64,000 nucleotides of DNA. Origin: Methylomonas methanica. GTDB taxonomy: Bacteria > Pseudomonadota > Gammaproteobacteria > Methylococcales > Methylomonadaceae. Under the pieces are notes generated by a model. It had not been told where the DNA came from, searched no databases, and was given only the letters and a program-made list of their open reading frames with translations. Location: positions 1 to 64,000 of the forward strand of contig LUUF01000103.1 of NCBI GenBank assembly GCA_001644045.1, written 5' to 3'. This document shows positions 1 to 64,000 of this stretch, piece after piece (positions within the stretch are counted from its first letter, which is position 1; each line of letters begins with the position of its first letter). The position numbers and the translations under genes were made by a program.

Positions 1-19
1 CAAATTTTTCTTTAGCCAT
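1..19 (-). CDS. tuf: Elongation factor Tu, first codons only
   Basis: Only the first six codons are in the window. On the minus strand they read M-A-K-E-K-F, the usual start of bacterial EF-Tu, which delivers aminoacyl-tRNA to the ribosome. The call rests mainly on position: tRNA-Tyr, tRNA-Gly and tRNA-Thr lie directly upstream on the same strand, the arrangement that precedes tufB in Escherichia coli and relatives. The rest of the gene lies to the left of the window. Confidence 0.8.
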
Positions 20-60
20 TATGAAACACCCTAACTACAACAAAAACAATCAACCCTATC

Positions 61-136
<76 letters not shown>

Positions 137-155
137 GAGTACTTTACCCCGAGAA

Positions 156-229
156 TGGAGCGGGTGATGGGAATCGAACCCACGCAATCAGCTTGGAAGG
201 CTGGAGTTCTACCATTGAACTACACCCGC
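156..229 (-). tRNA. tRNA-Gly (TCC)
   Basis: A 74-nt cloverleaf with acceptor GCGGGTG/CACCCGC, anticodon loop CTTCCAA (anticodon TCC) and an encoded CCA. It is the middle tRNA of the cluster, only 18-19 nt from each neighbour, so it is almost certainly cotranscribed with them. Confidence 0.95.
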
Positions 230-247
230 AGATCCCATTAAATTTGG

Positions 248-332
248 TGGTGGAGGGGGGAGGATTCGAACCTCCGAAGGTAGAACCGGCAGATTTACAG
301 TCTGATCCCTTTGGCCGCTCGGGAACCCCTCC
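248..332 (-). tRNA. tRNA-Tyr (GTA)
   Basis: An 85-nt class II tRNA with a long variable arm, acceptor GGAGGGG paired with the 3' strand, anticodon loop CTGTAAA (anticodon GTA) and an encoded CCA. It is the first RNA of the tRNA-tuf transcription unit and starts about 10 nt after the predicted transcription start. Confidence 0.95.
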
Positions 333-348
333 GTTACTTATTCGATCA

Positions 349-377
349 ATTATCCTTATTTACAAAATTCTAGTCAA
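349..377 (-). promoter_or_regulatory. Sigma70 promoter of the tRNA-Tyr-Gly-Thr-tuf unit
   Basis: On the minus strand TTGACT (372-377) is followed after exactly 17 nt by GATAAT (349-354). Both hexamers are one base from consensus and the spacing is optimal. The predicted start falls near 342, ten bases upstream of tRNA-Tyr, as expected for a stable-RNA promoter. Confidence 0.8.
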
Positions 378-408
378 GCTTTTTTTAAGAGCCTCTGCAA
401 AAGAACTC

Positions 409-963
409 CTAACCGTTAATCGGCGCAAAATTGCCCGTGATTAGCGCCTCCATATTTTTTGCCAACCCTTCAAACAGACCGAGTAATCTCGCCTGCCCAT
501 CTAGCGACAGCCCAGACAACACATAATCCGCTACTTTTTCCCCTGCCAAGGGACGGCCAATACCGACTCTCAGTCGATAAAAATCACGGGAATCAATATG
601 AGTAATGATGTCACGAAGCCCATTATGCCCCCCATGCCCACCATCCCGTTTTAATTTAACAACACTCTCGGGCAACTCAAGATCATCATGAACCACAAGC
701 ATTTCTTCAGGATTGAGCTTGTAATACCGCAAAAGCTTACCAACAGACATACCGCTTTTATTCATAAAAGTCATCGGCTTTAACAACATAAGCCTAAATC
801 CGCCAATATTACATTCCGCCACTTCACCAGAAAATTGACTACTGCTTGACCAACCAGCACCAGCCAACCCCGCCAAATACTCCACAAACAAAAACCCGGC
901 ATTGTGCCGGGTTTTTTCGTATTGCCGCCCGGGATTACCCAGGCCAACAATTAACTTAATCAT
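409..963 (-). CDS. pth: Peptidyl-tRNA hydrolase
   Basis: This 184-aa cytoplasmic enzyme cleaves peptidyl-tRNA released by abortive translation and recycles the tRNA. The N-terminus carries the family signature GLGNPG (residues 7-12) and TRHNAGF with the catalytic His20; the conserved HDDLELP segment lies near residue 92. Length is typical. It lies 22 nt downstream of rplY on the same strand, the common prs-rplY-pth order. Its stop is 32 nt from the strong promoter of the tRNA cluster. Confidence 0.96.
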   Translation of the reverse strand: MIKLIVGLGNPGRQYEKTRHNAGFLFVEYLAGLAGAGWSSSSQFSGEVAECNIGGFRLMLLKPMTFMNKSGMSVGKLLRYYKLNPEEMLVVHDDLELPESVVKLKRDGGHGGHNGLRDIITHIDSRDFYRLRVGIGRPLAGEKVADYVLSGLSLDGQARLLGLFEGLAKNMEALITGNFAPING

Positions 964-985
964 TCAAACGAAACTTTAGATGCTT

Positions 986-1582
986 TTACTCAGCAACTTC
1001 CGTCGATCTTGGTTTGACGATTTGCGCAACCGGATGATCATGCTCAGCACCATGTTGCAACGCAGCAATCTCAACACCAGCCGGCAAAACCAAATCAGAC
1101 AAATGTATTGTCGAACCAACATCTACGCTCGCCAAATCGACCTCGATAAACTCCGGCAGAGCAGAGGGCATACAGAACACCTCAACGTCGGCCATAGCGT
1201 GCGTAACCAAGCCGCCCTTCTTAACACCGACAGAAATAGCTTCGTTGATAAAATGCAAAGGAACATGCACTTTCAATTTATGAGTTTCATCAACCCGCAT
1301 AAAATCCATATGCAGAATGACCGGCTTTGCAGGGTGCCGCTGTATATGCTTAAGAACCGCTTTTTCTGTTTTACCATCGATTTTAAGATCAAGCACATGC
1401 GAATAAACCGCCTCATGCACCAAATGCTTAACCACTTCATTATGATCCAGCAACAACATCTCAGGAGTACCGCTGCCGCCATAAATTACCGCAGGCACCT
1501 TACCCTGACGACGAACAACCTTGGCCGCACTACTGCCCGAGGCACTGCGAGCTTCTGCAACAAATTCAAACACGTTAGCCAT
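986..1582 (-). CDS. rplY: 50S ribosomal protein L25, CTC/TL5 form
   Basis: This 198-aa protein has an N-terminal L25 domain that binds 5S rRNA and a C-terminal beta domain (TL5/CTC type), so it is about twice as long as the short E. coli L25. The start at 1582 (M-A-N-V-F-E-F) is preferred because a GGAG Shine-Dalgarno lies just upstream; an in-frame start nine codons earlier lacks one. It sits between prs and pth on one strand with gaps of 22-45 nt. Confidence 0.94.
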   Translation of the reverse strand: MANVFEFVAEARSASGSSAAKVVRRQGKVPAVIYGGSGTPEMLLLDHNEVVKHLVHEAVYSHVLDLKIDGKTEKAVLKHIQRHPAKPVILHMDFMRVDETHKLKVHVPLHFINEAISVGVKKGGLVTHAMADVEVFCMPSALPEFIEVDLASVDVGSTIHLSDLVLPAGVEIAALQHGAEHDHPVAQIVKPRSTEVAE

Positions 1583-1627
1583 CTTTTTCTCCAAAAGCTT
1601 GTTCCACAAGCACTACTTTAAATCTTA

Positions 1628-2581
1628 TCAATCAACATAAAGCGAGCTTACAGACTCGCCCACAGCTATCCGCCGTATTGTTTCCGCCAACATCTCCGCA
1701 ACACTTAGCTGCCTGATCTTACCAATCCCGGACAATTCTGCAGTCAACGGAATCGTATCAGTAACAACCAACTCATCAAGAACGGAGTTTTCAACATTTT
1801 CTGCAGCAGCCCCAGATAACACCGGATGAGTACAGTATGCAACGACTTTCTTGGCACCATTCTTCTTCAACGCCTCAGCAGCATGACATAGAGTACCCGC
1901 CGTATCAACTAAGTCATCCACCATGACGCAAGTCCGCCCCTCAACGTCGCCGATGATGTGCATTATTTCCGAAACATTCGGCCTTGGCCGCCGCTTATCG
2001 ATTATCGCCAAATCAGCATCACCCAGACGCTTAGCAATTGCGCGCGCCCTCACAACACCACCGACATCCGGCGAAACCACAATCAAATTCTCGTATTCTT
2101 GCCGCCAAATATCGCCCAGCAAAATGGGCGAAGCATACACATTATCAACTGGAATTCCAAAAAACCCCATAATTTGATCAGCATGCAAATCAACGGTCAA
2201 AGCTCGATCCGCTCCAGCATTACCTATCATATCCGCGACTAATCTGGCCGTAATAGGCACCCTAGCCGATCTTGAACGCCGGTCTTGCCGAGCATATCCG
2301 TAGTACGGCATAACCGCAGTTATTCTCGCCGCAGACGCCCGCCTAAGAGCATCAATCATCACCAACAATTCCATCAAGTTTTCGTTGGTAGGCGCACAGG
2401 TAGGCTGTATTACAAATACATCCCTACCCCTAACATTTTCTTCTATCTCAACAAAAATCTCGCCATCACTGAAGCGACCAACACTGGCCATGCCGAGGCG
2501 CATATTGAGCTTCCTCACAATACCTTCAGACAACGCCTTATTGGCATTACCCGAGAATACCATTACCGAGGCTTCACGCAT
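1628..2581 (-). CDS. prs: Ribose-phosphate pyrophosphokinase (PRPP synthase)
   Basis: It transfers pyrophosphate from ATP to ribose 5-phosphate, giving PRPP for purine, pyrimidine, histidine, tryptophan and NAD synthesis. The 317-aa protein has the expected landmarks: FSGNAN at the start, the RQDRR loop, [11 protein letters not shown] in the middle and the PRPP-binding loop [12 protein letters not shown] around residues 215-227. A GGGAG Shine-Dalgarno precedes the chosen ATG. It follows tRNA-Gln in the ispE operon. Confidence 0.96.
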
Positions 2582-2616
2582 TCAAGCACTCCCAAGGAAC
2601 TATTGTGTGGAGATTA

Positions 2617-2691
2617 TGGCTGGGCTGCAAGGATTCGAACCTTGGTATGCGAGGATCAAAACCTCGTGCCTTACCGCTTGGCGACAGCCCA
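2617..2691 (-). tRNA. tRNA-Gln (TTG)
   Basis: A 75-nt cloverleaf with acceptor TGGGCTG/CAGCCCA, anticodon loop TTTTGAT (anticodon TTG) and encoded CCA. It lies between ispE (9 nt upstream) and prs (35 nt downstream) on the same strand, so it is probably excised from the protein-coding transcript. The same arrangement is known in pseudomonads. Confidence 0.95.
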
Positions 2692-2700
2692 TTAAATTGA

Positions 2701-3588
2701 TTAAACAGATCCCTGTTCTAATTTCTCATACAGTGGCGACCTATTCAGCCCTCGAGCTAAATAAACCGACCAATTCGGACTCAGCGCAGAAAAAGCCTCG
2801 CGCGCCGATTCTTCCGAATTGAACTGAGCAAACACACACGCCCCGGTTCCCGTCAATCTTGCATCTGCATATTGGGACAACGCATCCAATGCCTCGCCCA
2901 CCGCCTTGTATAAATTGCTAACAACCGGAAGACAATCATTCCGCCAATCGCCTGCAATGAAGTCGCGCATTGTGATGGGTTTGCTATCTCTTGTCAACTG
3001 TTCTGCTAAAAAAATCTGCTTGGTATTAACGTGACAGTCAGGCTTTATCACCACAACCCATTGCTCCGGAATCGTTATCGGCTTTAATTCCTCGCCAATA
3101 CCTTCTCCCCAGGCAGTATAGCCATAGACAAAAACAGGCACATCGGCACCAAGCAGCAAGCCCAACTCCATCAGTTTCTCTAATGGTAACTTTAGACCCC
3201 ACAACTTATTTAATACCACCAAAGTGGTTGCAGCATCCGAACTACCGCCACCCAAGCCGCCACCCATAGGCAGATTTTTTTCAACTTCAATACATACGCC
3301 CAATAAGCAACCGGTATATTGCTTCAATAAATTGGCAGCACGAATAGTTAAATCATCCTGTTCCGGCACTCCTGGGATGGGATCGTGCAAAAACACCAGG
3401 CCATCTTCCACAGGGTGAAAAGTTATCCAATCGCACAAATCAATAATTTGAAATACCGTTTGCAGCAAATGATAACCATCGGGACGGCGTCCGGTGATTC
3501 TCAACATTAAATTCAGCTTGGCCGGCGCCGGCCATTTCTCACCCCATCCCGCCACTTGTTCTTGTACTTCCGTCACGACAAATCCCAT
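2701..3588 (-). CDS. ispE: 4-diphosphocytidyl-2-C-methyl-D-erythritol kinase
   Basis: A GHMP-family kinase of the MEP isoprenoid pathway that phosphorylates CDP-methylerythritol with ATP. The 295-aa protein has the substrate-site motif APAKLNLML (about residues 21-29), the GHMP ATP loop LPMGGGLGGGSSDAA (about 106-120) and the C-terminal LTGTGACVFA loop. The start overlaps the end of lolB by 16 nt, indicating translational coupling. Confidence 0.95.
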   Translation of the reverse strand: MGFVVTEVQEQVAGWGEKWPAPAKLNLMLRITGRRPDGYHLLQTVFQIIDLCDWITFHPVEDGLVFLHDPIPGVPEQDDLTIRAANLLKQYTGCLLGVCIEVEKNLPMGGGLGGGSSDAATTLVVLNKLWGLKLPLEKLMELGLLLGADVPVFVYGYTAWGEGIGEELKPITIPEQWVVVIKPDCHVNTKQIFLAEQLTRDSKPITMRDFIAGDWRNDCLPVVSNLYKAVGEALDALSQYADARLTGTGACVFAQFNSEESAREAFSALSPNWSVYLARGLNRSPLYEKLEQGSV

Positions 3589-4142
3589 TGATCCACTACT
3601 AATTTAATTTTTGTCTTACCTTTTTCCGCATTGATTTTTCGCGGCAGCACCACGGCATTAATATGCTGCATTTCTCTGAAACCGACCCGCCATCCAGACT
3701 GCAAAAAACCATCAGCCTGCTCGACAAACGACTGCTCCGGATCAGGCAAGCCGAGCACCCAATATTTCAAAGCATTCACGGGCATCGTCACGCCTAGCTG
3801 CTCGGCCAATACCTCTTCAACCGGCCCACGAAACTCTTTGCGGGTATCCCCATTATCCACCGCGACAATATCAGCCGCTACGGAAATCATAAGCTTGCCT
3901 TGAGCCAGCGGCCCAGCAAGCTCAATATCGTCCCGATCCAAGCGATGCCGCCAACTCACCGACGCGGAAATCGAGTCTCTCTCATCAGCCAGAGCCAAAC
4001 GCCCCTCGAAATACCATTGCCGCTGCTGCTGCAAAACTTGCATGTCTTGCAACCGATATGCCTCAACAGGTTTCTCAGACAACAATGAACAGCCCGTCAA
4101 CGACAAGACAGACAACAAAAATATGCTGCTCTTAAAAATCAT
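3573..4142 (-). CDS. lolB: Outer-membrane lipoprotein receptor LolB
   Basis: LolB accepts lipoproteins from LolA in the periplasm and inserts them in the outer membrane. The 189-aa protein starts with a lipoprotein signal peptide ending in the lipobox LTGC (Cys18), followed by a sequence typical of the LolA/LolB barrel (WYFEGRLAL, WVLGLPDPE, GWRVGF). Its ATG overlaps the stop of the upstream TPR gene as ATGA, and it overlaps ispE downstream, so all three are probably translated from one message. Confidence 0.9.
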   Translation of the reverse strand: MIFKSSIFLLSVLSLTGCSLLSEKPVEAYRLQDMQVLQQQRQWYFEGRLALADERDSISASVSWRHRLDRDDIELAGPLAQGKLMISVAADIVAVDNGDTRKEFRGPVEEVLAEQLGVTMPVNALKYWVLGLPDPEQSFVEQADGFLQSGWRVGFREMQHINAVVLPRKINAEKGKTKIKLVVDQWDLS

Positions 4143-5863
4143 TGCCCGTTCTGCAAAAAGCGCTTTTTAAATTCCAACAAATACTCGTCATCCGGAGATT
4201 TTTTATAAACGCTATCGAAGAGTTCTTTGGCTTCTTTTTTCTCGCCCAAGGACCACAGCACCTCGGCAATATGTGCGGCAATCTCATTTTCCGGCTGCTT
4301 CTCGTAGGCTCTACGCAGAAACTCCAGGGCTCGCTCGGGCTTTCCGAGCTTAAACTGTAGCCATCCGTAGCTATCTATCACCACCGCCTCATCAGGCTGC
4401 AAGCTCAAAGCGCGCTCCAGATATTTGGCCGCCTCTTCATAGCGCTGGGTTCTATCTGTTAACGTATAACCCAACGCATTCAGCGCACCGACATCGTCAG
4501 GCTTTTTGTCTAAAATTTTTTGCAAGTCGGATTCCAACACATCCAGCTTGTCCAAGCGCTCGGCAACCAACGCCCGGGCATATAACACTTCGCGATTATC
4601 CGGCATGTCTTTCAAGGCCTGCGTCAGAACATCGAAGGCTTCCTGGTAATTGCCCAATTGATTGTAAAGCTCGGCTTTAACCATCAAGATGCGTAAATGC
4701 TGCTCCGGATATTTGTTGTCCATCCGCTTGATGCGCGCCTCGATCTCCTCGAACCGCTTCTGATTCATCAATAGCGACACCGCCGCCATATCCGCATCGA
4801 AAGCATAGTTACCGTCGCCTACCCGATCAAACCACGTCAAAGCCTTATCGGGATGCTGTTGCTCAAGTTCTATTTTACCGAGATAAAAACTGGCCTGCCC
4901 TCCCCACTCCGGATTGCTTAATAGCTTCTCGAGTACGTTTTCAGCCTTATCAGGCTGACCTTGCTGCATATGAATCAAAGCAAGAGTGAACAAGGTTTCC
5001 GCATCGTCCGGCTTATCTTCCAACACACTCTGACAAAGCTTTATGGCATCGTCGAAGTCACGACCATTCACCAACACTTCCAGCAACATTTTTCTGAGCA
5101 GCCTATCTTCCGGAGCCGCTTTCACCGCTTTTTCCAAAGATGCACGAGCCTTAACCAAATCGCCCGAACGCCCAGCCAACTGCGCTTGCAAAATTACGGC
5201 CTTATTCCAATCAGGCTGAATCAACAATGCCTGACTGACTTTCTGTTGAGCCAACTCATTATTTTGCAAAACCGACGCCAAAACCGCCTGCAAGAAAAAC
5301 ACACTCGCCTGAGTAGGATGCTCAACCGCCAATTCTTCCAACACGTCGTAAGTGAATTGAGTGCGACCTTCTTTTTCCAGCAGCTTGGTCATTTCCAGCA
5401 CACCGGCCTCAAAACCAGCCGGGTCGTCAGCCAACATGGCATTCAGATTCTCTACCGCCGCCTTTTGATCGGAGTTTTTGATTGCCAGCAACACGGCAAA
5501 CTTTCTCGCCGCCAAATTTTTACCGTCTTTGGCCAACCAAACCGTCAAGGCCTCGCGTGTACGCTGCTCGTCCTTTAAAAACAAACCTATTTTGACGGCT
5601 CGTTCCGCAATCCGCGGATCATCGACTCGCTTGGCGGCTTGCAAATAAGCGTCCATCGCCAAATGGTACTGATTGCGCTGCCCTGCCAATTCGGCGGCCA
5701 TCAGCAAATACAGCACCTCTTCGTCGATCACCGTGTTGCGATTAACTCTGCTTTCCAAGCCCTCCGGCTTGGTCGGCAAACCTTCTGCGTCAGGCTCTTT
5801 CTCGGGCGAAACAGCGCATCCAGACATTGATAAGAATATTGCTATGGCTATCCATTTTTTCAT
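4139..5863 (-). CDS. TPR-repeat lipoprotein
   Basis: A 574-aa protein with a lipoprotein signal (lipobox MSGC, Cys16) and TPR-like helical repeats over nearly its whole length, for example the tract around residues 450-540 with ALNALGYTL and VIDSYGWLQ. TPR lipoproteins of this type precede lolB in several gammaproteobacteria and are taken to be periplasmic or outer-membrane scaffolds. The function is not known. The gene overlaps lolB by four bases and diverges from hemA across a 146-bp region. Confidence 0.85.
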   Translation of the reverse strand: MKKWIAIAIFLSMSGCAVSPEKEPDAEGLPTKPEGLESRVNRNTVIDEEVLYLLMAAELAGQRNQYHLAMDAYLQAAKRVDDPRIAERAVKIGLFLKDEQRTREALTVWLAKDGKNLAARKFAVLLAIKNSDQKAAVENLNAMLADDPAGFEAGVLEMTKLLEKEGRTQFTYDVLEELAVEHPTQASVFFLQAVLASVLQNNELAQQKVSQALLIQPDWNKAVILQAQLAGRSGDLVKARASLEKAVKAAPEDRLLRKMLLEVLVNGRDFDDAIKLCQSVLEDKPDDAETLFTLALIHMQQGQPDKAENVLEKLLSNPEWGGQASFYLGKIELEQQHPDKALTWFDRVGDGNYAFDADMAAVSLLMNQKRFEEIEARIKRMDNKYPEQHLRILMVKAELYNQLGNYQEAFDVLTQALKDMPDNREVLYARALVAERLDKLDVLESDLQKILDKKPDDVGALNALGYTLTDRTQRYEEAAKYLERALSLQPDEAVVIDSYGWLQFKLGKPERALEFLRRAYEKQPENEIAAHIAEVLWSLGEKKEAKELFDSVYKKSPDDEYLLEFKKRFLQNGQ

Positions 5864-5947
5864 GCAATCACTTGACCCACTTTTGAAAAACTATTGACGA
5901 TAGATTACCAGAAAAAGCCCCTGAATCGGACTGTCGTTTCATTGTAT

Positions 5948-5976
5948 TTGGACAAAAACAGCGCATTCCTTAAAAT
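5948..5976 (+). promoter_or_regulatory. Sigma70 promoter of hemA
   Basis: TTGGAC (5948-5953), a 17-nt spacer and TAAAAT (5971-5976) lie 34 nt upstream of the hemA ATG. Both boxes match the consensus at five of six positions. Confidence 0.65.
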
Positions 5977-6009
5977 AGCGGACTTTTCTTGTGCTATTGT
6001 TCGCAACCG

Positions 6010-7260
6010 ATGACTCTTCTTGCCGTAGGGATAAATTACAATACAGCGCCGGTCGCGATCCGCGAACGCTTGGCGTTCCCGACGGAAATGCTCGACAACA
6101 CGTTGAAAAACTTATGGAATCTTCGCGAAATCAGCGAAGCGGCCATTCTGTCGACTTGCAACCGTACCGAGTTTTACTATCAGGCCGACAACGACAGCCA
6201 ATCTTCGCTAGTAAACTGGATAGCCGACACAAAACAGATCAAACCGGCAGACTTTACGCCCTACCTCTATAGCTACAAAGATAGCCAATCGATAAGACAC
6301 ATGTTCCGCGTGGCTTGCGGCCTGGACTCGATGATCCTGGGCGAGCCGCAAATCCTCGGCCAAATGAAAACCGCCTACCATGCCGCTTCGCAAGCCGGCA
6401 CATTGGGCCGAAATCTCAGCAAATTGTTTCAACACACATTTTCCGCCGCCAAAAAAGTCCGCACCGACACCGCCATCGGCTCCAGCCCGGTTTCGGTCGC
6501 GTTTGCCGCCGTGCAACTGGCGCAACAGATTTTCGACAAACTCAGCGAACAAACCGCGCTGTTGATAGGCGCTGGCGAGACCATAGAACTGACCGCCCGC
6601 CATCTGTATCAGCATGGCGTAGGCCGCATCATCATTGCCAACCGCACTTACGATAAAGCCCACGCCCTAGCCATGCAATTCAACGGCTACGCGATCAACC
6701 TCGCCGAGCTGCCGAATCATTTGGCGGAAGCCGATATTGTCGTGTCGTCCACCGCCAGCCAATTGCCGATACTCGGCAAGGGTCGCGTGGAAAGCGCGAT
6801 CAAGATCCGCAAACACAAACCGATGTTCATGGTCGACTTAGCCGTGCCGCGCGACATCGAAGCCGAGGTTGCCCAACTGCGCGACGTCTATCTGTACACC
6901 GTCGACGACCTGCAAAACACCGTCAATCAGAACATGGACTCGCGCCGCCGCGCCGCCGAGCAGGCTGAAGAAATCATCGACACCCAAGTGGAACATTTCA
7001 TGGCTTGGCTCCGCTCCCAGGGCGCTCAGGAAACCATCCGCGACTTCCGCACCCAGGCCGAACAAACTCGCGACGAAGCCTTGCAAAAAGCGCTCGCCCA
7101 ACTCAACAGCGGCGCAGCCGCCGACGAAGTATTGCAGCGTCTCGCCCACACATTGACCAATAAACTGATCCACACCCCCTGCGCGCAACTACGCGAGGCT
7201 GGCGCCAACGAACGCCACGACCTGATCGCTGCTTCCCGCGAAATTTTCAAATTACGATAA
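6010..7260 (+). CDS. hemA: Glutamyl-tRNA reductase
   Basis: It catalyses the NADPH-dependent reduction of Glu-tRNA to glutamate-1-semialdehyde, the first step of C5 tetrapyrrole synthesis. The start at 6010 (M-T-L-L-A-V-G-I-N) matches the family and puts the catalytic cysteine at position 50 in ILSTCNRTE. The NADP-binding segment (LLIGAGETIELTARHL) and the C-terminal dimerisation helices are present; length is 416 aa. No strong ribosome-binding site is visible. The gene leads a cluster with prfA, prmC and a JAMM peptidase. Confidence 0.95.
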   Translation: MTLLAVGINYNTAPVAIRERLAFPTEMLDNTLKNLWNLREISEAAILSTCNRTEFYYQADNDSQSSLVNWIADTKQIKPADFTPYLYSYKDSQSIRHMFRVACGLDSMILGEPQILGQMKTAYHAASQAGTLGRNLSKLFQHTFSAAKKVRTDTAIGSSPVSVAFAAVQLAQQIFDKLSEQTALLIGAGETIELTARHLYQHGVGRIIIANRTYDKAHALAMQFNGYAINLAELPNHLAEADIVVSSTASQLPILGKGRVESAIKIRKHKPMFMVDLAVPRDIEAEVAQLRDVYLYTVDDLQNTVNQNMDSRRRAAEQAEEIIDTQVEHFMAWLRSQGAQETIRDFRTQAEQTRDEALQKALAQLNSGAAADEVLQRLAHTLTNKLIHTPCAQLREAGANERHDLIAASREIFKLR

Positions 7261-7268
7261 ACCACTGA

Positions 7269-8354
7269 ATGAAACCCTCGATACAAACCAAACTGGAAAA
7301 CCTCGGCGAACGCTTTGAAGAAATCACCGCCCTGCTTTCGCAACCGGAAGTGCAAAGCAATCAAAACCAATTCCGCAGCCTGAGCCAGGAATACGCGCAA
7401 ATCGAACCGCTGGTTGCTTGCTACAAAACCTATCAGGAAAACGAAGTCAATCTGGAATCGGCCCAGGAAATGGCCAAGGACAGCGACCCGGAACTGCGCG
7501 AGATGGCCAAAGAAGAAATCCAGGCCGCCGAAGCACAACGCGAGGAACTGGTACAACAACTGCAAATCCTGTTGCTGCCCAAAGATCCCAACGATAACCG
7601 TAACGTATTTCTGGAGGTGCGCGCCGGCACCGGCGGCGACGAAGCAGCGATCTTCTCCGGCGACCTGGCGCGCATGTATCAACGTTATGCGGAAAGACAA
7701 GGCTGGAGCACCGAAATTATCAACGAAAACCGCGGCGAACACGGCGGCTTCAAGGAAGTCATCATGCGCATCAGCGGCCAGAATGTATACTCGCAACTGA
7801 AGTTCGAATCCGGCACCCACCGCGTACAGCGCGTGCCGGAAACCGAATCGCAAGGCCGCGTGCATACGTCCGCCTGTACCGTGGCGATCATGCCGGAAGT
7901 CGACGCGGTCGACGAAATCGACATTAACCCGGCGGATTTGCGCGTCGACACCTTCCGCGCCTCCGGCGCCGGCGGCCAGCACGTTAACCGTACCGAATCG
8001 GCTATCCGTATCACCCATATCCCTTCCGGGGTCGTGGTGGAATGTCAGGACGAACGCTCGCAACACAAAAACCGCGCCCGGGCGATGTCGGTATTGCAAG
8101 CTCGTTTGATGTCCGCCGCCCAGGAAAAACAGCATGCCGAACAGTCTGAAAGCCGCAAACTGCAAGTCGGTAGTGGCGACCGTTCCGAGCGTATCCGCAC
8201 TTACAACTATCCGCAAGGCCGGCTCACCGACCATCGCATCAATCTGACTTTATATAAGCTGGAAGAAATCATGGAAGGCGGACTGGAACACGTGATTCAA
8301 CCGCTGATTCATGAACATCAAGCAGAGTTGCTGACGCAGTTGGGCAATGTTTGA
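7269..8354 (+). CDS. prfA: Peptide chain release factor 1
   Basis: RF1 reads UAA and UAG and triggers peptide release. The 361-aa protein carries the GGQ motif at residues 235-237 (GAGGQHVN), methylated by PrmC, and the codon-recognition tripeptide PxT as PET in RVPETESQG, where E. coli has PAT. It starts 8 nt after hemA and is followed by prmC, which encodes its modifying enzyme. Confidence 0.96.
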
Positions 8355-8417
8355 GCAACCTGTCGGGGCGACTCGCGAACACGAAGTGCACTCATTCACC
8401 CAAAGTATCTTGGGCGA

Positions 8418-9311
8418 ATGACCCGTCAGAGCGTGATAGCGAATCCACCCCCACAGAAAAACTCCAGCCATTCGATTCAAAGCCTGTTGGACACGGCAAG
8501 CGGACAGCTCAGCGCAGCATCCGAAACCGCGATGCTGGACGCGGAAGTACTGCTTTGTCACTGCCTGGACAAAACCCGCTCGTTTCTCAGAGCCTGGCCG
8601 GAACATCAGCCCAGCCCGCATCAAATCGCGCAATTTCAATTGCTGGTCGAACAACGCTCGCAAGGCACACCTGTTGCCTACCTAACCGGCCAGCGCGAAT
8701 TCTGGTCGCGCAATTTCAAAGTCAGCCCGGACGTGCTGATCCCAAGACCCGACACGGAATTGCTGATAGAACTCAGCCTAGCGCTGTTACCGAAAGACCG
8801 GCCCGGCAAAATCATCGATCTCGGCACCGGCTCCGGCATTATCGCCATCACTCTGGCTGTCGAACGTCCGCTAGCACAAGTGTTCGCCAGCGATCTTAGT
8901 TCGGCTGCCTTGGACGTCGCCCAATATAATGCGCAGCAACTCAACACTAGCAATATCAGTTTTTTGCAATCGCATTGGTTCGACAATATCCAGGAAACCG
9001 GCTTCGATCTGGTACTGAGCAACCCGCCCTACATCGCGGATAACGACCCGCATTTGCACGAAGGCGATGTGCGCTTCGAACCTGCCAGCGCGTTGATCAG
9101 CCCCGAAAACGGCTTACGAGACATTCGCCTGCTTGCCGAACAAGCGCGTCTACATTTGAAAGACAACGGCCAATTATTGGTCGAACACGGCTACAATCAA
9201 CAAACCGAGGTACAAGCCATTTTTAACGAATTTGGCTACCAGAAGGTCAACACATATGCGGATTTATCCGGCAATCCTCGAGTGACATCAGGAATATGGG
9301 AACCACTATGA
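8418..9311 (+). CDS. prmC: Release factor glutamine N5-methyltransferase
   Basis: PrmC uses S-adenosylmethionine to methylate the Gln of the GGQ motif of release factors. The 297-aa protein has an N-terminal helical domain, the SAM-binding motif IDLGTGSGIIAI near residue 137 and the glutamine-binding NPPY motif (LVLSNPPYIA) near residue 200. The first 20 residues are Pro/Gln-rich and may be dispensable, so a start somewhat downstream cannot be excluded. Confidence 0.93.
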   Translation: MTRQSVIANPPPQKNSSHSIQSLLDTASGQLSAASETAMLDAEVLLCHCLDKTRSFLRAWPEHQPSPHQIAQFQLLVEQRSQGTPVAYLTGQREFWSRNFKVSPDVLIPRPDTELLIELSLALLPKDRPGKIIDLGTGSGIIAITLAVERPLAQVFASDLSSAALDVAQYNAQQLNTSNISFLQSHWFDNIQETGFDLVLSNPPYIADNDPHLHEGDVRFEPASALISPENGLRDIRLLAEQARLHLKDNGQLLVEHGYNQQTEVQAIFNEFGYQKVNTYADLSGNPRVTSGIWEPL

Positions 9312-9730
9312 ACAACAAAGAAATTTCTCTGCCGCGCAAACTCACCAACCAACTGCTGCATCTGGCGCAACTATCCCCGGACGCCGAGGTTTGCGGCTTG
9401 ATCGGCGCGGATAACCAGGGCATGCCGGTGAGTTGTTATCCGGTGGAAAATAGCGCGACCACCCCGGAGAACCGCTTCCTATTGGACGCCAGCCAGCAAA
9501 TCGAGGCCATGCGCCAAATCCGCGACAAGGGCGAAACGCTATTTGCAATCTACCACTCGCACCCGCACAGCCCCGCACAGCCCTCACCGACCGACATCAA
9601 AGAAGCCAGCTATCCGGACGCGCTGCATTTGATCATCTCCCTGAATACCAAGGGTGTATTGGAACTACGGGGCTTTAAAATCGCCGGGCAAAGCGCGGAA
9701 GAAGTGGAATTAAACCTGATCGAAGCTTAG
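9308..9730 (+). CDS. JAMM/M67-family metallopeptidase
   Basis: A 140-aa MPN+ (JAMM) zinc peptidase-like protein. The full metal-site signature is visible: Glu27, then H-S-H at residues 83-85, Ser93 and Asp96, matching HxH-x7-S-x2-D. Bacterial relatives act as desulfurylases or isopeptidases on ubiquitin-like sulfur carriers such as CysO or ThiS; no such carrier is nearby, so the substrate is open. The ATG at 9308 overlaps the prmC stop and has a GGGAA ribosome-binding site; a start four codons earlier is possible. Confidence 0.88.
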   Translation: MNNKEISLPRKLTNQLLHLAQLSPDAEVCGLIGADNQGMPVSCYPVENSATTPENRFLLDASQQIEAMRQIRDKGETLFAIYHSHPHSPAQPSPTDIKEASYPDALHLIISLNTKGVLELRGFKIAGQSAEEVELNLIEA

Positions 9731-9770
9731 CTCCAGGTTGTAGGAACGGCCCCTGGCGGCAATGGGGAGC

Positions 9771-10718
9771 TCAATGCTCCCAAGAGGCCACATCTTCGAT
9801 AGGCTCCAGATGGGTATCGATATCGATATTATCGAACTTGTCCTTAATCTTACCTTCTATGGTTTCCAACAAATCATGACCCTGCTGCACTGTCCAGCCA
9901 CCCGGCACCAGCACATGCACCGACATGAAACGCCTGGCGCCGGCGTATCGAGTCCGTAACGCATGATAAGCAATGCCGTCGCCGGCAACATATTCTTCCA
10001 GCACTGCGACGATTTCGGCGATTTCCTCCGGCGATAGCGCCGCATCCAATAAGCCAGCCACTGTCCTGCGGATCAATTGCAAGCCTGCCCAGACGATATG
10101 CAGCGCCACGCCTATCGCAATAATCGGGTCGAGTATTTCCCAGCCGTTCAGCCCCAATTCCTTGGCAAACGCCAAACTCGGCTCGAAACGGTTTGCGACG
10201 GAGATAATGGCTATGCCGACTAAAATCCCGACCGTGGTCCAAACATCGGTCATCAAATGTTTACCGTCAGCTTCCAGCGTAATGGACTGCCGACGTTGGC
10301 CGACACCGATCAAAATTCTGGCAACCGCCAAATTGATCAGTGAGGCAAATACCGAAACCGCAATACCCAGATCAAGCTGCTGCAGCACTACCGGATTCCA
10401 CAAACGTTCCCAGGCCGCATAACCGATGCTAAAGGCCGCCAGCAAAATCATAATGCCTTCCGCACCGCTGGAGAAATATTCAACTTTCTCGTGGCCATAA
10501 GCATGAGTGTCGTCCGGCGGCCGCGCCGAAATAGTCAGCACCACCAGCATGATGATCGCTGCCACCAAATTGATCAGCGACTCGAGCGCATCGGACAGCA
10601 AGCCCACGGAGCCGGTCAGCCAATAGGCGTAGCTTTTTAGCGCGATAGTGCTGACGGCTGCTGCGATAGATAGCCAGCCATAACGGGCTAGGGATTGTTG
10701 TTGGTCACTCATGGCCAT
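9771..10718 (-). CDS. Cation diffusion facilitator family transporter
   Basis: A 315-aa inner-membrane protein with about six hydrophobic segments, the CDF signature GLLSDALESLINL in the second helix, the DDTHAYGHEK loop of FieF/MamM-type members, and a cytoplasmic C-terminal ferredoxin-like domain (about residues 215-300) with ALRTRYAGARRFM and HVLVPGGW. CDF proteins exchange divalent metal for protons. Residues at the usual HxxxD/DxxxD metal position are not canonical (ExxxN in helix 2), so the metal cannot be called. It is convergent with the prmC cluster. Confidence 0.88.
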   Translation of the reverse strand: MAMSDQQQSLARYGWLSIAAAVSTIALKSYAYWLTGSVGLLSDALESLINLVAAIIMLVVLTISARPPDDTHAYGHEKVEYFSSGAEGIMILLAAFSIGYAAWERLWNPVVLQQLDLGIAVSVFASLINLAVARILIGVGQRRQSITLEADGKHLMTDVWTTVGILVGIAIISVANRFEPSLAFAKELGLNGWEILDPIIAIGVALHIVWAGLQLIRRTVAGLLDAALSPEEIAEIVAVLEEYVAGDGIAYHALRTRYAGARRFMSVHVLVPGGWTVQQGHDLLETIEGKIKDKFDNIDIDTHLEPIEDVASWEH

Positions 10719-10888
10719 GTTGCGTTATACAAAATGAACAGTTTAGCAGACAGTTCTAGGCTAACCCTAAGCGACAAAATTTATCGCAGACAATGCAAGC
10801 TTCTAAAAGAAGCCCCAACTCAGCTATCGGCCCAACCTCAATTAAACGTCCAGCAACTGGTGAAAATGGCATATAAAAAGAGGTAAGC

Positions 10889-10922
10889 AAAAAAAACCGC
10901 ACCCCCTTGACGGGAGATGCGG
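10889..10922 (-). terminator. Rho-independent terminator of the phosphate porin gene
   Basis: On the minus strand a GC-rich hairpin (CCGCATCTCCC against GGGGGTGCGG, 10897-10922, small imperfections) is followed directly by eight T (10889-10896). It lies 44 nt after the porin stop codon. Confidence 0.85.
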
Positions 10923-10965
10923 CTTTCAGATTTAAAGTGGCCATCCCTAGCCACAATTCCAATGT

Positions 10966-12549
10966 TTACCAATCTACTTGAGCACGCATTTCGACTACGT
11001 CGAAGTTGGAACTGTTATAAGCCGCTGAGCGAGCAGCCATGCCTTTTGTATCGATATTTAGAGCGTGGATGAAGTTAGCCATCAAACGAATATGAGAGTT
11101 TGGATACCAATTTAATCCCACTTTGCCGGTTGTAGCGCGACCACCATTAATATTGCCATCGACCAGATTCAGGTAGTCATAACCGGCCGCAATTTCCCAA
11201 GCTCCCCAACCGCCATGGGTATTGAAGTTTTGTTTAGGCTTGATTCGGTCCCATGCGCCAGTCGACGTTTTATAAGCCCTAGACTCACCGGTCAGAAAAT
11301 AACTGGTGTAACCGTACCAACCATTGAGTGCCTCATCGTTATAACCTCTACCAGAAACATTTGCTTGAATGTACTCCGCTTGAGCTGAGAACGGACCATA
11401 AACCAAAGCCGTTTCGCCACCGAAACGAGCAATTCGTTGGGCCATACGTGTTTGGCCGGTAGTCAAATTACCAGTATTCAAGATAAATGTTCTGTCAACG
11501 TTGGTGTTAAGTTGATTGCCAAAGCTAATGCCACCGGTGCTCAAACTGCCGTTAGCTGCAAAATTGTTGTTTATCTGACGCTCTGAACCTGACAACCCTA
11601 CATGCAAGAATTTAGTTTTGTCTTCGTACCAAGGCAGGCCGGTGACACGACCAGTTACTCCCCAGCCCGTATCTCCTGAACCGTTATTGCGATTGGCGTT
11701 ACCCATAGTATTCACAGAACTTGTACTGCTACTGGCACCACCAGAACCAACCGATTCCGTTTGTAACGCAAGATTAGCGGTCCAACGTGGCTGCGAATAC
11801 CCAACGCCCAAACCGACTTTATAGGCATTATCGTTATCGGAGAAGGCATTGACCACGTTGTTACGTTCGATGAATGTCAAGTAACGGTTACTGGTTGCCT
11901 CTTCCAAACTAAATGGCTCTTTGAATTGACCGACTTTAATGTTCAACGGGTCGTATCCTTTCCAACTAACGTAGGCATCCGTGATACCGCTGGCAACCGA
12001 ACCATTACCCCTGGCAAAATCATATTCAAATTTGTAACCGAAATCTTTGTAATAGCTACCTTCAACACCGATACGAGCACGCCGAATACCGGCACCATCG
12101 GCTAATTGATTGGTCGTATTTGCGCCTGTTGCATTAGCTACACTACTGCTACCGGAGACATTGGTCATGGAATCAACCTGCATCCGACCATTAATCGACA
12201 TGTCGAAGTTTCCGTCCTTGCTTTCGAATTTGATACCTTTGTCGTCGATTTTTAGCTCGCCAAATCTTTCATCTTTCACATGCTCGTCCAGCGCTTTCAA
12301 TTCGTTATTTTTCATGGCCAAATCTTCCTTGATTTGAGCAATTTCAGCTTTCGTGGCTTGCGCTTCAGCTTTTTGCGCAGTTGTGTCTTCAACTTTTTCA
12401 AACGAGCCTAACTTAGTGCGCCCCGGACCCGGCTCGGCAAATATCTGCTTGGTTTTGGCGTCAACATACAAATCCAGCGCCATCGCCTCGGTATAGATAC
12501 CCGAGCCAATCACGGCTGCCACTGCCAGGCTCAGTTTAGAAAGTCTCAT
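10966..12549 (-). CDS. Phosphate-selective porin, OprP/OprO family
   Basis: A 527-aa outer-membrane protein with a signal peptide (about 25 residues ending AMA), a short coiled-coil segment around residues 55-95, and a 16-strand-like barrel sequence ending in aromatic W, as in OprP and OprO, which pass phosphate or polyphosphate. The IKVGQFKEPFSLEE segment is diagnostic of the family. The ATG at 12549 has a GGAG ribosome-binding site; a TTG one codon earlier is less likely. A Pho box with a suitably spaced -10 lies about 75 nt upstream, so phosphate starvation should induce it. Confidence 0.92.
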   Translation of the reverse strand: MRLSKLSLAVAAVIGSGIYTEAMALDLYVDAKTKQIFAEPGPGRTKLGSFEKVEDTTAQKAEAQATKAEIAQIKEDLAMKNNELKALDEHVKDERFGELKIDDKGIKFESKDGNFDMSINGRMQVDSMTNVSGSSSVANATGANTTNQLADGAGIRRARIGVEGSYYKDFGYKFEYDFARGNGSVASGITDAYVSWKGYDPLNIKVGQFKEPFSLEEATSNRYLTFIERNNVVNAFSDNDNAYKVGLGVGYSQPRWTANLALQTESVGSGGASSSTSSVNTMGNANRNNGSGDTGWGVTGRVTGLPWYEDKTKFLHVGLSGSERQINNNFAANGSLSTGGISFGNQLNTNVDRTFILNTGNLTTGQTRMAQRIARFGGETALVYGPFSAQAEYIQANVSGRGYNDEALNGWYGYTSYFLTGESRAYKTSTGAWDRIKPKQNFNTHGGWGAWEIAAGYDYLNLVDGNINGGRATTGKVGLNWYPNSHIRLMANFIHALNIDTKGMAARSAAYNSSNFDVVEMRAQVDW

Positions 12550-12620
12550 CAAGTTTCTCCAATATTTATATAAATCAATGCGTTAACTCAAAGATCACGG
12601 CGATCCGAGAGCTTGAGCGC

Positions 12621-12654
12621 ATTGTATGGAGGCAATGTGACAACTTTGTGACAA
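12621..12654 (-). promoter_or_regulatory. Pho box and -10 element of the phosphate porin
   Basis: On the minus strand TTGTCACAAAGTTGTCAC contains two 7-bp TTGTCAC direct repeats exactly 11 bp apart, the PhoB recognition pattern (consensus CTGTCAT-N4-CTGTCAT). A -10 hexamer TACAAT (12621-12626) follows about 10 bp downstream, and no good -35 is present because the Pho box replaces it. This is the geometry of a class II PhoB-activated promoter. Confidence 0.85.
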
Positions 12655-12824
12655 AACGAATTTAATTAGCCTATCCGTTGTTTTTTTGCGACAAGGGCAG
12701 CATTCAAGACTAATCCATAGCCTATCGCTAGCTAAATAGTGAGATTTTTAGATTGGCTTCTGTCACCTTTCAGCAACAGAGGTCCGGAGAATTTTAAGAA
12801 ACGGCAGTAAGAGTCTAAGCGAGC

Positions 12825-13676
12825 TTAGATGGTGGGATAGAACAATTTAAAAATGACTTCGAACTCGTCGCTGATTTTATCGAGTATGAAACTGATTTGT
12901 TCGGGTGTCAGATTCAGCGCATTCACGGCGTGGGAATCGTAGGGATTTTCGATTCGACTCAAGCAGTTCGCCAGCCTGACCATCGCAGCCAAATCGGCGT
13001 ACGGTCCGATTAAGTCCGGAAAGCAATGCAAACGGATGCTCTCCACAATACCGTCAGGTAAATTCCATTGCTTGCACAACTCGGCACCGGCCTGGAAGTG
13101 ATCGAAACCGATCACGTTCTGCTCTATCGTGACCTCATCATCCACGGCAAGCTGGATTTGCGATTGCAGCAACAAGTCGACTTCCCGAGCCAATACCGGA
13201 ATCCGCCGGTAAAACACCAATTGGCCGACGTTATGGACTAAGCCGCACAGAAACGCCGTGTCGGCATAGTGCTTGCCAAAATGAATATCCAACTCGCGCG
13301 CAATCAATGCGCAGCGCAGATTCCTGGCCCAGAAATCGTGAATAGAGAAATGCTGTCCCGGCAAATCGGAAAAGCGTTCGACAATCAGCGCGCCCAGCAC
13401 CAGATTCTGCAATTCGCGGGTACCTATCAAGGCTATCGCTCTGGCAATCGAACTAATTTGAGACGGAAAGCCATAAAAAGCGCTGTTGACTATCTTCAGT
13501 AGCTTTACCGCCAATGCCGCATCGGCTTCAATCACGAAGGCCGCGTCCTTGGCGGTCTTATTCGGATCTTCGACTATTTTTTTCAATAAGAAATAGACAT
13601 TCGGCGGCGAGGCAAGCTGTAAATCGCCTCTCAGCAAATCGGCAACAGTCAATGTAGATGGTGAGTAAGCTATCAT
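12825..13676 (-). CDS. HDOD-domain protein
   Basis: A 283-aa protein formed almost entirely by an HDOD domain, a non-catalytic relative of HD-GYP phosphodiesterases found in bacterial signalling proteins. Typical features are LLKIVNSAFYGFPSQISSI (about residues 58-76), IALIGTRELQNLVL and CGLVHNVGQLVFYR, where the HD dyad of true phosphohydrolases is HN. It may act as a signalling adaptor. It diverges from a GGDEF/EAL gene across 180 bp, which suggests a link to c-di-GMP signalling but does not prove one. Confidence 0.85.
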   Translation of the reverse strand: MIAYSPSTLTVADLLRGDLQLASPPNVYFLLKKIVEDPNKTAKDAAFVIEADAALAVKLLKIVNSAFYGFPSQISSIARAIALIGTRELQNLVLGALIVERFSDLPGQHFSIHDFWARNLRCALIARELDIHFGKHYADTAFLCGLVHNVGQLVFYRRIPVLAREVDLLLQSQIQLAVDDEVTIEQNVIGFDHFQAGAELCKQWNLPDGIVESIRLHCFPDLIGPYADLAAMVRLANCLSRIENPYDSHAVNALNLTPEQISFILDKISDEFEVIFKLFYPTI

Positions 13677-13855
13677 CAATGATTCTAAAAAATTAAATTT
13701 ACACCTATACTGAAAACCAATAGCATAGAAATAGCATTAAAGGCTGCGCTTAAACCTAGACCAATTATATGAAAATACAAGCTTATTGAATGCCGGCCTC
13801 TTCCATACAACATGTTTATAGCCCCCGTGTTTAGCCAATACCTGGATGGTATTAA

Positions 13856-15691
13856 ATGATTGCCAGTGATGTGCTTAAAGGAAAACTGATTGTTGTTGCG
13901 GAACACAATGAAGTCTCTGCTCAAAAAATCGTTTCCACATTAAAAGCCACGGGCTTTACTGAAATTCGCGTAGCCGAAAATGGCGAGCAAATTTACGAGA
14001 TTCTTAAGCCTTACGCCGATCAACCCGATACAATCGGCCTCATCGTCTTGAACGCGGCACTGCCTCTTTGCCACGTGCGGGAGATGTGCCAAAGCCTATC
14101 CAGCGCCAACTCAATATCGGTCATTCCGGTCGTGATTCTGAACGACGACTGCTTCTCCTGCGAACTCGACCGTTGTCAGCCGCAACAAGACAATTGTCTG
14201 ACTTATAAAATCAATACGCCGGTCAACACCCAGGAGCTGATACTGGCCGTAAAGTTTTTGCTGAGCCTGAAACAGGAACGCCAGCTGCGTCACCGTCAGG
14301 AAGAGCAACTGATCAACGAACTGGCCGCGAAAAACGTTATCGATGCCAAACTCAAATTTCTGGTCGCGCACGACGAATTGACCGGCTTGTTCAATCGCAG
14401 CAGCTTCGAGCGCCAGCTGAGATTAGTGCTAAATCACAGCAATAAAGCGCAAAAAGACGGGTCTTTATTATTCATCGATGTAGACCGCTTCAGCCTGATT
14501 AACGAACTGGAAGGCTTCGAGGTGGGCGATCGCTTACTAGTCGAAATGGCCATTCTGGTCCGAAAGCTATTACCAGCCGGCAGCTTGTTCGCCCGCATCG
14601 GTGCCGACGAATTTTGCTTGTTTCTGGAAAACAAAACCAAAAAGCAAGCGCAGATTCTCGCGGAAACCATCAAAACCACCGTGGATAATTTCCGCTTTTT
14701 TACCGGCGAAGTGTCTTATAGCGCCTCGGTTTCCATCGGCATTGCCACGCTGGACAATACCGTTTCCGCATTCCATCCGGGCGAGATGATTTTGCATGCG
14801 CGCCAAGCCTGCAACTTTGCGAAAAGTACCGGTAGAGACAAAATCTGTATCTATAACAGCGAGGATTTAACCGTCAAGGAAAGGCGCCGGGATATCTATT
14901 GGGTGCCGATCATTCGCAAGGCCTTGCGAGACAATCAGTTATTTCTGGTGTTCCAGCCAGTCGTACAGTTGTCGGACGGCAACGTCTCGCACTATGAAGT
15001 ATTGTTGCGCATGCGCGGCGAAGGCAACGAGATCATCACACCGGACCAGTTTATCCCGGTAGCCGAAAGAACCGGCTTGATTCACGCGATAGACCTTTGG
15101 GTCGTTGAAAATGCCATCGACTTTCTAGCGGCGCTGCCAACCTACATGTCTTATATTTCCCTGGCCGTCAACCTCTCCAGTACCGCGTTTCAATATCCGG
15201 ATTTACTATCCACCATCAAAGATAAACTGGAAATGACCTGGATAGACGCCAACCGTTTAACCTTCGAAATCACCGAAACAGCGGCCGTGGACAATTTTGA
15301 AAAAACCCGGCATATGATTAACAAAATCAGAGCCTTGGGCTGCAAATTCGCGCTGGACGATTTCGGCGCCGGTTTTTGTTCTTTCAACTATTTAAAAACC
15401 TTTCCGGTCGATTACGTGAAAATCGACGGTCAATTCATCAGAAATCTGCTCGACAACGAAACCGACCAGATACTCGTCAAATCCATGGTGGAAATTGCCT
15501 CGAAACTCGGTAAGAAAACCATTGCCGAATTCGTCGAATCGGCGGGTACCGCGATGAAGCTGAAAGAAATCGGCGTTAATTTCGGCCAAGGCTATGCATT
15601 CGGCAAACCCGAGCAAAACCTGCTGGAGGGGCATAAAGTGTCGTTGGGCCTTTTGCTGGGCAGCAATCAAGCAGCCAGCTTAATCACCTGA
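13856..15691 (+). CDS. Receiver-like/GGDEF/EAL signalling protein
   Basis: A 611-aa protein with an N-terminal receiver-like domain (about 8-130) whose phosphoacceptor position reads VLNAALP, Asn instead of Asp, so it is probably not phosphorylated there. A short coiled coil leads to a GGDEF domain (about 170-330) with the active-site motif RIGADEF and no RxxD inhibitory site at the usual place. The C-terminal EAL domain (about 350-600) has EVLLR in place of EALLR but keeps the Glu, and DDFGAGF is intact. A c-di-GMP phosphodiesterase seems more likely than a strong cyclase. Confidence 0.88.
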   Translation: MIASDVLKGKLIVVAEHNEVSAQKIVSTLKATGFTEIRVAENGEQIYEILKPYADQPDTIGLIVLNAALPLCHVREMCQSLSSANSISVIPVVILNDDCFSCELDRCQPQQDNCLTYKINTPVNTQELILAVKFLLSLKQERQLRHRQEEQLINELAAKNVIDAKLKFLVAHDELTGLFNRSSFERQLRLVLNHSNKAQKDGSLLFIDVDRFSLINELEGFEVGDRLLVEMAILVRKLLPAGSLFARIGADEFCLFLENKTKKQAQILAETIKTTVDNFRFFTGEVSYSASVSIGIATLDNTVSAFHPGEMILHARQACNFAKSTGRDKICIYNSEDLTVKERRRDIYWVPIIRKALRDNQLFLVFQPVVQLSDGNVSHYEVLLRMRGEGNEIITPDQFIPVAERTGLIHAIDLWVVENAIDFLAALPTYMSYISLAVNLSSTAFQYPDLLSTIKDKLEMTWIDANRLTFEITETAAVDNFEKTRHMINKIRALGCKFALDDFGAGFCSFNYLKTFPVDYVKIDGQFIRNLLDNETDQILVKSMVEIASKLGKKTIAEFVESAGTAMKLKEIGVNFGQGYAFGKPEQNLLEGHKVSLGLLLGSNQAASLIT

Positions 15692-15738
15692 AACCGTTTG
15701 AAAACAATCCGCGAACCTTGCAACAAAAAGGGTATTAG

Positions 15739-15767
15739 TTTACCGACCAGACTAGCTCTGGTATATT
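15739..15767 (+). promoter_or_regulatory. Putative promoter with a palindrome in the spacer
   Basis: TTTACC (15739-15744), a 17-nt spacer and TATATT (15762-15767) lie 74 nt upstream of the next gene. The spacer holds ACCAGA-N5-TCTGGT (15746-15762), a perfect 6-bp inverted repeat ideally placed for a repressor. Confidence 0.5.
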
Positions 15768-15841
15768 CGCCCGCGGTGTTTAAAACGTGTCATCACATTG
15801 TTCTGAATCTTAATAAATAAAACAATCAAAGGGGAAGGGTT

Positions 15842-16333
15842 ATGGCTGAATTGCTTTTTATAGCGACGACTATTTTTGTTGCTTACGTAGTATTCGTAGT
15901 AATGGGCGGCAAAAAAGAAAAACCGGAAACGAGTAAAGCCGAGCCCGCCAAGCCGGAAGCGGCTAAACCGGCAGTCCAAGCGGAACAAGCATCTCCTCCT
16001 CCCGCCGCAGCCGTAAAAACCACCGCAAAACCCGCTCCAGCCAAAACCGCCACACCCAAACCCGCCGCCACCAAAGCCAGTAAATCAGCCCCGGCCAAAA
16101 AAGCCGCCGCCGCTACGCCAGCAACACCAGTCGATAGCCTGAAAAACCCAAATACAGGTGAAGTGGCCAAAGTTCCAGCCAGTTATGCATTTGCCAAACG
16201 CTGGATCAAAGACGCACTGGTAGAAGAAGGCCTGTTGGACAAAGTGTATAAAAACAACGAACTGGACGACGCCGCAAACGCAAAAATTCAAGCCGCGCTG
16301 CAACAATTGAAAGGCATGAGCAAGTATCAATAA
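15842..16333 (+). CDS. Small membrane-anchored protein with Lys/Ala/Pro-rich linker
   Basis: I do not recognise a named family. The 163-aa protein has one N-terminal transmembrane segment (about residues 4-21), a long low-complexity Ala-Pro-Lys linker (about 24-98) resembling the linkers of TonB or histone H1-like proteins, and a conserved-looking C-terminal domain of about 60 residues (SYAFAKRWIKDALVEEGLL onward). Start is supported by a strong GGGGAAGGG ribosome-binding site. The linker suggests the C-terminal domain works at a distance from the inner membrane. Confidence 0.75.
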   Translation: MAELLFIATTIFVAYVVFVVMGGKKEKPETSKAEPAKPEAAKPAVQAEQASPPPAAAVKTTAKPAPAKTATPKPAATKASKSAPAKKAAAATPATPVDSLKNPNTGEVAKVPASYAFAKRWIKDALVEEGLLDKVYKNNELDDAANAKIQAALQQLKGMSKYQ

Positions 16334-16354
16334 AAGGTACGCCCCAGGTTAAAT

Positions 16355-16379
16355 AGCGAGTAGCTGGCTTCTACTCGCT
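16355..16379. terminator. Hairpin between convergent genes
   Basis: AGCGAGTAG-N7-CTACTCGCT is a perfect 9-bp stem between the 3' ends of the small membrane protein gene and pilR. No T-run follows directly, though TTTTT occurs 12 nt later on the plus strand. Probably a bidirectional terminator. Confidence 0.5.
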
Positions 16380-16397
16380 TCCAAGCTATCTTTTTGG

Positions 16398-17738
16398 TTA
16401 TTCCAGACCCAACTTTTTCAAGCGATACCGCAGCGAACGGAAGCTTAAACCCAAGTATTTAGCGGTAGCGGTTTTGTTCCAACGATTTTCTTCCAGCGCG
16501 GCGCTTAAGGCTTTTTTCTCAATATCTTCGAGATATGTTTCCAGCGACATCTTCTCGGCATCGAAATCTTCGACTGCGGCCAATTCCATGCCCAGCGGCA
16601 AATTCAGATCGTCGGCTTCGATAACGCAATCTTCATGCAACGCCAACGCCCGCTCCAATATATTTTCCAGTTCACGGACATTGCCGGGGAAATAGTAATT
16701 CTTTAACGCATTTAGCGCCGACTCAGTCAACCTGGGCAAAGCCATACCGTTAGCTTTGGCCAAGCCCAGCAATAAGTGCTCGGTAAGTTGAGGAATATCG
16801 GCAGGCCGGGCGCGCAACGGCGGCAAACTCAGTTCGATAACATTGATCCGGTAATACAAGTCTTGTCTGAAACTGCCTTCCTGGACCATTTTGGCCAAAT
16901 CCTTGTGCGTTGCGCTCAATAAGCGCACATCGACGGCGACTTCGCGCTGCTCGCCAACCGGACGAACTTTTTTCTCCTGAATCGCCCGCAATAATTTGAC
17001 TTGCAAGGCTAAAGGCAAATCCGCCACTTCGTCCAAGAACAAGGTGCCGCCGTCAGCCGCCTGAAACAGGCCTTGCTTGTCCGCAACCGCGCCGGTGAAA
17101 CTACCCTTTTTATGCCCGAAGAATTCGCTTTCCATCAATTCGGGAGGAATCGCGCCGCAGTTAATCGCAATAAACGGCTTATCGCCGCGCGGGCTTTGCT
17201 GGTGTATCAATCTGGCCACCAACTCCTTCCCCGAACCGGATTCGCCGCTGATATAAACCGGCGCCTGGTTGCGCGCCACCTTGTCGATCTTCGAGCGAAT
17301 AGCGCACATCAGCGCCGACTCGCCGAGCAAGATGTCGCGGGTGCGCCGCTCCTTGTCGGAAACCCGAGTCAGCGAAGCTTGCAGCGCATGACTGACCAGT
17401 TGCCGTAATACCGCCAGATCGACCGGCTTGGACAGGAAGTCAAACGCCCCCTTTTTCATGGCTTTGATCGCAATATCCATGCTGCCATGCGCGGTAATTA
17501 CCGCCACCGGCAACTGCAAACCGGCCAATTGAATATGATCGACCAAGTCCAGCCCGTCGCCGTCCGGCAACTTCATATCGGTAAGACACAAATCAAACAC
17601 TTCACCGGCCAGTAGCTGTTTGGCCTCGGCCAAATTGGCCGCGCAGCGGGTTTGAATGTGCATGCGGTTCAGGGTGATTTCGAGTAGTTCTCTGATGTCG
17701 GGTTCATCGTCGACAACCAGTGTGACGGGCATATTCAT
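16398..17738 (-). CDS. pilR: Sigma54-dependent response regulator PilR
   Basis: A 446-aa NtrC-class regulator: receiver domain with phosphoacceptor Asp54 (CLTDMKLPDG), central AAA+ domain with Walker A GESGSGKE, the sigma54-contact loop in the GSFTGA form, and a C-terminal Fis-like helix-turn-helix (TATAKYLGLSFRSLRYRLKK). In Pseudomonas PilR activates pilA with RpoN. Its ATG overlaps the stop of the upstream kinase (ATGA), confirming the pair. The target genes are not in this window. Confidence 0.9.
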   Translation of the reverse strand: MNMPVTLVVDDEPDIRELLEITLNRMHIQTRCAANLAEAKQLLAGEVFDLCLTDMKLPDGDGLDLVDHIQLAGLQLPVAVITAHGSMDIAIKAMKKGAFDFLSKPVDLAVLRQLVSHALQASLTRVSDKERRTRDILLGESALMCAIRSKIDKVARNQAPVYISGESGSGKELVARLIHQQSPRGDKPFIAINCGAIPPELMESEFFGHKKGSFTGAVADKQGLFQAADGGTLFLDEVADLPLALQVKLLRAIQEKKVRPVGEQREVAVDVRLLSATHKDLAKMVQEGSFRQDLYYRINVIELSLPPLRARPADIPQLTEHLLLGLAKANGMALPRLTESALNALKNYYFPGNVRELENILERALALHEDCVIEADDLNLPLGMELAAVEDFDAEKMSLETYLEDIEKKALSAALEENRWNKTATAKYLGLSFRSLRYRLKKLGLE

Positions 17739-19360
17739 ATTTCAATGACGGCGTGATCGGCATTAGCCAGCAACAAGGTAAAACAAGGTTTTCCGGGAGG
17801 AGCAGCATAGCTCAATTCCGCTTGATTCAGTTCGGCCAATTCCCTGGAAATATACAAGCCTAAACCGGTGCCTTGGTGAGAGGTGGTAAAGAACGGTTCG
17901 AACAAATGCTGCCGATGCTCCGCGGCAATTCCAGCACCATTATCGATAATTTTAATACACGGCTCATCCTGCACCAGCGAGACTTCAAGCACAATTGGTC
18001 CTAGCTCAGGCCTACCGTATTGCAGGGCGTTGGCGCAAAGATTGTCGAGAATTTGCTTTAAGTGTCCGCTATCGATACAGGCATTAAGACCGTGCGCTTT
18101 AAACGCCAAGTTAAAACACTCCGCCCGCGCGCCCAGATTCATTTTCTGTTCGCTAAGGTAGGCCGGCAACCACTGGTCCAAAGCGATTTTTTGTTTCTGC
18201 GACGGGTTGCGCCGAGACAGCTTGAGAATGTCCTCGATGATGCTGTTTACCCGCTGACAATGGTGTTGAATAATTTCCGTTAAACGCCGCTCTTGCACAT
18301 CCAAATCCGACGCTTCGGACAACAATTGTCCTGCATGACTAATTGCGCTGAGCGGATTGCGAATTTCATGAGCAATACTGGCGGTCAACCGGCCGAGAGA
18401 CGCCAGCTTGCTCTGCTGCAAGCGTTGGTTATACAAGGCGATGTCCTCGAAAATCAGCATATACAAAGCTTCGTCATCCATACTCAACTCGGAAAACCGC
18501 ACTTGCACTTCGTTGCGATTGGCTAACTGGATAATCGCAAAATCCTGATCCCGATTGGCACGCCACAACTCGAAAGCCTGCCTGAGTTCCGGCGCAACCT
18601 CGGCCAGTTCCTCCGGATGCAACACCAATCCCAGCAAACGCAACGCCGACTGATTGGAAAGCTGAGTAACCTGCCGGTCATCGACGATCATTATGCCCGA
18701 TTGCAAATGCTGGATGATATAGCGGTTAAGGCTTTCCAGTCTGGCGATGGTCTGCTCGTGCCTTTGCGCCAAAATCGCCGATTGTTCGGCGCGCTGCGCC
18801 AATATTACCGACAAAAATGCTATCGAAAAAAACGACACGCCAAGCATGCCGGCATAAGTCAAAGTGGTATTTTCGAATGCATGCGTTTCTATCGCATACA
18901 CCTCTTCGGCAAGAATCGCCAGACTGGCCAAGGCCGCGAATAACATCGCGCAGCGCCCGCCTATCAATAAGCCGCCAGCCGCTATGGAGATAGCCAGCAA
19001 GATTCCGATGCCGCTACCGATGCCACCGCTGGCATGCATCAACAAGGTAATAAAGACTATATCGGTAAAAATAAATAACTGTGCCAGACTGGCATAAGCC
19101 CAACGCGGTCGAAATGCGACAGGCGCGGCAAACAGCGAAATCCCCAGATAGGCAATACTGGTGAACTGGTACAATGACGCGTCGTAGGAACCCAATAACG
19201 ACGGCCCGAACCGCAAATAAAACAGCATTACGAACAGGCTGGCGGTAATGAACCGATAGAGTGCAAAAATCTTCAACATCAACCACGCTTGCCGAACGGG
19301 AATGCCGTACCCTTTGGAAAAAGGGCAGGGATAAATAGTATCGACCGATGAAGAAAGCAT
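17735..19360 (-). CDS. pilS: Sensor histidine kinase PilS
   Basis: A 541-aa membrane kinase with about six N-terminal hydrophobic helices (residues 28-210), as in PilS, followed by a PAS-like segment, a dimerisation domain with the phosphorylated His in ASIAHEIRNPLSAISH, and an HATPase domain with the G-boxes IIDNGAGI and GTGLGLYISREL. In Pseudomonas PilS senses pilin in the membrane and controls PilR. The true start could be at an internal Met about 27 codons downstream. Confidence 0.88.
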   Translation of the reverse strand: MLSSSVDTIYPCPFSKGYGIPVRQAWLMLKIFALYRFITASLFVMLFYLRFGPSLLGSYDASLYQFTSIAYLGISLFAAPVAFRPRWAYASLAQLFIFTDIVFITLLMHASGGIGSGIGILLAISIAAGGLLIGGRCAMLFAALASLAILAEEVYAIETHAFENTTLTYAGMLGVSFFSIAFLSVILAQRAEQSAILAQRHEQTIARLESLNRYIIQHLQSGIMIVDDRQVTQLSNQSALRLLGLVLHPEELAEVAPELRQAFELWRANRDQDFAIIQLANRNEVQVRFSELSMDDEALYMLIFEDIALYNQRLQQSKLASLGRLTASIAHEIRNPLSAISHAGQLLSEASDLDVQERRLTEIIQHHCQRVNSIIEDILKLSRRNPSQKQKIALDQWLPAYLSEQKMNLGARAECFNLAFKAHGLNACIDSGHLKQILDNLCANALQYGRPELGPIVLEVSLVQDEPCIKIIDNGAGIAAEHRQHLFEPFFTTSHQGTGLGLYISRELAELNQAELSYAAPPGKPCFTLLLANADHAVIEI

Positions 19361-19458
19361 TGCCCGTGTTTTTTATGCAGAGTTAGTTAGAATGTTTGTA
19401 AGTTCAATCATAGCACCAACTTGAGACGCCGCGATTTAAGCCATCCATGGAGCACTAA

Positions 19459-20628
19459 ATGAATATTCACGAATATCAGGCGAAACAACTCTTCAAAGAG
19501 TTTGCGATCCCCGCGCCGCAAGGCGCCGTGGCGACCACGCCGGAACAAGCGCAACAAGCCGCGCAGTCATTGAGCACTCCTGCCTGGGTAGTTAAAGCCC
19601 AAATCCATGCCGGCGCCAGAGGTAAAGCCGGCGGGGTGAAGGTTGCCCGGACCCTGGACGAAGTGAAGGACTACAGCGCGGCCATGCTGGGTACCCGTTT
19701 GGTAACCCATCAAACCGATGCCGCCGGCTTGCCGGTCAATAGCGTTTGGGTGGAAGAAGCCTCGGCAATCAGCCAAGAATATTATTTGAGCCTGTTGCTG
19801 GATCGGGAAAGCGAACGACTGATATTTATAGCCTCAGCCGCCGGCGGCATGGACATCGAAGCGGTTGCCGCCGAAACGCCGGAGAAAATCGTCCGCGTGC
19901 CGGTGCATCCCGCAGCGGGCCTCCAGCCTTATCAATGCCGCCAGGTAGCGGCTGCACTGGGCTTGGGTAAAGAGCAGCAAAGCCAGCTGCAAACCATTAT
20001 GAACGGCTTGTATCAACTGTTTTTAGCCAAGGACGCCAGCCAAATTGAAATCAACCCGCTCATCCAAACCGATGACGGCAAACTGGTCGCACTGGACGGC
20101 AAGATCAATTTCGACGACAACGCCATTCCCTTGCATCCGGACATCGCCGCGATGCGCGATGCCTCGCAAGAAGACGCCAAGGAAGCGGAAGCCAAACAAT
20201 TCGACCTTAACTACATCACGCTGGACGGCAACATAGGCTGTATGGTCAACGGCGCCGGACTGGCAATGGCAACGATGGACATGGTCAAGCTGAAAGGCGG
20301 CGCGCCGGCTAACTTCCTGGATGTGGGTGGCGGTACCAATAAAGACAAGGTGAAAGCTGCATTTAAATTGATTTTATCCGACGGCACCACCAAGGCAGTA
20401 CTGGTGAATATTTTCGGCGGCATCGTCAAATGCGATGTGATCGCTGCTGGCATTCTGGCCGCGGTCGAGGAAATGCACTTAACGATCCCGGTGGTGGTGC
20501 GGCTGGAAGGCACCAATGTCGAACAAGGGCTGGCAATGTTGAAAGACTCGGGCTTGGGCCTATACGCGGCGGAGGATTTGAACAGCGCAGCCGAACAGGC
20601 GGTTAAATTGGCGGAGGGCGTCGCATGA
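19459..20628 (+). CDS. sucC: Succinyl-CoA synthetase beta subunit
   Basis: The 389-aa ATP-grasp subunit binds the nucleotide and, with SucD, interconverts succinyl-CoA and succinate with substrate-level phosphorylation in the TCA cycle. Diagnostic segments are [28 protein letters not shown] (ATP-grasp), [16 protein letters not shown] and FLDVGGG. It overlaps sucD by the ATGA arrangement. The related malate thiokinase MtkA was considered but the sucD partner reads as SucD. Confidence 0.93.
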
Positions 20629-21500
20629 GCATCTTAATCGACAAACACACTAAAGTCATTTGCCAAGGCTTCACCGGCAAACAAGGCACTTTTCACTCCG
20701 AACAAGCGCTGGCCTACGGTACCCAACTGGTTGGCGGCGTCACGCCGGGGCGCGGCGGCTCCAAACATCTGGATTTGCCGGTATTCGACACCGTCGAACA
20801 AGCCGTGAAAACCACCGGCGCCACCGCAACGATGATCTATGTGCCGCCGTTTTTTGCAGCCGACGCGATTCTGGAAGCGGTCGATGCCAGCATCGAACTG
20901 ATTATCTGCATCACCGAAGGCATCCCGGTGCTGCAAATGCTCAAGGTCAAAGCAGCGATGCAAGGTACTAGCTCACTGCTGGTCGGCCCGAACTGCCCTG
21001 GTGTGATCACGCCAGGCCAATGCAAGATCGGCATCATGCCCGGCCATATCCATCTGCCCGGCAAGATCGGCATCGTTTCCCGCTCCGGCACCTTGACCTA
21101 CGAAGCGGTGCATCAAACCACCCGCGAAGGCCTGGGTCAAAGCACCTGCGTCGGCATAGGCGGCGACCCGATTCACGGCATGAATTTTATCGATGTATTG
21201 AGCCGTTTCCAGGATGACCCGGATACCTACGGCATCGTGATGGTCGGCGAAATCGGCGGCAGCGACGAGGAACAGGCTGCGGAATTTATCAAAGCGAATG
21301 TCACGAAACCGGTGGTCGGCTACATCGCTGGCCAAACCGCACCGCCCGGTAAACGCATGGGCCATGCAGGTGCGATTGTCACCGGTGGTGCGGGCACTGC
21401 GGCAGGTAAAATTGCGGCGATGCAAGCGGCCGGCGTCAGCATGGTCAGCTCGCCCTCGGATATTGGTGTAGCGATGCGGGATTGTTTTTCCAAAAAATAA
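20625..21500 (+). CDS. sucD: Succinyl-CoA synthetase alpha subunit
   Basis: This 291-aa subunit binds CoA and carries the phosphohistidine. Visible features are the CoA-binding [14 protein letters not shown] (about residues 14-27), [18 protein letters not shown] and the catalytic His in MGHAGAIV near residue 247. Its start overlaps sucC by four bases and its stop overlaps the nadE start (TAATG), so the three genes form one operon. Confidence 0.94.
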
Positions 21501-23146
21501 TGTCGATAAAAATAGCTCTAGCCCAACTGAACTTAACAGTTGCCGATATTCAAACCAACACCGGTAAAATCCTGGCTGCCGCCGAACAAGCCAAACAGCA
21601 GCAGGCCGACCTGGTCGTATTTCCGGAGCTGTGCGTTACCGGCTATCCGCCGGAAGACTTGCTGTTTCGTCCCGATTTTATTCAGCAGGCGCAACAAGCC
21701 GTTGCCGAAATCGCCGAGAAGATAGCGGGCATAACGGTTGTCATCGGTTATCCAAGGCAACTGGATGGCCGACTCTACAATACCGCCGTGGCATTACGCG
21801 ACGGCGAAACGCTCGCCGAGTACCATAAACAGGCCCTGCCCAACTACGGCGTGTTCGACGAACAACGTTACTTCACAGCCGGCGAGCATAGCTGCCTGTT
21901 TACGGTTAAAGACAGCCGTTTGGCGTTGACGATTTGCGAAGACATCTGGCAACCCGGCATCATTGCCAAAAACCGCGCGGCCGGCGCAGACATCATTCTG
22001 ACCCTGAACGCCTCGCCGTTTCATGCCGGCAAGATGCAACAACGCGAGGACATCATCTGCACGCAAGTCAAAGAAGCCGGGATTCCGCTGGTCTATGTGA
22101 ATCAAATCGGCGGGCAGGATGAACTGATCTTCGACGGCGCTTCGTTTGTCGCAGACCGCAACGGCGACGTAGTATTCCGCGCGGCCGAATTCGCAGAACA
22201 ACTGAACATAGTGGAGTTCGTCAATCAGCAGCCGCAAAAATCCGATACCGCCGATTTGTATCAACCCGTGGTGAGCGAATACAAGGCGCTGGTGTTGGGC
22301 ATCCAGGACTACGTGCGTAAAAACGGTTTCCGGGGGGCGATTCTCGGTTTGTCCGGCGGCATCGATTCTGCACTGGTGCTGGCCTTGGCGGTTGATGCAC
22401 TGGGTGCCGATCATGTCGAAGCCGTGCTGATGCCATCGCGCTACACGCAAGATATGAGCAACCAGGACGCGATCCTGGAAGCCGAAGCCTTGGGCGTCAA
22501 ATATCACGTGCTGCCCATAGAACCGGCGGTGACTGCATTCAACGAAATGCTGGCCCCGCTGTTTGCCGGCAGCAAAAAAGACACGACCGAAGAAAATATC
22601 CAGGCCCGCTGCCGTGGTGTGCTGTTGATGGCGCTTTCCAATAAACAAGGCAAATTGCTGCTGACCACGGGTAATAAAAGCGAGATGAGCGTTGGCTATG
22701 CCACGCTTTACGGCGATATGGCCGGCGGTTTCGCGCCGCTGAAAGACGTATCCAAATTACTGGTCTACCAATTGGCCGAATACCGCAACACCTTGTCGCC
22801 GGTCATTCCGCAACGCGTCATCACCCGAGCGCCGTCGGCTGAATTGGCCCCCGACCAAAAAGACGAAGATTCCCTGCCGCCCTACGCAGTACTTGATCCG
22901 ATCCTGGCGTTGTATGTGGAACAGGATAAATCCGCGGACCAGATCGTGGCGCAAGGCTTCGCTATTGCCGATGTGCAGCGAGCCATTTCCCTGGTCGACA
23001 GAAACGAATACAAACGCCGGCAATCGCCGCCCGGCATCCGCATCACGCCCAGAGCCTTTGGCCGTGACCGCCGCTACCCTATTTCATCCGCATATCGCGG
23101 CACGGCCGCGCTTAATCAACCTGCGCCCGACAACGTTAAGGAGTAA
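21500..23146 (+). CDS. nadE: Glutamine-dependent NAD+ synthetase
   Basis: It amidates nicotinate adenine dinucleotide to NAD+, using glutamine as nitrogen source. The 548-aa protein is a fusion: an N-terminal nitrilase-type glutaminase with the triad Glu43, Lys110 and Cys146, then an NAD synthase domain with the PP-loop LGLSGGIDSAL and GNKSEMSVGYATLYGDMAGG. The start at 21500 overlaps the sucD stop and likely depends on reinitiation; a Met six codons upstream inside sucD is less likely. Confidence 0.95.
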   Translation: MSIKIALAQLNLTVADIQTNTGKILAAAEQAKQQQADLVVFPELCVTGYPPEDLLFRPDFIQQAQQAVAEIAEKIAGITVVIGYPRQLDGRLYNTAVALRDGETLAEYHKQALPNYGVFDEQRYFTAGEHSCLFTVKDSRLALTICEDIWQPGIIAKNRAAGADIILTLNASPFHAGKMQQREDIICTQVKEAGIPLVYVNQIGGQDELIFDGASFVADRNGDVVFRAAEFAEQLNIVEFVNQQPQKSDTADLYQPVVSEYKALVLGIQDYVRKNGFRGAILGLSGGIDSALVLALAVDALGADHVEAVLMPSRYTQDMSNQDAILEAEALGVKYHVLPIEPAVTAFNEMLAPLFAGSKKDTTEENIQARCRGVLLMALSNKQGKLLLTTGNKSEMSVGYATLYGDMAGGFAPLKDVSKLLVYQLAEYRNTLSPVIPQRVITRAPSAELAPDQKDEDSLPPYAVLDPILALYVEQDKSADQIVAQGFAIADVQRAISLVDRNEYKRRQSPPGIRITPRAFGRDRRYPISSAYRGTAALNQPAPDNVKE

Positions 23147-23149
23147 ATC

Positions 23150-24271
23150 ATGTCAAAAATGCGTGCCCTGTTACTATCCACCGGCTTGCTGCTGACCGCA
23201 CAGACCGGTATTGCCCGCGAAATCAATATTCCGGTGCCGATGGAATACGGTTTAATCAAAAGTGTGCTGGTTAGCCAGCTCTACGACGGCCCTGATCAAT
23301 CGGTAAGGGCCTGGAAAGACGGCAAGCAATGTAGCTTTCTCGATCTGGACCATCCGCAAATCAGCGGCGAGCAGGGCCAGGTGAAAATCCAGAACAATGT
23401 ACAAGCCCGCGTCGGCACCGCGCTGGGCGGCAAGTGCATGACGCTGATCGAATGGTCCGGCATCTTGCAAACCTTGCAACAACCGACGCTGGATGCGTCC
23501 GGCAACGTACTGAGCTTCCCGGTCACCCAACTGAATGCCTTCGATCGCAACGGCCAGCCGTTGAATATCGCCCAACTGCAATCGTTGATCAAAAAAGCCG
23601 CCGAGCCCAAGCTGGCCGCCCTGAAAATCGACTTAAACCAATCTCGTCCGGACATCGCAAAAACCCTGTTGCCCTTCATAGCCGCCGAGGACAGCGAGGA
23701 ATTGCACGACACCATCAACAGCCTGCGCTTCAATCAAGTCAAAGCCGATGAGAAAGGTATTTTAATCAACGTTGGTTACACCGCCACCAACCAAAATGCC
23801 GGCGGCTTAAAAGCAGCACCGGCCTTGAACGAAACGGAATTGAAACAATGGCGCAGCCTGTGGCAAGGCTGGCAAGCATCGTTGGAAAAAAATATCGAGA
23901 AAGCACCTATCAATACCGACGCGGACGCTAGCCGAGCGACCTTGCGCGACGTATTGCAAAAAGCCGGCGTCGCCTTTGAACAAGGCCTGACTGCGGAATA
24001 TGTCGCGGAAAACGATCCGGTACGCAAGTTCTTCAACAGCTCCTGGGACGTACTCGCCCCGCTGCTGCGCAACGCATCCACTCAACTGCCAGGCAATAAC
24101 AGCCTGCGCTATGTGACCCTGATTGCCGCGACCGACTTGATGTACGAGCTGGAATCGATAGGCTCGCCGCTGGGTCTGGAAGTATCGTCCAACGGCTTGC
24201 GTAAACTGGCCCGTTCGCTGATCGCCCACGAAAATCCTAAAGGCAAAACCAAAGCCAAACGCAAAGGTTAA
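23150..24271 (+). CDS. Secreted protein of unknown function
   Basis: A 373-aa protein with a clear Sec signal peptide (about 22 residues, cleavage after GIA). I do not recognise a domain. The mature part contains repeated IN/IP-rich beta-like stretches near the start (REINIPVPMEYGLIKSVL) and an amphipathic helical C-terminal half ending in a Lys-rich tail. An AAGGAG ribosome-binding site overlaps the end of nadE, and the start is 4 nt after the nadE stop, so it is the last gene of the sucCD-nadE operon. Confidence 0.8.
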   Translation: MSKMRALLLSTGLLLTAQTGIAREINIPVPMEYGLIKSVLVSQLYDGPDQSVRAWKDGKQCSFLDLDHPQISGEQGQVKIQNNVQARVGTALGGKCMTLIEWSGILQTLQQPTLDASGNVLSFPVTQLNAFDRNGQPLNIAQLQSLIKKAAEPKLAALKIDLNQSRPDIAKTLLPFIAAEDSEELHDTINSLRFNQVKADEKGILINVGYTATNQNAGGLKAAPALNETELKQWRSLWQGWQASLEKNIEKAPINTDADASRATLRDVLQKAGVAFEQGLTAEYVAENDPVRKFFNSSWDVLAPLLRNASTQLPGNNSLRYVTLIAATDLMYELESIGSPLGLEVSSNGLRKLARSLIAHENPKGKTKAKRKG

Positions 24272-24297
24272 ATCAATAAACCGCGCTATAAAATAAA

Positions 24298-24329
24298 AAG
24301 GGATACCGGCCGCGAGACCGGTATCCCTT
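24298..24329. terminator. Strong bidirectional terminator
   Basis: A perfect 12-bp stem AAGGGATACCGG-N8-CCGGTATCCCTT separates two convergent genes. ATTTTT follows on the plus strand, and an AT-rich tract (TTTTATTTTATAG) follows on the minus strand, so it can end transcripts from both sides. Confidence 0.85.
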
Positions 24330-24347
24330 ATTTTTGGTGTAGACGAG

Positions 24348-27300
24348 TTAAACCGCGCCGGTGGTGTATGGTGCCAGCGGATCAGCTCCTAAGGTACCGA
24401 CCAAGGATTCTAAATAAGCCGACGAGGCCAGTTCCGCCAATTTCTGCTGCGCCTGGCGATGCCGCTCGACCAACTTCAGCTCGTCGATCAAAGTCTGGTG
24501 ACTGCTTTCTTCCAAGAAGCCGCCTAAATAATCGACATGTCGCTGCCATAAGGCAATTTCGCGCTGCTGCTTGATATGCAGCCGTTCCCGATACCAATCC
24601 GAAGCCAGTAAATAATCGCGGGTAAACATGGCCCGAATCTCCGGATGATGCGCATCCTTGCCCTGATAGTGGCCGTCGGCCATGATATGCAGCAAGGCAT
24701 ACAGCGGCGGACAGGCGTCTTCTATGCTGCCGTCTTCGAGATATTGCTGAGCAACGCGCTGCTGGGTTTCGACGATATTATTGATGCCATCCACAAACAC
24801 CTCCAGATCCTGGCGCTCGGGCTGCAAGATCTCGTCGGTAAATACCGCATACGGATTATCGAAAATCTTGCCCATCAAACCATGCACGAAATGACTGGTG
24901 ATGCGATAACCCAAGCGACTGGCCAAGACGATTTGTCCCTTGTGTTCGAAGTCGTTTAACGGTTCCAGATAGCCATGTTCCAACAGAAATGCCGGGTGGC
25001 GTTCTTCCCGCGACAGCCGCGCCCAGATCTCCGGAATCAACAAACTGATGTCGTGATCGACGCGGGTATCCGGACCGATAAACCCGGCCGAGCTGGAAAA
25101 GCCGGGATAGCCGGTCAAAATGAACGATACCAACGCATTATTCAGATCGGCGGTGCCGCGCAAGGCATTAAACGGCCCCTTGGTCAGCGCGCCTTCGCTG
25201 CCCGCACCAGTCGTAGACGGCGACTTGCCGGTCAAGGAACAAACAAAGTCCATGAACAGTTCCGGCAACTCTTGATAATGAATCGGATTGTAAACCGCCA
25301 GCGCGCGGATGCCCGGTTCGGGTGGATTGTTGCGGCGCCCGGTCAATACCGCATCCACCGGATGGCAGAGCGGTTGATTGAGCGGAATCTTGCGATGCAA
25401 GCGCGCGCCCAGTTCGGCCACATATTTGCGTAAGGGTTTGACAACATCGACGCGGGTTTCCAGGTAACGCGGGTTTTTCGACGGCTTGCCGTTCACCAGA
25501 CGCGGATGCGCGGAACACACCACAAAGCCCTTTCCATCCTGATAAGCGTCAGTTAACAGCTTTTGCATCGGCGCGGTGAATTTGGAAAAAGTCATCACAT
25601 CTTCCACGATCGCCGACAACTGCTCATGATCCAAAGGCTCGAAATTGGCCATGAAATTGCCGGGGCCGGACATGTTCAGCTCGGTCTGCTTGTCGTAACC
25701 GGGAATAATTGCATCGTCCGGGCGCTGGAACAGCCGATATTCGCAGTTGCTGACCAGTTTCAGGCTCATTTCATAACCCTCGTCTGGCAGCCAGGCGCGC
25801 ACCGCCTCGGTCGGCACCACGACCGAGGCGCTGATATCGTCTTCCATCTGCACTTTCTCGCAGGCAATATAGTCTTGCCGCACTTTGAAGGTGCGCCAGC
25901 CGCCGTCCAGATCGAAACCTACCCGTAAATAAGTGGCAACGATCTTACGCTGGTTCAGTTTCAACTCATGTCCCGGTGCGCCGTCGATCACGTCCACCGA
26001 TAAATTGTCGCGCCAGTTATTACCCCATTCCGGCCGGTAAAAGCGCTTGATCAAAAACACCAAAGCCAAGATGCTGGGCGGAATGGACCGCAGCCAGTCG
26101 TTGAATTCCCGAGTGTGATTGGGAGACGGCGTCAACAACTTGATCACCGAACCCAGGCTGCGCTCCGAACTGAGCACGGTCCGGCTGGGGCCGCGGTCTT
26201 CGCGCTCGAACCCCGGCAAGAAACGGCCGGTATAGTCTTTATCGAAAATCGCCTGCACCCGATCCAGATCGTGCTGCAAATCGTCCACAAACAGCGGTCC
26301 GTAGATCGCCGCGTCCTCGATGGATTTGGAAATCTCCGATTTGCCACCGCCGGACACCGTACAGGGCTTGTGGCAAAAAGTACCTTCCGCGACGGTGCCG
26401 ACCAAGCGCCAGGACGGCGCACCGGGATGCTTGCACATCTCGATTTTATAACCGTTGGGCTGTACATAAATTTTGCCCGGTTGCAAACGAATACTGTGGC
26501 TTTGGCCGTTTCTGATCCAGGTAATTTTTTGCGTTGCCAGACTCATCCGCAAATCCTGCGGGACGTAGATAATTTCCGGAAAATGCCTATCCACTGCATA
26601 GCCTTCCGGATGCACGTCCATGATCGCGCCGTAGTGATAGGTCATCTCGTCGAAATCGTAGCCCGGTTCGCGGGTCAAGCTGCCGATACCGAACTCATCG
26701 CCGTGATTGATGCGGCGAAACGCCAGCGCGCCGCCGGCATGTTCCTCTTCCGCCAAGCCGAACAAATTAGCGGCATAGCTGATTTGGGTTTTGACTTCCT
26801 TCTTGCAATAACCGTAATAGTTGTCGGCCAGCAAGGTGACGATCACACCACTGCGGTCACGGGCGGTGAGTTTAAAGGCCTGGCCTTCGTTATACAACTC
26901 CGCCGGACCTTGCCAGCACATGCCGTCGGCACGCTGGCGATCGCTGGCTTCGTCCCAATGCGGCAAGCCGAGCTGCTTCTTAGTGAGCTTGGTTAAATGC
27001 GGCGCCAAAATCACGCAACCGCTGTGGCCGGACCAATGCTCGACATCCAGGGCCGCATCGCATTCCGGCAAGGCCGGATTACCGCCGTTGCCGAATATAC
27101 TCTCGACGAAATCCAGATTGCTGACCAGATTACCCGGCGCAAAGAAGCGAATTTCCATGGATTTTTCGGCGGCGACACCCGGAATTTCCGGACAGACTAC
27201 CGGCCGCATCAATAGCGACGCAAACATCCGCGCCGGCTTGGGTTGGTGGGCGGTAAACGGCAGAACCATCAAATCGTCCGGCGGATTGAGCGCCTCGCCC

Positions 27301-27824
27301 AGCATCAAGGCAAAGGTCAGCTTGGGCACCTGCTTCTTGTCGCCAGGCACCGGCAAGCCGCCTTCGGCAACATGAAACGAGCCTTGCGTGGTACGCCGGT
27401 CGCTGGCAGGGTTATGCAAAATACCTTGTTTAACCCGGAAGCTGGAAACGATTTCGGAACGGAATTCTTCTTCGCCCAGGGGTAGTGACAATTCGCGCGC
27501 AACGCCATGCTTATCCAGCTCGAAGGTCATGGTCGGCAAACTGGGGATTTTGGCTAAGCCCAAATCCGCGCAATAACGCTCCAGGAAATCTTGAATACGC
27601 CTATCGGCGGGGTACAGGGAGGAACTGGCCAGTAGCCGGCTTTTTTCCAGGTAGCTGTTGAGCAAGTCCTGGGCGGTATCCATAAACTGCGCCGACCCGG
27701 TATCGATACAAGTCGGCTGCCCGCACGAAGCCAGTTTCAGATTGATATAAAGATGCAACTGTTGCTTAACAACTTGTTCGTCTTGCCCAACCGGCCCGAG
27801 ACCCAGCGCCCTTAGCTTATCCAT
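24348..27824 (-). CDS. Very large conserved-looking protein with a P-loop-like motif
   Basis: I do not recognise this 1158-aa protein. No signal peptide or membrane helices are evident, so it should be cytoplasmic. Around residues 485-500 it has SGGGKSEISKS, a Walker A-like nucleotide-binding loop somewhat like that of PEP carboxykinase/HPr-kinase folds, followed by LFVDDLQHDLDRV. Cysteines and aromatic-rich blocks (LLADNYYGYCKKEVKTQ, YHYGAIMDVHPEGY) look like an enzyme core. The ATG at 27824 follows GGGGGAGGG; an in-frame start 13 codons earlier lacks such a site. It lies 174 nt downstream of an alpha-E gene on the same strand, next to the ATP-grasp modules. Confidence 0.75.
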   Translation of the reverse strand: MDKLRALGLGPVGQDEQVVKQQLHLYINLKLASCGQPTCIDTGSAQFMDTAQDLLNSYLEKSRLLASSSLYPADRRIQDFLERYCADLGLAKIPSLPTMTFELDKHGVARELSLPLGEEEFRSEIVSSFRVKQGILHNPASDRRTTQGSFHVAEGGLPVPGDKKQVPKLTFALMLGEALNPPDDLMVLPFTAHQPKPARMFASLLMRPVVCPEIPGVAAEKSMEIRFFAPGNLVSNLDFVESIFGNGGNPALPECDAALDVEHWSGHSGCVILAPHLTKLTKKQLGLPHWDEASDRQRADGMCWQGPAELYNEGQAFKLTARDRSGVIVTLLADNYYGYCKKEVKTQISYAANLFGLAEEEHAGGALAFRRINHGDEFGIGSLTREPGYDFDEMTYHYGAIMDVHPEGYAVDRHFPEIIYVPQDLRMSLATQKITWIRNGQSHSIRLQPGKIYVQPNGYKIEMCKHPGAPSWRLVGTVAEGTFCHKPCTVSGGGKSEISKSIEDAAIYGPLFVDDLQHDLDRVQAIFDKDYTGRFLPGFEREDRGPSRTVLSSERSLGSVIKLLTPSPNHTREFNDWLRSIPPSILALVFLIKRFYRPEWGNNWRDNLSVDVIDGAPGHELKLNQRKIVATYLRVGFDLDGGWRTFKVRQDYIACEKVQMEDDISASVVVPTEAVRAWLPDEGYEMSLKLVSNCEYRLFQRPDDAIIPGYDKQTELNMSGPGNFMANFEPLDHEQLSAIVEDVMTFSKFTAPMQKLLTDAYQDGKGFVVCSAHPRLVNGKPSKNPRYLETRVDVVKPLRKYVAELGARLHRKIPLNQPLCHPVDAVLTGRRNNPPEPGIRALAVYNPIHYQELPELFMDFVCSLTGKSPSTTGAGSEGALTKGPFNALRGTADLNNALVSFILTGYPGFSSSAGFIGPDTRVDHDISLLIPEIWARLSREERHPAFLLEHGYLEPLNDFEHKGQIVLASRLGYRITSHFVHGLMGKIFDNPYAVFTDEILQPERQDLEVFVDGINNIVETQQRVAQQYLEDGSIEDACPPLYALLHIMADGHYQGKDAHHPEIRAMFTRDYLLASDWYRERLHIKQQREIALWQRHVDYLGGFLEESSHQTLIDELKLVERHRQAQQKLAELASSAYLESLVGTLGADPLAPYTTGAV

Positions 27825-27998
27825 AACCCTCCCCCTTTTAGTTTTAAAAATCGATGCTTCCATGATATAGCAAACTTGGGGTTTGGGTCAGCAGCAATCC
27901 AACGCCCGCAACCTTCAAACGGACTTGCTTGCGCTAATAATACGCCGCAAAACGCCAATCATTGGTCGGCGCCGACAATCGTCTTGCTAGCAGAGTGG

Positions 27999-28952
27999 TC
28001 AACTTTTTTCCAATTCGTCACCGAGATTATTCAAAAACCACATTGCCGCGATTTGCTTGTGTAAATCGTCAAATTTACTCTGCAAGCCGTCCAGTACTTG
28101 ATGCAACTGCTCCGGCGTAGTCTGCTTAATGTCGATTGCCAATATCTCTTGTTCCAATTGCTCCATCTGCGGGAATAGCTCGGCGGCATTCGGCAAGCGC
28201 TTGATGCAGTAGGTGATCTCTTCGATACAGTGCACTATGGCCCTGGGAAAGTCCGGGTTTTTCAACAGATAATTCAACACATCCTCACCGTTAATCCGAT
28301 TACGGACGTGCTTGCGGTACATCAACACCGCGCTCAGCGACTTCAAGACATTGATCCACAAAATGGTTTCGTACTCGCGCATCTTGGTGCTGCGATTTTC
28401 GGCCAGCAGTACGGTGCCGAAGTCCATAATCCGGCTGGTCATGTCTGCACGCTCCAGATTACGGCCGATACAGATAAACCGGGCGCTATCGCTACGGCTC
28501 ATCGCCCCGGCCATGAAACCGGTAAAGCGCTGGCAACCCGCCATGATTTCCTGCAAAAACAGTGCCCTACCCCGACGATTGGACAGGCTGTCCAGATTGT
28601 TATTGGCGTATAGATACATCTCGTTGACCTGCTGCCAGGCTTCGTCGGGCATCAGTTCCCGGCTGGTACGGATATTCTCGCGGGCAAACGACAGGGACGC
28701 CAACAGCGAACCGGGGTTGTTCATATCGGCGAGTAAAAACCGGGTGGTATTCTGCTCACTGGGATTTTTAAAACGCTGATAAAACGCCTCTTCCACGCCG
28801 CAAATGTTCAGCAGATTGCGCCAGCCCATCTCCACCCCGTAAGGCAAGTCGTAGATTAAATGCATCGTGGCGCTGATCAGGCGGGCGGTGTTTTCGGTGC
28901 GCTCCAGGTAACGAGCCATCCAGTACAAACGTTCGGCGGATCGCGATAACAT
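27999..28952 (-). CDS. Alpha-E domain protein
   Basis: A 317-aa all-helical protein beginning MLSRSAERLYWMARYLERTENTARL-like, the hallmark of the alpha-E (DUF403) family. These proteins occur beside circularly permuted ATP-grasp enzymes and transglutaminase-like proteins and are predicted, from comparative genomics by Iyer and colleagues, to belong to a peptide-forming system. Biochemical function is not established. The ATG at 28952 is one base after the upstream ATP-grasp stop, with an AGGGAG ribosome-binding site inside that gene, so the two are translationally coupled. Confidence 0.88.
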   Translation of the reverse strand: MLSRSAERLYWMARYLERTENTARLISATMHLIYDLPYGVEMGWRNLLNICGVEEAFYQRFKNPSEQNTTRFLLADMNNPGSLLASLSFARENIRTSRELMPDEAWQQVNEMYLYANNNLDSLSNRRGRALFLQEIMAGCQRFTGFMAGAMSRSDSARFICIGRNLERADMTSRIMDFGTVLLAENRSTKMREYETILWINVLKSLSAVLMYRKHVRNRINGEDVLNYLLKNPDFPRAIVHCIEEITYCIKRLPNAAELFPQMEQLEQEILAIDIKQTTPEQLHQVLDGLQSKFDDLHKQIAAMWFLNNLGDELEKS

Positions 28953-28953
28953 C

Positions 28954-30408
28954 TTATTGCTCCCTGTTGATAATCCAAGTGTCTTTACTGCCACCGCCCT
29001 GCGAAGAGTTCACGACTAGCGACCCGGCCCGCAACGCCACTCGCGTCAGACCGCCGGCTGTGACGAAGCTGTTTTCGCCTTGCAAAATGAATGGTCGCAA
29101 ATCGATATGCCGCGGCTCAAGTTTGTCGCTGCATAAGGTCGGGCAAGTCGATAAAGCCAGGGTCGGCTGAGCGATGTAATTACGCGGATTTTCCTGAATC
29201 AGTTTGTAAAATTGCTTGATCTCCTTTTGCGTGGCATGCGGCCCGACCAGCATGCCGTAGCCGCCGGACTCGTTAGCCGGCTTGACTACCAACTCAGACA
29301 AATGCGCCAACACATACGCACATTGCTCCGGATCGCTGCATAAGTAGGTCGGCACGTTGGGCAGGATGGGTTCTTCGTTTAAATAGTAGCGAATCATCTC
29401 CGGCACATAGGCATAGACCACCTTGTCGTCAGCCACGCCGGCGCCGGGCGCATTGGCCAACGCGACATTGCCGGCTTTCCAGGCCCGCATCAGGCCTTTG
29501 ACACCCAATACCGAATCCTTATGGAACACTTCAGGGTCGAGAAACAGGTCGTCGATGCGCCGGTAAATCACGTCGACTTTTTCCAGTCCCTTAATGGTGC
29601 GCATGTAAACGCAATCGTCATCCTTGACCAACAAATCGCCGCCTTCCACCAATTCCGCGCCCATTTGCTGCGCCAGGAACGCGTGTTCGAAATAAGCCGA
29701 GTTGTAAATGCCTGGGGTCAATACCGCGATTTGCGGCGTGTCGTCGGCGTCCGACACCAGCGAAGCCAGCATTTCGAACAACTGGGTCGGGTAATCGTCC
29801 ACCGGCAAAATATTCAAATTTTCCAATAACTCCGGAAATATCCGTTTGGTAATCACCCGGTTTTCGATCATGTACGAGACGCCGGACGGCACGCGCAGAT
29901 TGTCTTCCAGCACGTATAGCTTGCCGTCGCCGGCCCGCACCAGATCGCTGCCGCAGATATTGGCCCAGCTACCGAACTTAGGCTGCATGCCTAAACATTC
30001 CTTGCGGAAATTGCTGGAACTGTTGATCAGCTCCGCCGGCACCAGACCATCCTTGATAATCTGTTGCTGGTTATAGACATCGTTAATAAAGCAGTTCAAG
30101 GCTTTCAATCGTTGTTTCAGGCCGGCCTCCACCGCTTGCCATTCCTGAAAATCGATCAGGCGCGGAATGATGTCGAAGGGCCAGGCTCGATCGATATTGC
30201 CTTCGTCGCTGTAGACGGTAAAGGTGATGCCCATCTCCATGATGGCCGCTTCCGCTGCCGACAGCCGGCCTTTGATGGCGTCCATGCCCAAAGATTGTAA
30301 GTACTGACTCAAACTGGCGCAGGCATCGCGAGGCCTGCCGCCCGCGGCTATCATCTCGTCGTAGGCCTTGTCGGCGCTGTAATCCGCCCAAATTGTTGGT
30401 GTAACCAT
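28954..30408 (-). CDS. Circularly permuted ATP-grasp protein, split form
   Basis: A 484-aa member of the circularly permuted ATP-grasp type 2 family (DUF404/DUF407). Landmarks: GMGITFTVY-like FTVYSDEG near residue 66, LEDNLRVPSGVSYM, the VLTPG segment, YRRIDDLFLDP, VVKPANESGGYGM (glycine loop for ATP) and NSSQGGGSKDTW near the C-terminus. Relatives are predicted amide or peptide ligases. The start at 30408 has an AAGGA site; a longer form beginning at 30486 is possible but unusual for the family. It is paired with the alpha-E gene downstream and is divergent from the fused paralogue. Confidence 0.9.
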   Translation of the reverse strand: MVTPTIWADYSADKAYDEMIAAGGRPRDACASLSQYLQSLGMDAIKGRLSAAEAAIMEMGITFTVYSDEGNIDRAWPFDIIPRLIDFQEWQAVEAGLKQRLKALNCFINDVYNQQQIIKDGLVPAELINSSSNFRKECLGMQPKFGSWANICGSDLVRAGDGKLYVLEDNLRVPSGVSYMIENRVITKRIFPELLENLNILPVDDYPTQLFEMLASLVSDADDTPQIAVLTPGIYNSAYFEHAFLAQQMGAELVEGGDLLVKDDDCVYMRTIKGLEKVDVIYRRIDDLFLDPEVFHKDSVLGVKGLMRAWKAGNVALANAPGAGVADDKVVYAYVPEMIRYYLNEEPILPNVPTYLCSDPEQCAYVLAHLSELVVKPANESGGYGMLVGPHATQKEIKQFYKLIQENPRNYIAQPTLALSTCPTLCSDKLEPRHIDLRPFILQGENSFVTAGGLTRVALRAGSLVVNSSQGGGSKDTWIINREQ

Positions 30409-30877
30409 GCTGTATACATCCTTGAACGTTGCTTTTATGGTGCGAGTCCGCGCAGAGTTGGTGCAAAAACTGCCGCACCATTTCAACGCAAACCGGTTCT
30501 AATGCGTTAATTGAAATAAAGCAATAGCAATGCCAAGTTGTAAGCTTACTAGCCGTACCCGCTTAGTATTTGCTCGACCGCGCCAGGTTTATTTAGCCAT
30601 TCGTGCTCGGAAATACCCTTTAGTTCAGAAGCTTGAATCGAGCGAATGTTTTATATTGGACTCCTCAAGGCAGAGCGGCCTAATCCATGCGGCCGGCCAT
30701 GCTCTCGGCTTTTTCTTTACGTAACGGCATGTTTCTTGCGGGTTTCTTGAACTACGCATCAAACCGAAGTCTCGTCAGAATCAGCAGCGGCGCGAAAAAT
30801 CCGGCTTGGAAAACATAAATAAACGAGATCGGCTTTGATAAATTGCGCAATACCCGGTAAACCGGCAAACTAAACCT
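30409..30877. other. Divergent intergenic region between the two ATP-grasp modules
   Basis: This 469-bp stretch separates the split and fused ATP-grasp modules and must hold promoters for both. Visible structure: TGGTGC at 30438 and 30459, 21 bp apart, and an inverted GCACCA at 30475, close to the minus-strand gene start. No convincing protein-coding frame or RNA gene is seen, and no consensus sigma70 promoter stands out on either strand. Confidence 0.6.
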
Positions 30878-33409
30878 ATGAAAACCTTAAGTACACCAGA
30901 AGCTTTCGCGCCGGGGTACCGCCTCGACAAGGGCATCCACGACGAAATGCTGGACGAGACTAGCCGGGTTAGGCCGCATTGGGCGCATCTGATGCAGGCA
31001 TTGCAACAGCTCGGTCCCCGCGAAGTCGGCCAACGCCATCAGGAAGCGCTAAAGCTGCTGCGCGAAAACGGCGTCACCTATAATGTCTACGGCGACCCGG
31101 ACGGTATCAACCGCCCCTGGCAACTCGACCCGATACCGCTATTGGTATCCGGCGACGAGTGGTTCGATATCGAGGCAGGGCTGCTGCAACGCGCCGAACT
31201 GTTGAACCTGATTTTGGCCGATCTGTACGGCCCGCGTCAGCTCATCAAGAAAAACCTGTTGCCCTTGGAGCTGATATACAACCACGGCGGTTTTCTGCGC
31301 GTTTGCGACCAGGTTCGCTTGCCCGGCCAGCATCAATTGGTACTGTGCGCCGCCGACCTGGCGCGCGGCCCGGATAAAAAGATGTGGGTGCTGGGCGACC
31401 GCACGCAAGCGCCATCGGGCGCCGGCTACGCGCTGGAAAACCGTTTGGCCATGTCGCGGGTCTTGCCCAGCTTGTTCCGCGATACTCACGTCCATCGCCT
31501 GGCGCGTTTCTTCCAGTCCCTGCGCGCCGGCCTGAATGCCATCGCCCCCGGCGACGCCGACACCCCGCGCGTGGTGGTCCTCACTCCCGGCCCGCTGAAC
31601 GAAACCTTCTTCGAACACGCCTATCTGGCTTCCTATCTGGGTTACCCGCTGGTACAAGGCGACGACCTGACCATTCGCGACGGTTATGTCTGGCTGAAAT
31701 CGCTGGTCGGCTTGCAGCGGGTGGATGTGATTTTGCGCCGGGTGGACGACAATTACTGCGACCCGTTGGAACTGCGCGAGGACTCGCGTCTAGGCGTCCC
31801 CGGCTTATTGGAAGTGGTCAGACGCGGCAATGTGGCGATTGCCAATCCGCTGGGTAGCGGCGTGCTGGAGAACCCCGGCATCATGCCCTTCCTGCCGGGT
31901 ATCGCCAAATACTTCCTGGGCCAAACCCTAAAGTTAAATTCGATCGCCACCTGGTGGTGCGGCCAAGCCCGCGAGTTAAATTACGTGCTCGCCAATCTGG
32001 AACGCCTGGTCATCAAACCGATATACCGCAAGCCTGGCGAGCACTCGGTGTTCGGCCATCAACTCAGCCGTGCGCAATTAGCGGACTGGCGCGCGCGCAT
32101 CAAGGCCCGCCCGGCACTTTACGTCGGCCAGGAATACGAGAGCTTTTCGACCGTACCGGCGCTGGTCACCGGCGGCTACGAACCCCGGCAAACCCTGCTG
32201 CGCTGCTTCATGGTGGCGCGTGCGGACGGTTATACCCTGATGCCGGGCGGCCTGAGCCGCAGCGCGCCGCAGTACGGCAATATGATGATCAGCAATCAAA
32301 CCGGCGGCATCAGTAAAGATACCTGGGTGGTTGCCACCGAACCGCAGCATCCGGCCATTCCGGCCAAGCGCGGCAATAGCCTGACCGGCCACGGCAATGC
32401 CTTACCCAGCCGCGCGGCGGACAATATTTTCTGGGTGGGCCGCAATGCGGAACGCGCGGAAGGCGGCGTGCGCCTGTTGCGCGCCACGATAAAAAAACTG
32501 TTCAGCAACCCTGATCGCGACAGCCCAGACTATCAGCTCAGCCTGGAAACCCTGCTGCGTTGCGTCACCAGCATGACCGGTACTTACCCCGGTTTTTTCG
32601 CCGAAGATAACGAAAATTTGTTGCAGGCCCCCGAAGCCGAATTACTGGCGGTAGTCGCCGACGAAAGCCGGGCAGGCAGCCTGGCCAATACGGTAAACCG
32701 CATGACCCAATCCGGTTACGCGGTACGCGATTTATGGTCGTCGGATACCTGGCGGGTCATCGACGAAATTGAAGAACAGGTTTCCGAGGCGCGGCGTCTG
32801 GGTAAAACCGGTTTATGGTCTATGCAGGAACAAATGGACCAGCTGATCACCACGCTCTCGGCATTCAGCGGCCTGGTCATGGAAAGTATGACGCGCGGCA
32901 ACGGCTGGCTGTTTCTGGACATCGGCCGGCGCCTGGAACGCGGTTTGCAGCTGGTTTCGGTACTGAGAACCGCGTTTGCGATGCCGCAAAGCGAAGCGGC
33001 GGAAACCCGCCTGATAGAATCTCTGCTGGATACCAGCGACAACCTGATTTGCTATCGCCAGCATTACCGCAGCAATCTGGAGCTGGCCTCGTTTCTGGAG
33101 TTGCTGCTGATGGACCCCAACAACCCCCGCTCACTGGCCTATCAAATCGCCCGTTTGCAGGAACATGTCGGCAAACTGCCGCGCGAACCCAGCACGCGCC
33201 GTATTAGCGCCGAAGAGCGGCTATTATTAGAGGCTAGTTGCATTCTGAATATCGCCAACATCGAAGATTTGTTGAGCGTGTCTGAAACCGGCATTCGCGA
33301 AGCGTTGGACCAACAACTGAGCAAAATTTACGCACTGCTGGCCGCGCTGTCCGATACCTTGACCGCCAACTATTTCCGCCACGGGGATGCGCCGCAATCG
33401 CTGTCCTAA
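30878..33409 (+). CDS. Fused circularly permuted ATP-grasp/alpha-E protein
   Basis: An 843-aa fusion: residues about 1-480 form a circularly permuted ATP-grasp domain (YNVYGDPDGINRPW, GAGYALENR, VVLTPGPLNETFFEH, LRRVDDNYCDP, VIKPIYRKPGEHSVFG, NQTGGISKDTW), and residues about 500-830 form an alpha-E domain starting PSRAADNIFWVGRNAERAE. The glycine loop SGGYG of the split paralogue is replaced by PGEHSVFG, as usual in fused members. The next gene encodes a transglutaminase-like protein 10 nt downstream. The pairing supports a peptide-ligation and cleavage role by family analogy only. Confidence 0.9.
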   Translation: MKTLSTPEAFAPGYRLDKGIHDEMLDETSRVRPHWAHLMQALQQLGPREVGQRHQEALKLLRENGVTYNVYGDPDGINRPWQLDPIPLLVSGDEWFDIEAGLLQRAELLNLILADLYGPRQLIKKNLLPLELIYNHGGFLRVCDQVRLPGQHQLVLCAADLARGPDKKMWVLGDRTQAPSGAGYALENRLAMSRVLPSLFRDTHVHRLARFFQSLRAGLNAIAPGDADTPRVVVLTPGPLNETFFEHAYLASYLGYPLVQGDDLTIRDGYVWLKSLVGLQRVDVILRRVDDNYCDPLELREDSRLGVPGLLEVVRRGNVAIANPLGSGVLENPGIMPFLPGIAKYFLGQTLKLNSIATWWCGQARELNYVLANLERLVIKPIYRKPGEHSVFGHQLSRAQLADWRARIKARPALYVGQEYESFSTVPALVTGGYEPRQTLLRCFMVARADGYTLMPGGLSRSAPQYGNMMISNQTGGISKDTWVVATEPQHPAIPAKRGNSLTGHGNALPSRAADNIFWVGRNAERAEGGVRLLRATIKKLFSNPDRDSPDYQLSLETLLRCVTSMTGTYPGFFAEDNENLLQAPEAELLAVVADESRAGSLANTVNRMTQSGYAVRDLWSSDTWRVIDEIEEQVSEARRLGKTGLWSMQEQMDQLITTLSAFSGLVMESMTRGNGWLFLDIGRRLERGLQLVSVLRTAFAMPQSEAAETRLIESLLDTSDNLICYRQHYRSNLELASFLELLLMDPNNPRSLAYQIARLQEHVGKLPREPSTRRISAEERLLLEASCILNIANIEDLLSVSETGIREALDQQLSKIYALLAALSDTLTANYFRHGDAPQSLS

Positions 33410-33419
33410 GGGAGTCACC

Positions 33420-34301
33420 ATGCGTTATCGGGTTACCCATACCACTACCTACCGTTACCAACAAGCCGTGGGCTTGTCCTACAACGAAGTCAGGATGCAG
33501 CCGCGCCCCTGTCCGAATCAGCAACTGCTCAGCTCGCAGCTGAAAATCAATCCCTTGCCCTGCGACTATCGGACCCGCACCGATTTTTTCGGCAATCAAG
33601 TAGCCTGGTTTTCCATTCGCGAGCCGCATCGGGAATTTGTGGTCACGGCCAGCAGCGAAGTACAGATTTTTGCGCAATCGGTGCAATTGGACTTCAACCA
33701 CGGCATGAGCTGGGAACTGGTCAAGGAAGCGCTCTGGAACGACAGAAGCGAGCCGCTACTGGAGGCCCGGCAATTTGCATTGGATTCGCCGTTCATCTCT
33801 GCCGATGCCGAGCTGGCCGGTTATGCGCAAGCCTCCTTCACGCCCGGCAAGGCGTTGATCGAAGCGATACACGATCTGATGCAACGTATTCACCGCGACT
33901 TCACCTTCGACCCGGAATTCACCAACCTGGCCACGCCGCTGACCACCGTACTGCAACACCGGCGCGGCGTCTGTCAGGATTTTGCCCATCTGGCCATAGG
34001 TTGCATCCGCTCGCAAGGTCTGGCGGCCCGCTATGTCAGCGGCTATATCGAAACCCTGCCGCCGCCCGGCAAGAAAAAACTGGTGGGCGCCGATGCCTCG
34101 CATGCCTGGTTCTCGGTGTACCTGCCGGACCTGGGCTGGATGGATTTCGACCCCACCAACAACCAATTGCCGGGCGACCGGCACATCACCGTGGCCTGGG
34201 GCCGCGATTACAGCGACGTCACACCGTTAAAAGGGGTAATTTTCGGCGGTCAGAACCACGAGTTGAAAGTCGCGGTGGAAGTTGAAAATTTGGGTGTATA
34301 A
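33420..34301 (+). CDS. Transglutaminase-like cysteine protease-fold protein
   Basis: A 293-aa protein with an N-terminal beta domain (MRYRVTHTTTYRY, typical of bacterial transglutaminase-like family members) and a papain-like core whose triad is visible: Cys185 in RGVCQDFAH, His228 in DASHAWFSV and Asp244 in DFDPTNN. Such proteins cleave or transfer amide bonds. The AAGGGAG ribosome-binding site directly follows the stop of the fused ATP-grasp gene, so they form an operon. No signal peptide is seen, so it is probably cytoplasmic. Confidence 0.9.
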   Translation: MRYRVTHTTTYRYQQAVGLSYNEVRMQPRPCPNQQLLSSQLKINPLPCDYRTRTDFFGNQVAWFSIREPHREFVVTASSEVQIFAQSVQLDFNHGMSWELVKEALWNDRSEPLLEARQFALDSPFISADAELAGYAQASFTPGKALIEAIHDLMQRIHRDFTFDPEFTNLATPLTTVLQHRRGVCQDFAHLAIGCIRSQGLAARYVSGYIETLPPPGKKKLVGADASHAWFSVYLPDLGWMDFDPTNNQLPGDRHITVAWGRDYSDVTPLKGVIFGGQNHELKVAVEVENLGV

Positions 34302-34479
34302 AAAACCACGAACGGACTCAGATGAAACGCGCGCTAAGCCATAGCACCGTTAACTTTCATCCGTTTGGGTGCGTGCCGAAACACGAACACTTAGCCCGTG
34401 ACAAAACCTTGTATTTCGTGAGATAAACAGAATATTTTGTCTGTCTATTTGTAAGTTTTTAATAAATCAAGGTAATCTC

Positions 34480-37400
34480 TTGCGCCGTTTTTTGACCTTT
34501 TCCAATGTAGAACTAGTCCGCCTTATCGGCCTAGCTGCCGCCTACGCGCTTGTTGCGAAACTGGTGTTGATGTTTTTCGCCACCAATTACGTAATATCCA
34601 TCATCTGGCCGCCCGGTGGCATCGCACTGGCAGCCTTGTTGCTCGGCGGTAAAAAATTGTGGCCCGGCGTGTTCCTGGGCGCCTTGATCGGCAGCCTGTG
34701 GGCAGGCAATCCGCTGGCGCAGGCCTTGCCTATCGCTTGCGGCAATACCGTTGAAGCACTTGGCGGCTGCTATTTGCTGGGCAAGACTCGCAAACTGCAA
34801 CAACCGCAAGACTACTTGCGCATACTGTTTGCCGGCACCCTGGCTTCGGTCGTCGCGGCAATGGTGGGCTCCTTAACCTTGTTACATTTCGGCGCAATAA
34901 CGGTGCAGCAATGGCCGACCAATCTGGCGCATTGGTGGATGGGCGATGTCTTGGGTATTGCAATAGTCACGCCTCTTATTCTGGTCTGGCGGCAACCGCC
35001 AAGTTTTGATTGGAATCCGTATCAAGTTTGGCGGGCCTTGCTTTATGTAACAACAGCGTTTCTGGCGGGACAAATGATTTTCCTGGACTGGCCGTTGCAT
35101 CTTGGCCATTACGGCAAAGCTTTTTATATGTTCGCTTTTCTGGTTTACGGCGCACTGCGTTTTGGCTTACACGGCACGTTGTTACTGATCAGCATGGTAA
35201 TGCTGCAAAGTATGTTCGGCGTGATTTTTCATGTAGGTTTTTTTGCAGCCGACAGCAGTGAAACCGGCTTATTGCTGCAATGGTCATTTTTGCTGGTGCT
35301 GTCCAGCGTCGGCATTTCCCTGGCGCTGGCCATCGAGCGCTACCAGCAGTCTGAACAAGTAGCCAAAGATCTCGGCGATTTCAATCAATATATTTTGCAA
35401 TCCATCCAGGAAGGCGTGGTTGTTTACGATCTGCATGGCCGTATCAAGTTATGGAACAGCTTTCTGGAAATCCTTAGCGGTCAAACCCAAGCCGACTGTC
35501 TAGGGAAAACACCGATCGAGCTGTTCCCCTGGCTGGAACAAACGGAAATCCCGCATGGCATTCAAAGAGCCCTGCACGGAGAAACAATTCACCATCCCCC
35601 GTTCCCCGCCAATGACGGCCGCTGGATCAGCTCCATGCAAATGCCTTTGCGTGACGATAACAAGCAAATTGTCGGCGTCATCGAGCTAGTTAAGGACGAA
35701 TCGTCAAACATCGAATTCGGCAAATCCCTGTCGGTCAGCGAACTGCGCTTTCAAAGCATTCTCGACAACACCCCCACGGTAATTTACAGCAAAGATTTGG
35801 AAGGCCAATACCTGCTGATCAATCGCCAATTCGAAAAGTTGTTCGCGGTTAATAACAAAGACATCAAAGGCAAGCGGGATATGGATTTGTTTCCCGCCGA
35901 CCAAGCCGAGCAGCTGCGGGAGCACGACTTACAGGTATTAAATAGCGGCCAGGCGCAGATATTCGAAGAAAAACTCCCCCATCAGGATGGCGAAATCCAT
36001 ACCTATTTGTCGCATAAATTTCCGCTGCGCAATGCGCAAGGCGAAATTTACGCGGTATGCGGCATTTCCACGGACATCAGCGAACGCAAACAATCGGAAA
36101 AATTATTGCAAGAAAGCGAGTTGCGCTGGAAGTTTGCGCTGGAAAGCGGCGGCGACGGGGTCTGGGATTGGGATCTAACCAACGGCAAAGTGTTTCTGTC
36201 GCCGCGCTGCATGGAAATTCTGAACTTTAACGAACAGGATAGGGACAACGATTACCGCAATTGGGAAGCCACGATACACCCGGAAGACAGCGCCAGAATG
36301 ATGGCCGACTTACAAACGCATCTGGAAAACCGCAGCGAGCGCTTCAGCAACGAGCACCGGGTCAAACATGGCGAGGAACAATGGCGTTGGATTCTGACTC
36401 GCGGTTTGGTGATCAGCCGCGATATGAATGGCAAGGCTTTGCGCATGATCGGCACCCAAACCGACATCACCGAACGCAAACAACTGCAATGGCTGCAATT
36501 ATCCAAGATCGTCGATGGTTCGCCGGAGGCGACGCTATTAGTCGGGGAAAACGGCGTCATCAAACTCGCCAACCCACCCGCCGCGAAAGTGTTTGTCTAT
36601 GCATTGACAGATTTGATCGGCCAGACTGTCGATGCCCTGGTACCTGAACGTGCCCGCGCCAAACACCCGGAACAGCGCGCGCAATTTTTACTGGAAAACA
36701 AAGCCCGGCCGATGAGCGCCAGCCGTTCGCTAACCGCGATACGCGGCAACGGCGTGGAATTTCCGGTGGAAATCAGTTTGACGCCTATCGACATCGACAA
36801 CCGGCGTTACATCCTAGTGTCTGTTCTGGACATCAGCGAACGTAAACGACTCGAACACGAAATGCAGTTGATGGCGATGATTTATCAGGCCATCGGCGAA
36901 GCGGTAATGGTCGCGGATGCCGATAATCATATCATCGCGATCAACGAAGCGTTTACCCGCCTGACCGGCTACACAGCGGAGGATGCGATAGGGAAATCCA
37001 CCGACATTCTGAAGTCGGGCCGACACGATCCGGATTTTTATCAAACCATGTGGCACTCGCTGTTACAAACCGGCCACTGGCAAGGCGAAATCTGGAATAA
37101 ACGCAAAAACGGCGATATTTACCACGAATGGCTGGTGATCAACACCATTTACAGCGAACAGGGCGAAGTGGAACGCCGGGTGGCGATGTTTTCGGAAATT
37201 ACCGAGCAAAAACATGTCGAACAAACCATCTGGCGCCAAGCCAATTTCGACCCACTCACCGATCTGGCCAACCGGCGCATGTTCCAGGATCGCTTGAATC
37301 AGGAAATCAAAAAAGCCCATCGCGATAAAAACAGTTTGGCGGTAATGTTGCTGGATCTGGACCGCTTCAAGGAGATCAACGATACCCTGGGCCATGGCAT

Positions 37401-38619
37401 GGGCGATATTTTGTTGCAGGAAACCGCGCGGCGCATATTGGCCTGCGTGCGTAACGTCGATACGGTGGCCCGGCTGGGCGGCGACGAGTTTACTATCATT
37501 CTGGGCGAATTGGACTCGGAGACCAGCATAGACCGCGTCGCGCAAGCCATTCTGCACCAGCTTGCCGAACCGTTTCGTTTGGGCGAGGAATTGGCCTACA
37601 TCTCGGTCAGCATCGGTATTACTTTCTATCCGCAAGACGCGCTGGAAGCCGAGCAATTGATCAAGAATGCCGATCAGGCCATGTATTACGCTAAGCAACA
37701 GGGCCGCAACCGTTATAATTTCTTCACCAGCGAGATGGAGCAAACCGCGCAAAACCGGATGCGCCTGACCAGCGACCTACGCCAAGCACTGACCAATCAG
37801 GAATTTTGCTTGTTCTATCAACCGATAATCGAACTGAGCAGCGGCAAAATGCATAAAACCGAAGCGCTGATTCGCTGGCAACATCCCACGCGCGGTATGA
37901 TCAGCCCGGCGGAATTTATTCCGTTGGCGGAAGAAACCGGCTTGATAGTCGATATTGGCGATTGGGTATTTCGGATGGCCGCAAAACAAATCGCCGAGTG
38001 GCGTGCCCAATATCGCCCGAATTTACAAATGGGTATTAACAAGTCGCCGATACAATTTACGCGCAGCAATCTTGGCGACAACAAATGGATAGACTACTTG
38101 CAAGAGCTGGGTTTATCCGGCCAATGCGTCGTCATCGAAATTACCGAAAGCCTATTGCTGGATGCGGACAATATTGTCCGCGACCATTTGTACGCCTACC
38201 GCGATGCCGGCATTCAGGTCGCTATCGACGATTTCGGTACCGGCTATTCCTCCTTGTCTTATCTGAAAAAATTCGACATCGACTACCTGAAGATCGATCA
38301 GAGTTTTGTCCGCAATCTGGAAGCGGATTCCAGCGATCTGGCGCTGTGCGAAGCGATCATCGTGATGGCGCATAAACTGGGTTTAAAAGTGATAGCCGAA
38401 GGCATCGAAACCCGGCAGCAACTGGAATTGCTAAGTGCCGCCCGCTGCGACTACGGCCAAGGCTATCTGTTTTCCAAACCGCTGCCCGCAGCTGAATTTA
38501 CGCAGCTATTCGACACGGAAGATCAGCGACCGACACCGACGCCACCAGCAACAACGGCGGCAAAACCGGCCGGACGCGGCGATTCCAGCATTTCCAAATT
38601 GTTCGGTTCGGACAAATAA
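34480..38619 (+). CDS. MASE1-PAS-GGDEF-EAL c-di-GMP protein
   Basis: A 1379-aa inner-membrane sensor. The N-terminal ~290 residues form a MASE1 domain with about eight helices (SIIWPPGGIALAALLLGG). Next come about five PAS modules (around 300, 430, 550, 680 and 810). The GGDEF domain has LGGDEF intact and an RNVD inhibitory site five residues before it; the EAL domain keeps EALIR and DDFGTGYSS. Both making and breaking c-di-GMP are thus plausible. The start is TTG, with AAGG upstream; the first ATG is about 30 codons in, inside the first membrane helix. Confidence 0.9.
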   Translation: MRRFLTFSNVELVRLIGLAAAYALVAKLVLMFFATNYVISIIWPPGGIALAALLLGGKKLWPGVFLGALIGSLWAGNPLAQALPIACGNTVEALGGCYLLGKTRKLQQPQDYLRILFAGTLASVVAAMVGSLTLLHFGAITVQQWPTNLAHWWMGDVLGIAIVTPLILVWRQPPSFDWNPYQVWRALLYVTTAFLAGQMIFLDWPLHLGHYGKAFYMFAFLVYGALRFGLHGTLLLISMVMLQSMFGVIFHVGFFAADSSETGLLLQWSFLLVLSSVGISLALAIERYQQSEQVAKDLGDFNQYILQSIQEGVVVYDLHGRIKLWNSFLEILSGQTQADCLGKTPIELFPWLEQTEIPHGIQRALHGETIHHPPFPANDGRWISSMQMPLRDDNKQIVGVIELVKDESSNIEFGKSLSVSELRFQSILDNTPTVIYSKDLEGQYLLINRQFEKLFAVNNKDIKGKRDMDLFPADQAEQLREHDLQVLNSGQAQIFEEKLPHQDGEIHTYLSHKFPLRNAQGEIYAVCGISTDISERKQSEKLLQESELRWKFALESGGDGVWDWDLTNGKVFLSPRCMEILNFNEQDRDNDYRNWEATIHPEDSARMMADLQTHLENRSERFSNEHRVKHGEEQWRWILTRGLVISRDMNGKALRMIGTQTDITERKQLQWLQLSKIVDGSPEATLLVGENGVIKLANPPAAKVFVYALTDLIGQTVDALVPERARAKHPEQRAQFLLENKARPMSASRSLTAIRGNGVEFPVEISLTPIDIDNRRYILVSVLDISERKRLEHEMQLMAMIYQAIGEAVMVADADNHIIAINEAFTRLTGYTAEDAIGKSTDILKSGRHDPDFYQTMWHSLLQTGHWQGEIWNKRKNGDIYHEWLVINTIYSEQGEVERRVAMFSEITEQKHVEQTIWRQANFDPLTDLANRRMFQDRLNQEIKKAHRDKNSLAVMLLDLDRFKEINDTLGHGMGDILLQETARRILACVRNVDTVARLGGDEFTIILGELDSETSIDRVAQAILHQLAEPFRLGEELAYISVSIGITFYPQDALEAEQLIKNADQAMYYAKQQGRNRYNFFTSEMEQTAQNRMRLTSDLRQALTNQEFCLFYQPIIELSSGKMHKTEALIRWQHPTRGMISPAEFIPLAEETGLIVDIGDWVFRMAAKQIAEWRAQYRPNLQMGINKSPIQFTRSNLGDNKWIDYLQELGLSGQCVVIEITESLLLDADNIVRDHLYAYRDAGIQVAIDDFGTGYSSLSYLKKFDIDYLKIDQSFVRNLEADSSDLALCEAIIVMAHKLGLKVIAEGIETRQQLELLSAARCDYGQGYLFSKPLPAAEFTQLFDTEDQRPTPTPPATTAAKPAGRGDSSISKLFGSDK

Positions 38620-38719
38620 GTGGCGCGATGCACAACAGTTTCCGGAATGAACGCTTTCGGCAACCTTCGACCAAAGCCTCATACTACCCACACGAATGCC
38701 TATCAAAAACGGAGTTTTT

Positions 38720-39778
38720 ATGCGAATCGACAAATCCTCTTTACCCGCCATATTACTGGTCGCCGCCGCCCTGGTTTGCCAACCGACTCTCGCCCAGGAC
38801 GCGCCCAGCCCGCAACAAGCCCTGCAAAACTTCGGGATTAGCGCCGCGCAAATTCCGCAATTGGAACGCGGCGAAATCGTCGGTTATGACGTCAGCGAAA
38901 CCAGTCAAAAGGAACTTGCCATAGGCGTGGCGATGATCCTACCGGTGGGTTTGCCGCAACTGGCCGATTACATCAAAAAGGGCAAACTCAATGCCGGCGA
39001 GAGCGATATCGTTGCTACCGGGATGCTGGACAATAATGCCAGCGTCGACAGTTTTAAGAAATTCGCCTTTACCGAAAAGCAGCTGGACGAAGCCAAAGCC
39101 TTTCTGGAAGCGGAGCCGGGCGACGAATTTAACCTCTCCAAAGCCGAACTGGACAGTTTGAAAAGCCTGCAAGCCGGACTGGAGGACGCCGACAACAAAA
39201 CCATACTGAAAACCGCCAACCAAAAATACCGCGAGTTTTTGCTGCAACGCCTGCAAGCCTATAAAAAGAGCGGCCTGGCCGGCATTGCCCCCTACAGCCG
39301 CGACGGCGGCACAGCCGACCCGGCCGCGGAACTTCGCAACGACGCCGTGAACAGCAAGGCCTGGGCGCGTTATTTTCCTGAGCTGCAACAAGCCTGGTTG
39401 AACTACCCCGCTGTGTTGCCGGCCAATGCCAGCGAGCAGTTCTTGTGGTTGAACCGACGGGTGGAAGACCGGCCCACCGCCGTGCTTAATCATCGAGTAA
39501 TCGCTATCGGCGAAACCGGCGGCATTGTGGTTTCCCGGCAGTTTTACGTTGGTCACTCCTACAATTCCAGTCACGTGGTAGCGGGCGGCTTGCCCTATAA
39601 AGACGGCACGCTGGTGTTTTATTCCATCCGCAGCTCCACCGATCAAGTAGCGGGTATGGGCAGCAGCCTGAAGCACTCGATAGGCCGCGAACAGATGAAA
39701 AAAGAAATGATCAAGCGCCTGCAACGCTTGAATAAAGACATGAAACTCAAACCCGCGCCTGTCGCCGCCGAAGAGTAA
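38720..39778 (+). CDS. Secreted protein of unknown function
   Basis: A 352-aa protein with a Sec signal peptide (about 26 residues, cleavage after TLAQ). I do not recognise a named domain. Visible features are a helical, charged middle part with LQAGLEDADNKT and a C-terminal region with GGIVVSRQFYVGHSYNSSHVV, resembling beta strands, ending in a basic helix and a Pro/Ala/Glu tail. A CGGAG ribosome-binding site supports the ATG at 38720. It stands alone between the large c-di-GMP gene and the pyrophosphatase gene. Confidence 0.78.
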   Translation: MRIDKSSLPAILLVAAALVCQPTLAQDAPSPQQALQNFGISAAQIPQLERGEIVGYDVSETSQKELAIGVAMILPVGLPQLADYIKKGKLNAGESDIVATGMLDNNASVDSFKKFAFTEKQLDEAKAFLEAEPGDEFNLSKAELDSLKSLQAGLEDADNKTILKTANQKYREFLLQRLQAYKKSGLAGIAPYSRDGGTADPAAELRNDAVNSKAWARYFPELQQAWLNYPAVLPANASEQFLWLNRRVEDRPTAVLNHRVIAIGETGGIVVSRQFYVGHSYNSSHVVAGGLPYKDGTLVFYSIRSSTDQVAGMGSSLKHSIGREQMKKEMIKRLQRLNKDMKLKPAPVAAEE

Positions 39779-39911
39779 TTTCGACAAACAAACGCAACGA
39801 CTCGTAACGCAAGCCCAATCAAATACCGGCATTAAGCTTGATTGGCTTGCACATTGTCCCCATTCTGGTAAATATCCCTATAACTTTATTCCCCCAAGCC
39901 TAAAATCCTAA

Positions 39912-40535
39912 ATGAATATTAAACACAAAGCCCACCCCTGGCATGGCATCCATCCCGGCAATAACACTCCGGACATCGTCACCGCCTTCATAGAAATCGT
40001 GCCGTCGGACACGGTTAAATACGAAATCGACAAAGACAGCGGCTATCTGAAAATCGACCGCCCGCAAAAATTCTCCAACATGATTCCCACCCTATACGGC
40101 TTCATTCCGCGCAGTTATTGCGCGGAAAAGATCGCCGAATACGCGGCCACCCAATCCGGCAAACCGGTCAGCAAGGGCGACGGCGATCCGCTGGATATTT
40201 GTGTGTTGAGCGAACGTAGCGTAACCCACGGCGACATCCTGTTGCAGGCCATCCCGATCGGCGGATTCCGTTTACTGGACGGCGGCGAGGCCGACGACAA
40301 AATCATCGCGGTGATGAAAGGCGACGAATTCTACCGGCAATGGCGCGACGTCTCCGACTGCCCGGAATCGTATATCAACCGTTTGAAGCACTACTTCCTG
40401 ACCTACAAACATCTACCCAGCGAACAAAGCATCTGTGAAATCACCCACGTCTACGGCCGCGAAGAAGCTCATGAGGTAATCAGACGGGCGATGGCGGATT
40501 ACCAATACCATTTTGGCTGCCAGGACAACGAGTAG
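39912..40535 (+). CDS. ppa: Family I inorganic pyrophosphatase
   Basis: A 207-aa soluble pyrophosphatase that hydrolyses PPi to two phosphates. The metal-binding signature [11 protein letters not shown] (about residues 94-104) and the downstream DDKIIAV and YKHLP segments identify family I. It is slightly longer than E. coli Ppa and has a divergent N-terminus ([12 protein letters not shown]), as in an alternative subfamily. A hairpin lies 13 nt downstream. Confidence 0.9.
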
Positions 40536-40548
40536 AGTTGTTTGGGAA

Positions 40549-40579
40549 TGGATGCGCCGAGCCGTTTGCGGCGCGTCCA
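40549..40579 (+). terminator. Hairpin after the pyrophosphatase gene
   Basis: TGGATGCGCCG-N9-CGGCGCGTCCA forms an 11-bp stem with one G-T pair, starting 14 nt after the ppa stop. No T-run follows, so termination is only likely, not certain. It may instead belong to the adjoining IS remnant. Confidence 0.4.
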
Positions 40580-40609
40580 GCTTGGCTAATACATTTTCCC
40601 TGCTCCGCT

Positions 40610-40715
40610 GATAACAAGCGACAAATTTAAGTTCAAAAGCTTCAGGGGACATATAGCCCAGCTTCGAATGAAGCCGTTTGCGATTGTAGTACACCTCGAT
40701 ATATTCGAAGACGTG
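40610..40715 (-). pseudogene. Fragment of an IS3-family transposase (OrfB C-terminus)
   Basis: On the minus strand the frame reads [16 protein letters not shown] followed by [13 protein letters not shown], the characteristic C-terminal tail of IS3-group OrfB integrases. Only about 35 residues survive and no terminal inverted repeat or other transposase portion is visible. The upstream side (higher coordinates) breaks directly into vapC-like sequence, so the element was truncated at that junction. Confidence 0.8.
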
Positions 40716-40967
40716 TTGGCGATAGCCGGCATTAACGAACTTACCGGTTTGATTCCGGTGTATGGCTTGCCGGAATCAGTAGGCGAGCATTACGGACAGA
40801 TGCGTTCGGCGTTACAAAAGATAGGGCAGCCCATCGGCAATAACGATTTATGGTTGGCGGCTCATGCCAGGGCGGAAGGCTGGATTTTAGTCACCAACAA
40901 TGAACGCGAATTTTTACGAGTATCCGGCTTGCAAGTAGAGAACTGGGTAAACTCACCGGGCTAAACA
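40668..40967 (+). pseudogene. Truncated VapC-type PIN toxin fused to IS debris
   Basis: From about 40715 the plus-strand frame encodes the C-terminal two thirds of a PIN-domain toxin: VGEHYGQMRSALQKIG, then IGNNDLWLAAHARAEGW and LVTNNEREFLRVSGLQVENW, which hold the later PIN acidic residues. The N-terminal part with the first catalytic Asp is gone; the first 14 or so codons are antisense to the IS3 remnant. No vapB antitoxin is visible. PIN RNases need the N-terminal Asp, so the product should be inactive if made. Confidence 0.8.
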
Positions 40968-41078
40968 CCTTAGCAAGGGCCTAAGAAAGTGATTGAGCCT
41001 GCGCTCCAAACATCATCTAGCCTTTATTGAGATTTTCGTACATCCTACGCAGCTTATGCATAAACTCAGGATAGCCAA

Positions 41079-41780
41079 ATGAAACTTTCATCGCTGGCGG
41101 TTACTTTGTTGGCTACCTTGGCCGGCTGCACAACAAGCTCTCCATATACCCAGCCATTAGCCGTAGCCGACCCGCCTCCAGCTCCAAAATCTATATCAAC
41201 AGCCTCTCTCTATCCGCCGGCCGCGGCCGAAAAAACCGGTCCCGTGAATGTTTATCTGATTCCGCTGAACGATTTCTCGGAAGATGTTGCCACGCAAATC
41301 GGCAGGGATTTGAGTAAGGAATTCGGCCTGTGGGTTAAGGGCACTGTGGCGATGGGCACGCAAGGCCTGATGCCAATGTCCGGCACCCAGCAATTCGCGG
41401 CGGAAGACATCTTCGAGCAGGCCAAAACCGTGATGCAGCGTTTGCCGGAAACGGACAATAATACCTATTTTATTTTTCTGACCAACCGCGACATCAACAG
41501 CCGCGCCCGGAATTTTCGTTTCCAATTTTCCTATCACGACAAGGTATGCCGCTGTTCGGTGGTTTCCGCCGCACGCATGCACCCGGAACCGGAAAATTCG
41601 CCCAGCAGCCGCCAGCATATTGAATCGCGCGTCGTGAAAATGACCAAACGCGCCATCGGCCAAATGGTTTTGGGTTGGGAGCGCTCCAGCGATATTAACG
41701 ATTTAATGTACTCGCCGATTATGAGCTTGGACGACATCGATCACCTGGGCAATCGGCATCCTGCCATACCCAAAAAATAA
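41079..41780 (+). CDS. Lipoprotein resembling an inactive archaemetzincin
   Basis: A 233-aa protein with a lipobox LAGC (Cys17) and a Pro/Ser-rich linker. From residue 57 it looks like an archaemetzincin: VYLIPLNDF (58-66), FIFLTNRDIN (131-140), VCRCSVVSAARM (157-167) and LMYSPIMSLDDID (209-221) match the order of that fold, including the Met-turn. The zinc motif HExxHxxGxxH is absent; the aligned segment is KRAIGQMVLGW (190-200). I infer a non-catalytic, lipid-anchored relative. The resemblance is by eye and weaker than a profile hit. Confidence 0.6.
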   Translation: MKLSSLAVTLLATLAGCTTSSPYTQPLAVADPPPAPKSISTASLYPPAAAEKTGPVNVYLIPLNDFSEDVATQIGRDLSKEFGLWVKGTVAMGTQGLMPMSGTQQFAAEDIFEQAKTVMQRLPETDNNTYFIFLTNRDINSRARNFRFQFSYHDKVCRCSVVSAARMHPEPENSPSSRQHIESRVVKMTKRAIGQMVLGWERSSDINDLMYSPIMSLDDIDHLGNRHPAIPKK

Positions 41781-41800
41781 GCCGGCAAAAAAACCGGCTT
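41779..41800. terminator. Probable terminator after the lipoprotein gene
   Basis: AAGCCGG-N8-CCGGCTT, a 7-bp GC-rich stem overlapping the stop codon region, is followed by TGAAGATTT. The T content is modest, so this is a weak to moderate terminator. Confidence 0.5.
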
Positions 41801-41906
41801 TGAAGATTTCCGTTGGGTTTCGCGTTGTTCTACTCAGCCTACCCACTATGCAATCATCCGCTTCCGAAGAAGGGGATGATTTCAATGTTTCAAGCTCAGG
41901 CTTAGC

Positions 41907-43691
41907 CTACGGAACCGCGATTTTAACTTCGCAGTTAGTCGCGGTGTCGGTGCCGATGCCGCCGTCGCAGCTATCGGTACCGGCTTCGCCATTGAGGGTG
42001 TCGTTGCCGGCATCGCCTTTCAGCAGGTCTTGGTCCAGGCCGCCGCAGATGATGTCGTTATCGGCACCGCCGCTGATGGTGTCGTTACCGCTTAGGCCGT
42101 GGATAATGTCACGGCGTTTGGTACCGACCAGAGTATCCGCGCCGGGGGTGCCGACGATGGTGGGCACCAGACCGTTACACAATAGCGGCTGAACCGTAAC
42201 CGTTTGCGCGGCACTGTTATTCAGAGGTTGACTGTCGTTTTGGTCGGCAAGCACACTTACCTGACTACTCAACGTAACGGCAGCGGTGGGAACGGCTTTA
42301 ACGGTGACAATAGCGCTGGCAGTATTAGTCAGGCTACCTAAATTACAAGTAATTTTACCGCTGGCCGGCGCGCCACAACTGCCTTGCGATGCGGTTACGG
42401 AGATCGATGACAAGCCGGAGACCGGCAAGATATCGGTTAGCTTCACACCCGTGGCATTGGCTGTACCGTTATTCTTAACGACAATCGTCCAGCTCAGACT
42501 ATCGCGCACCATCGCCGGGCTGGCAGTTGTCGTAACAGCCAGATCCGCCGATACCGGAACCGCCAGTTCAAAAGCGCCAATATCACACTGTGAACCTTGC
42601 GGGCGGGCCACGCCGCGTTGATCCAGACTGCTCACCGGTACAGTCGCGCACAGCGCGTTATCGGCGGCATCAATCGCGGCGCTGCCGAGAATTAAGGCCA
42701 AGGTTTGGGTTGGGCCGCCGTTGCTGGCCAGAGTGGACGCGACGATTGCGTTGGCGTCTGCACCGGTGATATTGCCGTTGTTACCATGCAACGGCACGAT
42801 CGGACCCAAGCCGTTCCATCGATAGTAAACATCGGCGGGTAAGCCAATCAAGTTGTAGCTGGCTGTCGTTGGCGAGCCGCCGATGTCGGCTGCGCCCACG
42901 GCCGCCGTGTTACCGGCGACGATGCTATTGTGCAAATTAAGAGTACCGGCATTGTCTATACCACCGCCACTATCTTCCATCGCGCAAATGAAGCCGGGCG
43001 GGCAAACGGGCAGATGAACCGAATTGCCAACAATCGTACTGTTCAAGATAGTCGCCGAGAAGCCAAAGTTTTTAATGGCTCCGCCGAAAACCGAGCTGTT
43101 GCCTGAAAACGTGCTGTTAACCACCGTAAGATTGCCAGCCGGATTGGGATTTGCGGTGTTTGTATCCGAATAGTTAGCTATGCCGCCACCGGTGCGGGTG
43201 GCTGTATTATTGACGAAGGTGCTATTCAAAACGGTGAGACTGCCGAACTGGTTGTACACACCGCCGCCCGCCGGGTCGGCATACCCGTTGGCAACGGTCA
43301 GACTTTTTAGGGTCAATGCGGCGCCTGGTGTCACCCAAAACACGCGCACGACGTTACCACCGCTTAAGGTAACGCTACGGCCCAAGCTATCGATAGTTAG
43401 CCCATCGGCATCGGTGATAGTCAGGGTGCTGCTCAAAACGGTAGTACCGTTCACGCCAAAGGTGATGGTATCGGCACCGGTGCCGGCCGGACAATCGCCG
43501 CCGGTCGTGTCGCTATCGCTATTGGCGTTGGCCACCGCTTCGCGCAGCGTACAACTGCCGTCAGCCACAGCACTTACATCGAGCAGATTGGTAACGTTGA
43601 TCGTGTTGGCCCAGGCAGGCGAACCTACCAGCGCGGACAACACAGCCAGGGCCATGTAGTTGCCGGATGGACTGGTTTTTGAACTGTTCAT
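41907..43691 (-). CDS. Secreted beta-helix protein with CSLREA, DUF11 and RTX-like regions
   Basis: A 594-aa exported protein: signal peptide (about residues 1-28), a CSLREA-type motif (SCTLREAVANAN), a right-handed beta-helix with Pmp-like repeats (GGGVYNQFGSL, NSTFVNNTATRTGGGI, NSTFSGNSSVFGGAI; about 125-290), a DUF11 immunoglobulin-like domain (about 380-490; DLAVTTTASP, WTIVVKNNGTANATGVKLTD), and a C-terminal block of RTX-type calcium-binding nonapeptides (GLSGNDTISGG, GDAGNDTLNGE; about 510-585). RTX proteins are usually type I secretion substrates, but an N-terminal signal peptide here points to Sec export. Probably a surface or extracellular adhesin-like protein. An AAGGA ribosome-binding site precedes the ATG. 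Confidence 0.85.
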   Translation of the reverse strand: MNSSKTSPSGNYMALAVLSALVGSPAWANTINVTNLLDVSAVADGSCTLREAVANANSDSDTTGGDCPAGTGADTITFGVNGTTVLSSTLTITDADGLTIDSLGRSVTLSGGNVVRVFWVTPGAALTLKSLTVANGYADPAGGGVYNQFGSLTVLNSTFVNNTATRTGGGIANYSDTNTANPNPAGNLTVVNSTFSGNSSVFGGAIKNFGFSATILNSTIVGNSVHLPVCPPGFICAMEDSGGGIDNAGTLNLHNSIVAGNTAAVGAADIGGSPTTASYNLIGLPADVYYRWNGLGPIVPLHGNNGNITGADANAIVASTLASNGGPTQTLALILGSAAIDAADNALCATVPVSSLDQRGVARPQGSQCDIGAFELAVPVSADLAVTTTASPAMVRDSLSWTIVVKNNGTANATGVKLTDILPVSGLSSISVTASQGSCGAPASGKITCNLGSLTNTASAIVTVKAVPTAAVTLSSQVSVLADQNDSQPLNNSAAQTVTVQPLLCNGLVPTIVGTPGADTLVGTKRRDIIHGLSGNDTISGGADNDIICGGLDQDLLKGDAGNDTLNGEAGTDSCDGGIGTDTATNCEVKIAVP

Positions 43692-44050
43692 AAAATTTCC
43701 TTGGTGCTTGATTTGCCTTGGAACAAGGCTGGTGGTAATTAGTTAATCGGGATTTGAAGCGCTTAAGAGCGATGTATTCGGATCATCGTGGCCTGCTGTT
43801 TTTATGGTTAACCGTTTGCTTTCGAACGTTTCACCGGTGATTGGCTCGCGCCAAAGGGGACTCAAGCAACTTTCGGCGTTTCGCACTGGGTAATTACCTT
43901 GTTAATTACCGGAAATTAGCAAAGGTTCAACGCGGATAAAAAATTAAGCGCGGCATATTGTGATTGGCTTGTCCACCAACAGATTCGGGGTTTAACCCAA
44001 GCCGCCGAGTCGGATATACTCGGCCGCAATTGAACCTGGATTTTTTAAAC
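43692..44050. other. Intergenic region between divergent genes
   Basis: This 359-bp stretch holds the upstream regions of the beta-helix gene (minus) and hupE (plus). It contains a perfect inverted repeat GGTAATTA-N6-TAATTACC (43889-43910) and a hupE promoter candidate. No coding frame or RNA gene is evident elsewhere in it. Confidence 0.6.
43992..44020 (+). promoter_or_regulatory. Putative sigma70 promoter of the hupE gene
   Basis: TTAACC (43992-43997), a 17-nt spacer and TATACT (44015-44020) lie 30 nt upstream of the ATG. The -10 is one base from consensus; the -35 matches at four positions. Confidence 0.55.
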
Positions 44051-44752
44051 ATGACGTCCACAACCCCTGGCAAGACCTGGCTGATAGGCTTATCGCTAGT
44101 TCTATTTATAATCAGCCCCGCCGCCTTCTCCCACGGCGTCGATGCCAATACCGAACGGTTTTTGCTAGCCAACCAAGGCATCGCCATCGGCCCGTTTTTG
44201 TATATCGGCGCCAAGCACATGGTCACCGGCTACGATCATTTATTGTTTTTGGTGGGCGTGATCTTCTTTTTATTCCGCACTCGCGACGTATTGATCTATG
44301 TCAGCCTGTTCACCTTGGGACACAGCTTGACGCTGCTGTTCGGCGTACTGAGCCACATTTCGGTCAATCCATTTCTGATCGACGCCATCATCGGCCTGTC
44401 GATTGTTTACAAAGGCTTCGATAACCTGGGCGGTTTTCAGCACCTGCTGGGGTTTCAGCCCAATACCCAATGGGCGGTGATGATTTTTGGCCTGTTTCAC
44501 GGCTTTGGCTTGGCGACCAAATTGCAGGATTTTTCGCTGCCCGAAGCCGGGCTTTGGAAAAATTTGTTGGCGTTCAATGTGGGAGTAGAGATCGGCCAGT
44601 TCCTAGCCCTGCTATTTATCTTGATCGCGCTGGACTTTTGGCGCCGCCACCGCAGTTATTACGCCTTTTCCACCGCCACCAACACCTTGTTAATGTCCGG
44701 CGGCTTGATTCTATTCGGCTACCAAATCACAGGCTACATCATCCATGGATAA
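44051..44752 (+). CDS. HupE/UreJ-family membrane protein
   Basis: A 233-aa integral membrane protein with a cleavable-looking N-terminal signal (ending AFSHG) and six or so further helices. The HupE/UreJ_2 hallmarks GAKHMVTGYDHLLFLVG (His and Asp), TLGHSLTLL and GLFHGFGLA are intact. HupE and UreJ relatives are metal permeases, best known for nickel, although this subfamily is also found near heavy-metal efflux genes. The start at 44051 was chosen because an upstream frame extension lacks a signal sequence. It overlaps the next gene by 8 nt. Confidence 0.88.
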   Translation: MTSTTPGKTWLIGLSLVLFIISPAAFSHGVDANTERFLLANQGIAIGPFLYIGAKHMVTGYDHLLFLVGVIFFLFRTRDVLIYVSLFTLGHSLTLLFGVLSHISVNPFLIDAIIGLSIVYKGFDNLGGFQHLLGFQPNTQWAVMIFGLFHGFGLATKLQDFSLPEAGLWKNLLAFNVGVEIGQFLALLFILIALDFWRRHRSYYAFSTATNTLLMSGGLILFGYQITGYIIHG

Positions 44753-45332
44753 CTCGATGCAAGATAGCAACCCACCCGTTCAGTCAATAAAATCGCTGAC
44801 CATCGCCAGCCTGTCGGCAACGCTATTAGCTGGCGTTGTGCTCGTCACGACGGTGTTGCCGGCCGAATACGGCATAGACCCGACTGGCTTTGGGAAAATG
44901 GCCGGCTTGACCAGCTTATCTACTGCAAGGGAAACCTCGAATCAATCAGCAGCAATCGCTTGCGCGGAACCACAACAGGCGATAAACGCGGCGCAACCGG
45001 CGGCGGCCTCGCAGTGGCAGGATACCGTAAAAATCGTGGTTCCGGCCGGCGAAGGCCTGGAATACAAATTCCATCTGGCCAAGGGCGCAGCTCTGGAATA
45101 TTCATGGACCACCGGCGGCGCGGCGCTGTATTTTGATTTTCACGGCGAACCGCAGGGCGACAAGACAGGTTATTTCAAAAGCTACCAGGAAACCACCGAC
45201 AGCCAATCCAGTGGCTCATTAAGCGCACCCTTCGAAGGCTCGCACGGTTGGTATTGGGAAAATAAAACCGGCGCGCCAGTCACCGTGGTTCTAAACACCA
45301 AAGGGGCTTATCGGGTTTTGGGGTTGATGTAA
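44745..45332 (+). CDS. Single-pass membrane anchor protein, partner of HupE
   Basis: A 195-aa protein with one N-terminal transmembrane helix (about residues 20-40) and a periplasmic domain rich in beta strands (QDTVKIVVPAGEGLEYKFHL, then SWTTGGAALYFDFHGEP and SHGWYWENKTG). Proteins of this kind are annotated as transmembrane anchor proteins and regularly follow a HupE/UreJ gene. The ATG lies inside the hupE coding end, so the two are translated together. Function is unknown; a metal-handling role is inferred from the partner only. Confidence 0.78.
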   Translation: MDNSMQDSNPPVQSIKSLTIASLSATLLAGVVLVTTVLPAEYGIDPTGFGKMAGLTSLSTARETSNQSAAIACAEPQQAINAAQPAAASQWQDTVKIVVPAGEGLEYKFHLAKGAALEYSWTTGGAALYFDFHGEPQGDKTGYFKSYQETTDSQSSGSLSAPFEGSHGWYWENKTGAPVTVVLNTKGAYRVLGLM

Positions 45333-45414
45333 TAGGCCAGCCTTTCAATTTGCAGCCAAACAACCCGGTCAAATTCGTCAAACGCTATGCAAGCCAAGCG
45401 GCAAGTATTGCAAC

Positions 45415-46869
45415 TTAGGGCCGAGTGGCTTTAAAAATTTGAAACCAACTCGATGCCCACTGCACTCTATCTTGAATAAACGCCGCCTTGTCGGGAAATT
45501 GTTTTACGTGATTCGGATGCCAGGGGCTCGCATCCCAGTGGGTTTTCGGCGAAATAATCCCTTTAACCGCTGGATTGGCAAAATACTGGCCGGTCAGAGC
45601 CGAGTGTTTGTCGGCTTTGTGGAATGCGGCGTTCACCAACAAAGCCGGCAAAGTGATACCCCTGGCAACTAGTCGGTTTGCCGCTAATGCAAATATTGGC
45701 TGAATCCAGGGATCGGTGTCGTGGTTCACCCAGTAACAAGCTTGCGAACCGAACGCTTCATTACTTTCTACGCCGCCCGCATGTATTTCCTTGGCTTCGC
45801 AAGCCAGATGGCGCGAGAACCCCTGGCCATCGCTGACAAATTGAGCGCGCACCACAATCATTTCGGCAAGTTGATCCTGCTCCAGTCTAATTAAAACCGC
45901 TAAATCGTCACTCCCACGGTTTGATGGCGCTTGAACGTACAGCAAACCTTGCCAGCTTCCTTCGGGCAGCGGCAGATTGGTATTGCCGATAGCGGCTTCA
46001 TCGATAAACACCTGACCGGTAATCGAATCAGTAGGGCTTTTGACCTTGCCAGCCGGCTTGCCCAATTGTGAAGTCTGCGGACTACTGTTGATGTAGAAAC
46101 GGTCGGAACGATAGGCACCCTGAAACGACGTCGGGCTAAGGCCGGTAATTACCCGTAGTTTTTCATCGGCCTGGGTATACTCTCTGGTGTCGTTTTTATA
46201 CGCATAGAAATAACCTGCTTGCCGGCGGCAGGTTTGACAAGGCGAAGAATCGCCTGAATATACATCCACCGGCACGTCTGTCGGCACGCCTTCGACGTCC
46301 TGACCGTGATAGCCGGCCAGAATGACTTTTTGCAGATTCGCGGCTTCCGCGCCAATAATCTTCCACTTGACCGGTTCATAGGCCATCAAAGCAATCACGT
46401 TCGGCACCGACGATCGAGCCAGCGTTACAGTAACGGTCTTTTGGGTGTGTTGTCCCGCATACTTCTGATGACACGCCAGCATTGCGGAGGAATTGCTTTT
46501 ATCGCCAACGCACTTGGCCCACCAGGGCTGCTCCTGCTCACCGTTGGCTGACGCACCTTCGTAGACACCGATGACATGAAGTTCCGTCCCCGGTGGGAAC
46601 CTAGCAACCGGCGGTGAGACAACGACATCGAAGGTTTCGTCATGCCAAACGCCATTGCGCGCTGTCGCGGCGGGTACCGGCGAGCTTTGGCCTGATGTTG
46701 GCGCGGCCGCCTGACCAAGCGGTTTATAGCTTGCGGAGGACTTTGCCGACGACTTAGACGGCGCATTCCATGGCCCCAATAGAATGGCCATCGCTGTCGC
46801 CAGACACGTTATAACCAAGGTCCAGCGCCAAGCGGCGGAGCGCGCCCACAGTCCTTCTTCGCTAATCAT
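45415..46869 (-). CDS. Membrane-anchored, probably periplasmic protein of unknown function
   Basis: A 484-aa protein with one N-terminal membrane helix (about residues 16-33) and a Ser/Pro/Ala-rich linker (35-70), then a large domain that should lie in the periplasm. It has a CxxC pair in SPCQTCRRQ near residue 215 and other cysteines (KCVGDK, LACHQK, ACYWVNHDTDP), suggesting disulfides or metal binding. I recognise no family. It is the last gene of a three-gene operon, 14 nt after a membrane AAA+ ATPase gene. Confidence 0.75.
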   Translation of the reverse strand: MISEEGLWARSAAWRWTLVITCLATAMAILLGPWNAPSKSSAKSSASYKPLGQAAAPTSGQSSPVPAATARNGVWHDETFDVVVSPPVARFPPGTELHVIGVYEGASANGEQEQPWWAKCVGDKSNSSAMLACHQKYAGQHTQKTVTVTLARSSVPNVIALMAYEPVKWKIIGAEAANLQKVILAGYHGQDVEGVPTDVPVDVYSGDSSPCQTCRRQAGYFYAYKNDTREYTQADEKLRVITGLSPTSFQGAYRSDRFYINSSPQTSQLGKPAGKVKSPTDSITGQVFIDEAAIGNTNLPLPEGSWQGLLYVQAPSNRGSDDLAVLIRLEQDQLAEMIVVRAQFVSDGQGFSRHLACEAKEIHAGGVESNEAFGSQACYWVNHDTDPWIQPIFALAANRLVARGITLPALLVNAAFHKADKHSALTGQYFANPAVKGIISPKTHWDASPWHPNHVKQFPDKAAFIQDRVQWASSWFQIFKATRP

Positions 46870-46883
46870 ATGCGTGTAATCGG

Positions 46884-48110
46884 TTATCCTTTAGCATAGG
46901 CAACTGCACGCTGCTGCTCATCGAGACCCAGTTCTATGCGCGCCACACCTTGCTTCTTAGCCTCGATCAACGAATCCGCCAATTGTTCTTCGATAGCCCT
47001 TACCAAATCTCGAGACGAACTGTTTTTGCCCAGTTTTCGGTATCGCGCCATCAATGTCAGGATAATTTGCGGCTCTATGCCCTGCTCGACGATTTCCAGC
47101 CCGTAGCCGCGTATCATGTCTTCAATTTCCAATGCAGCGACACGGGCAACGTCCAAGCCCTGCAATGGCCGAAACACGAAAATACGATCCAGCCGGTTTA
47201 ACACTTCAGGGGCAAACTGAGCTTCGCGTAACGCTTCAACCGCGGTAACGCGCATCGTGTCGGGATCCTGCGCATAAGTATCGGCAAGTTCCGTCAACCG
47301 GTCAGTAGCGGCATTGCTGGTCAAGACGAAGATCGCTGACGTGGTGGAAATCTGCCGGCTATCGGAGCGTTCGGTAACAAACCCGTCATTCCAAGCGGTC
47401 AGAAATGCTTTAAGCACATCGGGATGGGCCTTTTCGATTTCATCGAGCAACACGACGGCGTTTGGGGTATCGCGCAAGCCGGCCGTCAATTTGCCGTAAG
47501 AATCGGAGCCGACATAGCCTTTGGTCATGCCAAACAGTTGCGACAGGGAATAGCTACCCGACGCAAACTGCGTCATATCGAAATGCAATAAGGGCCGCTC
47601 CAGCTCTTTAGCCAGCACTTTAGCCAGATAGGTTTTCCCGGTCCCCGGCGGCCCGGCGAACATAAACACCCCCACCGGTTTTCCGCGCTGCGACAAAGCC
47701 AGCCGTCGGCGAATTTGCGAAGACATATCGTCGCAAACCGCGTCCTGGCCGATGACACGTTGCTTCAAGGCATTAGACAAGCTCTCGGCATCGATAAATG
47801 TCGCGTTGTCTTGTTCGGCCAAACCGTCTTCGATGATTTTCTTATTGGTCAGTCTATCGAGTATATCCATCAGAAGTTCCGTTTTAAGAAATGTGGGTAA
47901 TCGTGAGCGATCGTGCATCCAGGCTAATAGCAATAGCAGCCAACCGAGTGAAGCGAAGGCGACGATGTACCATACGCCGGCGCGCAGCACTGACACAACG
48001 ACAGGGATGAGCGGTGTTTTGGGCCAATGATCTTCGACGAACTGAAACAACATGACGAAGGTCATGATCGCAAATAGTGCCGGCATCCAGCGATTCAGAG
48101 TGTTAAGCAT
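46884..48110 (-). CDS. Membrane-bound AAA+ ATPase of the ClpA/ClpB type
   Basis: A 408-aa protein with two N-terminal membrane helices (about residues 9-26 and 45-63), a linker, and one AAA+ module of the Clp second-ring type: VIGQDAV (119-125), Walker A GPPGTGKT (153-160), pore-loop-like region with GYVGSDSYGKLT, Walker B VVLLDEIEKAHPDV (219-232), sensor 1 FVLTSNA, arginine finger region APEVLNRLDRIFVF, and the C-terminal small domain. Clp-type ATPases normally lack membrane helices. No ClpP-binding loop is obvious. The ATPase should face the cytoplasm. A TTG three codons upstream is an alternative start. Confidence 0.85.
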   Translation of the reverse strand: MLNTLNRWMPALFAIMTFVMLFQFVEDHWPKTPLIPVVVSVLRAGVWYIVAFASLGWLLLLLAWMHDRSRLPTFLKTELLMDILDRLTNKKIIEDGLAEQDNATFIDAESLSNALKQRVIGQDAVCDDMSSQIRRRLALSQRGKPVGVFMFAGPPGTGKTYLAKVLAKELERPLLHFDMTQFASGSYSLSQLFGMTKGYVGSDSYGKLTAGLRDTPNAVVLLDEIEKAHPDVLKAFLTAWNDGFVTERSDSRQISTTSAIFVLTSNAATDRLTELADTYAQDPDTMRVTAVEALREAQFAPEVLNRLDRIFVFRPLQGLDVARVAALEIEDMIRGYGLEIVEQGIEPQIILTLMARYRKLGKNSSSRDLVRAIEEQLADSLIEAKKQGVARIELGLDEQQRAVAYAKG

Positions 48111-48120
48111 GCCGATCAAA

Positions 48121-48765
48121 TTAAAACGACACGGGTACTGTCAGGGTTTGAGCAGCTTGCAATACCGGCAAGGAAACCATGCCTGCACCATTTTTTACAC
48201 CTAACGTAATTCCTCCGCCCCCATCATGCACACCGCTGATCTTGACGGTTTTCGACGAGTCAACAGGCACGGCGATGCGAGTCTGACTTTTTTGGAGGAC
48301 AATATCCATTTCGAATCCGGCTGACGAGACATGTACAACGTCGCCGTCAGCCGCGGCAAAATCCCATAGAGTGATCCAAACCAAACCGGTCTCGCTAACT
48401 TGTGACCTTGGCATAGCGGTTGCTGATGACGTGCTTCGATTCAACAACGCAGTTTGCAACTGTTGGCGTTGAGGAGGCTGGAGTTGCATCGAATCTAGAG
48501 CGGTATCGGTATCCTGAACAGAGACAGGTTCAACATCAATAGACTTAAGCTTGGCAAATTCCGCTACCAGCGTCGCTTGCTCTGCCTTGGAGACACTATC
48601 GCTCGACACCGTACCCCATATAGCTGTCATCCCGTAACCCAGGCCGGCAACCAACAACATTCCCGCCATAAAAAGCTTGATCTTCGACATACTCGAAGAA
48701 GCGGCGGGCTTTGGCTTTCCCGGCGATTGCGAGGCGGATTTGGGCAATGGCTCTAGATGTTTCAT
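48121..48765 (-). CDS. Single-pass membrane protein, first gene of the AAA+ operon
   Basis: A protein of about 214 aa (222 if an upstream GTG at 48789 is used; neither start has a clear ribosome-binding site). A positively charged, Ser/Pro-rich N-terminal tail is followed by one membrane helix (MAGMLLVAGLGYGMTAIWG, about residues 32-50) and a C-terminal domain that should be periplasmic, with a helical stalk and a beta-rich end (VVHVSSAGFEMDIVL, TVKISGVHDGGGGITLGV). No family recognised. It is the first of three same-strand genes with gaps of 10-14 nt. Confidence 0.72.
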   Translation of the reverse strand: MKHLEPLPKSASQSPGKPKPAASSSMSKIKLFMAGMLLVAGLGYGMTAIWGTVSSDSVSKAEQATLVAEFAKLKSIDVEPVSVQDTDTALDSMQLQPPQRQQLQTALLNRSTSSATAMPRSQVSETGLVWITLWDFAAADGDVVHVSSAGFEMDIVLQKSQTRIAVPVDSSKTVKISGVHDGGGGITLGVKNGAGMVSLPVLQAAQTLTVPVSF

Positions 48766-49055
48766 TGAACGATATTGGCGGACAGACACCTTCGCGTCTT
48801 TAGTTATAGAAAGGCATTTATCTAGGGATAATGCTATGTTCCGGCAAGTATAGACAGAATCCGATGAAAGCGTGGGCGGCTATTCATTCGCTTATTTTCG
48901 CTAATCACACCTTATTTCGGGATTTGCTTTTAAGGGCCTAAACCATGCAAAACAAAGTATTTCTTTAGTGGTTGGCAACTTGTGCCACTGTCCTTGTTTT
49001 ATTTGCCAAAGGAGTGTCTATTCTTTACAAAGCGCTTCAAGTTATATCTACCGCC

Positions 49056-50306
49056 ATGAAATCATTTTCCGTTAGCAATTCAATCGCCATCGATAGTCGC
49101 TCCCGCCGCCGCTTTCTAAAGCTGGCCGCAGCCGGCTTGGCGTCCGCCAGTATGCCGGCATCGGCGCTGTTTCGGCTGAACAATCAGTGTCTCGATCCGG
49201 CCGGTACGCCTGCCTCGGCCCTTGAAACCGCGGCCTGGCAAGGCATCAATCCGGCCGACTGGTGGGATTGCCATACCCATATAGTCGGCTCGGGCGACGG
49301 CGGTAGCGGCATTACGCAAACGCCGGATATGCACGCGCCGCTGCGGCACCCGGTGCAAACCCTGCAACATTGGGCTTACGCCAATGCGGCCTGTATTCCC
49401 GATACCGACCAAGACAATGCGTTTGTAAAACGCCTGCGCGCGTTGATGAACACCACGCCCAAGGGCGCCAAGGCCATGCTGTATGCCTTCGACCGCGCGC
49501 ACGGCGCCAGCGGCGATCCTGATCACGCCAACACGGCGTTTTTTGTCCCCAACGAATACGCCCAAAGCCTGGCCCACGCCTATCCGGAACGCTTCGAATG
49601 GGTGGCCAGCATCCATCCCTACCGCCAGGATTGCGTCAAGGTACTGGAACGAGCCGCCGCGAATGGCGCGCGGGCGGTGAAATGGCTGCCGCCGGCGATG
49701 GGCATAGACCCGGCATCCCCACAATGTGACCGGTTCTATAAGGCAGCTGCGCAATTGAATATCCCGATCATCACCCACGGCGGCGAGGAGAACGCGCTGC
49801 ACGGCGCCGACCAACCTTTGTTCGGCAATCCGCTGCGTTTGCGGCGGGCGTTGGATGCCGGCGTGCGGATCGTGATCGCCCATTGCGCCACCTTGGGCAC
49901 GGACGTGGATGGAGACGGCCGGGAAGTCAGAAGCTTTGATTTGTTTGCCAGGTTGATGGCCGAGAAGCAATGGCAGGATAGGCTGTTTGGGGATATTTCC
50001 GCGATTGTATTACGCAATCGTGACATGGAAGTGATCAAAACGCTGCTGACGGAAACAGCCTAGCATAGCCGCTTGTTGTATGGTTCGGATTATCCGCTGA
50101 CCGGGATTTTGCCGTTGATCTCGCCCGCAGCGTTTGCCAAAGCCGGCTTGCTGAGCGAAGACGCCGTCGAGCCGTTACTGGCACTTCAGGAATATCACCC
50201 CTTCCGCTTCGATTTTGTGTTGAAACGCAGCCTGGCTTGGCAAGGCAAGCGCTTTGCCGACAGCGTTTTTGCAACTCGGCCGTTTTTTACGCGTCAAAGC
50301 AGCTAA
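49056..50306 (+). pseudogene. Tat-exported amidohydrolase interrupted by an in-frame TAG
   Basis: The frame encodes a 416-codon amidohydrolase (amidohydrolase 2/ACMSD-like) with one amber codon at 50061-50063 (codon 336). It begins with a twin-arginine signal (RRRFLK at 17-22), then the metal site DCHTH (71-75), the second His in IITHGGEEN, and IVIAHCA. The metal-ligand Asp of the family lies in GSDYPL, nine codons after the TAG. The frame then continues without error to 50306. A single C-to-T change (CAG to TAG) would explain it. Without readthrough the 335-aa product lacks its catalytic Asp. Confidence 0.85.
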
Positions 50307-50310
50307 GCCC

Positions 50311-51228
50311 TCAAGCCATCGCCCGCAGCAAATTGCCGTAAAACAAGGCCTTGCCGGTTTTGCTCTGCATCCAGAGTTGTTTTATTTCGATTTGATTTTT
50401 AGCAAAATACGGCCCGGCGGCATTGGCTAAATCCGCCAATTCCACCTTCGGCGAGTAGGTGTTCAGGATTAAAAACGCGCCCGGATTCATCAAGCCGCGC
50501 GCGGTTTCTATCAAGTCGGCCAGCTGATTTTCCAATTTCCATTTTTCGCCCTTCGCGCCCAAGCCCCAGGCCGGCGGGTCCATGATGATGCCGTCGTAGC
50601 GGTTGCCGCGTTTTAATTCGCGCCTGGCAAACTTCAATGCATCTTCCAGTACCCATTTGATGTCGCTCAACCCGCTACGTGTCTGGTTGTCGTTGGCCCA
50701 ATCCAGCATTTGCTTGACCGAGTCCACATGCACCACCTCCGCGCCATTCGCCCGCGCAACCAACGAGGCCGCGCCTGTGTAGGCAAACAGGTTTAATACC
50801 TTGTCGCCGGGCTTGACCTGCTCGGCGATAAACCGCCAGTTGGCTTGCTGCTCCGGAAACAAACCCACGTGTTTAAATTTGGTTAGCTTCAAACCGAAGC
50901 GTAATTGTTGATAAGAAATCTGCCAGTGTTCCGATGCCTGCGGCTGCAACCTTTTCCAGGTGCCTTGGGTGGACGACAGCTCTTCGAATTCCCAGTCCGC
51001 CCCGGCCTGCCAATCCGACCACGACCAACCCGGCTTGAAATGCGCTTGAATCTCCGGGCGTATCGTCACCACCTCGCCCCAACGTTCCAGTTTCTTGCCG
51101 TCGCCCGCATCCAGCAGCTCATAATCGGGCCAGCCCACCGCAGATTCCCGCACTTCCAATCCGGCTGCCGCCGTATCGTTGCCCGCGTGACGGTCGGATG
51201 ATTTGCGCTGCGTGAATTGCTTTGACAT
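50311..51228 (-). CDS. SAM-dependent RNA methyltransferase of the RlmI-like type
   Basis: A 305-aa class I methyltransferase. The SAM loop KVLNLFAYTGAASLVA (about residues 141-156), the acidic HVDSVKQMLDWA strand and the catalytic-type motif IIMDPPAWG (about 212-220) are those of the RlmI/RlmK group that makes m5C or m7G in 23S rRNA. The N-terminal PUA domain of RlmI is absent, replaced by about 100 residues of beta-rich sequence, so the substrate is not certain. It is convergent with the amidohydrolase frame, 4 nt away. Confidence 0.82.
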   Translation of the reverse strand: MSKQFTQRKSSDRHAGNDTAAAGLEVRESAVGWPDYELLDAGDGKKLERWGEVVTIRPEIQAHFKPGWSWSDWQAGADWEFEELSSTQGTWKRLQPQASEHWQISYQQLRFGLKLTKFKHVGLFPEQQANWRFIAEQVKPGDKVLNLFAYTGAASLVARANGAEVVHVDSVKQMLDWANDNQTRSGLSDIKWVLEDALKFARRELKRGNRYDGIIMDPPAWGLGAKGEKWKLENQLADLIETARGLMNPGAFLILNTYSPKVELADLANAAGPYFAKNQIEIKQLWMQSKTGKALFYGNLLRAMA

Positions 51229-51498
51229 TTTTTGATACTGGGTTGCTATGAGGCGAACTTGAGGTCAATCGCTGACGCCCAACAGTGGATTAAACCGCAA
51301 ATTCTATTCCCTAATACCGATACCGGCCACTCCGGGCGCTGAATGTGGGTCAATCGCCGCTGCCAGTTCACAAACCAATCAACAATTTGACCTGGTTTTG
51401 TTAATCCTGCAACATGCTTACGGCTTAATCGAAACCTAATCGATAAGACTCAAAACTTAAACAAACTCCGCGTCTTTAACGAACAGGGATGCAACCCC

Positions 51499-53895
51499 AT
51501 GAAAATCAAACCGCTAAGCCCGGCGCAGTTATACACGCCTTGCAAGCTCGAACAGTTACCGTTTAAGACCACCGACGAGTTGGACGATGTCGATAGCGTA
51601 TTGGGCCAGGAACGGGCGATAGCCGCGATCAAGTTTGGCATCCGTCTGGATAAACCCGGCTATAACATCTTTGCGATGGCGCCGGATGGCACCGGCAAGC
51701 TGACCACTATCAAGCAACTGGCCGAGCACGAAGCCTGTCGCCAGCCGGTACCGTCGGATTGGTGTTACGTACACAACTTCAAGCAACCGGCCAAACCCAA
51801 GGCAATCTGGCTGGAACCCGGCGAGGGCAAAGGGTTTCAAGAAGACATGGCCGAGCTGATCGACGAACTTAGCGTCGGCATTCCGGCGGCCTTTGACGGC
51901 GACGAGTACCGCTCGCGAGCCGGCGAATTGGAAAACGAATCGCGGCAGCGGGAAATCGAAGTACTGAACAAGCTGCGCGAAGAAGCCGAGCAAGCCCATA
52001 TCATTTTCACGGAAACCGCCAACGGCTACGCCTTCCTGCCGGCCAACGACGATAACGAACCTTACGCGCCGGAGCAATTCAATAAGCTGGATAAAGAGCG
52101 CCAGCACCAGTTTCACGACACCGTGCTGGCCTTGCAGGAAAAGGTGCAGGATGCGATCAAAAAATTTCCGCAATGGCGCAAGCAAACCAAGCGCAAACTG
52201 CAAGCCCTAAACCGGGAAGTGGCCGAGCTCGCGGTGCATCACTCGATAGACGATCTGAAAGACAAATACGCCAAGCACCAAGCGGTGCTGGATTATCTCA
52301 GCGCCGTGCAACAAGACATCATCGACCATGTGCGCGACTTTATTCCGCACAGCGACAAGGTACTGTCCTTCATGGAATTGCCGCAAGATCCCAATCCGTT
52401 CAAGCGCTATCAGGTCAATCTGATGGTGGATTTGAATCACAAACGCGCCGCGCCGGTGATTTGCGAGGATTTGCCCAACCACGGCAATCTGCTGGGCCGC
52501 ATCGACCACCAAGCGCAAATGGGTTCGTTGGTTACCGACTTTACCATGATCAAGCCCGGCGCATTTCATAAAGCCAACGGCGGTTACCTGATCCTGGACG
52601 CGCGCAAATTGTTATTGCAACCCTATGCCTGGGAAACCTTAAAACGCACTTTGCAAGCCGGCGAAATCCGCATCGAATCGCTGGAACGGGCGCTGAGCCT
52701 GATCAGCACTTCCTCGTTGGAACCCGAGCCTATCCCGCTGAACATCAAGGTCATCCTGCTCGGCGATCCGCTGCTGTATTACCTGTTGAGTTTTTACGAC
52801 CCCGAGTTTCAGGACTTCTTCAAAGTCGCCGCGGACTTTGCCGGCCACGTCGACCGCGAGCACAACAGCCTGGAATACGCCCGGCTACTGGCGACTATCG
52901 CGCGCCGGGAAAAACTGCGGCCGCTCAGCCAGCAAGCCGTGGCCCGCATCATCGAGCACAGCGCGCGGATGGCCGACGATTCGGAAAAACTGCTCACTCA
53001 TCTGCGCAGTATCAAGGATTTACTGACCGAAGCCGATTACTGGGCCGGCGAAAACGGCCATACCGTGATCGCCAATAGCGATGTGCAGCAAGCCATCGAC
53101 GAAAAAAATCACCGGCTGGACCGAATCCGCGAACGACTTTACGAAACCATTCAGCGCGGCACCATCATGATCGCCACCGAAGACAAGGTCGTCGGCCAGA
53201 TCAACGGCTTGTCGGTCTTGCAACTGGGCGAATTCAGTTTCGGCCAGCCGTCGCGGATCACCGCCACCACCCGCATGGGCAACGGCAAGGTGGTGGACAT
53301 CGAACGGGAAACCGAGCTGGGCGGCGCGATTCATTCCAAAGGCGTGCTGATTTTGTCCAGCTTTATCGCCTCTCGCTACGCCCGTACCCGGCCGTTTTCG
53401 CTGGCCGCCAGCCTGGTGTTCGAGCAATCCTACGGCCACGTGGAAGGCGATAGCGCGTCGCTGGCGGAGTTGTGCGCGATCCTGTCTTCGCTGGCGCAAG
53501 TGCCGCTACGCCAGGATCTGGCGATGACCGGCTCGGTGAATCAGCTTGGCCAGGTGCAACCTATCGGCGGCGTGAATGAAAAAATCGAAGGCTTTTTCGA
53601 CATTTGCGCGGCTCGTGGTCTGAGCGGCAGCCAGGGCGTGATCATCCCGGCCAGCAATATCCCGCATTTAATGCTGCGTTGGGATGTGGTGCATGCCGCG
53701 CAAGCCGGGCAGTTCCATATTTATCAGGTCGCCACGGTCGATGATGCACTGGGTTTATTGAGTGACATGGACGTAGGCATGGCAGACGCGCAAGGCCAAT
53801 TTCCAGGCGATTCGTTCAACGGCAAAATCGACGCACAGTTGCAGCAATTTACCAGCTTGGTCAAGGAGTTTGCGGCTAAAGCAGACGGCAAATGA
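51499..53895 (+). CDS. Lon-like ATP-dependent protease
   Basis: A 798-aa AAA+ protease of the Lon-like (COG1067, LonB/LonC-type) group. An N-terminal AAA region with the loop APDGTGKLTTIK (about residues 55-66) is followed by a long helical insertion (140-280) and a C-terminal S16 protease domain. The Ser-Lys dyad is Ser652 (EGDSASL) and Lys695 (NEKIEGF), 43 residues apart as in E. coli Lon. No membrane helices or N-terminal LAN domain are seen. Likely cytosolic protein quality control. Confidence 0.9.
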   Translation: MKIKPLSPAQLYTPCKLEQLPFKTTDELDDVDSVLGQERAIAAIKFGIRLDKPGYNIFAMAPDGTGKLTTIKQLAEHEACRQPVPSDWCYVHNFKQPAKPKAIWLEPGEGKGFQEDMAELIDELSVGIPAAFDGDEYRSRAGELENESRQREIEVLNKLREEAEQAHIIFTETANGYAFLPANDDNEPYAPEQFNKLDKERQHQFHDTVLALQEKVQDAIKKFPQWRKQTKRKLQALNREVAELAVHHSIDDLKDKYAKHQAVLDYLSAVQQDIIDHVRDFIPHSDKVLSFMELPQDPNPFKRYQVNLMVDLNHKRAAPVICEDLPNHGNLLGRIDHQAQMGSLVTDFTMIKPGAFHKANGGYLILDARKLLLQPYAWETLKRTLQAGEIRIESLERALSLISTSSLEPEPIPLNIKVILLGDPLLYYLLSFYDPEFQDFFKVAADFAGHVDREHNSLEYARLLATIARREKLRPLSQQAVARIIEHSARMADDSEKLLTHLRSIKDLLTEADYWAGENGHTVIANSDVQQAIDEKNHRLDRIRERLYETIQRGTIMIATEDKVVGQINGLSVLQLGEFSFGQPSRITATTRMGNGKVVDIERETELGGAIHSKGVLILSSFIASRYARTRPFSLAASLVFEQSYGHVEGDSASLAELCAILSSLAQVPLRQDLAMTGSVNQLGQVQPIGGVNEKIEGFFDICAARGLSGSQGVIIPASNIPHLMLRWDVVHAAQAGQFHIYQVATVDDALGLLSDMDVGMADAQGQFPGDSFNGKIDAQLQQFTSLVKEFAAKADGK

Positions 53896-53914
53896 AGTGC
53901 TGTCTGCTTGGAAA

Positions 53915-53956
53915 TAGCCGTGTAGAGACACAAGACTTTGCGCCTCTACACGGCTA
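53915..53956. repeat. Long inverted repeat at a convergent gene end
   Basis: A 13-bp perfect stem TAGCCGTGTAGAG / CTCTACACGGCTA with a 16-nt loop, ending inside the stop codon of the minus-strand dioxygenase gene. It may work as a bidirectional terminator. The core GTAGAGAC...CTCTAC resembles dispersed palindromic repeats of other bacteria, which suggests a repeat-family member. Confidence 0.6.
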
Positions 53957-54742
53957 CCCAACCTGGACAGACAACATCGAGATAGCGCCCAGCGTGGTTT
54001 TATCGGTGAAAAAACCCAGACTTTCGCCCTCGTCTCGCAAACCCAGGATATACAGCAAGGGCAGAAAATGTTCGTCCGTGGGAATGGCCAAGGCTGCATC
54101 ACCTAGCTCTCGGTATCTAACTAAGGCGCGATGATCGCCGTCGATAAGCAATTGTTTAATCCGTTCGGCAAACGCCACGGCCCAGTCGTGCGCGGTATCC
54201 CGCCAAATCGCCGCCTGCAAATTGTGGACGATATTGCCGCTGCCGACGATCAATACGCCTTCGTCTCGCAACCAACCTAATGCTTTGCCCAGTTGATAGT
54301 GCTGTTCCGGCGATTTATTCAGGTCTAAACTGAGTTGCATAACCGGAACATCGGCTTCTGGAAACATGTGGCACAAAATCGACCAGCTGCCATGATCCAA
54401 ACCCCAATCCTGATCCAATACAATCGACGGCATCAGTTCGTGAATACGCATCGCCAATACCGGGCTGCCGGGCGCCGGATAGACAAAATCGAATAAAGCT
54501 TTCGGAAAACCATAAAAATCGTGAATAGTCCTTGGCTGCGGCATCGCCGTGATACGGGCACCCTCGGTTTGCCAATGCGCGGAGATACATAAAACAGCCT
54601 TGGGCCTGGGCAGCGTTTGTCCCAACGCCGCCCAAGCACGACTGAATTCGTTATCTTCAATCGCATTCAGCGGACTACCGTGACCGATGAATAAGGCCGG
54701 CATCCTTGCCAGGTTTTGGTTGTCAGGCTTGGCCATATTCAT
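53954..54742 (-). CDS. Extradiol-type aromatic ring-opening dioxygenase, YgiD/DODA family
   Basis: A 262-aa member of the class III extradiol dioxygenase family that includes E. coli YgiD (4,5-DOPA dioxygenase). Metal-site histidines are visible in FIGHGSPLNA, CISAHWQTEGARITA, LDHGSWSIL and GSGNIVHNLQ. The start at 54742 (M-N-M-A-K-P-D-N-Q) follows a GGGAG site; a start nine codons upstream is possible. It is third in an azoreductase-pirin-dioxygenase operon, 31 nt after pirin, which points to handling of quinones or catechols. Confidence 0.88.
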   Translation of the reverse strand: MNMAKPDNQNLARMPALFIGHGSPLNAIEDNEFSRAWAALGQTLPRPKAVLCISAHWQTEGARITAMPQPRTIHDFYGFPKALFDFVYPAPGSPVLAMRIHELMPSIVLDQDWGLDHGSWSILCHMFPEADVPVMQLSLDLNKSPEQHYQLGKALGWLRDEGVLIVGSGNIVHNLQAAIWRDTAHDWAVAFAERIKQLLIDGDHRALVRYRELGDAALAIPTDEHFLPLLYILGLRDEGESLGFFTDKTTLGAISMLSVQVG

Positions 54743-54773
54743 CGTATCTGCTCCCATAAAGTGTTCCATCCGC

Positions 54774-55655
54774 CTAAGCCGCTGCGTTAAAACGGCCCGC
54801 CTGATAATCGTCTATCGCCTGTTCGATCTGCTCGCGGGTGTTCATCACAAACGGCCCGTGTTGGACGATAGGCTCGCGCAGCGGCGCGCCGGCAACCAGG
54901 ATTAAACGGCTGTCTTGCCTGGCTTGCACGATCACCCCATCCGCTTCTTTGCCATTGTTCAGAACCGCCATGCGTTGCGCGGAAACTGTTCTTTCGGCCA
55001 CCGCCACCTCGCCGCGATACACGTAGAAGAAGGCGTTATGTCCAGTGAGTAGCGATTGACTGAAACTTGTGCCGGCCGGCACATGCACATCCAGGAATAA
55101 TGGTTCGGTATCGGGCCGTTGAATTGCGCCGATTACGCCATGGCTGCTGCCGGCAATCACCCGCACCTTGACGCCGTCCGCCGTAAGCAATTCCGGAATC
55201 TGCTCGCTTTGCACATCTTTATAACCCGCCGGCTGCATCTTCTCGGCGGCGGGCAGATTGATCCACAATTGAAAGCCTTCCAACAAGCCGTCTTTTTGCT
55301 CGGGCATTTCCGAATGAATAATCCCGCGCCCGGCCGTCATCCATTGAATGCCGCCAGTTTCCAGCAAACCTTGATGGCCGGCGTTATCGCTATGCCGCAT
55401 CCGCCCCGTGACCAAATAAGTCAAGGTTTCGAAGCCGCGATGTGGATGATTGGGAAAGCCGGCGATGTAATCGTTAGGCTTGTCGCTGCCGAAGGCATCC
55501 AACATCAAGAACGGATCGAGGCGCTGCTGCAAGGCTTGGTCCAACACGCGGGTCAATTTCACACCGGCACCATCCGACGTGGCGTGACCAACCACGAGTT
55601 GTTCGATACCGCGCGAACGGTGTACCACATCGGTTTTGCGTGTTTCATTATTCAT
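54774..55655 (-). CDS. Pirin-family bicupin protein
   Basis: A 293-aa two-cupin protein. The N-terminal cupin carries the metal ligands in FPNHPHRGFETLTYL (about residues 65-79) and HSEMPEQKDG (about 113-122), matching pirin/YhhW, some of which are quercetin 2,3-dioxygenases. A strong AGGAG ribosome-binding site precedes the ATG. It sits between azoR and the dioxygenase gene on one strand. Confidence 0.92.
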   Translation of the reverse strand: MNNETRKTDVVHRSRGIEQLVVGHATSDGAGVKLTRVLDQALQQRLDPFLMLDAFGSDKPNDYIAGFPNHPHRGFETLTYLVTGRMRHSDNAGHQGLLETGGIQWMTAGRGIIHSEMPEQKDGLLEGFQLWINLPAAEKMQPAGYKDVQSEQIPELLTADGVKVRVIAGSSHGVIGAIQRPDTEPLFLDVHVPAGTSFSQSLLTGHNAFFYVYRGEVAVAERTVSAQRMAVLNNGKEADGVIVQARQDSRLILVAGAPLREPIVQHGPFVMNTREQIEQAIDDYQAGRFNAAA

Positions 55656-55682
55656 GGCTGATCTCCTGTGTTCGGTTGATAT

Positions 55683-56282
55683 TTAGGCAGCCAAAGCTGC
55701 AATCTGGCTAGCGGCAGCTTGCAAGGCCAGTTGTTCGGCATCGCCGCCCATCGCCAAACCTTCCGCATAAATGAACGTGACATCGGTCATGCCCAAAAAT
55801 CCCAACACGGTACGCAAATATGTACTTTGGCTGTCGGTCTCGGTACCGCTATGCTTGCCGCCGGCGGTTTGAATCACAAACACTTGCTTGTTTTTCAGTA
55901 AGCCTTCCACGCCGTTTTCGGTGTATTGAAACGTCACTCTGGCGCGGGCGATAGCGTCTATCCAGGCTTTCAGTTGCGCCGGAATGCCGAAGTTATACAT
56001 CGGCGCGGTTAATACCACGACGTCGGCTTGTTGAATTTCGGCTATCAACGCATCGTCCAGCGCCACCCGTTGCGCTTGCGCCGGGTTGCGTTGCTCGGCG
56101 GGGGTACTCAGCGCAATCAAAGCCGCTTCATCCAGCAAAGGATGCGGGGTTTTCGCCAAGTCGCGCACCGCCAATTGTACCGCCGGCGCTTGTTGGCGTA
56201 GCCCGGCAACCAAACTATCGGCCAGACGGCTGGAATAAGCATTTTCGGCGCGGATGCTGGAGTTAATTTGCAGAATGTTCAT
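55683..56282 (-). CDS. azoR: FMN-dependent NADH:azo/quinone oxidoreductase
   Basis: A 199-aa flavodoxin-fold enzyme reducing quinones and azo compounds. Characteristic segments are INSSIRAENAYSSRLAD (phosphate-binding), VVLTAPMYNFGIPAQLKAWID (about residues 90-110), and VIQTAGGKHSGT (about 135-146). It is the first gene of the operon, 27 nt before pirin, and its ATG follows GGGAG. The divergent LysR gene presumably regulates it. Confidence 0.92.
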   Translation of the reverse strand: MNILQINSSIRAENAYSSRLADSLVAGLRQQAPAVQLAVRDLAKTPHPLLDEAALIALSTPAEQRNPAQAQRVALDDALIAEIQQADVVVLTAPMYNFGIPAQLKAWIDAIARARVTFQYTENGVEGLLKNKQVFVIQTAGGKHSGTETDSQSTYLRTVLGFLGMTDVTFIYAEGLAMGGDAEQLALQAAASQIAALAA

Positions 56283-56362
56283 TTAAGTCTCCCAAATGTG
56301 TTTGAAGTTGGGTTGACTATACGCCTGGATAATATTGGGCAGAAGACCGGAAAATGGATAAC

Positions 56363-56384
56363 ATTGTTCCATTGGAGGAACAAT
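56363..56384 (+). promoter_or_regulatory. Palindrome overlapping the ribosome-binding site of the LysR gene
   Basis: ATTGTTCC-N6-GGAACAAT is a perfect 8-bp inverted repeat whose right side includes the GGAGG Shine-Dalgarno (56374-56378), two nt from the ATG. It could be an operator for the regulator or a translation-limiting hairpin. Confidence 0.65.
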
Positions 56385-56385
56385 A

Positions 56386-57285
56386 ATGCAGATAGAACCC
56401 AACGACTTGTGGCTATTCGCCAAAATCGCCGATGCCGGCAGTTTTTCCAAGGCCGGCGAATTGCTGGGTTTGCCCAAATCGACCATCTCGCGGCGCATCA
56501 GTAATCTGGAAAAACAGCTGGGCGAGCGTTTGCTGCAGCGCACCACCCGGCAGTTGAATCTGACCGAATTCGGTTTGCGCCTGCTGCAACATGGCCGGCA
56601 GGTCAGCGAGGAAATCGAAGCGGCGATGGCCTTGGCGCAGCACCGGCAAATCCAGCCCAGCGGCGTGCTGCGCATCTCGATGCCCAACGACTTTGCCAAT
56701 CTATTCTTGGCGCCGCTGCTGGCCGAATTCAGCGATACCTACCCGGCCATTGCCCTGGAAATCGATTTATCCGCGCGGCGGGTGGATTTGCTTAGCGAGA
56801 GTTTTGACCTGGCGATTCGGATGGGCGATCTGCCGGACGACGCCACCTTGACGGCCAAGCGGCTGCATCTGCAAACCTGGGGCTTGTATGCCTCGCCACA
56901 ATATCTGGCAAAACGCGGCACACCTGAGCACCCCGAGGACTTATTGAAACACGACGCCCTCAGCCTGCTGGCCGGCAACCGGGAAGCGCCGGCCTGGCAA
57001 TTGAACAAGGGCGAACAGCAATGGCTGGGCATGCCACCGATCCGCATCAAGGCAAACTCGCCGGAATTACTGGTAAAGCTGGCCACACAACATCAAGGCA
57101 TCGTCGCCGCGCCGGACTCTTACGCCAGCATTTCCGTGCCGAACCAGGAACTGGTGCGGGTGCTGCCGGAATGGTGTTTGCCGCAAACCACGGCTTGGCT
57201 GGTGTTTCCCGGCCGACGCTTGATGCCGACCAAAACCCGGGTGTTTATCGATTTTTTGGACGTGCATTTAAAAGCTTTTGCATGA
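56386..57285 (+). CDS. LysR-family transcriptional regulator
   Basis: A 299-aa LysR protein. The N-terminal winged helix is typical (LWLFAKIADAGSFSKAGEL, LPKSTISRRISNLEKQLG; about residues 8-50) and the effector domain (about 90-295) is of the CrgA/YhaJ type. It diverges from azoR across 103 bp, so quinone-like inducers are a natural guess. YhaJ and the pirin YhaK are adjacent in E. coli, which supports the link. Confidence 0.92.
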   Translation: MQIEPNDLWLFAKIADAGSFSKAGELLGLPKSTISRRISNLEKQLGERLLQRTTRQLNLTEFGLRLLQHGRQVSEEIEAAMALAQHRQIQPSGVLRISMPNDFANLFLAPLLAEFSDTYPAIALEIDLSARRVDLLSESFDLAIRMGDLPDDATLTAKRLHLQTWGLYASPQYLAKRGTPEHPEDLLKHDALSLLAGNREAPAWQLNKGEQQWLGMPPIRIKANSPELLVKLATQHQGIVAAPDSYASISVPNQELVRVLPEWCLPQTTAWLVFPGRRLMPTKTRVFIDFLDVHLKAFA

Positions 57286-57404
57286 GGCACTATCGGCAAC
57301 CTGGTAAACGACAAAAACCTTCAGGCCACACAGTTTATTTGTTTGACTGAGACTACCCGCCTCTATAGAATCCGCGCAGCCTAGCCGAAGGTTAGGAAAC
57401 CTGC

Positions 57405-57428
57405 CAATTCAACAATTCAACAATTCAA
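57405..57428 (+). repeat. Three tandem copies of an 8-bp unit in a leader
   Basis: CAATTCAA is present three times head to tail, ending at the AGGAG ribosome-binding site of the next gene (about 57428-57432). The unit is not a multiple of three and the tract is short. Confidence 0.8.
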
Positions 57429-57437
57429 GGAGAACTC

Positions 57438-58112
57438 ATGTTTAGATTTTTGGATATTTCACGCGGCATCGCCCTGTTAGTCGGCGTGATGGCGATCGGC
57501 TCGGCGCAGGCCACCGTAATTGCCGGAACGGATTTCATCAAAACTGCAAGTGCTCATTACGTTATTAACGCAACTGGGAGTTCGGCTATCTACAGACCCT
57601 CCTTCATCGTGATCGGCGCCGATGGTTCGGAGCCAAGCGAGAACTTTGGGCCGTTCAGCATATCCGGTTCATTTGACGTCGAACGCTATCAAAGTACGGC
57701 AAGCCCTACTTCAACGCCGGCAAGCGGCGAAATTACCAACAAGATATTGTTTACCAACGCCAATATCACGCTGAACGGCGCAACTCATAGCTTCGAATTT
57801 CCCAGCTTCTTTAGTGTCATGACTAGCGACACAGCATTTCAGTCAGAGCCGGAATCTCTCGGTTGTTCCGTCCCATCAGGCCTCATCGCTTCCTGCGTAA
57901 CGAATCCTAGTCTGAATCCGTCTTTTTGGTCCGGAACACTGAGCAATCAATCCATAAGCATTGACGGTTTCGCGGCGGTAGATACCATAAGAGCGGGTTA
58001 TAACTATCACATAGAAGCTTCTCCGGTACCGCTGCCAGGCGCCGTTTGGCTGTTTGCTTCGGCCTTAGGCCTACTCGGTGGAATGACGCAAAGAAGGAAT
58101 GGCGGCAAATAG
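57438..58112 (+). CDS. Exported protein with VPLP-type exosortase sorting tail
   Basis: A 224-aa protein with an N-terminal signal peptide (ending QAT, about residue 26) and a C-terminal tail consisting of VPLPGAVWLF, a hydrophobic stretch ALGLLGGM and basic residues TQRR. That tripartite tail is the signature of PEP-CTERM/VPLPA-CTERM proteins processed by exosortase and often linked to exopolysaccharide. The middle part is a beta-rich domain without a recognised name. Two cysteines (GCSV, SCVT) lie close to each other. Confidence 0.85.
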   Translation: MFRFLDISRGIALLVGVMAIGSAQATVIAGTDFIKTASAHYVINATGSSAIYRPSFIVIGADGSEPSENFGPFSISGSFDVERYQSTASPTSTPASGEITNKILFTNANITLNGATHSFEFPSFFSVMTSDTAFQSEPESLGCSVPSGLIASCVTNPSLNPSFWSGTLSNQSISIDGFAAVDTIRAGYNYHIEASPVPLPGAVWLFASALGLLGGMTQRRNGGK

Positions 58113-58127
58113 GCTTTTCTTAAGCCC

Positions 58128-58158
58128 CGGATGGGCTTGGTAGCTTGCAGCCCATCCG
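58128..58158. terminator. Bidirectional hairpin between convergent genes
   Basis: CGGATGGGCT-N11-AGCCCATCCG, a perfect 10-bp stem in the 69-bp gap between the exosortase substrate gene and the porin gene. Neither side has a long T-run. Confidence 0.5.
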
Positions 58159-58181
58159 TCAAATTAATGAATCGCGGTTCG

Positions 58182-59426
58182 TCAAAAAGTCAGCAACAAA
58201 TCCGTCGAAACCAATAACTGCTGATGGCTTACCCCAACATCGAATGCCCGCCAGCCGTCGCTGATGTCGTAGCGCACACTGGGCCGCAAGGTCAGCCACG
58301 GCAAGGGTTTCCAATTGGCGCCGACGGTGGCGGCGTAATAATTGGCCGGTGCGCTGGCCAGCGCCGGCTTGCGGGCCGGCACGCCAACCCGGGCACCATC
58401 GTCGTCGCGAAACCATTCCAGGCGCAGGCCCAAACCCAGGTCATCGAATAGATCGTAATTCAAATAGCCAACCACGCCATACCACTCCGCACTTTCGACG
58501 CCGGCCATCTTGGTGATCCAACCGTAATCGTGTTGCAAGGTTGCGTGCCAGCGCTCGCCAATGTCCTGCTTCAATACCACGCTGTACAAATTGACATCCC
58601 TTGCCGCCGACTCGCTCAAACTGCCGTGCGAACCGCTCAGCGCCAGCGAAGTACCGGTTTTTGGATTCACCCAATTGATGCCGCCGATAAAGCCCCAATT
58701 CTCCAAGCGATGTTGAAAGCTGCCGTCCCAGCCGGCGTAAGGACTGCCGGTCACCGCGCCGGCTTTTAGTTCCAGATTTTCATCAACTGAATAACTGGCC
58801 AGCAGGCCGGTATGCGAAAACGGTTCGCCGAACTGCATCGTATAGGAATGCGAATAAAAAAAGTTGTCCGGCGCGGTAACCGTTTCGTTACCGATCAGCG
58901 TGTAAAACTCGCCCAGTTTGATCTTCAAACCGTTCCCAAGCGGCGCGAAAAATTCCAGATAGGCTTGCGGGAAGGCAATGCCATAGAGGCGTTCATGCAA
59001 CAAATGCGCATCCCAGTGATCGCCCGGATCGCCCATCGAACGGGTATAAAACGCATCGCTACCGAAGATGAAATCCAGGCGACCGCCCCAGCTCCATTCG
59101 TTGGCATTGGTCGAGACGCTACGCTCCAGAAATTGGTAGAGCTGGTTCAATTGCAGTTCGTCGGCCCGGTCGGAAAAACTCACGGTACCGTTAAAGCGAT
59201 CGGCCGGCTGATTGGCATTGTAGCTAACGCCGGTATTCAGCCAGCCGCCCCAATGCAAATCCGCCTGCTTGAACCAGTCGGCTAGATCGGAATCGTCAGG
59301 TATCAATAGCTCGCGCAGATGCTTGACGCTGGTCAGGCTAGGCTCATCGCCGCGCGCATCAGCCACCGTTATGCAGAAAACGGCAAGCAGGCCCCCAACA
59401 ATTTTGCATGTATTTGCGCGATCCAT
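58182..59426 (-). CDS. Putative beta-barrel porin of the BBP2/OmpL-like family
   Basis: A 414-aa outer-membrane protein with a signal peptide (about 25 residues, ending ADA) and regular aromatic girdles typical of barrel strands (HWGGWLNTGVSYN, WSWGGRLDFIFG, FYSHSYTMQFGEPF, HTGLLASYSV), ending in Phe (TDLLLTF), the BAM recognition signal. It lies 118 bp downstream of a SulP gene on the same strand. A role in anion or bicarbonate entry is inferred from position only. Confidence 0.85.
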   Translation of the reverse strand: MDRANTCKIVGGLLAVFCITVADARGDEPSLTSVKHLRELLIPDDSDLADWFKQADLHWGGWLNTGVSYNANQPADRFNGTVSFSDRADELQLNQLYQFLERSVSTNANEWSWGGRLDFIFGSDAFYTRSMGDPGDHWDAHLLHERLYGIAFPQAYLEFFAPLGNGLKIKLGEFYTLIGNETVTAPDNFFYSHSYTMQFGEPFSHTGLLASYSVDENLELKAGAVTGSPYAGWDGSFQHRLENWGFIGGINWVNPKTGTSLALSGSHGSLSESAARDVNLYSVVLKQDIGERWHATLQHDYGWITKMAGVESAEWYGVVGYLNYDLFDDLGLGLRLEWFRDDDGARVGVPARKPALASAPANYYAATVGANWKPLPWLTLRPSVRYDISDGWRAFDVGVSHQQLLVSTDLLLTF

Positions 59427-59452
59427 AGCTATTCAATGACAAACGAAATGCA

Positions 59453-59481
59453 ACCCGGTCTGATAGATATTCAGACCGGGT
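59453..59481 (-). other. Hairpin between sulP and the porin gene
   Basis: ACCCGGTCTGA-N7-TCAGACCGGGT, a perfect 11-bp stem 27 nt upstream of the porin start. The minus-strand continuation is TTGCATTTCGTTT, without a solid T-run, so an RNA processing or attenuation structure is as likely as a terminator. Confidence 0.55.
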
Positions 59482-59544
59482 ACAACAGCAAGTTAAGAAC
59501 TAAACGGATATAGCGGTTTAACGGACTATCAAGCGGCTAACAGC

Positions 59545-61143
59545 TCAGGCTGGACTCGCCACCCTCATCAGTTTGGGCGTGATCGCCTCTTGATAAGCTA
59601 TCCCGGGCGACTCCAGACTGAATCCATGCAGTTCCACGTCGATATTGCGATCGGGCGCCGCTTGCAGAAAATCGTCAATAGTCTCCAGAATATCGTGATC
59701 GATAAACAGGGCTTTGCCGCCGTCGATGATCAATTCGCTATCGTCGGCGATACTGCCTAGATAATTGCGAAGCAAGGCTTTGTTTAAAAAAGACACGTCC
59801 TTGTGCAGCCTCAGCAAGTAGTTGGACCCATGCTGGGTTAAGGTGATAGCAGCATGGAAATTGGCCCGCAATACGAAAAAAATACCGCAGACCATTCCTA
59901 TCGCGATACCTTCCAGTAAATCGGTAAACAGAATCGAGAACACCGTGATCACAAACGGCACAAACTGATTCAGACCTTTTTTGTAGAACTCGAAAAACAT
60001 GGCGGGTTTGGCCAGCTTATAGCCGGTTTGCAGCAAAATTGCCGCCAGACAGGCCAGCGGAATCATGTTTAGAAAATGGGCAAAAAACAATACGCTGATC
60101 AGCAACAGCACCCCATGGAAGAAACAGGAGAGCCGGGTTTGACCGCCAGCATTGATGTTGGCCGAACTCCGCACGATCACGGCGGTGATCGGCAAGCCGC
60201 CCATCAAACCGCTGAGCAGATTACCCAAGCCCTGGGCTTTCAATTCGCGGTTGGTCGGCGAAACGCGTTTATGCGGATCCAGCTTATCCACCGCTTCTAC
60301 GCTTAATAAGGTTTCCAAACTGGCTATAATAGCCAGAGTCAGCGCGATGCTGTAAATCTTGGGATTGCCGAGATAGCTGAAATCAGGCAAGCGCAACTGG
60401 TTGACGAAGTTGCTGGTGGAGCCAAGCTCCGGCAAAGACACCAGGTACTTTACGCCGATAGACCATTCCGGGGCCGACGCCAGCGCCCAGGCATTGAATG
60501 ACACGCCCCAAATCACCGCCAATAGCGGACCGGGAATCATCCGTAATACGTTAAATCGTTTGATGAACGCACTTTCCCAAAAAATCAGGATCAACAAGGC
60601 CACGCAAGCCACCAGGGTCGCTCCGGGCGAAATGCCGTGCAGGGAGTGGGTAAACTCAATGAAGCTGGACCCGGCGGTATCCGGCATATAACTCTCGTCC
60701 GCCGCGTAGCCCTCATCGTAACCTGTCGCATGCGGCGTTTGTTTGATGATCAGAATCATGCCGATAGCCGCCAACATGCCTTTAATCACCGCGGTTGGGA
60801 AAAACGCGGCAATCATCCCGGCCCTGACGAAGCCGAATAGGATTTGGAAAATCCCGGCAAACATCAAACTCAATAAAAACGCCTTGAAATTGCCCAGGGT
60901 TTCGATGGCATTGAACACGATGACAGTCAGGCCGGCGGCCGGACCGGAGACGCTGAGCTGCGAACCGCTGCACCAGGACACGACGATGCCGCCGAGCATG
61001 CCGGCAATAACGCCGGCGAACAACGGCGCGCCGGAAGCCAACGCGACTCCCAGACACAAGGGCAAGGCCACCAGAAATACCACGATGCTGGCTGAAAAAT
61101 CCTGACGTAAATGTTTCAGGTAATAATTTAATTGCATTTTCAT
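59545..61143 (-). CDS. SulP-family anion transporter with STAS domain
   Basis: A 532-aa inner-membrane transporter: about eleven helices (residues 20-420) with the family segments PLCLGVALASGAP and GLLSGLMGGLP-like GNLLSGLMGGLPITAVI, then a C-terminal cytoplasmic STAS domain (about 430-530). SulP members carry sulfate, bicarbonate or dicarboxylates. The beta-carbonic anhydrase gene immediately upstream (30 nt) makes bicarbonate the best guess, as in BicA-type systems. Start has an ACGGAG ribosome-binding site. Confidence 0.9.
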   Translation of the reverse strand: MKMQLNYYLKHLRQDFSASIVVFLVALPLCLGVALASGAPLFAGVIAGMLGGIVVSWCSGSQLSVSGPAAGLTVIVFNAIETLGNFKAFLLSLMFAGIFQILFGFVRAGMIAAFFPTAVIKGMLAAIGMILIIKQTPHATGYDEGYAADESYMPDTAGSSFIEFTHSLHGISPGATLVACVALLILIFWESAFIKRFNVLRMIPGPLLAVIWGVSFNAWALASAPEWSIGVKYLVSLPELGSTSNFVNQLRLPDFSYLGNPKIYSIALTLAIIASLETLLSVEAVDKLDPHKRVSPTNRELKAQGLGNLLSGLMGGLPITAVIVRSSANINAGGQTRLSCFFHGVLLLISVLFFAHFLNMIPLACLAAILLQTGYKLAKPAMFFEFYKKGLNQFVPFVITVFSILFTDLLEGIAIGMVCGIFFVLRANFHAAITLTQHGSNYLLRLHKDVSFLNKALLRNYLGSIADDSELIIDGGKALFIDHDILETIDDFLQAAPDRNIDVELHGFSLESPGIAYQEAITPKLMRVASPA

Positions 61144-61173
61144 GGACGGTCTCCGTGCGGATAACTGGGAGCC

Positions 61174-61806
61174 TTAATGGGCGTATTGGTAGATGTCGTG
61201 AATCGGCGCCGTGTCGTCGATGTGTATCAATTCATTCAGCAAACCGTCATGCAAGCCGTAAACCCAGCCGCGCAAACTGATCTTTTGGCCGGACATCCAG
61301 GCCGATTGCACGATGGAGGTGTGAGCCAGACGTTGAACTTGTTCGATCACATTCCATTCGATCAATCTGTTGGCTTTATTTTCGGGTTGCAGGTTATCCA
61401 GTTCGTCTTGATGCAAACGATAAACGTCCTTGATGTGCGTCAACCACTTATTAGCAATGGCCAGATCACCGCGCTGCTGCCGCAAGGCCGCTTCCACGCC
61501 GCCGCAGCCGTAATGGCCGCAGACGATCACATGCTTTACTTTCAATGCGTTAATCGCGTACTGCAGCACGCTTAACCCGTTGAAATCGGTGGTGATGACT
61601 TGATTGGCGATATTGCGATGCACGAATATTTCGCCGGGTTGGGCATGTACGATGGTGTCGACCGGTACGCGGCTATCCGAACAGCCTATCCATAAAAATT
61701 CCGGATGTTGCTCCTTGGCCATATTCACGAAGTAATCCGGTTGTTTGCCGGTCATGGCTTCCGACCAGGCTTTGTTTTCCAGCAGTAATTTATTGGGCGT
61801 CTGCAT
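61174..61806 (-). CDS. can: Beta-class carbonic anhydrase
   Basis: A 210-aa zinc enzyme interconverting CO2 and bicarbonate. The ligands are at the same positions as in E. coli Can: Cys42 and Asp44 in GCSDSRVP, His98 and Cys101 in GHYGCGG. A GGAGG site precedes the ATG. It is the first gene of the carbonic anhydrase-SulP-porin cluster. Confidence 0.94.
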   Translation of the reverse strand: MQTPNKLLLENKAWSEAMTGKQPDYFVNMAKEQHPEFLWIGCSDSRVPVDTIVHAQPGEIFVHRNIANQVITTDFNGLSVLQYAINALKVKHVIVCGHYGCGGVEAALRQQRGDLAIANKWLTHIKDVYRLHQDELDNLQPENKANRLIEWNVIEQVQRLAHTSIVQSAWMSGQKISLRGWVYGLHDGLLNELIHIDDTAPIHDIYQYAH

Positions 61807-61907
61807 AAACCCCTCCTCTTGAGTCGTCGCAATGTAAACGATGCGATTCTTAGGCGTCGCACTTGAGCAACCGGTATAGACATGGATCTTGCCAGCGCCG
61901 AACTAAT

Positions 61908-61957
61908 AATAGCGAATCGAAATTTTTAAGCAAGCAATAAAGTTTCGAATCGCTATT
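61908..61957. repeat. Long inverted repeat upstream of the carbonic anhydrase gene
   Basis: AATAGCGAATCGAAA and TTTCGAATCGCTATT form a 15-bp stem with one mismatch and a 20-nt AT-rich loop. It lies about 100 nt upstream of can and downstream of the SDR gene, both on the minus strand. Terminator of the SDR gene or regulator site for can; no T-run follows on the minus strand. Confidence 0.6.
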
Positions 61958-62073
61958 TAGTGACGCCGACATAGAGCCAAGCAAGGGTGACGCACACTGC
62001 TTACAGCAGAGCAAACAGTGCGCGAAGGACAATCAGGATGATTTAGGGATGTGAAAAACTTAGAACCTTAGTT

Positions 62074-62769
62074 TTACCAGGGCAGCGCCGAACCGTCGTA
62101 CTTAACAAAACTACCGGTATCGGCCAGGCTGAAATTGTCGATCACCTTACGCATGCCGGATACGCTTTCCTCTGCGTCGATCAAGCCGTTCGGTCCGCCC
62201 ATATCGGTTCTGACCCAGCCCGGATGCAGAATCAACACGCCCACCGCTGTTGGCCGCAAATCAATGGACAGGCTTTTCAATGCCGCATTCAGACCGGCCT
62301 TGCTGGAGCGATACAGGATGCTGCCCCCGCTGGTATTGTCGGTCATGCTGCCCATCAAACTGCTCAAGGCCACGATCAAGCGTTTGTCGCTGCGCTGCAC
62401 ATGGGGCAAAAATGCTTCGGCTAATTTGAGTGGCGCCAGCACATTGACCGCCAGCACACGCGCCCAGGTTTGGTAGTCCAGTTGTCCAAAACCGCGACCG
62501 GCTTGATCGCCGTAAACGCCGGCATTGTTCAGCAATACATCGATTTTGCGGTGGGATAGCTTGGTTGCCAATGCATCGATTTGATTGAAATCCGCTACAT
62601 CCAGCGTCTCGATCTGAATCTGCGGATATTGTTTGGCAAGCGCGGCCAATTGCTCGGCCTTGACCGGGTTACGGCAGGCCGCGATGACCTGATTCCCGGC
62701 GGCGGCATATTGCCGGCAAAACTCCAAACCCAAGCCGCGATTGGCACCGGTGATTAAAACAGTTTGCAT
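62074..62769 (-). CDS. Short-chain dehydrogenase/reductase
   Basis: A 231-aa SDR of the CsgA/C-factor-like kind: cofactor loop TGANRGLG (7-14), NNAGVYG (about 86-92), catalytic Ser in ALSSLMGS and YRSSK (about 152-156). The basic Asn-Arg after the glycine loop suits NADP. A GGAG site lies before the ATG. Substrate unknown. Confidence 0.9.
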   Translation of the reverse strand: MQTVLITGANRGLGLEFCRQYAAAGNQVIAACRNPVKAEQLAALAKQYPQIQIETLDVADFNQIDALATKLSHRKIDVLLNNAGVYGDQAGRGFGQLDYQTWARVLAVNVLAPLKLAEAFLPHVQRSDKRLIVALSSLMGSMTDNTSGGSILYRSSKAGLNAALKSLSIDLRPTAVGVLILHPGWVRTDMGGPNGLIDAEESVSGMRKVIDNFSLADTGSFVKYDGSALPW

Positions 62770-62925
62770 CGTTACGTCTCCAAACGAGTGATTAAAAAAA
62801 TCAGAAAGCTTATGCGGTTTGCTGAGGCGTTTACCGCAATCTTGATAAGTAATTGCCGATTGAACTATTCGTATTTAGCCATGCCTCACCGACACAGTTT
62901 TAGCATGAAATTCCGGGAGGCTACT

Positions 62926-63126
62926 ATGCAAATGCAGTCAGTTAAATCCAGCACTATCGACGTGATCGGCTACGACGAACAAACCCATAAATTGCGGGTG
63001 TCGTTCAAAGACCAACAAGCTCAGGATTTTTGCCACGTGCCCGAACACCTGTTCGCCGCTTTTCTCAACGCCCGCTCCAAAAACCGGTTTTACAAGCGCC
63101 ATCTACAGAACTTGTTTCCTTGCTAA
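62926..63126 (+). CDS. KTSC-domain protein
   Basis: A 66-aa protein made of a KTSC domain: SSTIDVIGYDEQTHKLRVSF near the start, then the FCHVPEHLFAAFLNARSKNRFY segment that ends with a conserved aromatic. The domain is thought to bind RNA by analogy with lysyl-tRNA synthetase-associated forms; no function is proven. The ATG at 62926 has an excellent GGGAGG ribosome-binding site. Confidence 0.88.
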   Translation: MQMQSVKSSTIDVIGYDEQTHKLRVSFKDQQAQDFCHVPEHLFAAFLNARSKNRFYKRHLQNLFPC

Positions 63127-63166
63127 GAGATACCGAATCAACGCCTTGAAGCGGCGGCAGAAGCAA

Positions 63167-64000
63167 TTATCCCTGGCGCAACTGCCGATAAAACCGAATC
63201 ATGCTCTCGGCGATAGCTTGGTCGGAGCTATACAACACGCCGCAATGATTCATAAACGTCGAGCCGTCCGGATTTAATACCAGCGCATTACCGTGAATAT
63301 CGCTGACCGGCGCGCCGGCTTCCCGGAACAAACAAGCAGTGGCCGCGTAATCCCAGACGCTGCCGCCGCCCTTCTCCGGCTTGGGAAATTTAAAATAACA
63401 CGCCGGCGCCTTCGTCAGCGCCTGACAAGCATTTAGCGCCGCGCCGCCTTGCAAACGCAGATTGGCGCCGGCATAGCCCAACTCGACGGCAATGCGTTCC
63501 AGTTCTACCTGCGTAGCGTGATACAAAGGATCTTGGGCAAAGCTTTTATCGGTGATGAAAGTCAACGTTTGCGTCGGCGTTGCCGACTTAAACCCTTGTT
63601 GGTTTTGCCAAGCGCCTTGATCCTTAATCGCGCGATAAAGCGTTTGAGTCAAGGGATCGTAAACCACGCCGATCAGCGCTTGCCCGGCGCGCGACACCAG
63701 GGCGATGGACACCGAATAACCCGGCACGCCTTCGATAAAAGGCAAGGTGCCGTCCAAAGGATCGATGCACCAGAAATAATCCTGTTGCAGACGCGCGCCG
63801 TCGTCTGGACTTTCTTCCGACAATAAAGCCAAATCGTATAGCGCGCAGGTCGGCCGCAAACTTTGCAATATGATGTCCTGACTCAAATGATCGATTTCCG
63901 TCACCACCTGAGCCGCCAGGCTGGTGCCGCCATCCTTGGTATTAACCGCGACGGCTCGTTGCGCATGGCTGGCAATCAATTGTCCGGCCTGCATCGCCGC
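63167..64000 (-). CDS. Inositol-monophosphatase-family phosphatase (CysQ-like), 5' end cut
   Basis: A protein of at least 277 codons whose N-terminus runs off the window: two more in-frame Ala codons precede the first Met (63994) and the sequence AAMQAGQLIASHAQ resembles an internal segment of the family. The metal site is clear: LLSEESPDD, then WCIDPLDGTLPFIEGV, and WDYAATACLFREAGA near the end. Members hydrolyse 3'(2'),5'-bisphosphates, inositol phosphates or related sugars; this one is closest in feel to CysQ but the substrate is not certain. Confidence 0.85.
   Translation of the reverse strand, partial: AAMQAGQLIASHAQRAVAVNTKDGGTSLAAQVVTEIDHLSQDIILQSLRPTCALYDLALLSEESPDDGARLQQDYFWCIDPLDGTLPFIEGVPGYSVSIALVSRAGQALIGVVYDPLTQTLYRAIKDQGAWQNQQGFKSATPTQTLTFITDKSFAQDPLYHATQVELERIAVELGYAGANLRLQGGAALNACQALTKAPACYFKFPKPEKGGGSVWDYAATACLFREAGAPVSDIHGNALVLNPDGSTFMNHCGVLYSSDQAIAESMIRFYRQLRQG

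Follow-up and report, generated by a model that had tools for sequence, protein, structure and literature searches.

The window, by which we mean the whole stretch of 64,000 nucleotides of Methylomonas methanica DNA that was analysed, contains three neighboring minus-strand genes, here called A, B, and C, which form a putative operon:

48121..48765, minus strand: gene A, single-pass protein (214 aa from ATG; 222 aa from GTG at 48789)
46884..48110, minus strand: gene B, membrane-anchored ClpB-D2-type AAA+ ATPase (408 aa from ATG; 411 aa from TTG at 48119)
45415..46869, minus strand: gene C, single-pass protein (484 aa)

An earlier note on this DNA had described such an operon, and all three ORFs were recovered at its coordinates. 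The gaps of 10–14 nt that it reported depend on the choice of start codon: with the mechanically called ORFs the A-B and B-C gaps are 1 and 14 nt, whereas with B starting at its first ATG (48110) they become 10 and 14 nt. The orthologs of B at loci L042 and L055 start at the position matching this ATG and, as in the orthologs at the same two loci, A probably starts at ATG 48765. With the start codons that we chose, both junctions overlap by 1–4 nt in 14 of 20 loci. For every pair compared, seven for each gene, pN was lower than pS (21/21). The correlations of the pairwise distances were 0.91 for A-B, 0.95 for B-C and 0.89 for A-C (190 pairs of loci), values that still include shared ancestry. 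Four promoter-like sites were seen, against 3.4 in shuffled sequence, and three terminator-like sites, against 5.0.

Gene B is present in 27 genomes, which belong to Methylomonas, to other Beta-, Gamma-, and Alphaproteobacteria and, in one case, to an Acidobacteriaceae MAG. The order A-B-C occurs in 23 of these; three others lack A and have, next to B, between one and three small proteins resembling C, and in the last (Microvirga) B stands alone on a plasmid with neither A nor C adjacent. The search for conserved co-occurrence that the earlier note had recommended has thus come out in its favor, and the same gene order in other taxa, the junction overlaps and the low pN together argue that the arrangement goes beyond chance. 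The note had also raised the prospect that the partners occur without the ATPase in most genomes. This is mostly not so: in searches of 398 genomes of the phylum, C proteins with the N-terminal tail described below were found only together with B, although C-domains without this tail occur elsewhere and two A-like genes are located away from B. In genome G838 an A-like gene lies next to two AAA proteins, one of which has two TMs and differs from B; this pairing was not seen in 100 other genomes of the family and hence rests on one genome, the only one of the 101 that the A profile matched. Searched with the C profile, each of 13 named genomes gave the operon copy only, split into two pieces in two of them. 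Three other matches were dropped. Two were short, weak C-like matches (G301 and G112), found with a five-row Methylomonas C alignment in a 369-genome sample of the class; with broader profiles these two stretches gave no match to A, B or C at E<=0.1. The third, a match to the C tail in G515, was attributed to chance, since its reading frame has only 92 residues and runs opposite a longer ORF.

The central gene of the operon has the following features (411-aa numbering):

48033..48089, minus strand: first transmembrane helix of B (TM1), residues 11–29, by hydropathy
47916..47972, minus strand: second transmembrane helix of B (TM2), about residues 50–68 within the hydrophobic stretch 37–68, by hydropathy
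47844..47870, minus strand: juxtamembrane motif MDILDRLTN of B, residues 84–92
47631..47654, minus strand: Walker A motif GPPGTGKT of B, residues 156–163
47508..47522, minus strand: pore loop KGYVG of B, residues 200–204
47439..47456, minus strand: Walker B motif VVLLDE of B, residues 222–227

Judged by its sequence, B qualifies as one Hsp100/Clp D2-type AAA+ module, and the ClpB-type assignment of the earlier note holds. Pfam AAA_2 matches residues 147–312 (E=6e-36) and the NCBIfam ClpB model matches with E=2.5e-49 and 168 bits (cut-off 1232), its positions 559–849 of 853 being covered by the single module of this 411-aa protein; matches to Clp/Hsp100 chains of the PDB start between residues 82 and 115. 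The two N-terminal membrane helices that had been proposed correspond to the hydrophobic segments 11–29 and 37–68. After the AAA core, B runs on for about 100 residues and then ends. The Walker, sensor, arginine-finger, and pore-loop residues are all retained: G156, P157, G159, G161, K162, and T163 of Walker A, V223, L224, L225, D226, and E227 of Walker B, K200, G201, Y202, and G204 of the pore loop, which aligns with GYVG of ClpC and ClpE, and also N269, R309, and R370 are identical in all 22 aligned B proteins. In the same alignment the mean pairwise identity is 0.90 for MDILDRLTN versus 0.76 for the AAA core. Since this motif is largely kept in the Microvirga B, which has no adjacent A or C, it may serve B alone, in a role like that of the FtsH linker between TM and AAA, which is conserved and essential (PMC7949044).

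The two partners have these features:

48619..48675, minus strand: transmembrane segment of A, residues 39–57 of the 222-aa ORF by hydropathy (AlphaFold helix 36–53)
48127..48387, minus strand: beta-rich domain of A, residues 135–221, predicted periplasmic (AlphaFold block with pLDDT 88–97)
46825..46851, minus strand: juxtamembrane tail LWARSAAWR of C, residues 7–15, predicted cytoplasmic
46777..46833, minus strand: transmembrane segment of C, residues 13–31 by hydropathy (AlphaFold helix 12–31)
46018..46644, minus strand: inserted domain of C, residues 76–284
45418..46017, minus strand: conserved C-terminal domain of C, residues 285–484, predicted periplasmic

With one TM-like segment each, A and C are the single-pass neighbors that the earlier note had taken them to be. 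Its further claim, that their large domains should be periplasmic, is supported as probable for C. Two untailed relatives of the C-domain (G791 and G694) bear apparent Sec or lipoprotein signals, as judged by eye, and the outer domain of C is probably periplasmic because its relatives look like exported proteins. Net charge favors an N-inside orientation for 16 of 20 A proteins and for 12 of the 17 C proteins (20 examined) whose near-N-terminal hydrophobic segment is above threshold; in the window's own C the flanking charge points the opposite way (−1 before, +2 after). Neither A nor C matches a family in Pfam, NCBIfam, PHROG or PADLOC (Pfam and PADLOC at E<=1), and fold searches gave no PDB match at E<=0.001 for either protein. 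GntR/UTRA-like and betaglycan matches of C were discarded, TM-scores among the 50 matches listed being at most 0.18 (query) and 0.48 (target). The model of the C-terminal domain has pLDDT mostly of 75–90 per ten-residue block and of 58–69 in a few (AlphaFold). The inserted domain is absent from 16 of the 20 aligned C proteins, present in three Methylomonas rows and in L043, and has partial relatives in G084, G014, and G025.

Two features of the operon, the high conservation of the B juxtamembrane motif relative to the ATPase core and the conserved tail of C, go beyond the earlier note. The tail has the consensus LWxRAPxWR across C proteins, with L7, R10, W14, and R15 invariant in 20/20; the whole alignment has seven invariant columns, four of them within these nine residues, and mean identity is 0.72 in the tail versus 0.38 in the C-domain. 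By eye, six small C-like proteins (L056, L057, and L061) show LWxxAPxWR and a hydrophobic segment with a different outer domain, Arg10 being retained in only one of them; the tail is largely retained even where the outer domain is swapped. In the genome of the window itself, the tail DNA pattern gave 11 matches versus 15 for a control. Among four of the ten non-operon matches that were inspected there was no tailed membrane protein: two lie in short frames (50 and 87 residues) and two have no frame of at least 30 residues through the motif.

The surroundings of the operon were surveyed at 19 loci, where a crude ORF caller predicted 110 flanking ORFs. There was no clear signal of conserved neighbors or of a defence island among the best 25 of 47 PADLOC and 25 of 151 Pfam families, and among the same Pfam families no substrate or client gene recurs beside the operon. 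The PADLOC families listed comprised helicase models of the GajB and DRT types, each with a single member and both presumably hitting one UvrD-type helicase, together with the mad2 and mad3 models, which had two members apiece. We consider it very improbable that A-B-C serves in anti-phage defence as a relative of the Dodola system, as might be suggested by the PADLOC DolB match to B (E=6.6e-22) and by its scattered occurrence, in 5 of 101 relatives and in 2 of 398 genomes of the phylum: at 76 bits the DolB match is weak and far under the 168 bits of ClpB, A and C have no PADLOC match at E<=1, and the neighbors offer, among the best 25 of 47 PADLOC families, the helicase-type, mad2, and mad3 models.

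Four scans of viral contigs yielded no orthologs of A, B or C. A phage origin was rejected; the viral scan with the 22-row B alignment returned eight loci that are generic Clp proteins, given their 30–34% identity over about residues 113–388 of B. Plasmid records have no match to C, and B matches 1914 of them; among the 20 listed, one has 48% identity (Microvirga) and the others less than 35%. We also looked for empty sites in 37 genomes of the genus, by means of the neighbor upstream of A (48972–50063) and the second gene beyond C (43964–44752), and no clean one was seen. In four operon-free genomes (G011, G024, G025, and G036) both flank genes are on one contig, far apart; in four others (G006, G028, G029, and G031), drafts that are little informative, they are on different contigs. 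In G+C and GC3 the three genes deviate by no more than about 1.5 s.d. from 32 other genes of the window, and hence give no sign of a recent foreign origin.

The reading that we prefer, and to which we would give an even chance, is that A-B-C encodes a self-contained inner-membrane AAA+ machine, a ring of B with periplasmic partners docked via the C tail. Two N-terminal helices would hold the ring, presumably a hexamer, on the cytoplasmic face of the membrane, where B would run an Hsp100-D2 ATPase cycle. C would enter the ring from the side, its cytoplasmic tail LWxRAPxWR lying at the membrane face near MDILDRLTN of B and its outer domain acting in the periplasm; A would serve as a brace or regulator, contributing a helical stretch and another periplasmic domain. 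The ATP-driven motion of the ring would then alter the conformation or the assembly of the periplasmic partners. The contact between B and the C tail, and with it the docking of tail to motif, we infer from conservation only; the hexamer, the coupling across the membrane, and the biological purpose are likewise inferences.

The conserved tail could also be read as a handle: B, acting as a dislocase like Msp1 or FtsH, would grip C, and perhaps A as well, by its N-terminal tail and pull the protein from the membrane, such that extraction would end a periplasmic activity on demand. The GYVG pore loop and Hsp100 core of B are intact and candidate single-pass clients with a conserved tail are encoded adjacent to it. 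Nonetheless, we find this unlikely. The tail is short, with 15–25 residues up to the conserved membrane-adjacent Arg in the 20 C proteins, and the conserved residues lie against the membrane, away from the free end. To engage a substrate, the pores of Hsp100 proteins usually require a loose end of greater length; large folded periplasmic domains would also be poor substrates for extraction.

That A or C are instead sensors or adaptors, relaying periplasmic signals to a B that acts on cytosolic or membrane substrates in the manner of LAP1 and torsin, we likewise judge improbable. Variable outer domains on a constant tail would fit sensing, and the Microvirga B without partners alongside and the A-like gene of G838 paired with other AAA proteins point the same way. 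Against this, the arginine finger and the sensors are retained in B itself, which so has no need of a LAP1-style completion, and a recurring substrate gene is missing from the flanking families surveyed above.

Of the kinds of periplasmic work that had been envisaged, namely unfolding, secretion, and assembly, secretion has the least support, because the operon encodes no export channel. A small device for export or assembly, in which B would push or thread a cytosolic client towards the membrane for A and C to receive, much as Bcs1 moves the folded Rieske protein, is assigned a low probability. Such a device would be consistent with a membrane-anchored AAA module that has probable periplasmic partners, and Bcs1 shows a membrane AAA to be able to translocate a folded domain (PMC12219900, PMC10567702). 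But the operon has neither a channel gene nor a client gene recurring alongside it (best 25 of 151 Pfam families), and B is of the Hsp100-D2 type; the 25 Pfam families listed for it, out of 32, do not include Bcs1.

A self-contained machine of the preferred kind would be of interest for a simple reason. The periplasm contains no ATP, and the routes by which ATP-derived force crosses the inner membrane are few and well studied, for example ABC transporters and the type II/IV motors; a compact three-gene AAA+ version, conserved across Proteobacteria, would add a new and testable one. It would bring two partner families that have no Pfam match, and its tail and socket motifs provide residues ready for mutation. 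More tentatively, and in our view less likely than not, these operons could represent an undescribed class of bacterial motor. In it, MDILDRLTN would be the standard socket of an Hsp100-type ring tethered to the membrane, and single-pass proteins would plug into this socket via the short tag LWxRAPxWR. With the tag constant and the periplasmic domain exchanged or multiplied, one cytosolic ATPase would drive different periplasmic tools.

The earlier note knew of no named system with this layout, and we found none in the family libraries and papers that we looked at. ClpV/TssH, the two-module ATPase of type VI secretion, matches B with 141.6 bits (cut-off 885), and there are no T6SS genes beside the operon among the best 25 of 151 Pfam families of the 110 neighboring ORFs. 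MoxR-vWA pairs share with it an AAA+ protein that has an operon partner, but MoxR is of another AAA clade, the bpMoxR family falls below its cut-off with B (21.7 of 27), and A and C have no Pfam match. Dodola is defined by DolA beside DolB, whereas here DolA finds no match, two other partners are present, and B is membrane anchored. Torsin with LAP1/LULL1 combines an Hsp100-related single module with single-pass partners, and Pfam Torsin is a marginal match to B (27.0 bits at a cut-off of 27). Torsin, however, is a lumenal ATPase that lacks the arginine finger and is completed by an AAA-like partner. B differs in that its AAA module is predicted to be cytosolic and it has its own arginine finger (R309 in 22/22 B proteins); for A and C there is neither a matching AAA family nor a confident match of fold, the 50 PDB matches listed for C including no AAA by title.

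Bcs1 resembles B in forming one AAA+ ring anchored in the membrane and in acting on a single-pass protein whose domain lies on the far side, but it belongs to another AAA clade and has one TM, whereas B is bacterial, with two TMs and with its partners in one operon; the BCS1 N-terminal domain is not among the 25 of 32 Pfam families listed for B. FtsH has the same layout, with a pair of TMs at the N-terminus, a conserved linker after TM2 and a single AAA+ module. B differs from it in having no zinc metalloprotease domain, an AAA of the Clp/Hsp100 D2 type, and a short inter-TM loop, and NCBIfam FtsH matches only residues 148–179 (19.5 bits, cut-off 600). The unfoldases ClpA, ClpC, and ClpX dock onto ClpP by an IGF/IGL-type loop. 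The pattern [ILV]G[FLM] occurs within residues 262–312, the expected position of the loop, in one of 22 B proteins (VGF in L051, probably by chance, many others having AGF or SGF), and B thus appears to have no obvious ClpP-docking loop and to stand apart from this group. The same genome has three long open frames of the Clp type, to which B is 34–39% identical. With the D2 module of ClpB/Hsp104 B shares Walker A and B, sensor 1, the arginine finger, sensor 2, and the GYVG pore loop. The N-domain, D1, and the coiled middle domain that define these disaggregases are all absent from B, which has instead a pair of TM helices at its N-terminus and two partners in its operon.

The three genes follow one another head to tail, all on the minus strand of the window, where the open reading frames (ORFs) were called as follows:

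48121-48789, minus strand, A, a single-pass protein
46884-48119, minus strand, B, a membrane-anchored AAA+ ATPase of the ClpB-D2 type
45415-46869, minus strand, C, a single-pass protein with a large outer domain

Ortholog comparison favours start codons at ATG 48765 for A and ATG 48110 for B, and with these starts the A-B and B-C gaps are 10 and 14 nt, which reproduces the 10-14 nt of the earlier note. Among the 20 loci whose junctions were measured, A-B/B-C is -1/-4 in 13; one locus has -4/-4, and two further loci have -4/+10 and -4/+12. In the remaining four, the window among them, the values lie between +1 and +15. The starts behind these lengths were chosen by us, and some were picked to overlap the preceding gene. 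In all 21 pairwise comparisons of A, B and C, pN was lower than pS (e.g., 0.05-0.21 vs 0.51-0.83 for B), only the direction being used because many dS values were saturated. The pairwise distances of the three genes correlate at 0.89-0.95 (190 pairs), as expected for jointly inherited genes. The A-B-C layout is real; distant taxa have retained it, and purifying selection acts on it.

Orthologs of B were detected in five of 101 relatives at E<=1e-200 (next best 8.6e-42), all of them Methylomonas, a genus sampled by 37 genomes. Full-length C occurs in the same five, where the operon is set in three distinct gene contexts; three more of the 101 match C in part only, between residues 94 and 269. 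A scan of genome contigs with two short peptide patterns, which reaches only relatives carrying those peptides, gave 22 loci at 52-83% identity, two of which repeat known ones (L055 is the G021 locus and L042 that of G026). These loci include Burkholderia, Paraburkholderia, Trinickia, Collimonas, Dyella, Pseudomonas, Rhodocyclales, Acetobacter and Lichenicoccus, as well as MAGs of Xanthobacteraceae and Acidobacteriaceae (MAG contigs can be misbinned). Every one of the 22 has B together with one or more C-like frames, and A is present in 19. When the top few candidates per genome were scored in 398 genomes of the phylum, B was recognized at E<=1e-90 in two, G000 and G791, the latter carrying A-B-C as well. 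The earlier note's proposal of a three-gene operon is supported by this search for conserved co-occurrence: 27 genomes in all have B, and A-B-C is present in 23 of them (five Methylomonas, 17 from the two-peptide scan and G791). Three others (L056, L057 and L061) have B and small C-like proteins without A, and a Microvirga plasmid has B with neither A nor C adjoining. On that plasmid (pMVF16-3, L086, 7770-9008) the lone B relative adjoins a gene that by eye looks to be of the ASCH type. Frames are broken in two of the 23 genomes, in A of G035 (L036, 10648-11291) and in C of L051 (11251-12236), possibly through sequencing error; in the near-identical G021 locus A is intact, unlike that of G035.

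Residues ~112 to 386 of B match the second modules of Clp/Hsp100 proteins. Among NCBIfam models ClpB fits it best (E=2.5e-49), though only over profile positions 559-849 of 853 and at a score far under the family cut-off. Our alignment of B has 22 rows (the window and 21 loci; L057, G013, G035, G791 and Microvirga were left out), and by a simple threshold the hydrophobic segments preceding the AAA module form two separate regions in 15 of them and one in the other seven. Invariant throughout are G156, P157, G159, G161, K162, T163, V223 to E227, N269, R309 and R370, together with the pore-loop residues K200, G201, Y202 and G204, the functional names being taken from a ClpC/ClpE alignment and from general knowledge of such ATPases. 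Judged by its sequence, B should be an active ATPase of the threading type.

No match to the window's A and C was obtained at E<=1 from Pfam, NCBIfam and PADLOC or at E<=0.01 from PHROGs, and when the 20 aligned orthologs of either protein were all scanned against Pfam, no family matched more than one member (best E 0.013 for A and 0.15 for C). In the AlphaFold model of A (mean pLDDT 81) there are a TM helix, further helices between 68 and 121 and, at 135-221, a beta domain modelled with confidence; the model of C is less certain (mean 68), its final 200 residues being mostly at 75-90. Foldseek found no PDB match to either at E<=0.001. In 16 of the 20 A orthologs the charge bias favours an N-in orientation, as it does in 12 of the 17 C proteins with a detected segment (20 examined), the window's own C being contrary. 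Relatives of the C outer domain that lack its juxtamembrane tail carry apparent export signals by eye, of the Sec type in a second copy in G791 and of the lipoprotein type in G694, which supports export of this domain in C.

This tail, LWxRAPxWR, abuts the membrane at its end, 15-25 residues into the protein. Four of the seven invariant columns in the 20-row alignment of C fall within it (L7, R10, W14 and R15), W8 is nearly invariant, and mean pairwise identity is 0.72 over residues 7-15, compared with 0.32 in the TM segment and 0.38 in the C-terminal domain. Outside this alignment stand six small C-like proteins encoded downstream of B, which share the tail and hydrophobic segment with C and have another outer domain:

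L056, 3700-5570, three proteins
L057, 4900-6060, two proteins
L061, 11270-11801, one protein

By eye, all six have LWxxAPxWR and a subsequent hydrophobic stretch, one retains Arg10, and their short outer domains differ from that of C; hence it is the tail and TM segment, not the outer domain, that go with B. In B, the motif MDILDRLTN (residues 84-92 of 411) sits between TM2 and the AAA core, with a mean identity of 0.90, compared with 0.76 in the core and 0.36 in the TM region. The tail and this motif would be opposed at the cytoplasmic surface of the membrane, and from this we infer that C docks to B. Binding of C to B via the tail is the most testable statement about the trio. The reading of B as an inner-membrane ring with C docked on it and the rival readings can hold together in part, which is why their odds may not add up to one.

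The earlier note had reasoned that its case would fail if the partners occurred without the ATPase in most genomes. In the 398 phylum genomes, tailed C was found solely together with B, but A-like proteins and C-like outer domains occur more widely. The A profile matches four genomes (G000, G791, G838 and G421), as does that of C (G000, G791, G694 and G515, the last judged a chance match). In G838 the A-like gene lies beside a different two-TM AAA protein (B profile only E=0.00038) and an AAA_lid_6-type AAA; around that of G421 no gene recognized by the B profile lies within ~9 kb on either side:

L077 (G838:C20), 7842-10831, minus strand, A-like gene, then two-TM AAA protein and AAA_lid_6-type AAA gene
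L078 (G421:C1), 9571-10209, A-like gene with no recognized AAA neighbour

The A family may partner membrane AAA proteins of different kinds; no second case of the G838 arrangement was seen when 100 further genomes from the family of G838 were searched. The two-TM protein of L077 has an altered Walker B region, and nearby ORFs resemble, by eye, a VirD4-type coupling protein and a methylase. Opposite-strand ORFs near the A-like gene of L078 resemble, again by eye, TIR-type and FGE-sulfatase-type proteins.

For 110 flanking ORFs at 19 loci, the top 25 families listed in each of Pfam and PADLOC include none with more than four members (a number reached by FBPase and PD40), nor do they show an enrichment of defence genes; the viral contigs searched gave no ortholog of A, B or C. 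Near the operon, a large ORF (window 51499-53895) has by eye the look of a Lon-type AAA+ protease; a similar one lies near the operon in G013 (L033), and none was seen in the stretches examined of G021, G026 and G035. Also conserved near the operon in G013 is the protein of window 41907-43691, which looks secreted and contains DUF11 and RTX calcium-binding repeats.

In agreement with the earlier note, which knew no named system of this layout, a search for the layout and the comparators torsin, Dodola, Bcs1 and FtsH found no description of the trio among the papers listed from an open-access library, which covers few subscription papers and no bioRxiv preprints, nor in passages of PMC8926400, PMC11237479, PMC11514479 and PMC7949044. 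The ATPase of B itself belongs to a known superfamily. FtsH, as described in PMC7949044, has a conserved and essential linker at the position matching MDILDRLTN, and the lone Microvirga B retains LDLLDRYTN there with neither A nor C beside it; the motif may thus have a role for B alone, as the linker does in FtsH.
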